This document shows positions 1 to 38,607 of a stretch of 38,607 bases of DNA, one piece after another (positions within the stretch are counted from its first letter, which is position 1; each line of letters opens with the position of its first letter). Source of the stretch: a virus; IMG/VR virus record IMGVR_UViG_3300043425_000405, positions 1 to 38,607 of that record. One strand, written 5' to 3'. Position numbers and translations under genes: made by a program. Under the pieces are notes generated by a model. The model was given only the letters and a program-made list of their open reading frames with translations. It was not told where the DNA came from and searched no databases.

Positions 1-29
1 TACGCGCTGCAATCTGGATTGACCTTTTG

Positions 30-53
30 CTTTACGTTAACGTCAACGTAAAG
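30..53. repeat. Inverted repeat, 9-bp arms
   Basis: CTTTACGTT (30-38) and AACGTAAAG (45-53) are perfect complements around a 6-base loop. The right copy of the repeat has different bases here but also has dyads: GCGAAC/GTTCGC at 38294-38306 and TTCGC/GCGAA at 38285-38298. The position keeps symmetry while its sequence changes. The function is unknown; it could be a protein-binding site or a hairpin at the edge of the origin-like region. Confidence 0.55.
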
Positions 54-106
54 AAAAACACATTGGCTAGCTGGCTATGCTGCAGTGCAACATTTTGTTG
101 GGCGGT

Positions 107-172
107 CTGGGTCATGATTGCGCGGGTCATGACTGCGTAGGTCATGACGTCATGACTGCGTAGGTCATGACC
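107..172. repeat. GGTCATGAC iteron array (left copy)
   Basis: The palindromic octamer GTCATGAC occurs at 126-133, 141-148, 149-156 and 164-171, with a degenerate first unit at 110-117. Start spacings are about 15, 15, 8 and 15 bases, and the spacer between units is TGCGTA or TTGCGC. The array resembles initiator-binding iterons of replicons. No Rep-type initiator gene was recognised, so the binding protein is unknown. Confidence 0.7.
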
Positions 173-192
173 GAATTTGCATGGGTGTGTTA

Positions 193-206
193 CTGTGTTA
201 ACACAG
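193..206. promoter_or_regulatory. Perfect 14-bp palindrome (left copy)
   Basis: CTGTGTTAACACAG is perfectly self-complementary. In the right copy (38445-38458) the equivalent is CTGTATTAATACAG, where a G-to-A change on one arm is matched by a C-to-T change on the other. Such paired change suggests a dimeric protein site or cruciform is maintained. The binding factor is unknown. Confidence 0.6.
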
Positions 207-359
207 CACATGGGCAATCTGGGTCATGGAAATGCAGGCCGTTCTTATAAAGAACAATTTATAACCATATAGGTTAATTATATACTTTTTTCATACTGAC
301 TATACAATCCATTACCCAGATTACCCAGAACTCTCCAAGACCCGCGCATTTGAGCCGTT

Positions 360-500
360 TTTTTCTGGGCAATTTATAGCGAAACCATGACCCAGCAAAT
401 GACCATTTCGCCCAGTTTCAGGACCCATGATTTTCGCCCTATTTTTTCTGGGTCATTTTCTGGGCGGTTTCTGGGTCATGTTTTTTGGCAAATGACCCAG
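360..500. repeat. CTGGGTCAT/ATGACCCAG repeat cluster
   Basis: The nonamer CTGGGTCAT occurs on the + strand at 448-456 and 471-479 and on the - strand at 387-395 and 492-500. Further + copies lie at 107-115 and 219-227. Shorter CTGGGC or CCCAG variants lie between them, often after a T-run. The cluster sits between the iterons and the early promoter and looks like multiple binding sites for one protein, for replication initiation or early gene control. Confidence 0.65.
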
Positions 501-519
501 AAAATACCCTCATAATATT

Positions 520-528
520 TGTGGATAA
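520..528 (-). other. DnaA box, candidate origin element
   Basis: TGTGGATAA is the exact complement of the consensus DnaA box TTATCCACA. It follows the repeat cluster and the AT-rich stretch 240-320. One consensus nonamer can arise by chance, but its place beside iterons and an AT-rich tract supports a replication origin at about 80-560. Confidence 0.5.
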
Positions 529-556
529 CTTTTTTTAGCGCAACACATTTTAGTGC

Positions 557-584
557 TTGACGTTGTTATTTGAGGGTATATAAG
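557..584 (+). promoter_or_regulatory. Early promoter, sigma70-like
   Basis: TTGACG (557-562) and TATAAG (579-584) are separated by 16 bases, close to the sigma70 consensus. The predicted start is about 30 bases upstream of the first early gene (617). It should drive the whole run of overlapping early genes with host RNA polymerase. Confidence 0.75.
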
Positions 585-616
585 AGGGCATCAACAATGC
601 AATGGAGTGAGACACC

Positions 617-808
617 ATGACAACAAACCGCGTAATGCGCCTTAACAACAATCCAGATGCACGCGGCTTTATCATCCGCGTATTAGAAGAAACGCATCGC
701 GACGTTTTAGGTAACATTCATTTTAAAGTTATCGCATCCGAAACCGCTGGCACTAAAAAATCTGCCAACGCGGTTTATGACCGTTTGCGCGCGGATTATG
801 TCGCATGA
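617..808 (+). CDS. Small early protein (63 aa), unknown
   Basis: First gene of the early operon. A good ribosome site (GGAG at 604-607, within GGAGTGAGA) precedes the ATG by nine bases. The protein is small and basic, without signal peptide or membrane segment. It contains a SETAG pentapeptide also present in the next gene. Its stop overlaps the next start (ATGA), which implies translational coupling. I recognise no family. As the first early product it could act on the host, but nothing in the sequence shows that. Confidence 0.75.
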   Translation: MTTNRVMRLNNNPDARGFIIRVLEETHRDVLGNIHFKVIASETAGTKKSANAVYDRLRADYVA

Positions 809-1020
809 ACAAAGAATATATCATTTGGGGTAAGCCACCGCATAGCGACGACGAAACTTTGCTGGTGTCTGAAACCGCTGGCATTGCCAGCATGGAACAA
901 GCGCAACGGGTTATCGCGCAACTAACAGATATTCACGGATGCCGCGATTGTCGGGTTCAAGTGTTTACGCTTGGCAACGGCGCGGACGTCATAAACGCAT
1001 TTAAAGGGACAATCGCATGA
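805..1020 (+). CDS. Small early protein (71 aa), unknown
   Basis: It overlaps the genes on both sides by four bases (ATGA). It has a SETAG motif near residue 24, in a nearly identical DNA string to that of the preceding gene. The middle has GCRDC (about residues 45-49), two cysteines three bases of residue apart, which is too little to call a zinc site. No family is recognised. Confidence 0.72.
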   Translation: MNKEYIIWGKPPHSDDETLLVSETAGIASMEQAQRVIAQLTDIHGCRDCRVQVFTLGNGADVINAFKGTIA

Positions 1021-1244
1021 CGCAGACAGTTTCACAATATTACCTTGACGGCATTAGCGAGGGCCGCGCCATGCTGAACGCATGGAAGGCTGAAGGCATG
1101 GCCGATACGGACTTGCCAGCACTCGCACAAGCGCACCTTGACAACATTAAGCGCACAGCGCGTTCATTCGACGCGCAATCGCCAGTTGGCCAAATGCTGC
1201 GCGGTGAGCGCGACTTTTGGCGCAACAAATTGAAACAAGTATAA
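1017..1244 (+). CDS. Small early protein (75 aa), unknown
   Basis: Coupled to the upstream gene by an ATGA overlap. It is predicted mainly helical, with an alanine- and leucine-rich centre and a basic C-terminus ending near FWRNKLKQV. There is no membrane segment. The ORF on the opposite strand (1040-1282) is judged a shadow. Function unknown. Confidence 0.72.
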   Translation: MTQTVSQYYLDGISEGRAMLNAWKAEGMADTDLPALAQAHLDNIKRTARSFDAQSPVGQMLRGERDFWRNKLKQV

Positions 1245-1269
1245 ACAACAATCAACAGGAGCAAACAAC

Positions 1270-1584
1270 ATGGCACAAACAATTCACACGTTCACCAAAG
1301 ATGGTTTCGACATTCGTTTCGCAGTCATTCCAGAATTGACGCATCCTAACGACCTTTTCGACGATGATGGTGAGGCTGCACGGGCAATCGCCGCAGGCGA
1401 TTATGAATGGTTCATCGCTAACGTCACCGCCAGCAAAAACGGAATAGAACTGGCAGACGAATATCTCGGCGCGTGTTGCTACGCAACCTACGCTGATTTC
1501 ATGGCTGACCCCTATTTCGACGATATGGTCACCACTGCAATCGACGTAGCGCGTCAGAACATTGACGCGCTGACCGCCGACTAA
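1270..1584 (+). CDS. Highly acidic early protein (104 aa), unknown
   Basis: An AGGAG ribosome site precedes the ATG. I count 15 Asp and 5 Glu against about 5 Lys/Arg, giving a strongly negative charge spread along the chain. Small, very acidic early phage proteins are sometimes DNA mimics that block restriction or nucleoid proteins; applying that here is only inference. No membrane segment is seen. No family is recognised with confidence. Confidence 0.75.
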   Translation: MAQTIHTFTKDGFDIRFAVIPELTHPNDLFDDDGEAARAIAAGDYEWFIANVTASKNGIELADEYLGACCYATYADFMADPYFDDMVTTAIDVARQNIDALTAD

Positions 1585-1594
1585 CACCACCGGA

Positions 1595-1612
1595 GCGCGG
1601 AGCAATCCGCGC
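1595..1612 (+). promoter_or_regulatory. Intergenic hairpin GCGCGG-N6-CCGCGC
   Basis: A 6-bp GC-only stem with a 6-base loop lies in the largest gap of the early operon (1585-1650). No T-tract follows, so it is more likely an mRNA processing or stability element than a terminator. The next gene has its own GGAGTGAGA ribosome site. Confidence 0.4.
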
Positions 1613-1650
1613 CGAGGATGGCGCTAGTGCCAACAACGGAGTGAGAAACT

Positions 1651-1899
1651 ATGTCATATGTTACACAAGCAATCGAAACCAAATATCTTGGTGCGACCAA
1701 TGCCAAGGGTGGACGCATTAAAGCTACCGCATGGGCTGGCAGCATTACGTTGCCATATGATTATGCGTTAGACGCTCAAGAAAATCATGAGAAGGCCGCT
1801 ACTATGTTGCGGCGCAAACTGAACTGGGGAGGCAAATACGCCCAAGGCGCAAACGTCAAAGGCAATGGCTACTATTTCGTCAATGTGGAGGGCGCGTAA
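1651..1899 (+). CDS. Small basic early protein (82 aa), unknown
   Basis: The start is supported by GGAGTGAGA just upstream, the same leader as the first early gene. The sequence is basic and glycine-rich (NWGGKYAQGANVKGNGYYFVN near the C-terminus), suggesting a compact beta-containing fold. Function unknown. Confidence 0.75.
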   Translation: MSYVTQAIETKYLGATNAKGGRIKATAWAGSITLPYDYALDAQENHEKAATMLRRKLNWGGKYAQGANVKGNGYYFVNVEGA

Positions 1900-1900
1900 C

Positions 1901-2155
1901 ATGAAACGCTATCCAAATTATATTACCTTTGCATGGCAGCGTTGCGGCGACGATTGCGACTATGAGATTGTCGGCACGTTGAACGGCGAAACAATCGACG
2001 AAGATGCCCTCTGGAATTACCTTGTCCTGCATACGCTGGCTATTTTGAAATTGTCAGAACATGACGTGCAAGCATACCACCGCGAAGACGTTTACGCTGT
2101 CATTGAACATGATGGCGACGACTGGACGCCTATCGACCTAGAGGCCGTAAAATGA
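1901..2155 (+). CDS. Small acidic early protein (84 aa), unknown
   Basis: The ATG at 1901 is preferred over an in-frame ATG at 1865 because GGAGG lies at 1887-1891 and the start then directly follows the upstream stop. The protein is acidic, with CGDDCDYE near residue 15 and HDGDDW near residue 70. Its stop overlaps the next start. Function unknown. Confidence 0.72.
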   Translation: MKRYPNYITFAWQRCGDDCDYEIVGTLNGETIDEDALWNYLVLHTLAILKLSEHDVQAYHREDVYAVIEHDGDDWTPIDLEAVK

Positions 2156-2250
2156 CAGACAATCAACTGAACCTAGCAATCCGCTTGGGCCTATTCGCCC
2201 TAATCGTGATTGTTGCCAACTACTACAAATATACCGGCGGTGCATCATGA
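2152..2250 (+). CDS. Small membrane peptide (32 aa)
   Basis: Reads MTDNQLNLAIRLGLFALIVI and onwards to a GGAS end. A single hydrophobic stretch (about residues 9-25) predicts one membrane span. It overlaps both neighbours through ATGA, which supports it as a real coupled gene despite its size. Function unknown; it could be a membrane-acting early peptide. Confidence 0.6.
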   Translation: MTDNQLNLAIRLGLFALIVIVANYYKYTGGAS

Positions 2251-2336
2251 TAGCCCACATAGCAGTCACAACATTCTTTTTGGGCGTCCTTGCCCTATCC
2301 GTCTACGCAATCGTTAAAACAGTGAAGGGAGCATAA
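2247..2336 (+). CDS. Small membrane peptide (29 aa)
   Basis: Starts inside the preceding stop (ATGA). Residues 4-23 are hydrophobic and are followed by a basic tail (VKTVKGA), giving a single predicted membrane segment. The codons for its tail also carry the GGAG ribosome site of the next gene. It forms a tandem pair of tiny membrane peptides with 2152-2250. Confidence 0.55.
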   Translation: MIAHIAVTTFFLGVLALSVYAIVKTVKGA

Positions 2337-2337
2337 A

Positions 2338-2775
2338 ATGACATTCCAAAAACATATTGACGCAATCGCCAGCGGCAGCGTCACGAAAACAAACATCATT
2401 GGCTTACGCAAAGCCCTTAACGCCGAGGGCCGCCGCCGCGCCGGACTATCGGTTAGCACGACCTGCCCCAAGGCAGCGGGTGATGATATATATCTGGCGC
2501 TTGCCATGATTGACCGCGACCGTCCTAAAGTTGTCGGCGAATTGCATGACAGCGGCGTCAAGCTATTGCAAAGCAAACGCTACGCAAAGCGGCTTGCCAA
2601 TTATTCGGACATTATCGAATGGCCTAGCCATTTTGAATTGTGCGGATTTGACCGATTAGGCCGCTACGGCGACTATGCGGTGCCAGTATACCGCCTTGTT
2701 GGGCAGAATGGCGGCTCATTCAAGTTTCGCAATATCCCTTGGCAATCGGGCGGCAACGGCCCCGAAATAGTTTAA
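2338..2775 (+). CDS. Early protein (145 aa), unknown
   Basis: The ribosome site is GGGAG just upstream. The N-terminal half has a basic segment (NAEGRRRAGLSV, about residues 29-40). The rest is mixed alpha/beta, with no membrane segment and no motif I recognise. It is one of the two longest early genes. A basic helix could contact nucleic acid, but this is speculative. Confidence 0.75.
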   Translation: MTFQKHIDAIASGSVTKTNIIGLRKALNAEGRRRAGLSVSTTCPKAAGDDIYLALAMIDRDRPKVVGELHDSGVKLLQSKRYAKRLANYSDIIEWPSHFELCGFDRLGRYGDYAVPVYRLVGQNGGSFKFRNIPWQSGGNGPEIV

Positions 2776-2795
2776 CAAAGCAAAAGGAGCATAAA

Positions 2796-2945
2796 ATGAC
2801 AGACAACATAGCCGAATTATTCGAATTCATACGCGCCGTGACGCCGTATCTAGAGGATATGGGCAATCGCGGCGACCATGAGGCGATGCACCTACACATT
2901 GTGGCTGTGGGCATACTGGCCGAACACGGAGAGGAAATTGACTAA
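2796..2945 (+). CDS. Small acidic early protein (49 aa)
   Basis: The start at 2796 is chosen over an upstream in-frame ATG (2739) because AAAAGGAG is well placed and the gene then follows the previous stop. The protein is acidic and predicted helical, ending EHGEEID. Its stop overlaps the next start (TAATG). Function unknown. Confidence 0.7.
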   Translation: MTDNIAELFEFIRAVTPYLEDMGNRGDHEAMHLHIVAVGILAEHGEEID

Positions 2946-3241
2946 TGACACACACAGAAGATTTAGCGCGTTATGCAGCCATCTTTGCAGCAGATGCTGG
3001 CACTGACGCTCTGTATTACGATGACCGATACACCGACGAAATGGCCGACCTGTGCGTCAGTGTTGCCTTGGAAGCAATCATGCGCCGTGACGCAGCGCAA
3101 GCGGCTGGCAAGGATTTTTACGCCTGTGCGTTTGTCGAAGCGGCGGCCAATGCGTTGAACCAATGCCATGCGGCCACGCTGGAACAGCTATTTGACGCTG
3201 GGCAGCAGGAAAGTGACAGCCTTGCAGGGAAGGGAAAATAA
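2945..3241 (+). CDS. Small alanine-rich early protein (98 aa)
   Basis: Coupled by TAATG overlap. The protein is alanine-rich and acidic, predicted almost wholly helical, with aromatic/acidic DALYYDDRYTDE near residue 21. No domain is recognised. An opposite-strand ORF here is a shadow. Confidence 0.72.
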   Translation: MTHTEDLARYAAIFAADAGTDALYYDDRYTDEMADLCVSVALEAIMRRDAAQAAGKDFYACAFVEAAANALNQCHAATLEQLFDAGQQESDSLAGKGK

Positions 3242-3242
3242 C

Positions 3243-3446
3243 ATGACACAAGACCGCAATTACCTACGGATGTTATCAAACCGCGAATTAATCAGCATGG
3301 GGCGCGAACGCGACAGCGGCGATGATTTAGTCCTTGTGCTGGCAGAACGCCTATCAGACTTGGCACACTTCAAAGCGCACCTAGAGGCCGCGCAAGCCGA
3401 GATAGATGATTTAGAGGCCGAAATAGCCATCCTTAAAGCCAAATGA
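3243..3446 (+). CDS. Small coiled-coil early protein (67 aa)
   Basis: The start at 3243 follows a GGGAAAA ribosome site and is one base past the previous stop; the upstream in-frame ATG (3168) is less likely. The C-terminal half is a heptad-like run of E, A, L and I ending EAEIAILKAK, a short coiled coil likely to form dimers. Function unknown. Confidence 0.7.
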   Translation: MTQDRNYLRMLSNRELISMGRERDSGDDLVLVLAERLSDLAHFKAHLEAAQAEIDDLEAEIAILKAK

Positions 3447-3502
3447 CGGCCCTGTTGGCAGGAGCCGCCCTATTCCTTTTGACCTTATTATTAGAGGATT
3501 GA
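3443..3502 (+). CDS. Tiny hydrophobic peptide (19 aa), possible
   Basis: MTALLAGAALFLLTLLLED begins in the ATGA overlap with the preceding stop and is almost entirely hydrophobic, enough for one membrane span. The next gene starts four bases after its stop. It is too short to be sure; overlap and composition are the only support. Confidence 0.4.
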   Translation: MTALLAGAALFLLTLLLED

Positions 3503-3505
3503 CCA

Positions 3506-3709
3506 ATGAACCAATATCAAATTGCAATCGTTGTGGCGCTCATGGCGCAAGCTGTGACGCTGTTCCTGCTATGGATAACGCATAAAGACCGCCAATTTTG
3601 GCAAGTTATGTGGACGCACGATGCAGCCGAATTGCTATTCTGGAAACGCTACGCCGTGCTGCGCGACCCTAAGTCGGGCAAATACGTCAAAAAAGCGAAG
3701 CGGCCATGA
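3506..3709 (+). CDS. Small membrane protein (67 aa)
   Basis: An N-terminal hydrophobic helix (about residues 5-24) is followed by a soluble tail with aromatic residues and a strongly basic end (GKYVKKAKRP). The topology suggests a single-pass inner-membrane protein with a cytoplasmic basic tail. It overlaps the next gene by ATGA. Function unknown. Confidence 0.68.
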   Translation: MNQYQIAIVVALMAQAVTLFLLWITHKDRQFWQVMWTHDAAELLFWKRYAVLRDPKSGKYVKKAKRP

Positions 3710-4044
3710 TAGAATATGCCGTTCGCAAGCAGATAAAGCACCTGTGCGGCTATATCAGCGACAAAAGCGCCGTGTTGCAGCACGTCAACAGGGAGCACAA
3801 CCTAAACTTGACGATGGCCGACATTATAGAGGCATCCACCACGCGCCACCGCGCACGGCGGACCGACCTAAAGGCCATGACGCCATCGCCGCTGATTGTG
3901 ACGCATAGAAGCAGGGGTTACGACCCGCTGGCTAGGGCGCTGTTCAAATACCATGCGGCGCGGACGTTCGGCCCTGAGCAAGCCTACTGGCTCGACAGGC
4001 TGAACGACCGCAAGCCGAAACCGACAACTACAATCGAACTGTAA
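3706..4044 (+). CDS. Basic early protein (112 aa), possible DNA-binding
   Basis: Coupled by ATGA. The N-terminal 45 residues include ISDKSAVLQHVNREHNLNLT, which could form a helix-turn-helix, followed by an arginine-rich segment (TTRHRARRTD). The chain is basic overall. A nucleic-acid-binding role is plausible but unproven. No family is recognised. Confidence 0.7.
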   Translation: MIEYAVRKQIKHLCGYISDKSAVLQHVNREHNLNLTMADIIEASTTRHRARRTDLKAMTPSPLIVTHRSRGYDPLARALFKYHAARTFGPEQAYWLDRLNDRKPKPTTTIEL

Positions 4045-4053
4045 AGGAAACCA

Positions 4054-4191
4054 ATGATTAAACCACAGCAAGCCGCGCCTATCGGGCGCAAGCACCGCGT
4101 CTCATCCGACAGCGCATGGCCGCTACGGGGCGCAGACGGCAGGACATTCGCGGAACGCCGCGCAACACATGAAAAGGAACAAAGCAAATGA
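4054..4191 (+). CDS. Small basic early protein (45 aa)
   Basis: ATG preceded by AAAGGAAA. The peptide is Arg/Lys-rich (GRKHRVSSDSAWPLRG near residue 11), with no hydrophobic segment, and is probably largely disordered. It overlaps the next gene by ATGA, which supports translation. Function unknown. Confidence 0.6.
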   Translation: MIKPQQAAPIGRKHRVSSDSAWPLRGADGRTFAERRATHEKEQSK

Positions 4192-4352
4192 ACGAAGTGC
4201 AAGATATAAAAGATAGGCTCGATGAATTTTGCACCGAGTTTGACATAGTAGAAAAACACCTCGGCAGTTTGAGGCTGCTTGCTGGAATGGCCTATGTTCT
4301 GGGGCTTGAACTTGAAGTGCGAATGTCACCACGCGAGGAGCAAAGCGAATAA
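4188..4352 (+). CDS. Small acidic helical protein (54 aa)
   Basis: Starts in the preceding stop and ends in TAATG shared with the next gene. It is predicted helical and acidic at both ends, with a hydrophobic middle (LRLLAGMAYVLGLELEV) that is more amphipathic than membrane-spanning. Function unknown. Confidence 0.6.
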   Translation: MNEVQDIKDRLDEFCTEFDIVEKHLGSLRLLAGMAYVLGLELEVRMSPREEQSE

Positions 4353-4537
4353 TGGCTAGACCAATGTTTTACCCGATGGGAACGCTGGAAGTTGGCGAAG
4401 TCGCCACCATGCCAGCAGAGAATAAAGGCGATGCCAAGCGCACCAGCCGCAACGTGTCACAATATGGCCTGCGCCACGGCAAAGCCTTCAAGTGCCGCAC
4501 TGTGGAAGGCGTAACATTCATAACGAGGATAGTATGA
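4352..4537 (+). CDS. Small early protein (61 aa), paralogue of 5500-5700
   Basis: It shares an LEVGEV or MEVGEV motif, a central R-N-x-Y-x-x-R region, a G-K turn and a C-terminal TRIV/TRVR with the protein at 5500-5700. The two look like a duplicated small beta-rich domain. Starts in the TAATG of the previous gene and overlaps the next. The basic C-terminal half could bind nucleic acid. No named family. Confidence 0.72.
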   Translation: MARPMFYPMGTLEVGEVATMPAENKGDAKRTSRNVSQYGLRHGKAFKCRTVEGVTFITRIV

Positions 4538-4986
4538 CAGACGAAGAAATCACAAAAGCCGCACGGGAAATCTGTGCCGCGCAAGCCGACAAGCAGGACA
4601 ACTATGAGGTTTACCAGCGTTACCTGATTGGCGATTATGACCACACGATCTGGATGCGCCTCGTTGAGCAAGGCATCCGGCGTGGGCTTAAGGGGCAGGC
4701 AATGGTTAAGACCCAACACTGCCCCAACTGCGAAGCCACCGAGCAAAAGCTGCATGACTTCCGACAAGAGGTGAGCGATGCGGTGGAAGGCTATTTTCAG
4801 CCACCAAACTATTTAGGTAAATTTAACGACACTTTAGGCCGCTTCATCATCCCCAAGCCCAAGCCTGACCCGCTGGTGGAGGTGATGGAGGACTTGGGTT
4901 GGTATGACGCAGACACTGATGCCGAAAATCTCCGCGCCGCACTGGAAGCCCGTGGGCTGGAGATACGGGAGAAGGGCAATGGCTGA
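4534..4986 (+). CDS. Early protein (150 aa), unknown, with CxxC
   Basis: Start 4534 overlaps the previous stop and has GAGG at 4525-4528; an in-frame ATG at 4492 would overlap far more. The longest early product. CPNC lies near residue 63, which could be half of a zinc site. The C-terminus is acidic and helical. It overlaps the next gene by 8 bases. Function unknown. Confidence 0.72.
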   Translation: MTDEEITKAAREICAAQADKQDNYEVYQRYLIGDYDHTIWMRLVEQGIRRGLKGQAMVKTQHCPNCEATEQKLHDFRQEVSDAVEGYFQPPNYLGKFNDTLGRFIIPKPKPDPLVEVMEDLGWYDADTDAENLRAALEARGLEIREKGNG

Positions 4987-5248
4987 TAAAATACCAGTCT
5001 ACATCCACGCCGCACGGCCTGTATGGCGGGAAGACCGTTGGCCTGCGGTTGGCGGGTTCATAGACCCCGCCAACATACGCTACCGCATCGACCCCAAGAC
5101 GGGAGAGCCGCTGCGTATCTATGGCGACCTTGCCGTTTTGCTCAACAGTGACGGCTCAACAATAATTGAACACCGAGACGAAAACAACAGGCTCTACATG
5201 ACCAGCTACCGAGCCGTCCCCTACCCTAAAGATTGGAAAGCAACATGA
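4979..5248 (+). CDS. Small early protein (89 aa), unknown
   Basis: The start is set at 4979 (GGAGAAGGGCA upstream) rather than the in-frame ATG at 4904. Its beta-rich sequence has a tryptophan-rich start (RPVWREDRWP) and the pattern DPKTGEPLRIYGDLAV. It overlaps the next gene by ATGA. Function unknown. Confidence 0.7.
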   Translation: MADKIPVYIHAARPVWREDRWPAVGGFIDPANIRYRIDPKTGEPLRIYGDLAVLLNSDGSTIIEHRDENNRLYMTSYRAVPYPKDWKAT

Positions 5249-5442
5249 CCGACAACGATGATGATGATGAACTTGCGCTGCCCGAACGCTACATCGAACG
5301 GGCTGGGGAAACCTTGGCCTATCGCTTGATGGAATATCTGGAGTTTCTGGGCGTGATAGGCAAAGACCATGTGTCCTATCTGCGCTATCCGCCCATCGAA
5401 TTGATAGAAGACGCTGAAAAAGCATTGAGAGATGAAGCATGA
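5245..5442 (+). CDS. Small acidic early protein (65 aa)
   Basis: Start 5245 overlaps the previous stop. The N-terminus is a run of acidic residues (DNDDDDE) followed by amphipathic helices. It overlaps the next gene by ATGA. Function unknown. Confidence 0.68.
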   Translation: MTDNDDDDELALPERYIERAGETLAYRLMEYLEFLGVIGKDHVSYLRYPPIELIEDAEKALRDEA

Positions 5443-5516
5443 CCCTGCGCCAGTTCCTACAGGACAATTTTGGCTGGGATATTTATGATTGGGAAATAGA
5501 TGACATTCGGTTCTGA
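5439..5516 (+). CDS. Tiny early peptide (25 aa), possible
   Basis: MTLRQFLQDNFGWDIYDWEI and five more residues. It begins in the ATGA overlap with the gene before and overlaps the next gene by 17 bases. Acidic and aromatic. Its existence rests only on coupling and on filling the gap between neighbours. Confidence 0.45.
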   Translation: MTLRQFLQDNFGWDIYDWEIDDIRF

Positions 5517-5700
5517 CACACGCAAATCTAAGCATGGCATTAACGCAATGGAAGTGGGCGAAGTCCGCGTATTTGATACGCCGACTGAACACGACAAGCA
5601 CCTACTCCGCCGTTCGGCACACAACCAGAACGAGCGGACGGACAGGCACTACATAACACGCTCTAAAGGTGACAAGCTGACAGTCACCCGTGTCCGATAA
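5500..5700 (+). CDS. Small basic early protein (66 aa), paralogue of 4352-4537
   Basis: The last gene of the early operon, ending about a dozen bases before a strong hairpin. It shares the MEVGEV motif and the C-terminal TRVR/TRIV pattern with 4352-4537. It is Arg/Lys/His-rich, consistent with nucleic-acid binding. No family is named. Confidence 0.7.
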   Translation: MTFGSDTRKSKHGINAMEVGEVRVFDTPTEHDKHLLRRSAHNQNERTDRHYITRSKGDKLTVTRVR

Positions 5701-5711
5701 CTGACAATAAA

Positions 5712-5744
5712 AAGCCCCCTGCGGAGTGAGGACGCAGGGGGCTT
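5712..5744 (-). terminator. Strong terminator between convergent operons
   Basis: AAGCCCCCTGCG (5712-5723) and CGCAGGGGGCTT (5733-5744) form a perfect 12-bp stem with a 9-base loop. Read on the - strand the stem is followed by TTTTTATTG, the classic intrinsic terminator form, so it ends the replication operon. On the + strand the stem is followed by A's, so it would stop early transcripts less efficiently. The loop contains GAGTGAG, a string also found in several leaders of this phage. Confidence 0.9.
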
Positions 5745-5802
5745 AAAAAGGCCAACGGAGCAACATTGACCTTGTCCTTATATCATCGCAACCAAATGGT
5801 TG

Positions 5803-8145
5803 TCAATTCTTGCCTATCGACGGCATAATACTCGACTTAGGCAACTCTTCTGCCAAGCGGCGCAAGTCTGATTTGTTCCGCTGGCGCACGTCAGGCGCGG
5901 CGAAGATGTGCTTCTTTGTGGGATACTCCACAGAGTGAACGCGGCCTATGTCAACCCATCCAGCTTCCTTTAGAGCGTGTAGGAGCGCCGCCTGTGGTAT
6001 CTTCACGCCAGCAGGCACGTTGATTGCCAGCGCGTCACAGATACGATGGAACGGGCCGCCGATCACGCCATTGGCGAACACACCCGCCTTCTCGCGCATC
6101 ATGTCTACCAGATAGCTTTCGGCAACGCTCATGCCATGCTCGACCATGTTCAGTTTCCATTCGGTCACTGGCGGCGCAGCCGCAGGGTTGAACGCCGACA
6201 CGTCGCGTTGATGGAGCCAAGCGGCGCACTTCTCATAGCCGCCGTTCTTATACCACGCCCACAGCTTGTCCGCTGCGGCTGGAGCCATGCGCGGCGCGTG
6301 CGTCCACACGCAGAACCACCGCCTGTCCTGTGTCGGCAGCGTGATGGGCAGCGGATCGTTCGTGTAAGCGATGACCATCAGGCGGTTCACCAGTTCGTAA
6401 GGGTGCATCCCCTTGCGGTTGACTGTCAACGTCTCAGGCGGCGCAGCGATGAGCGGCTTCAGCTTGTTAGCCATAGCGCGGCGCTCTCGTGCCTCTGGTT
6501 CCTTCAACTCGTTCAGGATGACAACCTCAGCCTCAAGCGAATAGCCCCACTGGCTGTCCAACCCGCCAGCCTCAATGACTGACCTGTTGCGCCAATGCTT
6601 GCCGCCCAGCGCCCACAGGAACGGCTGGAACATACTGTCCTTACCGACGCCTTCATCGCCGCCGATTAGGATGGCATGGTTAATCTTGACGTTGGGATGC
6701 TGTATCTTGAACGCCATAGCGTTAAGGATGTGGTCTAGTTCTTTGTCATCAGCCACCAAATCGCGGCAATGCTGAAGCCACGGCTCAACGTCATGATCGG
6801 CGATTGCATCGCTGTCTGACACGTCAGGGCGCCCGTCTGTCCACCTGTTGCCGTAGACAAGCCCGTCACGCGTCACCAACACGTCATCGCCAGCGGCGAA
6901 CGTCACCGCCGACAGCGCAGGAGCGCCGCGATCTTGACGGCGCTCATCATAATAGATGGACGCCTGCACGCGCTGGGTCTTTTTGTGGATGGAGCGGCAT
7001 TCAACGTGACGGAACAGCGCGTTAAAGACGTTGCGGGCTATCTCTTGACGCGTCACCATGTCAAAATAGCAGTCATCGGACTGGATATAAGCGAAACGCT
7101 CGAACCATTCGTTTTGTTCCAGCCGTCCGGCTTCTTTCTTTTCAACCTCACGCACACGCGCTGCGGCCTCATCAGGAAAGGCATCATTCGGCGCGATCTT
7201 GTCATACATCGACGCCAGACGTTCGGCGATGAGTTCGTCACGCAATCCCGGAGTTACCTTCGGGCCACCATTGTTGTCTACCCAATCAAGAAAGGCGCGG
7301 CTGTCTAGGTCTTGGCAATGCCCGTGGTAGCAGCAAAACGAGCGGTCGAGCGGCTTGTAGCGCGCCTCAACCATGCCGTCGCTGTGTTGCTCATAGTTAG
7401 GACAAACGATGCCGCACCAGCCGTCAGCATTAGGTGCGCTAAGAACTAGGCTGTTTTCGTTTAGCCATGTCAGGACGTTGTCAAGGCCATTGTCGCGCAA
7501 CTGCACCGTTTTATACTCGGCTGTGTCGCCTTCCTGTGGCGTGACGCCCAGCGCCGCGCATATTTCATCCAGCGTGTATTCACGCTCAGGGTGGAACTCG
7601 ACCAGCCGCGCCGGAAAGTTATTGCGCCCGCGCTTCAGGTTGACGCTGCCGGGTATACGACAGTTGCGGACGGCGTTAGTCGCGCCGGGATCGGTGTAGC
7701 CAGCATCCGCGATGGCCTTGATGGCCGCGCAGAAGTCGCCTTTCTTTGGTTGGTCGCTGAACGCGTAGCCCCATTGGAACGAACCTTCGCTGGTTTCCAA
7801 CACCCATGTCGGGTCAAGCGGCGGCTCTTTTGATTTCGTGCCAACGTCATCCAGCATCATGAACAGGACATATTCGACGTTGCTCGACTTGGCGGACGGC
7901 TTGCCGTCTACAAAGCGGTCAACGATGAACGAGCCTGTGTTGATATACCACGCCTCGCCTTCTTTGATGCGTGCCTTGTCAGGCATGAACGCAGGAAAGG
8001 TGGCGGATGGCACGCCGTCAGCATGGTAGATGATGCTGCCATCAGCGTCATACTTGGGCTTCTGACGCAACAACAGCGCCGTCTCGCCAGTTTCGCTGGC
8101 TAGGCCGGTGACGTAATCTATAAACTTGATGCGATCCTCACTCAT
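5803..8145 (-). CDS. Primase-helicase (AEP-type primase + SF3/D5-like helicase)
   Basis: A replicative fusion of 780 aa. In numbering from the ATG at 8145: about residues 90-185 resemble a RepB/AEP-type primase, with an acidic LDD motif (~98-100) and RNCRIPGSVNLKRG (~160-173). A Cys/His cluster (CGIVCP...H and CCYHGHC, ~244-277) looks like a zinc site. The helicase has Walker A GGDEGVGKDS (~495-504), Walker B VVILNELKE (~541-549) and an SF3-like YTNDPLP...DRRWF motif (~594-610), as in DUF5906/D5-like helicases. The ATG at 8145 has an ideal AAGGAG seven bases upstream; an in-frame ATG at 8166 is seven residues longer. It should unwind and prime DNA for the adjacent polymerase. Confidence 0.9.
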   Translation of the reverse strand: MSEDRIKFIDYVTGLASETGETALLLRQKPKYDADGSIIYHADGVPSATFPAFMPDKARIKEGEAWYINTGSFIVDRFVDGKPSAKSSNVEYVLFMMLDDVGTKSKEPPLDPTWVLETSEGSFQWGYAFSDQPKKGDFCAAIKAIADAGYTDPGATNAVRNCRIPGSVNLKRGRNNFPARLVEFHPEREYTLDEICAALGVTPQEGDTAEYKTVQLRDNGLDNVLTWLNENSLVLSAPNADGWCGIVCPNYEQHSDGMVEARYKPLDRSFCCYHGHCQDLDSRAFLDWVDNNGGPKVTPGLRDELIAERLASMYDKIAPNDAFPDEAAARVREVEKKEAGRLEQNEWFERFAYIQSDDCYFDMVTRQEIARNVFNALFRHVECRSIHKKTQRVQASIYYDERRQDRGAPALSAVTFAAGDDVLVTRDGLVYGNRWTDGRPDVSDSDAIADHDVEPWLQHCRDLVADDKELDHILNAMAFKIQHPNVKINHAILIGGDEGVGKDSMFQPFLWALGGKHWRNRSVIEAGGLDSQWGYSLEAEVVILNELKEPEARERRAMANKLKPLIAAPPETLTVNRKGMHPYELVNRLMVIAYTNDPLPITLPTQDRRWFCVWTHAPRMAPAAADKLWAWYKNGGYEKCAAWLHQRDVSAFNPAAAPPVTEWKLNMVEHGMSVAESYLVDMMREKAGVFANGVIGGPFHRICDALAINVPAGVKIPQAALLHALKEAGWVDIGRVHSVEYPTKKHIFAAPDVRQRNKSDLRRLAEELPKSSIMPSIGKN

Positions 8146-8155
8146 CGCTTGCTCC

Positions 8156-10129
8156 TTATTTGCCATATCGTTCCATAACTGCCACTTCTGCGTTCAGGGG
8201 TAGCCCTGATGCCCAAGGTGGCGGCTCACACATAATCTGCACCAGCCGCGCTGCGGCGGCTTCGGCTTCATCCTCTGGCACTTCCAAGACGATTTCATCG
8301 TGGATGTGCAACACTACGTTGTCCAATCGACGCAAGGCGGAGCGCAGCAAGTCGTTGGCGACAGCCTGCGTGATGTTCTCACACGCCAGACCGCGCCACA
8401 GCCGCGCCCTCGGCCACTCTTTCGCATCTGCGGCTGGCTTCCATGAAGCCTTGGCATAGGTCAGATTGCCTTCTTCGTCAAAACGGGCGAAAGGATAACA
8501 TAACACACGTCCGGACGGAAGAGCATACCAAAGATGCAATCCATCAAATAAATATGTGACGCGGCCAACGGTGAACTCGCGGCCCTTGTTCCGCATGGCG
8601 CGCATATAGGTTTCCTCAAGGCCCGACCAATACGGCACGGCCCATTTGTTTGCCCTGCGCCATGCGTCTACCATGCGCTTTGCGTCGCTCTCCGACATGG
8701 TCAAGCCGTAGATGCGGCCCATGCTGGCGAACGCGCCGACGCCACCGGCAAAGCCGCACGCCAACTCCTGAACCTTGCCGATTTGGCGCTGGTCTTTATC
8801 GACCTCGTCATAGCCGACATGGAATGTCGCCATAGCGTTGTGCTTGTAAACGTCCTCACCCTTGGCGAAGATATCCAGCTTGTTTGCGCCGAAGGTGCTG
8901 TTGGACGCCCACGGCGTGACGCGCGCTTCGATAGCAGCCCAGTCAGCGACGATGAGCCGCTTGCCTTTGTCGGCCATCAGCGCAGGGCGTAGCATACCTT
9001 TCAACACGTCCGTCACGCGGCGACCATGCTCAGGGACTATTCTGTGGCCGCGCACCATAGCCTGCCGCACTAATGCCGGGTCATCGGCACATTTTCTTGG
9101 GAAGTTGTGGACCTGAAGCCCAAATGACGAAGCACGGCCAGTAGCGCTGCCTCCTGCAAATACGAACGCTCCTCTAACACGAAAATCTTCCTCATCAGCG
9201 AGCGCCGCCGCACGCTCGAACTTTGCAACGGACGATGCCCACAAATCGTCCGCGCACTGGATAACCTCCGCAACTTCTGCCGGTACTTCATCTGGGTTCT
9301 CCTCCGCCAACGCGAGCAAATTAGCGCGCACGTTCTTGTCAATAGATAGCTTGGCTTCGCCGTCTTTGTAAATGGTCGCCAGTTCGAGCGCCTGCGGCCC
9401 TACACGGTCCAACACCCATTTACGCATCTTCGGGCTGCGGACGGACGTTATCTCGCCCTGCGTCACCTCTGCGACGATGTCTTGTATCTCGACCATCTCT
9501 TCTTGTGCGTAGCGCACAGCGGCCAGCGCCAGCGGCCTGTCGAGCAGGACGCCACGGTCATTGATGCGTTCGTTGGTGTGATAGTCGGCCAACTCATCCG
9601 CCGACAGCGGACGCTGCGCCTGCGCGATAGCGCGCATGGCACGGACATCCTGCGCTCCGTATTCACGAAACTCATCAAATAGGGCTGGATCGTCGCTATA
9701 CGGCGGTATGCACAGTTGCCGGATAAGCTGTTTACCGCGATGGTCTTTTTTCATTGATGCACCCATAAACCGGCCAGCATCTTCAAGACTACCGGGCGCA
9801 CAGTTGGCCCGCGACTGCGCGGCAGTGCAATACCATTGCTCTATGCGAGGGGTAGGGACGCCGTAATCAGGGCAAACCACATACTCAAATATGAGACGAT
9901 CAAAGCCAGCGTTATGGAAGCGCAGTTGGCCTCCGTCGCGGATATGTTGTTTGACGCGTTCAGGAAAAGGTTTGCCGCACGACGGCCACCATTCACCTAC
10001 ATCTTCATCACCAAAAGCCCAGTTGAACAGTATCAACTGCGTAGACGGGTGTTGAGCGTAATTATATGAACCTGACACAGGCAGGTTACATTCGCTGCGG
10101 GTTTCCGTGTCGCCCCAAAGAATAATCAT
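8156..10129 (-). CDS. DNA polymerase, family A, with 3'-5' exonuclease
   Basis: 657 aa. N-terminal DEDD exonuclease: D7-T-E9 (motif I), N73/D77 (motif II), Y157...D161 (motif III). Polymerase motif A is DWAAIEAR (D396), motif B is RQIGKVQELACGFAGG (R448, K452) and motif C is HDE (H610-E612), so all catalytic residues are present. There is no 5'-3' exonuclease domain. The start overlaps the stop of the HNH gene (ATGA) with AAAGG upstream. This is the phage replicative polymerase, acting with the downstream primase-helicase. Confidence 0.97.
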   Translation of the reverse strand: MIILWGDTETRSECNLPVSGSYNYAQHPSTQLILFNWAFGDEDVGEWWPSCGKPFPERVKQHIRDGGQLRFHNAGFDRLIFEYVVCPDYGVPTPRIEQWYCTAAQSRANCAPGSLEDAGRFMGASMKKDHRGKQLIRQLCIPPYSDDPALFDEFREYGAQDVRAMRAIAQAQRPLSADELADYHTNERINDRGVLLDRPLALAAVRYAQEEMVEIQDIVAEVTQGEITSVRSPKMRKWVLDRVGPQALELATIYKDGEAKLSIDKNVRANLLALAEENPDEVPAEVAEVIQCADDLWASSVAKFERAAALADEEDFRVRGAFVFAGGSATGRASSFGLQVHNFPRKCADDPALVRQAMVRGHRIVPEHGRRVTDVLKGMLRPALMADKGKRLIVADWAAIEARVTPWASNSTFGANKLDIFAKGEDVYKHNAMATFHVGYDEVDKDQRQIGKVQELACGFAGGVGAFASMGRIYGLTMSESDAKRMVDAWRRANKWAVPYWSGLEETYMRAMRNKGREFTVGRVTYLFDGLHLWYALPSGRVLCYPFARFDEEGNLTYAKASWKPAADAKEWPRARLWRGLACENITQAVANDLLRSALRRLDNVVLHIHDEIVLEVPEDEAEAAAARLVQIMCEPPPWASGLPLNAEVAVMERYGK

Positions 10130-10506
10130 AACGCACCTTTGCGCTTAGTATGCCAGTGCCTGTTTTCGTATGTGTGGACGCGATGACAGTTGGCGCAAAG
10201 CACGTCGCATTTTTCTATTTCAGTCAGCAGTTTTGCCTTTGCCACTTTTGGGTCTTGGCTAACATTAAATAATTTTTCACCGCGCACATGATTAAAGTCA
10301 AGCGCCGCTGGGTGCGCGTTATACCCACACAAGCAGCAACCTTTCGCCATTTTGACGCTGTCTATCAACGCCCGCCGTCCGCTTTGAAAAGCGCGGGTTC
10401 TAGCTACTTTTGATGGTGATTTTCGCTGACAGCGTATTGAGCAATACATCTGCCAAGGTCGAGCCGGTGTAAACTCACTGGCGCAGGTTAAGCAATTTTT
10501 AGACAT
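10126..10506 (-). CDS. HNH endonuclease
   Basis: 126 aa. An N-terminal zinc-like pair (CLTC near residue 5, CSIRC near 22) is followed by a basic linker and an HNH core: CCLCG, LDFNHV, then DVLCANCHRVHTYE. The CxxC pairs and the His residues match the zinc-finger HNH family. The ATG at 10506 is chosen over an upstream GTG (10548), which lies inside a hairpin. It may be a homing-type nuclease within the replication operon, since it sits between two replication genes, or it may act in DNA processing. Confidence 0.88.
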   Translation of the reverse strand: MSKNCLTCASEFTPARPWQMYCSIRCQRKSPSKVARTRAFQSGRRALIDSVKMAKGCCLCGYNAHPAALDFNHVRGEKLFNVSQDPKVAKAKLLTEIEKCDVLCANCHRVHTYENRHWHTKRKGAL

Positions 10507-10532
10507 AGAAGTTCTCACTCTTCTGCTACTCA

Positions 10533-10555
10533 CCGGAGCGCCCAACACGCTCCGG
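10533..10555 (-). promoter_or_regulatory. Intergenic hairpin before HNH gene
   Basis: CCGGAGCG (10533-10540) pairs with CGCTCCGG (10548-10555) around a 7-base loop. On the - strand no U-tract follows, so it is more likely an RNA processing or stability element, or a weak attenuator that lowers nuclease expression, than a full terminator. Confidence 0.55.
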
Positions 10556-10568
10556 CTTTCGCACCCCC

Positions 10569-11231
10569 TTAGGCTACGCGACGACGACGGCGCGCGCCTT
10601 CAGCGGCTTCAGGTTCAGCGGCGACTTCCGATTCCGCGTCATCTGATGGCTTAACCGTATCGGTGTCCATCGACACCCAATCGGTAATCTGAAAGATAGG
10701 CGTGTAGATGCGCCCATAAGTCTTATGTTGATAATGCTCAGATGTCAGCGAGAGCAACGGCACAGGCTTAGTTTGGTCCTTGTCCACCTGATCGGCGATG
10801 GCGACTGCCAATGCCTGCACAGCGCGTTTGCCGCCGACTGACGTAGCCGTGAAGCGCGCCTGCATATCCTTGTCTTCGCCGTTCGTGCAAACCAGCATCA
10901 TGCCGACTTGCATTTCCCAGCCGCGCGTTGCGCCTGCGGGAGCCGGTTCCAACTCTGGCAGCGGTTCTGACACTGGCACCAGTTTTTCAGCCAGCACTTC
11001 GCCGTTACCCCATGCGATGTAGCCGTGAACGAACGAAAACGGGTTAGCGGCCCACAGGCTGTCTTCCTCGACTTCGGTTTGGTCTGCACCGAAAACCCAA
11101 TGGCCCGTCTTGTCCATCTTCAGGATGACTGTGCCACCAGCGCCAACTTCGGACTGGATGGAGCGCAGCGCGCCGGAGAGGGACTGAACGGACGGCAAGT
11201 TAGCGCCACCAAAAGTAGTGATATTCGACAT
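10569..11231 (-). CDS. Unknown replication-operon protein (220 aa), possible ssDNA-binding protein
   Basis: Lies between the Cas4-like nuclease and the HNH/polymerase genes. Sequence: a glycine-rich start, a beta-rich central region (about 45-185), an acidic tail and a terminal RRRRRVA. In Firmicute and other prophages a DUF2800 nuclease is often followed by a small ssDNA-binding-type gene (DUF2815), then PolA; the position here suggests the same job, but I see no clear similarity to DUF2815. AAAGGTACAATACA precedes the ATG. Function is inferred from position only. Confidence 0.65.
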   Translation of the reverse strand: MSNITTFGGANLPSVQSLSGALRSIQSEVGAGGTVILKMDKTGHWVFGADQTEVEEDSLWAANPFSFVHGYIAWGNGEVLAEKLVPVSEPLPELEPAPAGATRGWEMQVGMMLVCTNGEDKDMQARFTATSVGGKRAVQALAVAIADQVDKDQTKPVPLLSLTSEHYQHKTYGRIYTPIFQITDWVSMDTDTVKPSDDAESEVAAEPEAAEGARRRRRVA

Positions 11232-11249
11232 TGTATTGTACCTTTCTGT

Positions 11250-12371
11250 TTACTGGATTTTAGACATAGCTTTGGTGAGCGTCTGTCCGATTTGCAAAAC
11301 CGCTGGCCGAGGGTCATCCTCCGGCGCAAGGGTAGAGCCTGTGGAGACAGCGGCAACTAAGTCCGCTGGCAATTCTATCTTGACTTTCTTCAAAGCCTTT
11401 TCCGCTTGGGCCGGTGACAGCGGCTTGGGGTCGCCCCATGCTTCTATACCCGCTTGGGTCATAAATGCTACAGCTTTATCTTCATCTGTCCACTGTCTTG
11501 TGGCGCGTTTGTTGACTAGCTTCCAGCCGGGGACTTTACGGCCTTCTTCCAGAAGCCCGTGCGCCATCTGCTGCACATCCTTGATGAACGCTTCGATCAG
11601 CGGCGCCTGTTCCAGATAGTGTGCAATCTGGTCAATCGGCAGCGCATCCAGCTTGGCTTTCAGCGCGCGGTCTACAGCGCCCGTCATCACAGGGCAGATG
11701 GGCTTGGCCGCGCACCACTTGCAATGGTCGCCTGATGCCAACGGCGCGTCTGGCCGCATGGCAATCTTGACGGCAGCGGCAAGTTCTTTCTCAAACGCGT
11801 CAACGCGCGCAAGGTCTGTCACCCAACGCTTGACGTAGGGCGGCTGCACAATAATCAGTTCGACTTCTTTTGCGTCTTTGAAAGCCCATGCCGTATCCGC
11901 CGTGCGTTTAGCAGCCGCAGCGTAGAAGAGTAGCTGCGCGTTTTCTTCGACTTCGACAGCCACGCCATCGCCAAACTTCCAATCCAGAACAATCGCTCGA
12001 TCACCAATGCGACCAAGAAGATCGGTAGAACCAAAAACGTCAGGCAGAAAATCACCAAAACCAACCCTGCTCTCAACAGCATATTCCATCTCCCCCTTGG
12101 GGTCTACATCGTCCAACGCGCGCAGCGCCGGTATCAGCTTATCATCAACCAGTGCTTCGGTCAGCACGGTCTTTTCATAGGCGGTGCCGACCATGCTGTA
12201 CGGGTCAATGTCACGCTCTAATATGGTGGCTATAGTATCATGCAGGAGCGTGCCTTCGTCGGCGTAGCTGCTGCTGGGCTTCGGCGGTACGGTGTCCACC
12301 AGCGCCACGCTGCCGGGGCAGGCGATGACGCGCTTGGCGGTAGAGCCGCCGACTATCTTACTATGTTGCAT
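11250..12371 (-). CDS. DUF2800/Cas4-like PD-(D/E)XK nuclease
   Basis: 373 aa from the ATG at 12371 (leader GAGTGAGG). The N-terminus has AKRVIACPGS (Cys about residue 18), then GTLLHD. The catalytic core is VLDWKFGDG (D and K of PD-(D/E)XK), followed by ENAQLLFYA. Near residue 225, DHCKWCAAKPIC gives three more cysteines, so with the N-terminal Cys a Fe-S cluster as in Cas4/AddB is likely. Probably a 5'- or 3'-acting exonuclease for recombination or replication of phage DNA. First gene of the replication operon, divergent from the VRR-NUC gene. Confidence 0.85.
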   Translation of the reverse strand: MQHSKIVGGSTAKRVIACPGSVALVDTVPPKPSSSYADEGTLLHDTIATILERDIDPYSMVGTAYEKTVLTEALVDDKLIPALRALDDVDPKGEMEYAVESRVGFGDFLPDVFGSTDLLGRIGDRAIVLDWKFGDGVAVEVEENAQLLFYAAAAKRTADTAWAFKDAKEVELIIVQPPYVKRWVTDLARVDAFEKELAAAVKIAMRPDAPLASGDHCKWCAAKPICPVMTGAVDRALKAKLDALPIDQIAHYLEQAPLIEAFIKDVQQMAHGLLEEGRKVPGWKLVNKRATRQWTDEDKAVAFMTQAGIEAWGDPKPLSPAQAEKALKKVKIELPADLVAAVSTGSTLAPEDDPRPAVLQIGQTLTKAMSKIQ

Positions 12372-12401
12372 ACTGTACCTCACTCTATTGTTTGAACCGC
12401 C

Positions 12402-12429
12402 ATAATACAGACAACAAAATTTGATGCAA
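12402..12429 (-). promoter_or_regulatory. Promoter of the replication operon
   Basis: On the - strand TTGCAT (12429-12424) and TATTAT (12407-12402) are separated by 16 bases. The predicted start lies about 24 bases upstream of the nuclease ATG. A second TTGCAT lies upstream (around 12438-12443), making a tandem TTGCA, a feature also seen at the late promoter. Confidence 0.7.
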
Positions 12430-12467
12430 CCCTTGAAATGCAAAAAATTTTGTAGTAGCGTTTTGCT

Positions 12468-12743
12468 ATGACTGAGAAAGAAATAGAGCGATACTTCTGC
12501 AAACGCGTGCGGGCGGCGGGCGGTTTCGCGTACAAATTCCGCAGCATCACGCAGGTCGGCGTCGCTGACCGCATAGCTTGTATGCCTAACGGCGAGGCTT
12601 GGTTCGTGGAACTGAAGCAGCCTAACGGTCGGCTGTCTGCGTTGCAGCGTATCTTTTCCGATGAGATGACGCACACCAAGCAACACTACGCCTGCCTGTG
12701 GTCAAAAGAGGATGTGGACGAATGGCTCAAACGCTTCAGCTAA
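12468..12743 (+). CDS. VRR-NUC domain nuclease
   Basis: 91 aa, a stand-alone VRR-NUC domain typical of phage. It shows GVADRIACMPNG (~31-42), FVELKQPNGRLSALQ (~46-60) with the catalytic E-x-K, and a C-terminal helix. Related nucleases act on structured DNA such as replication or recombination intermediates. There is no clear ribosome site before the ATG. A weak TTGAAA-17-TAGCGT pair (12433-12461) would place transcription near the ATG. Its end overlaps the helicase start by 22 bases. Confidence 0.9.
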   Translation: MTEKEIERYFCKRVRAAGGFAYKFRSITQVGVADRIACMPNGEAWFVELKQPNGRLSALQRIFSDEMTHTKQHYACLWSKEDVDEWLKRFS

Positions 12744-14038
12744 GGCCATATCAGGAGCAGGCAGCGACGTTTCTGTATGAGAACGACCGTGCCATGATCC
12801 TTGCGCCCGTCGGCGCGGGCAAGACCGCCATTACCTTGACGGCGATGGACGAGATGCTGCGCGACGGTCATGTCAAACGCTGGCTGGTGGTAGCGCCTAA
12901 GCGCGTCTGCACGGACGTGTGGCCGGTGGAAGCACCGAAATGGTCTGGCATCACTCCGGCGCTGGCTGTCGGCACGCCAGTGCAAAGGGTGGATGCGTTG
13001 CGGAGTGACGCCAGTGTGGTCGTCATTAACTATGACAACCTAGATAAGCTAGAGGATTTATCGAGTTTCGATGGAGTTGTGTTTGACGAACTGACGCGGC
13101 TGAAAAACCCGTCCGGCAAACGCTTTAAGGCGCTGGAGAAAATGATGACTACGATGAGTGTGCGTTGGGGGTTGACAGGTTCGTTTACATCGAACGGGCT
13201 TGAGGATGTTTTTGGTCAGTGCAAAATCATTGACCAAGGGTTGTTGGGCCGCGCCAAGGGTGCGTTCCTGCAACAGTATTTCATCTGCACCAACCGAGAG
13301 TTCGGCCAGTGGGTACCGGCAGCCGGTGCGCTCGAACAGGTGATGGCGCGGATCAAACCGGCGACGTTCGTGCTGGAGCCGGGCGAGTACAAGGACAAGC
13401 TGCCGCCGTGTCACGTCACAGAGTTGCGCGTCGCGCTGGATGACCGCAAGCCATACGAAAAGATGAAGCGTGAGTATGTGGTGCGCTTCGGCGATGACCA
13501 GATCGTCGCGCAGAACGCAGCGTCGGTGACGACCAAGCTGCAACAGATGGCGTCCGGCTTTGTCTACAACCGCGACGCGGGCACGCCGTCCATCTGGTTC
13601 AGCAGCCACAAGTTCGACCGGCTGGAAGAGTTGCTGGCGGAGAACCAACGGGCCAATACCATCGTCGCCTACACCTATCAGGAAGAGTTGGCGGAACTGA
13701 AGCGCCGCTTCCCGCACGCAAAGACGATGGATGACCCGAACGTCATCGAACATTGGAACGCAGGTCAGGTCGAGTTGCTGTTGGTCCACCCTAAGTCGGC
13801 TGGGCATGGGCTGAACCTACAGCACGGCGGATGCCACATGGTGTTCTTGTCGCTGCCGTGGTCGCTGGAACTGTACGAACAGACAGTCGGGCGCCTGCAC
13901 CGCAGCGGCCAGACCAAGGATGTCTGGGTCTACGTTATGCTGACCGAGAAAAGTATTGACGAACGCATATGGGCGGCGCTGCACGACAAGCGTGCGGTGT
14001 CCGACATAGCATTAGAGGAATTGAAAGATGCAAACTAA
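12722..14038 (+). CDS. SNF2/DEAD-type superfamily 2 helicase
   Basis: 438 aa. Motifs: I APVGAGKTA (28-36), II DELT (122-125, DExx form), III LTGSF (~150), then motif V GHGLNLQH and VI QTVGRLHRSGQ in the C-terminal domain. The LYEQTVGRLHRSGQT signature is typical of SNF2-type phage helicases. The start 12722 (GTGGACGA upstream) is preferred over 12698. SNF2-like helicases following a VRR-NUC gene are common phage neighbours, implying a joint role in remodelling replication intermediates. Confidence 0.93.
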   Translation: MAQTLQLRPYQEQAATFLYENDRAMILAPVGAGKTAITLTAMDEMLRDGHVKRWLVVAPKRVCTDVWPVEAPKWSGITPALAVGTPVQRVDALRSDASVVVINYDNLDKLEDLSSFDGVVFDELTRLKNPSGKRFKALEKMMTTMSVRWGLTGSFTSNGLEDVFGQCKIIDQGLLGRAKGAFLQQYFICTNREFGQWVPAAGALEQVMARIKPATFVLEPGEYKDKLPPCHVTELRVALDDRKPYEKMKREYVVRFGDDQIVAQNAASVTTKLQQMASGFVYNRDAGTPSIWFSSHKFDRLEELLAENQRANTIVAYTYQEELAELKRRFPHAKTMDDPNVIEHWNAGQVELLLVHPKSAGHGLNLQHGGCHMVFLSLPWSLELYEQTVGRLHRSGQTKDVWVYVMLTEKSIDERIWAALHDKRAVSDIALEELKDAN

Positions 14039-14231
14039 ATTTTTTAAATACACCTGCCATTCCGTGACCGACGAAGGCGCGCGGCTGGTCGGCTATTTCG
14101 GCATGGGTGTTGAAGACCGCCCGCCAGCAATCGTAATGAAAGGAACCGACATAAAACAAGGCGACGAAGTAGAGTTGGCGTTTGTGCATCATCCGGCAAC
14201 GACAAATCAAATTTTAGGGATTGAAAAATGA
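14028..14231 (+). CDS. Small protein (67 aa), unknown
   Basis: Overlaps the helicase end by 11 bases, with GAGGAA upstream. Predicted beta-rich (KYTCHSVTDEGARLVGYFGM at residues 7-26). Coupled to the next gene by ATGA. Function unknown, but likely part of the nuclease-helicase operon. Confidence 0.7.
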   Translation: MQTKFFKYTCHSVTDEGARLVGYFGMGVEDRPPAIVMKGTDIKQGDEVELAFVHHPATTNQILGIEK

Positions 14232-14419
14232 GTAAACTGAACTGGCGGTCGATGATTGCCGTGCTGTCTGACCTTACGGAAGAGCAGCTAAAGGCGGCGC
14301 TGGACGCTGAACTGAAGACGCACAAGCGGCCTGCCATCGCTCGGCGGCTGCACCAGCGCTACTCCGCCATGCGGACGGCGCGGGAGCGCGTCGAACTTTT
14401 GAAAGGCTTGAAGAAATGA
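14228..14419 (+). CDS. Small basic helical protein (63 aa), unknown
   Basis: ATGA-coupled to the gene before. Predicted helix-rich with many Lys/Arg (ELKTHKRPAIARRLHQRY near residue 28), which could bind nucleic acid. It is coupled in turn to a further small gene at 14416. Function unknown. Confidence 0.7.
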   Translation: MSKLNWRSMIAVLSDLTEEQLKAALDAELKTHKRPAIARRLHQRYSAMRTARERVELLKGLKK

Positions 14420-14547
14420 CAGATCATGCGGCAGCGACAGTCGAGGCGTTAGAAAAGGTGCTTGCGTTGCTGCGGGCAGGTCATGCGCCAGAAGACTTAG
14501 GTGAGGCAGTCATACTACTGGGCCGCTTGATGGCCCGGCGCACCTAG
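14416..14547 (+). CDS. Small helical protein (43 aa)
   Basis: Starts in the ATGA of the previous stop. It is predicted helical with leucine and alanine (LEKVLALLRAGHAPEDLGEA). Its last 33 bases overlap the end of the convergent metallophosphoesterase gene, so the two mRNAs could pair. No terminator is visible here. Function unknown. Confidence 0.6.
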   Translation: MTDHAAATVEALEKVLALLRAGHAPEDLGEAVILLGRLMARRT

Positions 14548-15711
14548 CATTTCAGTTGTAACCATGACGCGGCCAACGGCGCCGTACTCTTTATGGTACG
14601 TGATGGCCCATGCAGCGCGGTCGGCAATCCAGCCGCCGCGCGCAGCGTAGGCGTCACGCGCCGCCAGTGTGGGGTGTTGCACAACTGTCACACCATTATA
14701 TTCTTTTTCGTCGCGGTGGTGACGGTGACCGCAGTGTATCTCGCGCCGTGTGGTGCGCCCCCACGCTTGCGGGAACTGCGCGGCGAACAGCAGCGGCAGG
14801 TTTTCGTTCTTGACTTTGTGGCCGTGGTGAACACCTAGCATGGTGGTCCCCCATTCAAAGACGTAGAACGGCAAAACACTGTCGTTGACGGTAACGCGCG
14901 GGTCTTCTTCGTAATGCACCGAGAACGAGTCGGCTAACCAGCCGCTTGCTTCTTCGTCGTGGTTGCCTTCAGCTATGATCAGATGGACCTCTTGATGACG
15001 CAGCAAACAGATGTTCATCAGGGAGCGGATGATGCGGATTGCTGCGCGGCGTATCTTGGGGAAGCGGCTGTCGGCATCCAGAACGTGCTTTGACGCTGGC
15101 GTGACAGGCATCTTGCCGTCCGTATGCAAGAAGTCCCCTTGGATGTTGAGTACCGCTGTGTGCGCGTTAGGGCTTTGATTGACCATCTGTATCAACGCGG
15201 CGGTGATAGTTTTCTCCGCGATTGATAGGTTCCAATCGCTGCCGCCTTCCTGATGCCACGCCAGCATACCGAGGTGGTAGTCGGTGAACGTGTAAAGGTT
15301 GCACAGATGCTCGTCAGAAACCGCTGGAGCCGCAACTGATACCGCGGGCGGTATCTCGTCCTTAAAGCCTTCGACGGCCTCTTTCATGGCGTCCACGAGC
15401 GCCTGATGACTTAGCGACGCCTTCACCCATTGCCCGGTTGGTTTACCTTCGGAGTTGTAGTAGGTCGATACACCCTTGGCGACAAAACCTTCTGGCACGG
15501 GGCGGGTGAAGTCATGCTCCGGCGCATAACCGAACTTTGCAGCCTTACGCTTTACAGCGGTATAAGTTTCGCTTGCGCCGCCTATGTTGATACCTAATTC
15601 AGCGGATGCGGCCCGCGCACTGCCGAGGCGTTCTATGGCTTCTAAAACTTCACGTTGACGAGGCGTGCAATATTTATACAGTTCTTCGTCAAAGGTTATG
15701 GTCGATGGCAT
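14515..15711 (-). CDS. HTH-metallophosphoesterase fusion
   Basis: 398 aa. Residues ~15-65 form a helix-turn-helix (TPRQREVLEAIERLGSARAA and the following helix). From about 135 on is a calcineurin-like phosphoesterase with FTDYHLGM, NIQGDFLH, AEGNHDEE, GVHHGHK and GHRHHRDE, covering all metal-binding motifs. The last gene of the late operon. Its ATG follows the spanin stop immediately, with AAAGGCAATTAA as ribosome site. The substrate is unknown; a nucleic-acid phosphoesterase is a reasonable guess. Confidence 0.88.
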   Translation of the reverse strand: MPSTITFDEELYKYCTPRQREVLEAIERLGSARAASAELGINIGGASETYTAVKRKAAKFGYAPEHDFTRPVPEGFVAKGVSTYYNSEGKPTGQWVKASLSHQALVDAMKEAVEGFKDEIPPAVSVAAPAVSDEHLCNLYTFTDYHLGMLAWHQEGGSDWNLSIAEKTITAALIQMVNQSPNAHTAVLNIQGDFLHTDGKMPVTPASKHVLDADSRFPKIRRAAIRIIRSLMNICLLRHQEVHLIIAEGNHDEEASGWLADSFSVHYEEDPRVTVNDSVLPFYVFEWGTTMLGVHHGHKVKNENLPLLFAAQFPQAWGRTTRREIHCGHRHHRDEKEYNGVTVVQHPTLAARDAYAARGGWIADRAAWAITYHKEYGAVGRVMVTTEMLGAPGHQAAQ

Positions 15712-15936
15712 TTAATTGCCTTTCGGGCAATCATCCTCGCACAGACAAACAAACACACTATTGTGTAACTCAATCTCAGCTACAGTTTCGGGCGTGTCTT
15801 GCTTGGCGTCGTAGGTGATGGGTTTTGCAATAGCACAATAGCTATTGACGGGAACGGTCGAAACGGTCGCGCAGCCGCTCGTCGCGGTCAACGTCAGGAA
15901 TGGTAATAGCAGCTTCGCCCAACGCGATTTGGTCAT
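15712..15936 (-). CDS. Outer-membrane spanin lipoprotein (Rz1-like)
   Basis: 74 aa. A basic start and hydrophobic core lead to ATSGC, so the likely lipid-modified Cys is residue 22 (the -3 residue Thr is not ideal for a lipobox). The start at ATG 15936 has GAGTGAGG seven bases upstream; a GTG at 15948 is less likely. It overlaps the Rz-like gene by 95 bases in another frame, the classical arrangement of two-component spanins, which fuse the membranes at lysis. Sequence alone is weakly conserved in this family. Confidence 0.75.
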   Translation of the reverse strand: MTKSRWAKLLLPFLTLTATSGCATVSTVPVNSYCAIAKPITYDAKQDTPETVAEIELHNSVFVCLCEDDCPKGN

Positions 15937-16054
15937 TGATAGCCTCACTCATTTCCTTAATCGTTTCCTGACGGCCTTGCCGCTTCCAACGATGCTCTAC
16001 CCAAAATCCCAACAATTTGTTTAGGACACCCAGTAAGGCCGTCAGGAACTTCAT
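15842..16054 (-). CDS. Inner-membrane spanin (Rz-like)
   Basis: 70 aa from ATG 16054 (an upstream in-frame ATG would overlap the holin gene throughout). A hydrophobic N-terminal helix (residues ~2-19) is followed by a soluble, charged helical tail. It contains the start of the Rz1-like gene in another frame, and its own start overlaps the holin stop (TAATG). The topology and nesting fit an i-spanin. It is short for this class. Confidence 0.7.
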   Translation of the reverse strand: MKFLTALLGVLNKLLGFWVEHRWKRQGRQETIKEMSEAINDQIALGEAAITIPDVDRDERLRDRFDRSRQ

Positions 16055-16230
16055 TATGCGGCTGGCTTCTCTACCAAGAACACGGCGGCGACGCCAGCCA
16101 GAGCAGCCACGGCTGCCGAGATAGCAGCCCACTCAGCATCAGACAAACCAAATGCCAACGCCAAACCGGCGAAACCTGCGTATGTGCTAGGCTCTTTCAA
16201 ACGATTTAGTAACCAAGATACATAGTTCAT
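16054..16230 (-). CDS. Holin-like membrane protein (58 aa)
   Basis: MNYVSWLLNRLKEPSTYAGF is followed by two hydrophobic, alanine-rich segments (about residues 18-30 and 35-53), giving probably two membrane helices. AAAGGAAAGTAAT precedes the ATG, and it lies just after the endolysin gene and before the spanins. Composition and position make it the likely holin that releases the endolysin to the cell wall. Confidence 0.8.
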   Translation of the reverse strand: MNYVSWLLNRLKEPSTYAGFAGLALAFGLSDAEWAAISAAVAALAGVAAVFLVEKPAA

Positions 16231-16231
16231 A

Positions 16232-16624
16232 TTACTTTCCTTTCGGGTAAAACTTCCAAGGCAGTTCCCAGTGTGGGCCGTCCTTGAAAGTGCGCCAATC
16301 GCCGCCCCATTGGAGCGGGACTTTCTCGTCCGCGGCAGCGGACTTTACTATTTTAGCCAGCCGGTTATACAGCGGCCAATCCCATGATACTTTGCCGCCG
16401 ATCATCGGCGCCAAATCGACAGCGTGGCCGGTGATGTGACGCGAGTTCATCGTCTTCGACGCGCCTTGGCTGACCAACTGCTTCTGGCGTTCGACGGTAC
16501 GCAGACCTTCCAACACCGTGAAGTCAAGGTCGGACAGCGCGGCGGCTTTCTTGACAACGCGCACCAGATCAGGGTGGACGCCCTCAAGCCGTGACAGGCT
16601 GCGCTGGCCTAGGGTGATACTCAT
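16232..16624 (-). CDS. Endolysin, peptidase M15 family
   Basis: 130 aa. SRHITGHAVD (residues 61-70) provides zinc ligands H63 and D70, and DGPHWEL (D115, H118) gives the third ligand and the catalytic acid, the VanY/M15 pattern. It would cleave peptide bonds of peptidoglycan. No signal peptide is present, so it needs the holin for export. Flanked by the XhlA-like and holin genes. Confidence 0.92.
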   Translation of the reverse strand: MSITLGQRSLSRLEGVHPDLVRVVKKAAALSDLDFTVLEGLRTVERQKQLVSQGASKTMNSRHITGHAVDLAPMIGGKVSWDWPLYNRLAKIVKSAAADEKVPLQWGGDWRTFKDGPHWELPWKFYPKGK

Positions 16625-16791
16625 ACGTTCATCTTTACTAAAATGCCAACTAACAGCATGATGATTGTGCCAGCCACGGTAATGCCGACATTTTCAAGGC
16701 GCTTCAGCCGAGCGCAGATACCATCATAACGCAACGCGCAGATTTCCTCATGTGTGTTGAGCCGGGCTTCGGTCTGGTCGATAGTTGTCAT
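16621..16791 (-). CDS. XhlA-like lysis accessory protein (56 aa)
   Basis: An amphipathic, charged helix (residues ~5-35, EARLNTHEEICALRYDGICA) is followed by one C-terminal membrane span (~37-54) and a short basic tail. This topology matches the XhlA/hemolysin family that accompanies holins. It overlaps the endolysin start by ATGA. Assignment is by topology and position. Confidence 0.7.
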   Translation of the reverse strand: MTTIDQTEARLNTHEEICALRYDGICARLKRLENVGITVAGTIIMLLVGILVKMNV

Positions 16792-16793
16792 TG

Positions 16794-19202
16794 TTAGCGT
16801 CTCATGGCGTTGAGGTTTTTAAACCGTTTATCTCTAGGTATGTTGCCATATATCGGCACAGCATAGCCTTCGGAAAAATCTACATCCACCAGCGGTTCGC
16901 CGGACTCAGGGTCTATGTCAGGGAAATTATATTCCGCCCCAAGGGTAGATGGCGCGCCAAACTGTTGCGCCATGATATTGCGCGCCGTTGGGCTTAACCG
17001 CTGCTGCACTTCATTAGACATATGCACGGCTGTTGGTAGCACGTCCATAGCTGCCCTCATGTTAGCGCCGCTTTCGTAAGCCTTTGCAATTTCTTTCTGT
17101 ACTGCGGGCGTCACGAACGCGCTTGTCGCGCCCTGCGTGCCTGTACCCAGAAACGCTAACGGCGGATATTTAGCGCGTATAACAGACATAGCCGCCCTAG
17201 ATAGTTTTCCGGGTTCCTGCGCGCTTAAGATATTTTGCGCGCGCGCTTGACCGCTCGACGTTAACTCATTCATCCGATTGAGCGTTTCTAGCTCTTTCGC
17301 TGACGATTTCAGCGCCAAGTACCGCTCAGGATCGGCCAGCGCCAACCCGCTGATGTCAAACTGGTTGGTGCCTTTACCGTAAACATCTTCGACAACTTTC
17401 GGGCGTCGGCGGTTCATAAGCGCGATAAACTCGTCAGGGCTTTCTTCAGCTAGTTGCGCGCCGCGCGCGGCCAACTCTTGCATATTTACTTTCTGCATAC
17501 CGAGTTGATGCTGAACCAAATAGTCTTGAAACTTTGGACCTAACGCTTTGTCAACAGCGTTTTTAAAGCCAATAACTAGCCCTGCCGCCCGCTTTTTTGA
17601 TCCTGTGGATGGCTGCGCTGACGACGCGACATATTTTTCAACGATGTCGCTGGCTTCTTTGCGAACCGTGTACAAATCGTAAGGGTTAAGCATACCGTTT
17701 TGATCAGCGGCACCTTCAATTTGGTTGGCTAATTTAAGCAACGCACGGCGCGCGGAACTAGTGCGGATACCTTCAGCCGACGCTTGTTGCCGTAAGGTAG
17801 CGACTAGCGGCGACGCCAACAGTGGCTCAGGGTTTTCCGGTGCAAAGTCAGAAAAAATATCCGCTATGATACGCGACCCGCGCGGCAATTTAGCCTCGCG
17901 GGCTTGACGACGCAAGTCTATGGCGTTCTGCGCGGCTGTTTCACCGCGCTGCGTCATTGCGCCCGCAATCCCACGTTCGCGGGCTACGGCGGCTGGATCG
18001 AACACGTTGCCAAAATCGTCCATCTGATTAAGCCGTGTTTCGGCCCGCTCCGCGCCTAACGTCATACGGCGCGCCAAGCCAGATTGCTCGTCCGCGCGCC
18101 GTTGTAAATCGCTCGTTAGGCGCTCTGTTTCAGCAACAGCGGCGTTAGTTTTTTTTATGTCACCTAACGCGGCTTCGCGGGCTGGGCCTGTCGTTTCATT
18201 AACCGCACGGCGTTCAGCCTCAACAGCCGCTCTCTGCGCGGTAGGATCGGCACCACCTGAAATAGCTGCCAGACGGGCGTCGCGCGCCGCTTTTTGCTGT
18301 TCCAATATAATACGGGTGGTGTCGGGGTCCATTTGTTTACCGGCAATATTGCCCAAGGCAATGAACGGGCTAGGCTCTACGCCAGCTTCAATCAGGACTT
18401 GCTGCGCTAGGCGCTGATCGTCGGGCGATAGCTGTGCAAAGGCAGCCCTCGCCGCGTCAACATCTTTACCGAGCGCCTCGCGGATAATCTTTCCCGCTTC
18501 AACCTTGGACATCCGGAAAATATCGACGGCGCGCCCACCAAGTTTCTTTAATATCGTACCAACGATAGGTAGACCAGCACCGTAAAGACCGCCCTCAACT
18601 GGGTTTTCCCCCATCAAAGCTGCGGTGGTTGCACCAGAAGTACCGCCACCAGCTACCTTTAGTGCGATAGTTTCGGGGATAGACGCGCCCTTTACGCCGA
18701 CGCCGCCGGTCGCGGTAGACGCTAAAACTTTTGATACAGTGTCGCCAATCACAGGTATTTTCGGTGCCAAGGGGGCGAGTACGTTAGCCGTGCGCGTGAC
18801 TGCCGCGGCAGGCGCCATTGATTGACCAAGGCTGCGCGCAAGCGGACGCGGTTGAGTAACCAAATTACGCGATAAATAGTCAGTGGCAGCGCGGCGTTGG
18901 CCCTGCGCTTGCTTTACGGCTTCCTTACCGAAAACCATGCGCGATATAGGGTCAGTAACCATAGCCGCGAGATTGTACGCGCCTTCAGGAACCCCAATCA
19001 GTATTTCGTTAATGTTGTCTAGAAACGCATTGACCGGGGCTATACCCGAACCGCGTGTGCGCGGCGGGGCGACGCGCTTCTTAGGCGCCGACTGCACAGT
19101 GCGGACACGTTTGATTTCCGCCGCAATCTCACGGGCCGCTGCCTCATCGCCAGCAGCGTCTGCCTTCATCAAAGCGGCTTCTAATTGCGCTACAGTCGCC
19201 AT
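16794..19202 (-). CDS. Internal virion/DNA ejection protein (gp16-like)
   Basis: 802 aa, the longest gene of the module. The N-terminus (LEAALMKADAAGDEAAAREI) matches a repeat-like start common to phage internal virion proteins. The middle is alanine- and arginine-rich and predicted to form long coiled-coil helices, and a hydrophobic, glycine-rich segment lies at ~125-240. Third of three ejection-type genes, in the position of P22 gp16. Likely released into the cell with DNA to form a channel. Confidence 0.75.
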   Translation of the reverse strand: MATVAQLEAALMKADAAGDEAAAREIAAEIKRVRTVQSAPKKRVAPPRTRGSGIAPVNAFLDNINEILIGVPEGAYNLAAMVTDPISRMVFGKEAVKQAQGQRRAATDYLSRNLVTQPRPLARSLGQSMAPAAAVTRTANVLAPLAPKIPVIGDTVSKVLASTATGGVGVKGASIPETIALKVAGGGTSGATTAALMGENPVEGGLYGAGLPIVGTILKKLGGRAVDIFRMSKVEAGKIIREALGKDVDAARAAFAQLSPDDQRLAQQVLIEAGVEPSPFIALGNIAGKQMDPDTTRIILEQQKAARDARLAAISGGADPTAQRAAVEAERRAVNETTGPAREAALGDIKKTNAAVAETERLTSDLQRRADEQSGLARRMTLGAERAETRLNQMDDFGNVFDPAAVARERGIAGAMTQRGETAAQNAIDLRRQAREAKLPRGSRIIADIFSDFAPENPEPLLASPLVATLRQQASAEGIRTSSARRALLKLANQIEGAADQNGMLNPYDLYTVRKEASDIVEKYVASSAQPSTGSKKRAAGLVIGFKNAVDKALGPKFQDYLVQHQLGMQKVNMQELAARGAQLAEESPDEFIALMNRRRPKVVEDVYGKGTNQFDISGLALADPERYLALKSSAKELETLNRMNELTSSGQARAQNILSAQEPGKLSRAAMSVIRAKYPPLAFLGTGTQGATSAFVTPAVQKEIAKAYESGANMRAAMDVLPTAVHMSNEVQQRLSPTARNIMAQQFGAPSTLGAEYNFPDIDPESGEPLVDVDFSEGYAVPIYGNIPRDKRFKNLNAMRR

Positions 19203-19205
19203 GTT

Positions 19206-20951
19206 TTATAGTCCATATTTTGCGCGGGTCGCGGGTGACAGCTTGGATTTAGTGGGCGTGTTGACAGGTGTTTTGCGTGGCTTAGGTAAGTCTTTAGAAC
19301 TTATATACCGATCTGCGATTGGCCGTACGGTCAACTTAAACTTAGGGTCTTCGGCGGCTAAATCACCATATCTATCGTTATAAAATTCTATGCGTCGTTG
19401 GCGTGTGCGGTACGCCTCGCGGCGTAGTTTTTTTAGGTCTTCGTCAAACTTAGCTACGCCACCCGTTTGGGTTAAAGAGTTAGCACTTTTAGCTATAAGT
19501 TGAACGTCTAGGTTAGATGCGTTACCGACTGGCGACCCGCCAGTTGGGGTAGCCTGTTTCGCTTCCACCAACGATCCAAGTGTATCTGCGTTTTTAATCC
19601 TATCAAACATAGCCTGCAATTCAGCTTGGCGTTCGTTTTGTCCCAAGCTGCCAAGATAGTGCAGGTTACCTTCAATTCGGCCAACAATGAAACGGCGGTC
19701 GGCAGAACGCAAAAGCGCATCTATTTCTTCAATATATTTATCAATATTTTGAATTGCCGCTTTGGTTTCATTTTTTGCTACTAGTGCTTCTGACCTTTTT
19801 TCAATAGTGCGCTCTGCGTTCTTAGTCGCCGCCGCAATTCTAGGGTTCATTTCCAACTCTACGGCCTTAGATGCGCTGGTTCTCGCCCCTTCTTGCGCGC
19901 CAATAACACCAGCGGGAACTGGCGATGGAGTAGGCGCTACGTTCGGTGTTTTCTGCTGAAGTTTTGTAATTGTGCGTGGCTGCGTTTGCGCCATCGTCTG
20001 TTCCATAGGCGGCGCGCCGCGTAGACCAGCGGTCTGCGATTGCATCGGCTCACCGCGCATAACAGCAAACTGCGACTGAGGTGTCTGGCCGTCATACGCC
20101 ATAGGCGTAGTCTGAAAATCAGCCACTGGTTCGCCACGCATTTGATTGTCTGTTACACCAGACATATCAGACATTATTTGGACGTTGTTTTGCTGCACCC
20201 ACGCTGCAATCTTGGCGCGGCTTTCGGGAGGCGCAATCGAAAGGAGTTTATCGTAATCGGATTTGGACATGACGCCGGTTTCCAACGCGGAGTCTATGAC
20301 CAGCCCAAGCGAATTTGGATTGGCGGCGGCGCTATTCGGTTTGTAGCCGGGCGCAAAAGGGTTGGCCGGTTCGGATGCTTGCGGCGTCGTCGGCGTTGCG
20401 CGGGACGCAGGCATGGGTGTAGGTTCAACCACATCATAGACTGGCTGTTGGCCGGGGCGTAATCCGCCGACAGTAACTGATGTAGGCGTGCCATCCACAC
20501 TAACTTCCAAGGTGGAGACCGGCGTTGAAATAGTTTTATCTATTTCTTTGTCGGCCTTCATCATAAGCCCGTATCGAGTATTGCGGTCCCACGAAGACGC
20601 TGGGGGTAAGACTTTATCCCAGCCCGGCACACGCGCCACTATGTCAGCGCGCACAGCTTCAGCGGCGGCGATGTCGCCTTCCGCTATGTCGGCAACGCCT
20701 TCACGGAATATTTCTAACGCCTGAAGTATGTTATCTTGCTGTGCCTTTGTTAATGCTGGGCCATGCAGCGCCGCCGCGCGCGCTTCTTTCGCCGCTTCGA
20801 TGTCCATCGCCTGTTGCGCTTGCATCGTTTGACGCTGCGCGGCTTCCTGTTGCCGCACCATGTTCATCATGTTCGCCAACCGTGCCGTGCGCTGCGCGGG
20901 ATCGGGAAGCTGCGGATTGCGTGCCTGAAGGGCTATCATCTGGTTTGGCAT
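19206..20951 (-). CDS. Internal virion/DNA ejection protein (gp20-like)
   Basis: 581 aa, follows the gp7-like gene. Gln- and Ala-rich N-terminus with coiled-coil potential (residues 1-65), a Pro/Thr/Gln-rich middle (~160-340) predicted disordered, and a basic C-terminus. Composition and position match P22 gp20. Start ATG 20951 is preceded by GGGGCTTTT; ATG at residue 5 is an alternative. No enzyme motif is seen. Confidence 0.72.
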   Translation of the reverse strand: MPNQMIALQARNPQLPDPAQRTARLANMMNMVRQQEAAQRQTMQAQQAMDIEAAKEARAAALHGPALTKAQQDNILQALEIFREGVADIAEGDIAAAEAVRADIVARVPGWDKVLPPASSWDRNTRYGLMMKADKEIDKTISTPVSTLEVSVDGTPTSVTVGGLRPGQQPVYDVVEPTPMPASRATPTTPQASEPANPFAPGYKPNSAAANPNSLGLVIDSALETGVMSKSDYDKLLSIAPPESRAKIAAWVQQNNVQIMSDMSGVTDNQMRGEPVADFQTTPMAYDGQTPQSQFAVMRGEPMQSQTAGLRGAPPMEQTMAQTQPRTITKLQQKTPNVAPTPSPVPAGVIGAQEGARTSASKAVELEMNPRIAAATKNAERTIEKRSEALVAKNETKAAIQNIDKYIEEIDALLRSADRRFIVGRIEGNLHYLGSLGQNERQAELQAMFDRIKNADTLGSLVEAKQATPTGGSPVGNASNLDVQLIAKSANSLTQTGGVAKFDEDLKKLRREAYRTRQRRIEFYNDRYGDLAAEDPKFKLTVRPIADRYISSKDLPKPRKTPVNTPTKSKLSPATRAKYGL

Positions 20952-20954
20952 AGT

Positions 20955-21740
20955 TTAAAAGCCCCACTTTGATTTTGGTTTACGGACGCCGAAGCCCGGC
21001 TCAAAAGTACCGCCGGGGCCAGTACCAGTGCCACCTTGATCGAGCGTGTTATCGGTGTAATATTTAATCATAGCGTTTTGTTCAGGTAAGTTAGCCGCAT
21101 ATCCGCCAATCTGGCCCAAAGCAGTGTTAAGGGCGTTAGCCTGACCGATGTAGCCAGATGCGCGGGCTTGCCCAGCGTTGTAGATGTTCGACGCTTCGTT
21201 CTGGCCCATTTGACCTGCGGCGCCCGTAAGCACATTAGCGGCAGACTGACCTGAACCCATCAGCGATTGCAGCGGGTTCAGCTTGGCTGCGCGCTCTACT
21301 TGATAGCGGTTAAATGCGTTCTGATATTCTTGGCTTGCCAAGTCCTGACCGAAACGCTGGATACCTTTCATGGCGCTGCCCGACAGCAGATTGCCGCGTG
21401 CTGCCGCCGACCGCTCTAGCGCCTTCATGCCTTCCGATTGGCGGAACGCATAGCCGGGGTCTTGCTGGAACTGTTCAGTGCCAAAGGCTTTACCAAGACT
21501 GCCGTAGCCAGCGGCGGTCTTGTCGCCGCCGATGCCGAGAAGCTGCATGATTTCTTGCTGGGCCGTTAGGCCACCTTGGCGAAACGGCTCTTGCAGTTCC
21601 GTCTGCCGCTGGAACATCCGCTCCTGCGCGGCGTTAGCGTCCCGCGACGCTTGCTGTTGCGCCTTGGATGCTTTACTGGCTGCGGACATTGACACCGCAC
21701 CGCCGACAACGGCACTTCCAATTACTGCTGCTGCGACCAT
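20955..21740 (-). CDS. DNA transfer/ejection protein (gp7-like)
   Basis: 261 aa from ATG 21740 (GGGGAC upstream; a longer form would use a TTG start). An N-terminal hydrophobic, alanine- and valine-rich segment is followed by an Ala/Gln-rich helix (ASKASKAQQQASRDANAA), then a glycine-rich tail. This is the usual make-up of P22 gp7-like proteins, first of the three ejection proteins. It probably helps to breach the envelope. Confidence 0.8.
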   Translation of the reverse strand: MVAAAVIGSAVVGGAVSMSAASKASKAQQQASRDANAAQERMFQRQTELQEPFRQGGLTAQQEIMQLLGIGGDKTAAGYGSLGKAFGTEQFQQDPGYAFRQSEGMKALERSAAARGNLLSGSAMKGIQRFGQDLASQEYQNAFNRYQVERAAKLNPLQSLMGSGQSAANVLTGAAGQMGQNEASNIYNAGQARASGYIGQANALNTALGQIGGYAANLPEQNAMIKYYTDNTLDQGGTGTGPGGTFEPGFGVRKPKSKWGF

Positions 21741-21741
21741 G

Positions 21742-22197
21742 TTAGTCCCCAATCCATTTCGTGTAGTAAATCTCTACAGGTTCCATTTTCAAATACTCAA
21801 ACAGCCTAGACGCGTCTTTGTGCATTTTGGAGCCGTAGAACATACGATGCACCCCGCGCCTTTTAGCTTCTTTTTCGACTAAACGAAAGAGCTTTACGCC
21901 ACTAAATCCACCACGCACATCTGGGTGCGTCCAAAAAATGTCCATCGTCAGCGTCAAGCACGTTTTGTAGTGGAACCCCGGCGCGATGAAACCGATGAAA
22001 TATCCCACTAAACGGCCCGCTTCGCGCAGCGTCACAAGCAGTAGCTGCCCTGCGTTGTCGCGTGCTTCGTACACATCATACTGCGGATCAAGCGGTACTT
22101 TATCTTTGTTCAGTGCCAACTCTTCCCAGTGAAGGTCGTAACACTCCATCAACTCTGGCAAACATTTGCTGTACGGCTCGACTTGGGCAGTTATCAT
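21742..22197 (-). CDS. GNAT-type acetyltransferase
   Basis: 151 aa. The core strand-turn-helix DIFWTHPDVRGGFSGVKLF is followed by a helix (LVEKEAKRRGVHRMF), the GNAT motif A region, with a final strand (~VEIYYTKW). It would bind acetyl-CoA and acetylate an unknown target. It lies between the 2OG oxygenase and the gp7-like protein. T7-type phages also have a GNAT-like internal virion protein (gp13), so a virion role is possible. Confidence 0.82.
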   Translation of the reverse strand: MITAQVEPYSKCLPELMECYDLHWEELALNKDKVPLDPQYDVYEARDNAGQLLLVTLREAGRLVGYFIGFIAPGFHYKTCLTLTMDIFWTHPDVRGGFSGVKLFRLVEKEAKRRGVHRMFYGSKMHKDASRLFEYLKMEPVEIYYTKWIGD

Positions 22198-22739
22198 TAC
22201 GCGCTCCTGATGTCCACAATGCAGACTATCCTATCATCTGCGCTGTTATTGACAACAGAATGTTGTACACGATTGTTCACCCACCACACTTCGCCGGAAT
22301 AAAAATTTACCGTTTCGTCACCGGAATGGAAGAGCGCGCCCGGTAAGGACTGCAATGCTATTTGGTAGCGGGTGTAAAACTCTGCTGGCGCGCCGCTGTC
22401 AACGTGCGGTGTGATGACGCCGCCCGGCGGCAGCTTAGTGACAATGCAACGGCCAAGCTGCACGCCGTCAACGCGGTGCATAAGGTCCAGCACCAGCCGA
22501 CGCAGCGACGGCAACCGCCCCCACGCTGGGTATTCTACCGTCTGTATGTCGTTGATGACGGCAGTCGGGTCTTCTGGTATCTCATTAAACCAAAGCCAAA
22601 TGTCGCTGACTTCAGCATGGGCCGTGTCGGGATGCTGCGTCCGCAGCGTGTTTTGGTCCCACAACTCAGGCTGCGTAGCCAGTTCACGCATAACCGGAAC
22701 AGTGTCCACACTATCTGCAAGGCGCAGAAAATACTTCAT
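22197..22739 (-). CDS. Asp/Asn beta-hydroxylase-like 2OG-Fe(II) oxygenase
   Basis: 180 aa. It has RYQIALQS and PHVDSG with H112 and D114, then VQHSVVN with H160, and R170, which give the iron-binding His-Asp-His and the 2-oxoglutarate-binding Arg. The fold is that of aspartyl/asparaginyl hydroxylases (PF05118-like). It would hydroxylate a protein side chain or another substrate with oxygen. Located in the structural operon, so a virion protein may be its target, but this is inference. Confidence 0.85.
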   Translation of the reverse strand: MKYFLRLADSVDTVPVMRELATQPELWDQNTLRTQHPDTAHAEVSDIWLWFNEIPEDPTAVINDIQTVEYPAWGRLPSLRRLVLDLMHRVDGVQLGRCIVTKLPPGGVITPHVDSGAPAEFYTRYQIALQSLPGALFHSGDETVNFYSGEVWWVNNRVQHSVVNNSADDRIVCIVDIRSA

Positions 22740-23074
22740 TAGCTAACCAGACGGCCTGACGCGCGGATGTTGATCGACGTTGCCGCGCTGGCGACGGTGC
22801 TGATGAAGCCGCCGACCGGAAGGACATGGCCGACTAGTTCAGGGAACGTATACGTCTCGGCAGGCTGAAGCGTTTTTGTCTTGACAATCAAGTTATCGTT
22901 GCCTGCGCTGCCCGCAGGCGTGACAAGGTTGACGCTGATGGTTGCTGCGGACGCCGAGTAGTTGGTGGCCGTGAACTTGTCGATGATTGTCTGCACGCCT
23001 GCGGACGTGTATTGCGTCGTCTGGCTGTTCTCCGCCGTCTTGGCGGGGATGATATTGCTAATGTTTACTGTCAT
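22739..23074 (-). CDS. Small virion-like beta protein (111 aa), unknown
   Basis: Ser/Thr- and Val-rich, with several predicted beta strands and no helix, consistent with an Ig-like or jelly-roll fold on a tail or fibre. It lies downstream of the tailspike gene. A ribosome site (AAGG) precedes the ATG by about 9 bases. Its stop overlaps the oxygenase start. Exact role unknown. Confidence 0.65.
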   Translation of the reverse strand: MTVNISNIIPAKTAENSQTTQYTSAGVQTIIDKFTATNYSASAATISVNLVTPAGSAGNDNLIVKTKTLQPAETYTFPELVGHVLPVGGFISTVASAATSINIRASGRLVS

Positions 23075-23085
23075 GACAAAAAACC

Positions 23086-24666
23086 TTATCCAGTAATGGG
23101 GCCGGGACCGACGCTGACCACGGTGGTTGCGTTAAGCTGCGAAACTTGAAGATAGTCAGAGTTACCACCTAAGTCATAGTTTCCAGTGCCATTGGCGCGG
23201 AACTGGATGCCTGTTAGCAATACAGGGCTGTTACCAGCCGATGCAACGCCGCGCAACGTGTTGGCGATTAGCTGCATGGTTCCGATGTTAATAGGGCCAG
23301 CCTGAGCCGCAGTCTTGTAGATGCCGTTGCCGGTGAAGTCGCGCATATAGCCGCCAGTGATGGTAATATCACCACAGCCGGACACGAAGCGGATACCGTC
23401 AGCGCCTGCGGGTGGGCTGGTCAGATAGTTGCGGCCAAAGCCTTCAACGCCGACAAGGCTGGAGTTGATAACATCAGTCAGGTAATAGCCGTGGCTTCCG
23501 CACAGCCCAGCAGTTGTGCCGACCAGATGCAGACCAGTGATGTCTTCAAAGACGAAGCCAATCTCGCATACGGTGTCTGCGCGGCACTGCTTCATCCAAA
23601 CTGCTGCCGTGTTGCGGATGTCGTAGCCGCGCTGGTTGGCGTTGGTGAAGACGCCCATCGTGCCAAGAACGTCGCAATCGTCCATAACCAGACCGCCAGC
23701 GCCACCGCCGATGCCTGCTGGATTGAAGTAGAAGCCCGTCCAGTCAGCAGCCGCGCCCATGCCGACATAGTCAATCGAGACTTGCGTCAAGAAGATAAAG
23801 GCGAACGGACGCGTGAAGTAGACGCCGGGGCCGCGGTGACCGCGTGCTTGGCACTCTGTTACGCGGGTGGTGACGTGAACACCAGTGGTTCCAGTGTCAC
23901 GCATGAAGCCGTAGCTGTAGAACGTATTGATGTTGGTGAAGTTGAGGCGCTCAAGCGTTGATGCGCCGCAAGCAATGGTGAAGTCCCAACCGCCGGTCTT
24001 CGCCGTATCGTCGATGTACAGGTTCTCAATCATGACGTCAGAGCCGCTGATCGTGAACATATCGTAGTTGCCGGACTTGGCAGTAATCGTTGTCTGCGAC
24101 CCAGCACCTTGAAGATGCAGGTTGCCGGTAACGTTAATCTGACCAATCTTGAACGCGCCGGGGAGGTAAAGCGTGTAGTTTTTAGATTGGGCTTCGTTTA
24201 CCGCAGCCTGAAACGCTGCTGTGTCATCAGCGACACCATCGCCGACCGCGCCAAAGTCTTGCGGTGTGATTGTCCGGCGCAAAGCAGACTGCACGGTTTG
24301 AGCGACTGCGCTTGTGCCGCTCTGGATGTATCCGATTAGGCTGGCGCCGTTAGAAGCCGCCAGCGTTGCCAATACAGCCGCTTGCGTTACAACGTCGGGG
24401 CCGTTGAGATTATCGACGGTCCATATCTCAACGTCGTTGGCGTCGGTCAGCTTCAGCTTATACTGGCTGGTGCCGAACCAGACCGAGGCTTCGCCGCGGC
24501 TGTCAAGAATTACAGGGTTGGCGTTAGCGGTTAAGCCGCCAGCGTCCGTGTAGGTCGCCAGTGGTGTGGTCGTGCCTGCTGCGTATGAGTATAGTTTTCC
24601 GCCGACTAACGGCGTGCCGTCAGCTTTGAAAAATTGCAGTTTAGGGGGTGTAGCGATAACCGCCAT
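23086..24666 (-). CDS. Tailspike with pectate-lyase-type beta-helix
   Basis: 526 aa. Residues ~1-90 match a well-known tailspike N-terminal domain (VIATPPKLQFFKADGTPLVG), which attaches to the tail. From ~132 begins DFGAVGDGVADDTAAFQ, the start of pectate lyase 3-type right-handed beta-helices. Repeated short strands follow to the end. It probably binds and may cleave a host surface polysaccharide. No catalytic triad can be assigned from the sequence. Confidence 0.85.
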   Translation of the reverse strand: MAVIATPPKLQFFKADGTPLVGGKLYSYAAGTTTPLATYTDAGGLTANANPVILDSRGEASVWFGTSQYKLKLTDANDVEIWTVDNLNGPDVVTQAAVLATLAASNGASLIGYIQSGTSAVAQTVQSALRRTITPQDFGAVGDGVADDTAAFQAAVNEAQSKNYTLYLPGAFKIGQINVTGNLHLQGAGSQTTITAKSGNYDMFTISGSDVMIENLYIDDTAKTGGWDFTIACGASTLERLNFTNINTFYSYGFMRDTGTTGVHVTTRVTECQARGHRGPGVYFTRPFAFIFLTQVSIDYVGMGAAADWTGFYFNPAGIGGGAGGLVMDDCDVLGTMGVFTNANQRGYDIRNTAAVWMKQCRADTVCEIGFVFEDITGLHLVGTTAGLCGSHGYYLTDVINSSLVGVEGFGRNYLTSPPAGADGIRFVSGCGDITITGGYMRDFTGNGIYKTAAQAGPINIGTMQLIANTLRGVASAGNSPVLLTGIQFRANGTGNYDLGGNSDYLQVSQLNATTVVSVGPGPITG

Positions 24667-24671
24667 TATTA

Positions 24672-26990
24672 TTACCTTTCCAATGCCGCCACGCGAGTGG
24701 TCAAACTGTCAATCTGTTGAGCAGCGTCTTGTAACGCCTTTACCAGAAGCGCAGTCATATTGCCATAGTGCAGCGCATCAGGTTTTTCTTCTTCATCCAA
24801 TACAACAAACTCGGTCAGCCCAGCGTCGTAAACTTCTTCTGCAACAAAACCTGCAAACCGCTTGCCTTCGTCAATTTCACCTTTGCCTTCGTAATAGACA
24901 GGGCGCAGCGACATCACCGCATCCAAGCCGCGATCATAATCGACGATATTCTTTTTATAGCGCGCGGATGAAGTCGAGCGATACAGATAAAAGTCCGCCG
25001 CGACGACAAGGTTAGCCGCCGCTGCCGTTGTCAGGTTGTAAGGCGAAAGAGACGCCGCGCCAGTGTAGAACGCGCCGTCATCGCGGATGCCAAAGCAGCC
25101 AGTCCCTGCGCTATTTTCGCCATAGTAAGAGAACGCGCCGGAGCCAGTCGTGCCGCCCTTGGAATAAACACGGACGTTAGACGATGCAGTGCGACCAACG
25201 CCTAGCGTCTTATTGGTGTTATTCCAGTTGAAGTTGGCGTTGTCCTGAGCGTAAATGCCAGACGAGTTGGCAAAGACGATGGAGCCAGTGGTGAACGCCG
25301 TAGCTGTGCCCGTGCCGCCACTAGTGACAGGCAGCGTGCCTGTGACCTGCGTTGTAAGGCTGACGTTCGACAGCGTGCCGCCGAGCGTTAGACTGCCGCT
25401 TGAAGTGACATTGCCGGTGAGCGTGATGCCGTTGACAGTGCCTGTGCCAGATACGCTGGTGACGGTTCCGACATACTGATCATTCGATGTAATCGTAAAG
25501 TTGGGGTACGTGCCGGTGACGACAGTCGTCCCGGCGCCCGTCAACGAAACGATCTGGTCAGGCGCTGTATTCGTTATTGTGAACGAAGGATATGTGCCTG
25601 AAACGGAGATGCCAGTGCCAGCGGTTATCGTTACGGTCAAATCTGGCGCGCTGTTGCTTAAATTGCCGCCAGACAGCGACAGGCCAGTGCCAACAGTAAT
25701 TTCCTCCACAGCACCAGTGCTTGCCGTTGTGCGGCCCAACAGGCGCGCCGTGGTCATGGTCAGACCGCTGGTGGTGATTGCGCCCGGCGCAACATAGTCA
25801 GTGCCAGCCGACGCAGCAGAAAGCGCAGTGCCGTTGCCCTTCACAAGACCTGTTACAGTGGTGGAAAGCGTAATTGCTGGCGTAGTGGTGGGGTTAGCAA
25901 CAGTGCCTGCAAAGCCGTTTGCGCTGGTGACCGATACGCTCGTAACAGTTCCTGTGAATGCGTCAGATGCGTTAATCGTGATTGCGCCAGCCGCATTGGT
26001 GATGCTAACATTTGTTCCAGCCGTAAGCGTTGCTGCTTCCCAACGGCTTTGCGGCCCGTCACCAATAAGAATTTGGCCGTTGCTAATAGGTGAAGGCGCG
26101 TAGACATCAGTCAAGCCTTGCAAATAAGGTTCAGCTTGAACGCGGATAAACAACGAACCAGAGCCACCAGAGCCAGCGTTTGTCACGGCAGCAACCACCA
26201 CCTTTGGCAGTGGAGCAATAGGCTCGACCTTGGTCAGTCCACCGACATATGCTGGGTTGTAGAACAGAACATCTCCATCCACCCAAGTTTCGCCAACTGA
26301 TGAACCTGTTGTATTTATACCGCGCACAGTGCCGAAGCTGGCAATATAGCCAAAGCCATTGTTAGCGATGTCCATCGTCGCCACGCCCATGATATACTGG
26401 GGGTTGGTAACGCCAGTAGCAGGAGCGGCAGTTAGAACGCCAGACGCCCCGACAGCGCCAGTGAACATGACGCACTGGCCCTTGGTGATGGCAGCGGAGG
26501 CTTTGACACGATAATATTGATCTAAGCCAACATGCTGCACAACCGCGTCATACCCCATTCCGAGATAGAGCGTGCCGTCATTTGAGTTCCACGATAGGAC
26601 ACCCGGCGCCGAAACGACCGGCGGGGATGGCGAGAGCGAAAAACCTATGAAACGCACATTGTCTTGCTGAACCGAAGCCATCGTACCCAGTTCGTCGCGA
26701 GGCTGCGTTAGCGTCGCCGCTTGAAGCGAGTATAGACTGCTCTCTAGCGATGTTGTTAATGGCGCAGGCTGCGTCTCGGCAGTTTGAGCAACATTTGCCA
26801 GCATGGCGTCGTAAGACGCTAACAGCGAGTTTACATCGACCGCCGTCTCGGCTTCAGTCTTGTTGTCTTCTGTGGCAGTAAGCAACGATAGGAAGAACCG
26901 ATACCATTCGCGGCTTATCGCGCCGGTACGCTGGTCAATCAGCGCGACGCGGGGCGGCGTAAGTTGCGTAGGGTTGGTCGGAGCCACCAT
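24672..26990 (-). CDS. Tail fibre with S74 intramolecular chaperone
   Basis: 772 aa. The start (TNPTQLTPPRVALIDQRTGA) resembles a virion-attachment end. The middle is long, Thr/Ser/Gly/Val-rich and fibre-like. The C-terminal ~99 residues are a peptidase S74 chaperone, with the self-cleavage Ser-Lys dyad in SSARYKKN (S675, K679 or K680) and a helical end. Auto-cleavage releases the mature trimer. In P22 the tail needle gene sits in this slot; here the fibre replaces or performs that role. Confidence 0.88.
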   Translation of the reverse strand: MVAPTNPTQLTPPRVALIDQRTGAISREWYRFFLSLLTATEDNKTEAETAVDVNSLLASYDAMLANVAQTAETQPAPLTTSLESSLYSLQAATLTQPRDELGTMASVQQDNVRFIGFSLSPSPPVVSAPGVLSWNSNDGTLYLGMGYDAVVQHVGLDQYYRVKASAAITKGQCVMFTGAVGASGVLTAAPATGVTNPQYIMGVATMDIANNGFGYIASFGTVRGINTTGSSVGETWVDGDVLFYNPAYVGGLTKVEPIAPLPKVVVAAVTNAGSGGSGSLFIRVQAEPYLQGLTDVYAPSPISNGQILIGDGPQSRWEAATLTAGTNVSITNAAGAITINASDAFTGTVTSVSVTSANGFAGTVANPTTTPAITLSTTVTGLVKGNGTALSAASAGTDYVAPGAITTSGLTMTTARLLGRTTASTGAVEEITVGTGLSLSGGNLSNSAPDLTVTITAGTGISVSGTYPSFTITNTAPDQIVSLTGAGTTVVTGTYPNFTITSNDQYVGTVTSVSGTGTVNGITLTGNVTSSGSLTLGGTLSNVSLTTQVTGTLPVTSGGTGTATAFTTGSIVFANSSGIYAQDNANFNWNNTNKTLGVGRTASSNVRVYSKGGTTGSGAFSYYGENSAGTGCFGIRDDGAFYTGAASLSPYNLTTAAAANLVVAADFYLYRSTSSARYKKNIVDYDRGLDAVMSLRPVYYEGKGEIDEGKRFAGFVAEEVYDAGLTEFVVLDEEEKPDALHYGNMTALLVKALQDAAQQIDSLTTRVAALER

Positions 26991-28432
26991 TAGGCGCGCG
27001 TCCCGCTGATGACCAGTTCGGCACCCATGATGTATATGCGAACAGGGTCAGTGCCTGAAACTTCATACACGCGGTCACGGATTTTAAGCGTCATGCCGAG
27101 ACGGCGCCAGATGGTGCGGAAGCCGAACCGGCCAATCCGGCCCATCGACTTCCAGTGTTCGTTCGACCAAGTGTGGCCGCCATCGTCAGACCAACGCAGC
27201 ATAGCTTGTGGGTTGCTACCCTGTCCGCTGTTAATCCCAACGCCAGTTTCGCAGTCAAGCTGCATCGCGTGTTGGGCTGTGCGGGTCAAGTTGTTAGCGC
27301 CGGTCGGCAGCGCGCGCCACGACCGCAGCCACTTTTGCGGCTGGCCGTTGTCGGCGTAGACATTGAGATCGAACGTATAGATGTTGCCGTTCTCGTAATC
27401 GCCGATAATGATGTTGCCGTTAAAATTGCACATATTATTGCCGCGATGGCGGTAGAACTCGCCGTTGCTGAACGCCGCGCGCTCATGCCAAGCGCCGGTC
27501 GCTACGTCGTACACCCAAGTGGTGTTGGCAGTCGGGAAGTTAAGCACATAGAAGCTGTGGCCGTCTTGCTGGTATGTATAGCCGACCGCGTCTGACAAAT
27601 CAGGATACTCCTGCATTTGCCACTCGATTGCGTGCGTCGAAATGCGCTGGCCCATATAGCCTGCCGCGCGGTAAACTATGCCTTGGCCGCGTGCGTCTTT
27701 GCCGAGCCAATAGATTTGGTTATCCATCTTGGCGACGGAATAGGGCGCCGCGCAACCGATTTCGTTAAACGCGCCTTGGATGCGGGTAAGGGGAAAATCA
27801 AGACCGCCGGTATTATACCAAACTTCTGCCGTATCCGTGCCAAACACCCACAGTTCGCGGTGGTCGGTCAGCACTGCAACGACGCCGTCTGGCGATCCTT
27901 CCGCGCTGGCAAAATCCAACGGGTCGATGCTGGTGCCGTCAAGAAGTTGCGTCACCCAGATTTTTTGGCTGTTGGGTTCGTTGAACACAAAATACCCGTC
28001 AAGGTACGACACCGTGACTGCGCCGGGGAAGTCAGGATCGGTGATTGGGCCAAACGTGTCGGTGACTTCGTTGTATATGTAGCTTGGGCCGTTAGCCGCA
28101 ATAAAAAGCTGCGTCCCGTTATCTGCAATAGATACTGGCCCTGTGCCGATTACCGTTCCAAGCAGCCGCGGCGTTGCGGTAAGACCTGTAACTTTGTAAA
28201 ACCCGTTGCCGGATACGACAAAGAAGTCGCTGCCGTTAGTTTGGTGTGCCCATAGCCCGCGGATTGGGCCAGTGCCGATAGTCTGCAAAAAGTTAAGCCC
28301 CGGCGCGCGCTGAAGAAACGCAGGCTCTTTGCCGCCTTCGGGGACGACTTCCGGAAATAGGTTTACCATGCGGTTGTCAGCGGCGTTGACGCTTCGTGCG
28401 ACATACGCCGACCCCAAGATCGGCGTCTTCAT
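26990..28432 (-). CDS. Tail accessory/DNA stabilization protein (gp10-like)
   Basis: 480 aa, close to P22 gp10 (472 aa). The opening SAYVARSVNAADNRMVNLFP and PEGGKEPAFLQRAPGL is the conserved start of this family, followed by a beta-propeller-like series of aromatic/Gly strands. It plugs the portal-tail channel and holds DNA in the head. It lies between the gp4-like and fibre genes, as in P22. Confidence 0.88.
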   Translation of the reverse strand: MKTPILGSAYVARSVNAADNRMVNLFPEVVPEGGKEPAFLQRAPGLNFLQTIGTGPIRGLWAHQTNGSDFFVVSGNGFYKVTGLTATPRLLGTVIGTGPVSIADNGTQLFIAANGPSYIYNEVTDTFGPITDPDFPGAVTVSYLDGYFVFNEPNSQKIWVTQLLDGTSIDPLDFASAEGSPDGVVAVLTDHRELWVFGTDTAEVWYNTGGLDFPLTRIQGAFNEIGCAAPYSVAKMDNQIYWLGKDARGQGIVYRAAGYMGQRISTHAIEWQMQEYPDLSDAVGYTYQQDGHSFYVLNFPTANTTWVYDVATGAWHERAAFSNGEFYRHRGNNMCNFNGNIIIGDYENGNIYTFDLNVYADNGQPQKWLRSWRALPTGANNLTRTAQHAMQLDCETGVGINSGQGSNPQAMLRWSDDGGHTWSNEHWKSMGRIGRFGFRTIWRRLGMTLKIRDRVYEVSGTDPVRIYIMGAELVISGTRA

Positions 28433-29142
28433 TAGTAGTTCCCAGCGTAGACGTTGAACCGCTGACGGGTGGCGACAATGCTGTATGGCATCGACATGAT
28501 GTCGTCAGGGTTATTGATGCGCTTCAGGTTGCGCTTGCTGCTCATGGCAATACGCATAACTTGCGGCGAAGGTTCCGTGCCAAACTCAGGCGCTAATTCG
28601 CAGGCCAAGTTATAGCGGAAAGCACGCAGGTAGCCCGGCGGGAAATGCAAGGTGGTCGCCAGCGTCGCAGGTTGAGACAGTTCTTCAACCGAAATGAAAT
28701 GCCATTCCAGCGCGCGCGTCGGGCGCGGATAGACGTACATATCAATATCAGGGAACGTGTTATTGACGAAGATAACCTGCGGATATGTCGATGTCACGGT
28801 CTTCACCGCAATCCCATCATACTGCTGCTGGTTGATGAATTTGATGCCGTAGCTGACGCCGGTGCCGGGGTCTTTGAAGTAAGTTGCGTCGTCGAGCAAC
28901 ACTGGGCGGTTGCCGACAAAATCACCGCTTGGGCCGAGTGTGCGCGAAAGCTGACCAGCAGGCCATGTGAATATTTGGTCTTGCGTCGAAAAGACGGACA
29001 GGCGCTCAGTATTCCAGCTATCGATCATCTGGTTCATAGCGCGCAATGCGTCTTGCGACGTTTCCGCCGAAGGCGTTTCGCCTTCTGCCAGAACGCCTAA
29101 AAGCCTAAGCGAACCGTTGATTATGTCCCCAGCCGTTTCCAT
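28432..29142 (-). CDS. Tail accessory factor (gp4-like)
   Basis: 236 aa (P22 gp4 is 166). The N-terminus has AGDIINGSLRLLGVLAEGET and SQDALRAMNQMIDSWNTE, the conserved helical pattern of P22 gp4-type head-completion proteins. These bind the portal and prevent DNA leakage. It lies upstream of the gp10-like gene with no gap. The C-terminal extension is predicted beta-rich. Confidence 0.85.
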   Translation of the reverse strand: METAGDIINGSLRLLGVLAEGETPSAETSQDALRAMNQMIDSWNTERLSVFSTQDQIFTWPAGQLSRTLGPSGDFVGNRPVLLDDATYFKDPGTGVSYGIKFINQQQYDGIAVKTVTSTYPQVIFVNNTFPDIDMYVYPRPTRALEWHFISVEELSQPATLATTLHFPPGYLRAFRYNLACELAPEFGTEPSPQVMRIAMSSKRNLKRINNPDDIMSMPYSIVATRQRFNVYAGNY

Positions 29143-29145
29143 CGG

Positions 29146-29325
29146 TTAGTCTTCCTGCGTTGCGCGGCGGCGGCTATTGCGCGCCGACATTTCATTTGCT
29201 GACGCCACTACAGGAGCGTCCGGATAGTAGCGTTCCCAACCATACTCTTCGTCAAACTGCGCTTCTTCTTCCGAAATAGCAACTTTTGCGCCGTGGATGT
29301 CGTGAACAAGATAGATAGCAGCCAT
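29146..29325 (-). CDS. Small structural-region protein (59 aa)
   Basis: MAAIYLVHDIHGAKVAISEE, then EYGWERYYPDAPVV and a basic end. An ACGGAG ribosome site lies just upstream of the ATG and the gene is followed 3 bases later by the gp4-like start. Small proteins of this type occur between head and tail genes in related phages. No fold assigned. Confidence 0.7.
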   Translation of the reverse strand: MAAIYLVHDIHGAKVAISEEEAQFDEEYGWERYYPDAPVVASANEMSARNSRRRATQED

Positions 29326-29341
29326 AAAAACTCCGTAAAAT

Positions 29342-29361
29342 GGACGGCCCGAAAGCCGCCC
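29342..29361 (-). terminator. Weak hairpin upstream of the 59-aa gene
   Basis: GGACGGC and GCCGCCC pair as a 7-bp stem (one G-U pair on the - strand RNA) around a 6-base loop. On the - strand it is followed by ATTTTACGG, a poor U-tract. It could partly attenuate transcription of the tail genes downstream. Confidence 0.5.
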
Positions 29362-29368
29362 AGATTAG

Positions 29369-29779
29369 TTAGACGCAGTGGATGATTGCGTAGTTAAGAA
29401 CAACCGCTTCCGACAGCGAACCGCCGGTCAAGTTACGCAGCGTTAGAGCCGCAGAACCTGTTGTCATGCTTGACACATAAGTCGTGTATGCGCCCGCAGT
29501 TCCACCTGCCGACACGTTTACAACAACAAGGTCATTAGATGAAATAAACGAGTTGTTCAGCGTAAACGTCACGGCTGTGTTTCCGGCAAGTGCAGCACCG
29601 TTCATGGTGATGCGGCCAGCCGGTTTGTTCAGTGTAACGGCAGTTGACTTATCAGTCGCCTGCGTGACCGTGCCTTGTGCAGCAGCGGTGTAGCCGATTT
29701 GCTCATCGCTCAAGAGATATTGTGCGCCAATAATGTCTTGGTCGAGGAAAGCAACGCCGATAGATTTTGTGTTAGCCAT
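29369..29779 (-). CDS. Small head-associated protein (136 aa)
   Basis: Starts MANTKSIGVAFLDQDIIGAQ. Most of the chain is Thr/Ala/Val-rich with beta-strand patterns (AVTLNKPAGRITMNG). The strong AGGAG before the ATG and its place just after the coat gene suggest an abundant virion component, possibly a decoration protein. Not assignable to a named family. Confidence 0.72.
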   Translation of the reverse strand: MANTKSIGVAFLDQDIIGAQYLLSDEQIGYTAAAQGTVTQATDKSTAVTLNKPAGRITMNGAALAGNTAVTFTLNNSFISSNDLVVVNVSAGGTAGAYTTYVSSMTTGSAALTLRNLTGGSLSEAVVLNYAIIHCV

Positions 29780-29799
29780 TGATTTTCTCCTGAAAAGGA

Positions 29800-29821
29800 T
29801 GCCCCAGCCTAAGCTGGGGCA
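29800..29821 (-). terminator. Hairpin after the 134-aa head gene
   Basis: GCCCCAGC (29801-29808) and GCTGGGGC (29813-29820) plus a flanking T-A form a 9-bp stem with loop CTAA. On the - strand it is followed by ATCCTTTTC, so termination is partial at best. Confidence 0.65.
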
Positions 29822-29827
29822 AACCTA

Positions 29828-30232
29828 TTAACCAGCAACGCGGTACAAGTTGTACGTTGTATCGCTGGTTTTAACGGCACGGAACAGTACGCTCTTAGAA
29901 GCAACGCCTGCGCCGGAACCAACCAACGTCCAGCCTGTGCCTGCCGTGATGGTAGGTACGCCAGTGCTGGTAGCAATCAAAGCAAACTCAAACGACGAGT
30001 TGACTTTGGCGCTGCTGATGTCAGCATTAACGCCGCCAACACCAGTAACAGCAGGAAGCGCGAGGTCTGCCGTGCTGCTCGAAGTGTAGACGATAAGACC
30101 GCCAGCCAGATTGGCAGTGGTCAGTGTAGCGCCTGCGGTATACGCAGTAGGGATTGCGGATACGCCCAGCGTGACTTCGCCGAGGTTGCCGTCGCCGACT
30201 TGATAACCACCGGCTCCATTTGGTAATGCCAT
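29828..30232 (-). CDS. Small head-associated protein (134 aa)
   Basis: Gly/Ala/Thr/Val-rich, starting ALPNGAGGYQVGDGNLGEVT. All predicted strands, with no helix or cysteine. AAAGGA precedes the ATG. Lies between two hairpins after the coat gene. A decoration or head-completion role is likely from position only. Confidence 0.72.
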   Translation of the reverse strand: MALPNGAGGYQVGDGNLGEVTLGVSAIPTAYTAGATLTTANLAGGLIVYTSSSTADLALPAVTGVGGVNADISSAKVNSSFEFALIATSTGVPTITAGTGWTLVGSGAGVASKSVLFRAVKTSDTTYNLYRVAG

Positions 30233-30254
30233 AATAAAAATCCTTTAAAAAGTT

Positions 30255-30278
30255 TGGCCCCCAGCGAACTGGGGGCCA
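30255..30278 (-). terminator. Terminator-like hairpin after the coat gene
   Basis: TGGCCCCCAG (30255-30264) and CTGGGGGCCA (30269-30278) make a perfect 10-bp stem with loop CGAA. On the - strand it is followed by AACTTTTTAA, a fair U-tract. It is probably a partial terminator that makes the coat mRNA more abundant than downstream genes, since those must still be transcribed from the same operon. Confidence 0.8.
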
Positions 30279-30286
30279 TGATTAAA

Positions 30287-31495
30287 TTAGCCCCACATCC
30301 GGACAGCCATTTGTGGACGGATCGTGCTGTAGCCATACAGAACGTCGATACGGCAAGGCATACGGTCGTTGTTGATGTCGTACTGACGAACAACGCGGAG
30401 CGAGATGCCATTGTGTACCTGACGCGAAGCCATATCTACACCTTGTGGGAGCAGAAGGTCGGCGGTTGCGAAGGTGATAGCGTCCTTGTGGTATACGAGG
30501 TTCTGCGCGTATTGCGAAGAAGCCGCGCCAACGAACACTACAGCCTTGCTGTTGCCGGGCAGCGTGTTGACAGTGGCAAGAGCGTGTGCAGCCGAGTAGA
30601 TCGGAGCAACCGTGATTGAACCAGCGCCCGAACCGTTCAGCGTTACGTCGGCAAGAGCGACGAACTGGAACAGCGAACCTGTGCTTTCACGGGTCTGTGG
30701 GTTGACAGCAAAGCAGTCAGCCACAGTGAACACGTCACCAGCCTTGACAGTAGCAGCCGCACCTGCGCCAGTGATGGCGATGGTGGTCGCGCCTTCTGAC
30801 GTGACAGCAGCCGAAGTCGTGCCGCCGGTTGCAGTACGCGAACCAGTGGTGAATTGCTTGATGGACTGCGACATATTGATTTCGTCGAAACCAAGTACGC
30901 CCGTACCCATCAAACCGTTCTTGAACTGCTTGCTGATGGTGTCAGTTGGGTTGAAGAGGCCCTTCATGCCTTCGACCAAGCCAGCGTTTGCGGCTGGGTT
31001 GACAGTGGCATAGCGTGGCGACATCACGGCAGCGTTTTCGTTCAGCTTCTGCTGCGCTTGCAACAGAACCAGCGACGAAGAAGGCGTAGTGCCGGGCGTG
31101 CCGACCGAGTTACCGATGGTTGCAAACGAATTTGCAACGTCAGCGTCGATGCTCGAAGCAAGCTGCGAGATACGAGGCTTGAGAACGCGCTCTGCGAAGT
31201 CGTCAAGCTGCATGGTCAATTCAGCGGTCGTGAAGTTGACGCCAATGTGCTTCTGGCTGGCAACGGTCAGCGTTGTGAACTGTTCGTTGTCGTCCTGTAC
31301 CTGAAGGGCTGCACCGTCGGTAACAAGCGCACGGTCTGGAAGACGGATACGCAGAGTTGAACCAATCTTGGCACCTTCAACAGCAAAGCTGTCGTCGTAC
31401 TGGCGGTTTACGTTACGGGTGAGCACGAGGTTGTTCTCAAGGATTTCGAGAGCCTTCCGCGTGATCATATCAATTGTTAAAATACTATTGGACAT
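30287..31495 (-). CDS. Major capsid protein, P22 coat family
   Basis: 402 aa (P22 coat is 430). N-terminus has MSNSILTIDMITRKALEIL, NVNRQYDDSFA and GSTLRIRLPDRALV, the conserved start of P22 gp5 family coat proteins. The rest shows HK97-like mixed helices and strands, with LVYHKDAITFATADLLLP near the end. It forms the icosahedral shell on the scaffold. AGGGAA precedes the ATG. Upstream is scaffold, downstream a hairpin. Confidence 0.95.
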   Translation of the reverse strand: MSNSILTIDMITRKALEILENNLVLTRNVNRQYDDSFAVEGAKIGSTLRIRLPDRALVTDGAALQVQDDNEQFTTLTVASQKHIGVNFTTAELTMQLDDFAERVLKPRISQLASSIDADVANSFATIGNSVGTPGTTPSSSLVLLQAQQKLNENAAVMSPRYATVNPAANAGLVEGMKGLFNPTDTISKQFKNGLMGTGVLGFDEINMSQSIKQFTTGSRTATGGTTSAAVTSEGATTIAITGAGAAATVKAGDVFTVADCFAVNPQTRESTGSLFQFVALADVTLNGSGAGSITVAPIYSAAHALATVNTLPGNSKAVVFVGAASSQYAQNLVYHKDAITFATADLLLPQGVDMASRQVHNGISLRVVRQYDINNDRMPCRIDVLYGYSTIRPQMAVRMWG

Positions 31496-31509
31496 GGGGT
31501 ATTCCCTAT

Positions 31510-32301
31510 TTAACGGTTACGTTGTGCCTCGAACTTCTTGATCTGCCGTAGCCGCTCTGCTTCGATCCATTCCGACGTACTCATCGACTTAGTCGAGCGA
31601 GGGTCGGTTGTATCGTACTGGGGTGAGCCAGTAGAACGTGCAGTGACAGGAGCAATCGGTGCCGGGGCGGTTGAAGTTTTTTTAACCGGCGGATTAGAGA
31701 CCAATCCGGCCTCAATTTTTCCGATTTCCTTTGCTTGCAAGATTGGGTTCAAGCGGGCGATGCGATCAGCTTCTTTGGGGTTGGTGCCTAACCAATAAAG
31801 CAGGTCAGGGCCAACGTCCGAAGACTGGATGCTTTGTGCCATGTATTCCGTGACAGGCAGGTTAGGGTTATAGGCGACTTGGTCGAAGTCGTCATATTTA
31901 TCCCGCGCCGTTTCTTCACGGTCATGGTACTGTTCAAGCAATGCCTGCTGTTCTCTGGCGGTTGCCCGCTGTTGCAGCAACACTTCCGCTTTATGCTCTG
32001 CCAAGGCATCGGCATAATCTTCGTAAGTGTCAAATTGCTCAGGAGACAGATCGGTTGGCGCTTGTGCCGGTTGCCGAGACTGTGCGTCCGCGAGCTTTTG
32101 TGCTTGCTCTCTTTCCCACTTGCGTTGTTCTCTCGCAAGTCGCTTGCCTACGATTGCGTCTAATTCTTCTTGTGAGAAAGTCTTAGATGCTTCCTGTTCG
32201 GCAGGCGTTTCCGGCGTCGTGTTTTCTACAGGCTCGATTGCTGCCGTGGCTTCGAGTTCTGGCGCGGAGGCATCCGCTTCAATAGGAACATTATCGTCCA
32301 T
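31510..32301 (-). CDS. Scaffolding protein (gp8-like)
   Basis: 263 aa, highly charged: an acidic N-terminus (~1-45), a long helical, Glu/Gln/Arg-rich middle with coiled-coil heptads (REQRKWEREQAQKLADAQS), and a basic C-terminal helix (EAERLRQIKKFEAQRNR) that should bind coat protein. Position next to the coat gene, size and composition fit P22-like scaffold. AAGGGTT precedes the ATG. Confidence 0.85.
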   Translation of the reverse strand: MDDNVPIEADASAPELEATAAIEPVENTTPETPAEQEASKTFSQEELDAIVGKRLAREQRKWEREQAQKLADAQSRQPAQAPTDLSPEQFDTYEDYADALAEHKAEVLLQQRATAREQQALLEQYHDREETARDKYDDFDQVAYNPNLPVTEYMAQSIQSSDVGPDLLYWLGTNPKEADRIARLNPILQAKEIGKIEAGLVSNPPVKKTSTAPAPIAPVTARSTGSPQYDTTDPRSTKSMSTSEWIEAERLRQIKKFEAQRNR

Positions 32302-32358
32302 GTTTAACCCTTAAAGAGTTCCTGATGAGCCGCACCAGTACGGTTTTTCGAGACTTGT

Positions 32359-32637
32359 TTACTCGTAAAAGACAGAAACTTTAGGTGATGTACCGCCGAG
32401 GACGACGTACAGACCCTTGCTAAAATACACGCCACCTTCGTCGCCCGTCAGAGCGTACAGGCCGGGCGCCGCAGCAGTAAATTGCGCGATGATGACTGGA
32501 TCGCTGGTCGAAGCCGTCGCGCTGTCGTAGACAGTGACCGTGGGGAGAGTGCCTGAAGACACAAAAATGCTCTTCAGCTTACCTGCGCCGACCTTTACCT
32601 GTGCGGTTGCGCCAATCTGTGTGTATAATGCAGCCAT
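32359..32637 (-). CDS. Small beta-rich head protein (92 aa)
   Basis: Begins MAALYTQIGATAQVKVGAGK with regular alternation of hydrophobic residues and Gly, and no helix. Such small proteins often lie between portal and scaffold/coat genes in podoviruses. AAGGGC precedes the ATG. Function unknown; a decoration or head-fibre role is possible. Confidence 0.7.
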   Translation of the reverse strand: MAALYTQIGATAQVKVGAGKLKSIFVSSGTLPTVTVYDSATASTSDPVIIAQFTAAAPGLYALTGDEGGVYFSKGLYVVLGGTSPKVSVFYE

Positions 32638-32647
32638 GATTTAGCCC

Positions 32648-33010
32648 TTATGCCAAAAATTTTAACTTGTATAAGGTTGAATAATACAACCCAAAAATCT
32701 CGTCGATAATGTTTTGGAGTGGGGTACACTCCTTATCGACGACTTTATACCGCATTTTCTCAAGTTCGTCTACCTGACCTTCAAGAAACTCGATAATGTT
32801 GTTGGTCTTCTTAGCTGACATGAGCGAAATAGGGCCGATTAGGCCGTATTTTCCCTGATAAGCCTCTGCAAATTTGTCCGCCACATCAATGATGTTTTCG
32901 TAAAATTTTTGCAAAGCCTTATGTTTTGCATAGCTACGCGTATTCAGATGCGTCGAATGGGCCACATCGCGCGCAAGAAACAGTGTACCTATAAAATCAG
33001 CGCAACTCAT
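32648..33010 (-). CDS. DUF5856/Dps-like helical protein (120 aa)
   Basis: Predicted all-helical bundle. HSTHLNTRSYAKHKALQKFY, D..DKFAEAYQGKYG resembles the Dps/ferritin pattern (His-rich first helix, then D..D.xAE.xxG in the second), as in the DUF5856 family. Whether iron ligands are complete is uncertain. Its start overlaps the portal stop (TAATG), so it is coupled to portal translation. Confidence 0.78.
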   Translation of the reverse strand: MSCADFIGTLFLARDVAHSTHLNTRSYAKHKALQKFYENIIDVADKFAEAYQGKYGLIGPISLMSAKKTNNIIEFLEGQVDELEKMRYKVVDKECTPLQNIIDEIFGLYYSTLYKLKFLA

Positions 33011-35307
33011 TACATCATTCCTTCAGGGGATTGGCCGGGTTCTTCGGGTGGGGCCATAGCTTCTTCGGCGCCCATTTCGGGCATCTGTTGCATCTCAGGC
33101 ATCTCTCCCATGCCCATTTCAGGCATTGGTGGCTGCTGGGGCTGCATCATCTCTTCGTTCATTTCAGGCTGTTCGCGCATTTCGGGTGATGCACCAATCA
33201 GGTCGCCTGTGTCGAGCGCGCCAGCAATAGTACCCATGACGATGTCTTGGATTTGCTCTGGCGTCATGCTGTTCTGAACAGCCGAAATGCGCTTCGTTTC
33301 GGCGTCGTAGGCGTCTACTTGCGCCTTGTATTCCTTGATGTCTACTTCGCGCTGCGCGACGCTGTCCTGAACATTCTGGATGATGTCGGTCATCCGGTTC
33401 AGTTCCTGCGTCATGGCCTCTATCTGTTGCTGTGCAGCCATCATCTCTGGCGACTGATCGCCGTCCGACAATACCTTCGGGTCAAGGATTTTCTTAAACC
33501 GCTCTGCCATTTCTTGCGCGCCCGGCCAATCCATGTTCTTGATGAACAGGTCGCCTGCAACAGCCCAAAGCTGCGGGTTCGACTGCAAAATCTGGCTCAT
33601 GGCGTCAAGGGCTTCTTGGCGCTTGGTCATGTAGCCGGGGCCAGTTGTGACCATAACGTCGTAAGTACCAACGCCGGGGTTGTAGACCTTTTCGATCAGA
33701 CCGCCCAATTCATCACGAATTTCCTTGACAGGCTCTTTCTGCGTTGGGTTGAACTTAACCATGTCAACGTCACCGTCAACGCCGATAATGCGTGCGATGC
33801 GCTGCGTGTCGTAAATCTTTGGTATCAGGTCTACAATTTGGCGTGTGATGTGCCGAATGGCGCGCGCAAGGTTGTCTACGTAATGGTAAGTGCCGACATC
33901 GCCCTGCTTTTCACGCGCTACGATGGCCTTAGCCGACCGTTCGTTGCCCTGTTGGCCGAGGCTGGCGTCATACTGGCCGGTGGTGGCCTTAATGTCCTCA
34001 CCAGCGCCCATTTTAGCCTGTATCAGGCCCGTTTGGGGTAGCGGGGGTGCTGCACGCTGTGGCAACGGCAAAACGGCTCCAGCGCCGTCTGTAACGTCTG
34101 GATTGACTTCCAGATACGGCCAGTTGGTCGTATTGGCAGTCTTCCACTGCATTTCGTAGCCTTCAAACTGACCGCCGTAACCGATAAACGGTGCTTTCGG
34201 TGCCAACGCCAGCATTTCTGCTTCTTGGCTGGTCCAGTAGTTGTACATACGCTGGGCGTCTTTGGCGTTACGCACAAGGCCGCTGATGTACAGCTTGCCT
34301 TCGACTTCCCATTCGTTACCAACGACGCGCACGACAGGTATCCACTTGCCGGGCCATTCGCGCTCGTCGAGGATGTCGAACCCGTTGGTTTTCATCCACA
34401 TGACCTTTTGGCGGTCTACTTCGCGGGTGCGAATAGGCTTGCCAAACATGGCTTGCAGATTGGCGTCTTGCGGTGTGCCTTTGAAAGCTGTCTGATTGTC
34501 TGGATACAGGTTCAGCGTAGCTTTTTCATACGACTTATAGAAGTATTCGGCGATCCGGATGGTGTCTTCGGCCAGCCACTGCGCCATGCTCTCGTTACCA
34601 ACGCCCTGCGACATGAGTGTCGAGATAGGCGCTGCGTCTGGGAACATACGCTCATAGTCGGAAATTAGGATGTCTTCGGTGACAAAGCACCACTCAGCGT
34701 CAGCGCCGCATGGGTCTTGGATTGTGGGGTCCATATAGACGCTGAACGCATTGCGGACGCGCGCAATGCGGATGTCTTGGTCGAAAGTTTCTTCGTTGCA
34801 GTATTCAGTCAGCAGGCGGATGTAGCCTTCGCCGTAGGTGACTTGGTTGTCGCAGGCGGTGTCATACGCAACGTCAGCGTCCGACATATACTCGATGTGG
34901 CGCACAACGCCGTTGAAAATCTCGGCGACTTGAACGTCAGCATTGTCGTCAGCGGGTATTACCTTGCCGCTTGGGCGGTTTTGACGCTGTTCGTTGGTGA
35001 CCTGACGGACGTGTTGCGGCAATTTGTTAATTGTCAAGCAGGGACGTGCGTTAATTGTCTGCCCTTGCACGCTTCCGCGTGTCGCCAGCACGTCAGCAGG
35101 CCACTGCCACTGGTTGTCAGGGCTACCGGCCATAAACCGCAGGTCATCCAACTCGTCTTCACGGCTGTCAGAATACGCAGCCTGCGCCATTTGCAGACGC
35201 GACCGCATGGTTGCCATCTTGTCATTGTCGTCGCCAGACGTTTTAGGCGGGTTAGAGCCTACGTTGGCGACTTTGCCTGCGGTGTTGATGCCTGTGGGAT
35301 CGGCCAT
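33010..35307 (-). CDS. Portal protein (P22 gp1-like)
   Basis: 765 aa (P22 gp1 is 725). Conserved segments include RLQMAQAAYSDSREDELDDL and ARPCLTINKLPQHVRQVTNE near the start, then PTIQDPCGADAEW, typical of P22-type portals. The C-terminal ~150 residues are helical, then Met/Pro/Glu/Gln-rich (~715-765). It forms the dodecameric ring through which DNA passes. The gene follows a small basic protein and precedes the Dps-like gene. Confidence 0.94.
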   Translation of the reverse strand: MADPTGINTAGKVANVGSNPPKTSGDDNDKMATMRSRLQMAQAAYSDSREDELDDLRFMAGSPDNQWQWPADVLATRGSVQGQTINARPCLTINKLPQHVRQVTNEQRQNRPSGKVIPADDNADVQVAEIFNGVVRHIEYMSDADVAYDTACDNQVTYGEGYIRLLTEYCNEETFDQDIRIARVRNAFSVYMDPTIQDPCGADAEWCFVTEDILISDYERMFPDAAPISTLMSQGVGNESMAQWLAEDTIRIAEYFYKSYEKATLNLYPDNQTAFKGTPQDANLQAMFGKPIRTREVDRQKVMWMKTNGFDILDEREWPGKWIPVVRVVGNEWEVEGKLYISGLVRNAKDAQRMYNYWTSQEAEMLALAPKAPFIGYGGQFEGYEMQWKTANTTNWPYLEVNPDVTDGAGAVLPLPQRAAPPLPQTGLIQAKMGAGEDIKATTGQYDASLGQQGNERSAKAIVAREKQGDVGTYHYVDNLARAIRHITRQIVDLIPKIYDTQRIARIIGVDGDVDMVKFNPTQKEPVKEIRDELGGLIEKVYNPGVGTYDVMVTTGPGYMTKRQEALDAMSQILQSNPQLWAVAGDLFIKNMDWPGAQEMAERFKKILDPKVLSDGDQSPEMMAAQQQIEAMTQELNRMTDIIQNVQDSVAQREVDIKEYKAQVDAYDAETKRISAVQNSMTPEQIQDIVMGTIAGALDTGDLIGASPEMREQPEMNEEMMQPQQPPMPEMGMGEMPEMQQMPEMGAEEAMAPPEEPGQSPEGMM

Positions 35308-35310
35308 GTG

Positions 35311-35451
35311 CTATTTCTTGCCCTTTTTAGCGGCTTGACGCTTGACGCTGTACGCTATCGCCACAGCCTGTTTCACAGGCTTTCCAGCGTTTACTTCAGC
35401 CTTAATGTTCTTGCGGAACGCGGCTTTGCTTGTCGATTTGGACAGCGGCAT
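35311..35451 (-). CDS. Small basic conserved phage protein (46 aa)
   Basis: MPLSKSTSKAAFRKNIKAEV then NAGKPVKQAVAIAYSVKRQA, with a Lys-rich end. This is a recurring phage protein type with the GKPxKQAVAIAYS motif. Ends 3 bases before the portal start. Basic composition suggests binding to DNA or the portal/terminase; role unproven. Confidence 0.75.
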   Translation of the reverse strand: MPLSKSTSKAAFRKNIKAEVNAGKPVKQAVAIAYSVKRQAAKKGKK

Positions 35452-35453
35452 GA

Positions 35454-35741
35454 TTATTTCTTCTTTGTTGGCGTTGGCTTGTACAGTTGAGTCGTGCGAA
35501 TGACTTGTGCAGGCTTCGCCTTTGGCGAGGCAGGTTTAGCAGGCATTTTAGTCGCTGGGCGACCACCGCCGGGGTTCGTCGTGCCTTCGCGCGCCAAAAG
35601 TTTGTCTGCATCGAGCTTGCGACCCGCTAGACGAGCGGCGGCGGCAGCGTTTCTTTGCGCTCCCATCTCAGCTTTTATGACTTTTGGATCGGCAAGACGG
35701 CGGCTTGGCGCACCGTAAATATCTTTTCTACCTGATGGCAT
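35454..35741 (-). CDS. Small basic protein (95 aa), unknown
   Basis: Rich in Ala, Lys, Arg, Pro, starting PSGRKDIYGAPSRRLADPKV and ending PTPTKKK. Predicted partly disordered. The start adjoins the stop of the next basic gene with no gap. Function unknown. Confidence 0.7.
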   Translation of the reverse strand: MPSGRKDIYGAPSRRLADPKVIKAEMGAQRNAAAAARLAGRKLDADKLLAREGTTNPGGGRPATKMPAKPASPKAKPAQVIRTTQLYKPTPTKKK

Positions 35742-35903
35742 TTACTTACCCTTCTTAGCTGGTTTTTTAGCGGTTTTTGCGCTCTCTTTGAACGCTTTTG
35801 CGGTTGGTGCGCCTTTAGCACCGGGTTTACGCATTTTTTCGCCTGATCCAGCCGCGATGCGGGCCTTCTTGGCGTGAATGTTGGCATATAGTCCGGGCTT
35901 CAT
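35742..35903 (-). CDS. Small basic conserved phage protein (53 aa)
   Basis: MKPGLYANIHAKKARIAAGS followed by GEKMRKPGAKGAPTAKAF and a Lys-rich tail. The GLYANIHAK...GEKMRKPG pattern recurs in environmental phages. It overlaps the upstream gene by ATGA. Possibly nucleic-acid binding or a minor head component; function unknown. Confidence 0.78.
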   Translation of the reverse strand: MKPGLYANIHAKKARIAAGSGEKMRKPGAKGAPTAKAFKESAKTAKKPAKKGK

Positions 35904-36166
35904 GAGCATTTCCACCTTTTCAAACTGGCCTTAGCGCGGGTACCATCCTTAGCCTTGGCTGCTACAGCACCCATGCGGGCGCAGAACGACGCTTTGCGGC
36001 CTGCATCGGCCTTTGTCTTCGGGTTGGGCGCTGGCGCCTTCAGCTTAGAGCCGGTCGCAGCGTTGTACTTAGCACGGCCTTTGGCGGTCAGCCCCGCGCC
36101 TTTGGCAGCGGGCAGCTTCTCTCCACGGCCAACTGACAGCGACACAGACTTTTTCTTGTCCGCCAT
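35900..36166 (-). CDS. DUF6321-like basic protein (88 aa)
   Basis: KGAGLTAKGRAKYNAATGSKLKAP, then KASFCARMGAVAAKAK and RAKASLKRWKCS, the conserved DUF6321 pattern. Very basic. It lies immediately after the large terminase gene and starts a run of four tiny basic proteins before the portal. Role unknown; involvement in packaging is possible. Confidence 0.8.
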   Translation of the reverse strand: MADKKKSVSLSVGRGEKLPAAKGAGLTAKGRAKYNAATGSKLKAPAPNPKTKADAGRKASFCARMGAVAAKAKDGTRAKASLKRWKCS

Positions 36167-36168
36167 GC

Positions 36169-37695
36169 TTACGAACCCATCCAGCTAGTAGAAACTCCGT
36201 GCGGAGAATAGCTGCTAACGCGTCGCTTGTCAACGCGTGCTTCACGATGCGCAATCGGGAACGCGAATGTGACCGCTAGGGCGTCCGCAGCGTCCGGTGA
36301 GGCCAGCCCGCGCGACTTCATGTCCTTCTTGCTTTCGAGGAAGATGGTCCCCTTGCTGTCAGGCTTTACTTTAGGGCTGATCAGGTCGGTTTTCAGGAAC
36401 CTATCGTTGGGGATGTGCGCCGTTTTCAGCCAGTCGCGCATGGCGCCCCACATCTCAGCGCGCTTGTTGCCGTACATGAGTTGCTTCATGGCCTTATTGC
36501 CGAAGTTCACGCCGCGTATCTTGTACCGCTGCTCTTTCAGCCGGTCTACGACGCCCGCGCCTAGCCCACCTTCGTCGATGACGACCAGCGCGGGCTTATA
36601 CTCTTCGATAGCGTCGATGACGTGTCCGACCACTTCCATAGTGTCAGCACCGCGGTGGCGCTTGATGGCGATCAGGTCGCGCCCTTGGCGCACGGCGATG
36701 ACGGTGGCGTCCGCACCGAAGCGCGCAGGGTCAACACCGATAGCTATGGGCGCTGTTTCGTCTTTGTGCTTTGGCCGGGCCATCGCGTCATCGACCAGAT
36801 TGCTGCCGATGAACTGATCGTCGCCTTCTGATGGGAAGTTGCCGTAGACTTCAACGCTGGCCTGATAGCTGTCTGGCCCGTATTCGTCGATAATGCGCTG
36901 GTACAGGTTTTTGTCTGTACCTTCCACATCGCGCGCGTCGATAGTGCGTGTGCGCCAGAACGCCCGTTTGCTGTGAAACGTCTCGTAGAAATAGCCGGTG
37001 TTACGCCGCGGGTTGGAAAAGGCCAGATGGAAGCGATGCGGCGTGTTCTCCGTGAAGAAACCATCGCTAACCGACCAGATGCTGTCAGGAATACCGCTGG
37101 CTTCGTCGAAGATCAGCATCACACCGTCGAAGTTGTGGACCCCTGCGTATGCGTCAGGGTTCTCTTCGGACCACAGCCGCCCTTCGACTGACCAGTAGCG
37201 CGTACCTTTCTTGAGGTCGCGCTCGACCAGTTCGGTCAGCCATTTGGCTGGCATGATGCGTGTGGCGGCTATCTCGAACCAGTGGCTGTTGAGCGACATC
37301 GCCAGCCACTTGGTAATTTCTGCCCATGTGACCGAGCGTAGCTGCGCTTCAGAGTTTGCCGACACGATGGTAGTACTACCGATGCGCGTAGACAGCATCC
37401 AGATCACCAACCAACTGACCAGCGCCGACTTGCCGATACCGCGTCCAGAAGCCACCGACTCACGGAATGTATCATAGTCTAGCTTACCGTTGTTCTGCTT
37501 GATGTGGTCGCGCAGGTCGCCCAGTATCTGACGCTGCCATTTGCGCGGTCCTTGGAAATGTTCGAGCGGCGTACCTTTCTCGCCCCACGGGAATGTCAGC
37601 AGTACGAAAGCTAACGGATCATCCTTAATCGACGGCGACCACAGCCGCGTCATCAATTCCATCTCTTCGGATGCGCTGTATATCGGTTGCTGCAT
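36169..37695 (-). CDS. terL: Terminase large subunit
   Basis: 508 aa. ATPase: Walker A SGRGIGKS (83-90, K89), Walker B MLIFDEAS (193-200, D197/E198). C-terminal RNase H-like nuclease: D322 (IGVDPARF), D374 (VVIDEGG) and D468 in SPDAADAL. It pumps and cuts DNA into the head. The ATG at 37695 overlaps terS by 71 bases and has a distant GAGG; ATGs at 37662 or 37653 are alternatives. Confidence 0.95.
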   Translation of the reverse strand: MQQPIYSASEEMELMTRLWSPSIKDDPLAFVLLTFPWGEKGTPLEHFQGPRKWQRQILGDLRDHIKQNNGKLDYDTFRESVASGRGIGKSALVSWLVIWMLSTRIGSTTIVSANSEAQLRSVTWAEITKWLAMSLNSHWFEIAATRIMPAKWLTELVERDLKKGTRYWSVEGRLWSEENPDAYAGVHNFDGVMLIFDEASGIPDSIWSVSDGFFTENTPHRFHLAFSNPRRNTGYFYETFHSKRAFWRTRTIDARDVEGTDKNLYQRIIDEYGPDSYQASVEVYGNFPSEGDDQFIGSNLVDDAMARPKHKDETAPIAIGVDPARFGADATVIAVRQGRDLIAIKRHRGADTMEVVGHVIDAIEEYKPALVVIDEGGLGAGVVDRLKEQRYKIRGVNFGNKAMKQLMYGNKRAEMWGAMRDWLKTAHIPNDRFLKTDLISPKVKPDSKGTIFLESKKDMKSRGLASPDAADALAVTFAFPIAHREARVDKRRVSSYSPHGVSTSWMGS

Positions 37696-38119
37696 GGTAG
37701 GTGCTATCCTCTATCTGGGGTACTTCAATGTACGTCCCTTCGATGACGCGCTGCTGTGCCTTTTCCAGCGCGCCTGTAATGCTGATTTGCTGGTCGATGT
37801 TAACGTCGATCTGCTGCTTGGCTACCCAGCCATGCTGATGCTTGAGTATTTCCAGCGCAGCCTTGCTGTCGCCATCGCGCGCCGCTTCGTACATGGTCTT
37901 GGCCGCGGTGTATTCGCCGTCGGTGCGCCCTTTGATCTCAGCCATCTCGACCAGCGGGTCTGCTTCAGCCAATATGCGGTATTGGCGCGGGGTTAATCCA
38001 GCGGCCATAGCGAGGCTGTCGCCTTTCAGTCCGTAGCGCGCGGCTTCATAGATTGCCTCTAACCGCGCCTCGGTGGCTTGCGTGCGCTCAGGTGTAAATG
38101 GCAGTGAGTAAAATGTCAT
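37625..38119 (-). CDS. terS: Terminase small subunit
   Basis: 164 aa from ATG 38119. Helix-turn-helix-like N-terminus (YGLKGDSLAMAAGLTPRQYR), then a helical repeat-type centre including GDSKAALEILKHQHGW, and an acidic tail, as in many TerS proteins. It recognises the packaging site and loads TerL. There is no good ribosome site, and the promoter at 38127-38155 puts the predicted mRNA start next to the ATG, so translation may be leaderless. The next in-frame ATGs inside the gene would delete the HTH. Confidence 0.85.
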   Translation of the reverse strand: MTFYSLPFTPERTQATEARLEAIYEAARYGLKGDSLAMAAGLTPRQYRILAEADPLVEMAEIKGRTDGEYTAAKTMYEAARDGDSKAALEILKHQHGWVAKQQIDVNIDQQISITGALEKAQQRVIEGTYIEVPQIEDSTYHAATDIQRIRRDGIDDAAVVAVD

Positions 38120-38126
38120 TGCGCGT

Positions 38127-38155
38127 ACTATAGTGTGTTGCAAACCATATTGCAA
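38127..38155 (-). promoter_or_regulatory. Late operon promoter
   Basis: On the - strand TTGCAA (38155-38150) and TATAGT (38132-38127) are 17 bases apart. The predicted start is about 38120, next to the terS ATG. A second TTGCAA (38143-38138) lies in the spacer and could be an operator half-site. This is the only clear promoter for the 23.6-kb leftward operon. Confidence 0.78.
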
Positions 38156-38185
38156 AAAAAATAAAAATTGTTTGCGGTAGGTGCC

Positions 38186-38198
38186 CGTGACAGTCACG
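38186..38198. repeat. Inverted repeat CGTGAC-A-GTCACG
   Basis: A perfect odd palindrome with 6-bp arms just upstream of the late promoter. It could be an operator or part of the packaging site. No other copies were seen. Confidence 0.45.
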
Positions 38199-38201
38199 CG
38201 G

Positions 38202-38224
38202 CCCTCGGCCCTCCCCCTCCCCCC
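38202..38224 (-). other. G-quadruplex-type G-run cluster
   Basis: On the - strand four G-runs (6, 5, 3 and 3 G's) with spacers of 1, 1 and 4 bases (A, A, CCGA). This satisfies the usual G4 pattern. It lies between the late promoter and the terminal repeat, in an intergenic region where packaging might start. The rest of 38120-38253 holds no gene that I can support. Confidence 0.5.
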
Positions 38225-38359
38225 TCCAGTCCGCCAGCGTTTCGGCTTTGTTCTATCGCGCAGATTTTGGAATGGCCTTTCACTTTCGCTAATGCGAACG
38301 GTTCGCAAAAACACATCGGCTGGCTGGCTATGCTGCGGTGCAACATTTTACTGGGCAGT

Positions 38360-38424
38360 CTGGGTCATGATTGCGCGGGTCATGATGCGTGGGTCATGAC
38401 GTCATGACTGCGTAGGTCATGACC
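38360..38424. repeat. GGTCATGAC iteron array (right copy)
   Basis: Same array as 107-172, with one base deleted between the second and third units and one substitution in a spacer. The GTCATGA cores are unchanged. The conserved cores with varying spacers are consistent with binding sites under selection. Confidence 0.65.
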
Positions 38425-38444
38425 AAATTTGCATGGGTGTATTA

Positions 38445-38458
38445 CTGTATTAATACAG
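38445..38458. promoter_or_regulatory. Perfect 14-bp palindrome (right copy)
   Basis: CTGTATTAATACAG, the counterpart of 193-206. Both arms changed together relative to the left copy, so the dyad is intact. It lies 3' of the iterons, as in the left copy. Confidence 0.6.
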
Positions 38459-38607
38459 CACATGGGCATTCTGGGTCATCGAAATGCAGGCCGTTCTTAT
38501 AAAGAACAATTTATAACCATATAGGTTAATTATATACTTTTTTCATACTGACTATACAATCCATTACCCAGATTACCCAGAACTCTCCAAGACCCGCGCA
38601 TTTGAGC

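Follow-up and report, generated by a model that had tools for sequence, protein, structure and literature searches.

The phage genome considered here (IMG/VR record IMGVR_UViG_3300043425_000405; the whole stretch of 38,607 nucleotides is called the window below) carries a crowd of short repeats in a non-coding gap bordered by a candidate small terminase gene on the minus strand (start about 38119) and, on the plus strand, by the first early ORF (617). The question is what these repeats do and which protein reads them. They are very probably the replication start site of this phage. Since the repeat changes in step with a loop at the end of the helicase, its reader can be named as well: the initiator is most likely the VapE/DUF5906 primase-helicase encoded at 5803-8166 on the minus strand. 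A literature search, which reached few subscription papers, returned no earlier description of this origin. Most metagenomic phage origins have no assigned initiator; here initiator, DNA-reading domain and target are nameable from sequence alone.

Iterons, an AT-rich tract and a DnaA box in one intergenic gap

Within positions 91-540 we found six exact copies of CTGGGTCAT, four on the strand presented and two on the other, whereas 500 dinucleotide shuffles averaged 0.002 and gave 1 at the highest; across 500 such shuffles a 9-mer reached four copies at most and never six. Two additional tandem copies (ATTACCCAG) carry one mismatch each. An AT-rich tract (about 241-305) lies between a left and a right set of iterons, and a perfect DnaA box follows the last copy (Table 1). 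The only ORF overlapping the left part of the gap is a short one on the opposite strand (32-217). An earlier note on this DNA had pointed to the same combination, with six repeats in both orientations, an AT-rich tract and a consensus DnaA box in one non-coding stretch, and all of these elements are indeed present, the repeats far beyond chance. The GC-skew check that it suggested was uninformative, neither GC skew nor fourfold-site skew presenting a clear switch.

Table 1. Features of the window that bear on the candidate origin and its proposed initiator
Feature	Coordinates	Strand	Basis or remark
Iteron CTGGGTCAT, left set	107..115	+	exact match
Four GTCATGAC palindromes (starts 126, 141, 149, 164), element separate from iterons	126..171	.	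exact copies
Perfect dyad CTGTGTTAACACAG, possible operator	193..206	.	symmetric change in strain variant
Iteron CTGGGTCAT, left set	219..227	+	exact match
AT-rich tract between two iteron sets, candidate melting site	241..305	.	lowest 50-base GC 16%
Two tandem one-mismatch iterons ATTACCCAG (starts 311 and 320), right set	311..328	-
Iteron CTGGGTCAT, right set	387..395	-	exact match
Iteron CTGGGTCAT, right set	448..456	+	exact match
Iteron CTGGGTCAT, right set	471..479	+	exact match
Iteron CTGGGTCAT, right set	492..500	-	exact match
Perfect DnaA box TTATCCACA	520..528	-	starts 28 bases after start of last iteron
First early ORF, flanks origin on other side	617..808	+
Primase-helicase, proposed initiator, 787 aa, DUF5906/VapE-like	5803..8166	-	Pfam, covariation, NrS-1 fold match
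Predicted C-terminal winged-helix domain, residues 701-773	5848..6066	-	AlphaFold2 models
Wing residues 744-750 (HSVEYPT), segment covarying with iteron class	5917..5937	-
Family A DNA polymerase, replication module	8156..10129	-	Pfam, PHROGs
DUF2800 exonuclease, replication module	11250..12686	-
Candidate small terminase, origin-flanking	37625..38119	-	adjoins TerL, like annotated small terminase of DSL-LC05
Second, variant copy of gap (about 48-355), other strain	38300..38607	+	sequence match; relative L133 spans both

Two strain variants of the gap and closure of the genome

Positions 38343-38607 are a second copy, 96% identical, of positions 90-355, which the earlier note had missed. This copy has iterons at 38360, 38471, 38563 and 38572 and palindromes at 38393, 38401 and 38416. 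In the relative L133, both end pieces are found in one uninterrupted run, and because L133 is continuous through both, the two copies represent a single intergenic locus of the closed genome. Judged from this continuity, the contig closes to a circle in which the gap (about 750 bases) is present once, two strain variants of it having been assembled. The contig ends carry different variants, and closure therefore escaped end-repeat detection. The strain copies do not differ over 229-355, a segment holding the AT-rich tract and both ATTACCCAG copies, while about ten positions differ further left; an inverted repeat at about 25-58 is swapped for another, GCGAACGGTTCGC, in the end copy.

Besides the replication genes of Table 1, the phage encodes its own portal (P22-like), major head protein and TerL. 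A putative HNH endonuclease (10126-10548) sits between the polymerase and a DUF2815-like gene; it has hits in only two classed loci, the window included, and thus is probably a mobile insertion.

Arrays in related phages

More than 200 loci were recovered from IMG/VR, the queries being the terminase, the helicase of this phage and a pair of diverged helicases. The corresponding gap of most relatives contains an array in which one 8-9-mer recurs on both strands, and the word differs from phage to phage: CTGGGTCAT, GGACGTCAT, TAGGCTAT, TAGGTCAT, TTGGGTCAT, GTGGGTCAT, GTGAGTCAT and TGTGGACAAT, plus rarer ones. Considering arrays with at least four copies (n=74), 66 have copies to the left and to the right of an AT-rich 50-mer (median GC 0.22). 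A clear array was not found at several clade-3 loci.

Of 80 distinct arrays, 28 have a perfect DnaA box no more than 200 bases away, against a mean of 0.31 for permuted words, and the remaining 1.11 Mb of the loci contain none; two thirds of the arrays have no perfect box within that distance. Within a class its position is fixed: in the window, L037 and L190, for instance, the box starts 27-28 bases after the last iteron begins. With this enrichment beside arrays, the part of the earlier note that proposed an iteron-type phage origin using host DnaA is well supported.

The repeat class follows the predicted wing of the primase-helicase

Well over a hundred related phages formed the basis for comparing the tested genes with the iteron class, using within- versus between-class distance (R) and the information about class held by each alignment column (z). 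The helicase stood out by class distance: its last 90 residues gave R 0.52 and its body 0.28, other genes reaching 0.21 at most. Residue 744 alone holds 1.39 bits about iteron class (z 24), and no column in any other tested gene comes close to residues 744 and 746. The best columns of PolA, TerL, TerS, portal, DUF2815, DUF2800 and SNF2 did not exceed z 3.9, and those of early genes between the array and the helicase gene did not exceed 4.2, except for e1651 (z 8.4, from 14 sequences only). The earlier note had looked for the initiator among the early proteins; as the wing of the helicase, and not the sequences of the early genes, tracks the repeat class, the initiator is probably not one of them.

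Within the main clade, the residue pair 744/746 corresponds to a single class in 46 of 47 phages: GT, GS or GV with TAGGCTAT, NK with GGACGTCAT, HV, AV or AI with CTGGGTCAT and GK with TAGGTCAT. A dense GGACGTCAT array was not found in six NK-type phages (L087, L091, L145, L154, L155 and L164), some of which show loosely related ACGTCA words. When the classes of 60 phages are placed on a tree built from the helicase body (residues 101-690, the C-terminal part left out), at least 20 class changes are needed; the residue pair changes with them except in L155, whose class had been called from a different repeat. Supported branches yield a small number of independent pairs (5, 4 and 3 per class), of which almost all are concordant and none is discordant. 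The clearest natural swap is found between L170 and L171, whose residues 1-735 are 98% identical and whose wings differ, as do their iterons.

The pairing extends to loci outside pattern discovery, where RLKSR wings go with TGTGGACAAT and RVASG wings with TTTGGGTCATT, the latter also in the distant L294; L360, from a Rhodoferax bin, combines an RLKSR wing with ten TGTCCACA copies. Since common ancestry links most of these later loci to earlier ones, they count as confirmation, not as independent trials. More independent are L201, L294 and L360, in which the pairing recurs across clades with helicases only 55-72% identical. Wings of KR type occur with three iterons of the GTG type that are related to one another; residues beyond 744 and 746 therefore contribute to the code. 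In the KR-wing class (L063, L120 and L211-L234), the iteron TTGTCCACA is closely similar to a DnaA box, which may be coincidence or mimicry.

Domains and predicted structure of the primase-helicase

Pfam assigns DUF5906 (E 3e-9) to the protein, with a VapE-like match below the cut-off and a weak, sub-threshold match to RepB_primase; Pfam gave no Toprim hit and a search of NCBIfam no hits. Among solved structures, the NrS-1 helicase (6k9c and 6k9e) is nearest to the helicase region in sequence (E 1.5e-7) and in fold (E 1e-12), with about 16% identity across the fold match. Foldseek with the full-length model matches this helicase, D5-type helicases and PriRep1 with dsDNA (7pds).

Mean confidence of the AlphaFold2 model (pLDDT) is 64 for the whole protein and 75 for residues 636-787, with 81-89 in the core of this region. 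Both models present the winged-helix order strand-helix-helix-strand-loop-strand, the domain model reading H-S-H-H-S-wing-S, and residues 744-751 are predicted as the wing that joins strand 738-743 to strand 752-756. The structural matches obtained with the domain model are weak (Z 5.9 at best), and the absence of the P4 origin-binding domain from those listed does not count against it. The helix preceding the wing (725-734) hardly varies between classes, pointing to the wing, instead of the customary recognition helix, as the likely determinant of iteron preference.

Proposed mechanism and other readings of the repeats

We consider it highly likely that the gap is the replication origin and that the CTGGGTCAT copies are the predicted binding sites of the C-terminal winged-helix domain of the helicase. 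The primase-helicase would assemble on the two iteron sets, melt the AT-rich tract between them, load itself and prime for the phage family A polymerase, with the host DnaA box assisting in this phage and in about a third of its relatives. Base preference would be set mainly by wing residues 744-750, so that wing and iterons would change together.

An unlikely alternative is that the repeats are operators for divergent terminase and early promoters, bound by a phage or host regulator, with replication starting elsewhere. The array does lie in a divergent intergenic region, and the GTCATGAC palindromes and the dyad CTGTGTTAACACAG look operator-like. The palindromes, which the earlier note had correctly placed at steps of 8 or 15 bases (15, 8, 15) and taken for iterons, are far in excess of expectation (4 observed, mean 0.018 in dinucleotide shuffles). 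They also occur in 3-5 copies each in phages of the TAGGCTAT class (L094, L134, L141, L142, L148, L153 and L193) and hence are not the iterons, varying independently of iteron class. A partner for them was sought among the early genes, and the best p value, 0.001 uncorrected, is not convincing. At 38445-38458, the strain variant has CTGTATTAATACAG in place of this dyad: the two half-sites are altered jointly and symmetry is kept, as expected for a bound operator, which makes an operator function possible for this element. Against an operator role for the array, the replicative helicase is the one gene among those tested that varies with iteron class; an early regulator was considered as the reader and rejected, as neither presence nor sequence of any early gene tracks the class. 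The helicase could also repress transcription at the gap as a side effect of its proposed origin binding.

Still less probable is a hitch-hiking scenario, in which array and helicase tail would be swapped as one recombination block without contact between protein and DNA. In its favour, the helicase C-terminus is encoded at the gene end closest to the array and class switches are frequent; the genes lying between array and tail, however, have R from -0.14 to 0.21, and such little or no class association argues against simple linkage. The recurrence of the same wing-iteron pairing in L201, L294 and L360 also speaks against it.

We give hardly any credence to a packaging (pac) site read by the neighbouring small terminase: the array is directly upstream of that candidate gene and the P22-like portal suggests headful packaging, but this protein, which has no family hit, is improbable as the reader, as it does not covary with class (R 0.14, best column z 2.8), and a DnaA box and an AT-rich core are features of origins.

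Comparison with known replication systems

In satellite phage P4, as summarised in PMC4234260, the alpha protein unites a primase, a helicase and, for binding origin repeats, a winged-helix domain in one chain; SaPI Rep and P4 alpha bind such repeats via a C-terminal or winged-helix domain (PMC7581432, PMC4234260). The initiator proposed here resembles alpha as a primase-helicase with a predicted C-terminal winged helix. It differs in its primase, which is of the bacterial Toprim type in P4 alpha, whereas the N-terminus here weakly matches RepB primase; moreover, P4 is a satellite, whereas the 38-kb phage described here encodes head proteins and a family A polymerase of its own.

Pri-Rep systems of SaPIs and PICIs have two iteron sets flanking an AT-rich region, with iterons read by the helicase C-terminal domain (PMC6092414, PMC7581432). 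The window and 66/74 arrays share this layout, and the proposed initiator likewise has a superfamily 3/D5-like helicase, its full-length model matching PriRep1. The PICI origin, however, is directly 3′ of rep, while the gap is 5.3 kb from the helicase gene, between terminase and early genes, in a phage that is no satellite and has its own portal, major head protein and TerL. Given this distance, the non-Toprim primase and the DnaA box of many members, we describe the candidate origin as working like those of P4 and PICIs without classing it as a member.

As far as the account in PMC4980987 goes, iteron plasmids with a separate Rep share the iterons, AT-rich unwinding region and DnaA box; the present iterons differ in occurring in both orientations with irregular spacing and in having the helicase itself as proposed reader. 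An oriC-type origin uses several DnaA boxes as its main sites, unlike the one perfect box at the array here.

Implications and observations in distant relatives

The evidence is evenly balanced on a broader proposition: that origin specificity resides in a few wing residues, not in the recognition helix, and switches fast across a large group known mostly from aquatic metagenomes, close relatives thereby falling into replicon compatibility groups. If so, the natural set would amount to a readable wing-to-iteron code, and compatibility groups were perhaps favoured by selection against cross-talk, be it with co-infecting relatives or with origin-stealing satellites. Natural switches offer a direct way to test the evolution of origin specificity, and the wing-iteron pairing could help to locate origins in phages with the same helicase type.

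A few distant relatives show particular arrangements. L209 (MW202483) has a TGTAAAC array in the gap, a very different helicase wing (GMCFAPELSTKRH) and a 98-aa protein annotated as a DnaA helix-turn-helix (7083-7379). In L210 (DSL-LC05), the primase is of another type, yet the array word is similar to GTGGGTCA; a hypothetical protein annotated over this array (3713-4078) is probably no gene. Among cultured Vibrio phages with 27-29% identical helicases, a matching array was not found in three. Vibrio phage PS25B.1 (L365), with a distant helicase, presents five AGTGTCAA copies in the gap upstream of its terminase genes (34791-34975) and is a possible cultured model.

Follow-up and report, generated by a model that had tools for sequence, protein, structure and literature searches.

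The window analysed here is a whole stretch of 38,607 nucleotides from a single virus record (G000), which carries near its left end a 14-bp perfect palindrome, CTGTGTTAACACAG, inside an intergenic region that also holds two sets of iterons (Table 1). A second 14-bp palindrome, CTGTATTAATACAG, lies near the right end and is perfect as well, as the original prediction had stated, and no further site resembling either of them at up to two mismatches was found elsewhere in the window. Perfect palindromes of at least 14 bp are not rare genome-wide, with four observed across the 38.6 kb and 4.3 expected; all four (two sites in each of two copies) fall in one intergenic region, for which 0.07 would be expected per 640 bases. 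The original prediction had described the left and right 14-mers as differing by one change on each arm, which is correct for both 14-mers but misses a third concordant change at position 188. The comparison of GGTGTGTTACTGTGTTAACACAG with GGTGTATTACTGTATTAATACAG therefore comprises three concordant changes, not two, the third lying in a further left half-site (186–192) that is part of the element too. A 16-bp palindrome, GTCATGACGTCATGAC, is found at 141–156 and 38393–38408 and is present in several relatives as well; it had no match in 80 host genomes. A BLAST search of the region against phages returned no match, and the exact 37-base site of the window was not found among viral contigs.

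Table 1. Positions of the features discussed in the text (window coordinates)
Feature	Position	Strand	Remark
Second operator-like palindrome TTTACGTTAACGTCAA	31..46	none	Absent from right allele
Iteron CTGGGTCAT, left set	107..115	+	
HisR-type 20-bp operator TGTGTTA-N6-TAACACA, left allele	186..205	none	Conserved unit
14-bp perfect palindrome CTGTGTTAACACAG, left allele	193..206	none	
Iteron CTGGGTCAT, left set	219..227	+	13 bp from HisR-type operator
127-bp stretch	229..355	none	Exact copy at right end of record
AT-rich stretch between iteron sets	241..310	none	70–80% A+T in 40-base windows; candidate unwinding element
Two adjacent one-mismatch iterons ATTACCCAG, right set	311..328	-	
Iteron ATGACCCAG, right set	387..395	-	
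Iteron CTGGGTCAT, right set	448..456	+	
Iteron CTGGGTCAT, right set	471..479	+	
Iteron ATGACCCAG, right set	492..500	-	
DnaA-box-like TGTGGATAA	520..528	-	Read from sequence; in some relatives only
Primase-helicase (787 aa), proposed initiator	5803..8166	-	
Primase-helicase codons 744–751, wing of predicted winged-helix domain	5914..5937	-	Residues track iteron type
Terminase small subunit gene (terS)	37625..38119	-	Left flank of intergenic region on circular genome
Promoter-like site in front of terS	38127..38156	-	
HisR-type 20-bp operator TGTATTA-N6-TAATACA, right allele	38438..38457	none	
14-bp perfect palindrome CTGTATTAATACAG, right allele	38445..38458	none	
Exact 127-bp copy of 229–355	38481..38607	none	At contig end; read as assembly-graph overlap

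The phages of this group carry P22-like genes, with a P22-like portal and coat in MW202483, and are related to the circular record DSL-LC05 (PMC10611076). In the window, the two copies of the intergenic sequence (15–355 and 38268–38607) are 92% identical, and the exact match is confined to 127 bp that start 228 bases from the left end, with identity dropping to approximately 87% just beyond them in the alignment. A length of 127 is the largest k-mer in a common metagenome assembler setting. The contig of a relative (G007) also ends in an exact 127-bp overlap that matches another place in its own genome, the contigs of other relatives in the group end at differing places, and the relatives inspected contain the region only once, between terS and the early genes. 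The two copies probably represent alleles of a single intergenic locus from two strains, the genome being circularly permuted. Direct terminal repeats would be identical at both extreme ends, and the copies in the window are not. Of the "repeat copies" in the original prediction, the similar sequence at both ends stands, while a physical terminal repeat is probably not what they represent. It is quite unlikely that these are genuine terminal repeats, or a real duplication that left two diverged copies in one genome: the high identity of the two ends would fit, but the exact overlap at the end only, the one copy in the inspected relatives and the differing contig ends of the group all count against it, and with P22-like genes circular permutation by headful packaging is expected. 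A module swap also distinguishes the alleles, with the MerR-type palindrome discussed below in the left one (31–46) and an inverted repeat, GCGAACGGTTCGC, in its place in the right one (38268–38310).

The paired changes in the two alleles had been interpreted in the original prediction as compensatory, on the grounds that two matching changes are unlikely by chance, and independent variation of the arms in related phages had been named as the observation that would contradict this. We scanned IMG/VR with a pattern left free at the variable positions, recognised members of the group via family proteins and then counted the variable positions. For the inner arm pair, the four combinations were about equally frequent among the 31 sites that remained after near-identical contexts had been removed (AC 9, GC 8, GT 7 and AT 7; Fisher p=1.0), as they were in the full set of 54 informative contexts (GT 15, AT 15, AC 14 and GC 10; p=0.59), and the outer arm pair was uncoupled as well (GT 20, GC 8, AC 4 and AT 2). 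The left variable position is a purine and the right one a pyrimidine in nearly all sites, each independently of the other. The arms therefore vary independently, which is the observation that the original prediction had named as contradicting it; roughly every second site should carry a perfect inner palindrome, and the two perfect alleles are unremarkable. The proposed covariation thus falls away, while the dyad-symmetric site itself holds up, being conserved in many related phages at one to three copies per intergenic region. That a structured DNA or RNA element (a cruciform or hairpin) is maintained here by compensatory change, as the perfect arms of both alleles might suggest, is highly improbable, since A-C mispairs are as frequent as matched pairs, single-strand folding of the site is no better than that of shuffles (z of -0.4 and -0.8) and an Rfam search with the site gave no match. 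Such purine/pyrimidine degeneracy is consistent with an operator that a protein binds as double-stranded DNA, and it recurs in the host hisR promoters described in the following.

Relatives without the inner palindrome (L037, L010, L278 and others) retain an outer inverted repeat, GTRTTA-N6-(T/C)AAYAC, so that what is conserved is an interrupted palindrome of 20 bp, TGTRTTA-N6-TAAYACA. The exact 22-bp pattern GTGTGTTASTGTRTTAAYACAS had only two matches in 84,980 bacterial and archaeal genomes (257 billion bases), and in both cases the match immediately precedes the start codon of a small gene whose product scores above the cut-off of TIGR02531 (YerC/YecD family TrpR-related). In the matching Hellea genome, this hisR (yerC) gene is followed by hisG as the next gene, and neither of the two host loci encodes phage-family proteins. 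Within 80 genomes of Hellea's order, 36 of which possess a hisR gene, the motif TGTRTTAN6TAAYACA has seven sites, six of them upstream of hisR, whereas the reversed control pattern has none. Over the class as a whole, the motif is no more frequent than chance predicts (8 sites versus 6 for the control, with one further site there beside a hisR gene), and the argument consequently rests on Hellea's order and on the adjacency to hisR. At 19 of 31 hisR loci checked, the upstream stretch contained the motif with a score of at least 12/14, the background of such scores in random stretches of the same loci being approximately 9%, partly because these stretches can include the true site. The host hisR sites show the same purine/pyrimidine freedom as the phage sites, and exact 20-mers of host hisR promoters recur in phages, namely TGTGTTAGTGTATTAATACA in 7 and TGTGTTAGTGTGTTAATACA in 4 of 60 phage intergenic regions. 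HisR operators in alpha- and gamma-proteobacteria have been described as 20-bp palindromes of the TGTAnTA type, and many hisR genes are autoregulated (PMC9413887); the left-allele site TGTGTTA-N6-TAACACA is likewise a 20-bp palindrome with half-sites of this type. A profile search of 16 records of the phage family found no YerC/TrpR homologue, and no his gene was recognised on the phage DNA, which indicates a HisR-like operator outside any his regulon.

HisR-type sites occur in one to three copies in 20 of the 60 phage intergenic regions, leaving two thirds of the regions without a site, and these counts come from related phages, which are non-independent samples. In eight near-complete relatives, no HisR-type site was found outside the intergenic region. 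From the match to the hisR promoters of Hellea's order we infer that the hosts might belong to this group of Alphaproteobacteria. In a prophage search for the host, the TerL relatives in this order were only distant (31–44% identity, in 4 of 299 genomes).

Other host-type words accompany the HisR-type site. The palindrome family TTKACGTTWACGTMAA, to which the second operator-like palindrome of the left allele belongs, is present in 30 of the 60 phage regions and in 11 of the 80 host genomes, where 6 of the 13 loci examined have it a short distance before a MerR-family gene (Pfam assignment), several of these six then continuing with an acyl-CoA dehydrogenase gene. A palindrome upstream of a MerR-family gene in hosts is what marks a MerR-regulator operator (LiuR-like), and on this basis TTKACGTTWACGTMAA qualifies as a putative operator of this kind. 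A further palindrome, GGTATTATAATACC, occurs in 3 of the 60 phage regions (L007, L235 and L246) and in 6 of the 80 host genomes (L418–L423; control 0), always 110–165 bp upstream of an rplM-like gene that was identified by eye from its sequence. Half-site-like TGTGTTG words are seen at 38134–38140, near the terS promoter, and at 541–547, upstream of a putative early promoter, and recur in relatives.

The setting of the HisR-type site looks like a P4/PICI-type replication origin of a P22-like podovirus. Six exact copies of CTGGGTCAT are located in the region and none in the other 37.5 kb, and the iterons form two sets that flank the AT-rich stretch, with other iteron words, of the GGACGTCAT, TAGGCTAT, TAGGTCAT and AACTTGAC types, at equivalent places in relatives. 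The HisR-type site lies within 0–14 bp of an iteron in 26 of 39 cases, mostly at 5 or 13–14 bp, a count that is inflated by related regions. GC skew across the window was weak and gave no origin signal. The proposed initiator matches DUF5906 over the cut-off, RepB_primase just under it (23.1 versus 24.3 bits) and the NrS-1 primase in the PDB; it combines primase and helicase regions, as PICI/P4-type initiators do. A C-terminal winged helix is predicted with a pLDDT of 75–89 over most of the domain, for which a structure search returned generic winged-helix matches only (Z up to 6.3), P4 alpha not being listed.

The winged helix appears to be connected with the iterons. Among 784 primase and 671 terminase columns, the four that rank highest by mutual information with the iteron type all fall within residues 744–750, which form the wing in the predicted structure; permutation z values for residues 744, 746, 750 and 749 are 9.5, 7.3, 7.4 and 4.6, respectively (33 de-duplicated loci). 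For the terminases, the highest z in the list of top columns is 2.7 (TerS) and 2.2 (TerL), and since TerS, whose gene is adjacent to the region, reaches only this value, simple linkage does not explain the tracking. In new loci with known wing classes, the predicted iterons were found in 8 of 8 (an out-of-sample set whose members are not all independent), and a new wing class, KSR, was accompanied by GTGGACAAT in 5 of 5. Across the phage group (L218–L364), the wing classes are HS/AS with TGGGTCA, GS-T/V with TAGGCTAT, NSK with GGACGTCAT and KSR with GTGGACAAT. Iteron type and wing disagree in L244, L261 and L266 of the first set, which may be recombinants or chimeric contigs.

Considering the operator and its origin-like setting together, we find it fairly probable that the palindrome forms the core of a 20-bp HisR-type operator, HisR (YerC/YecD, TrpR family) being the repressor of histidine synthesis in Hellea-related Alphaproteobacteria. 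Histidine stimulates DNA binding of a Gram-positive HisR (PMC9413887). Host HisR, with histidine as co-ligand, would bind the phage operator beside an iteron and, once bound, might compete with or shape the loading of the initiator. Its release would follow upon histidine shortage, or its titration as phage copies rise, such that initiation or transcription at the origin could be gated by histidine status, or HisR could be titrated during phage multiplication. As the site abuts an iteron, we favour gating or a local architectural role at the origin over pure titration. We tentatively consider a broader possibility as well, in which several repressors of host metabolism would be integrated at the origin, namely HisR, an acyl-CoA regulator of the MerR type and, in certain relatives, a factor that acts at rplM. 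The start of replication would then be gated by the nutrient or growth state of the host, with operator modules swapped between phages and iterons and initiator specificity co-diversifying.

The alternative that survives best, although we are inclined to doubt it, is that the operators serve purely as decoys, which would draw host HisR, along with a regulator of the MerR type, away from the chromosome while phage copies build up, thereby raising host histidine synthesis. The location at the origin would then be incidental, because the region is the main non-coding region. The presence of up to three operators per region, for different host regulators, and the off-centre placement of the sites relative to the two promoters would suit such decoys, but the recurrent iteron spacing of 5 or 13–14 bp suggests a local function, and many phages have a single site only. 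That the site is instead the operator of a phage-encoded repressor or regulator, sharing the HisR half-site by coincidence, is unlikely. Dyads of 14–20 bp are typical of phage operators and DSL-LC05, a phage of unrelated size, has an annotated repressor, but no cluster of early genes is present or absent in step with the site (best p of 0.013 among many clusters tested), and both the result of the TrpR/YerC search and the exact host hisR-promoter 20-mers in phages speak against it. Even less probable is a role as part of a packaging (pac) site or as the initiator's own site; its position among the iterons and adjacent to terS would be compatible with either, but among relatives whose terminase is conserved two thirds lack it, and no terminase or primase column tracks site presence with a large effect, the small effects looking phylogenetic and the excess information of the terminases being at most 0.15 bit.

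If host HisR does bind these sites, DNA replication in a virus group common in aquatic settings would be coupled directly to host amino-acid metabolism via the host's own repressor or, alternatively, a phage origin would serve as a repressor sponge. The operators also provide a sequence-based lead to the hosts of these uncultivated phages, and the association between wing and iterons provides a natural series for how a winged-helix initiator selects its origin. Host-regulator sites in phages and iteron origins with a primase-helicase initiator are both already known; in a limited search of the literature, we did not find operators of histidine or acyl-CoA regulators beside the iterons of a phage origin. 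Compared to the HisR operators of alpha- and gamma-proteobacteria (PMC9413887), the phage sites have the same 20-bp palindrome, TGTRTTA half-site and 6-bp spacer, and include exact 20-mers of alphaproteobacterial hisR promoters, but they are located in an intergenic region by replication iterons, in up to three copies and with no his gene nearby. PICI origins consist of two iteron sets flanking an AT-rich stretch (PMC6092414), and the candidate origin resembles those of PICI/SaPI and P4 in this arrangement as well as in its primase-helicase initiator, and perhaps in the C-terminal winged helix predicted for the latter. Unlike them, it resides in a P22-like podovirus, approximately 5 kb from the initiator gene and beside terS, contains host-type operators, and has an iteron specificity that varies among relatives together with the wing. 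Phage-borne sites of a host nutrient regulator have been described in the form of cyanophage Pho boxes (e.g., PMC10976474), to which the present sites are similar in that a phage carries sites of host nutrient regulators; whereas Pho boxes concern the phosphate regulation of phage genes, the sites described here are placed next to iterons and correspond to operators of histidine and acyl-CoA regulators.
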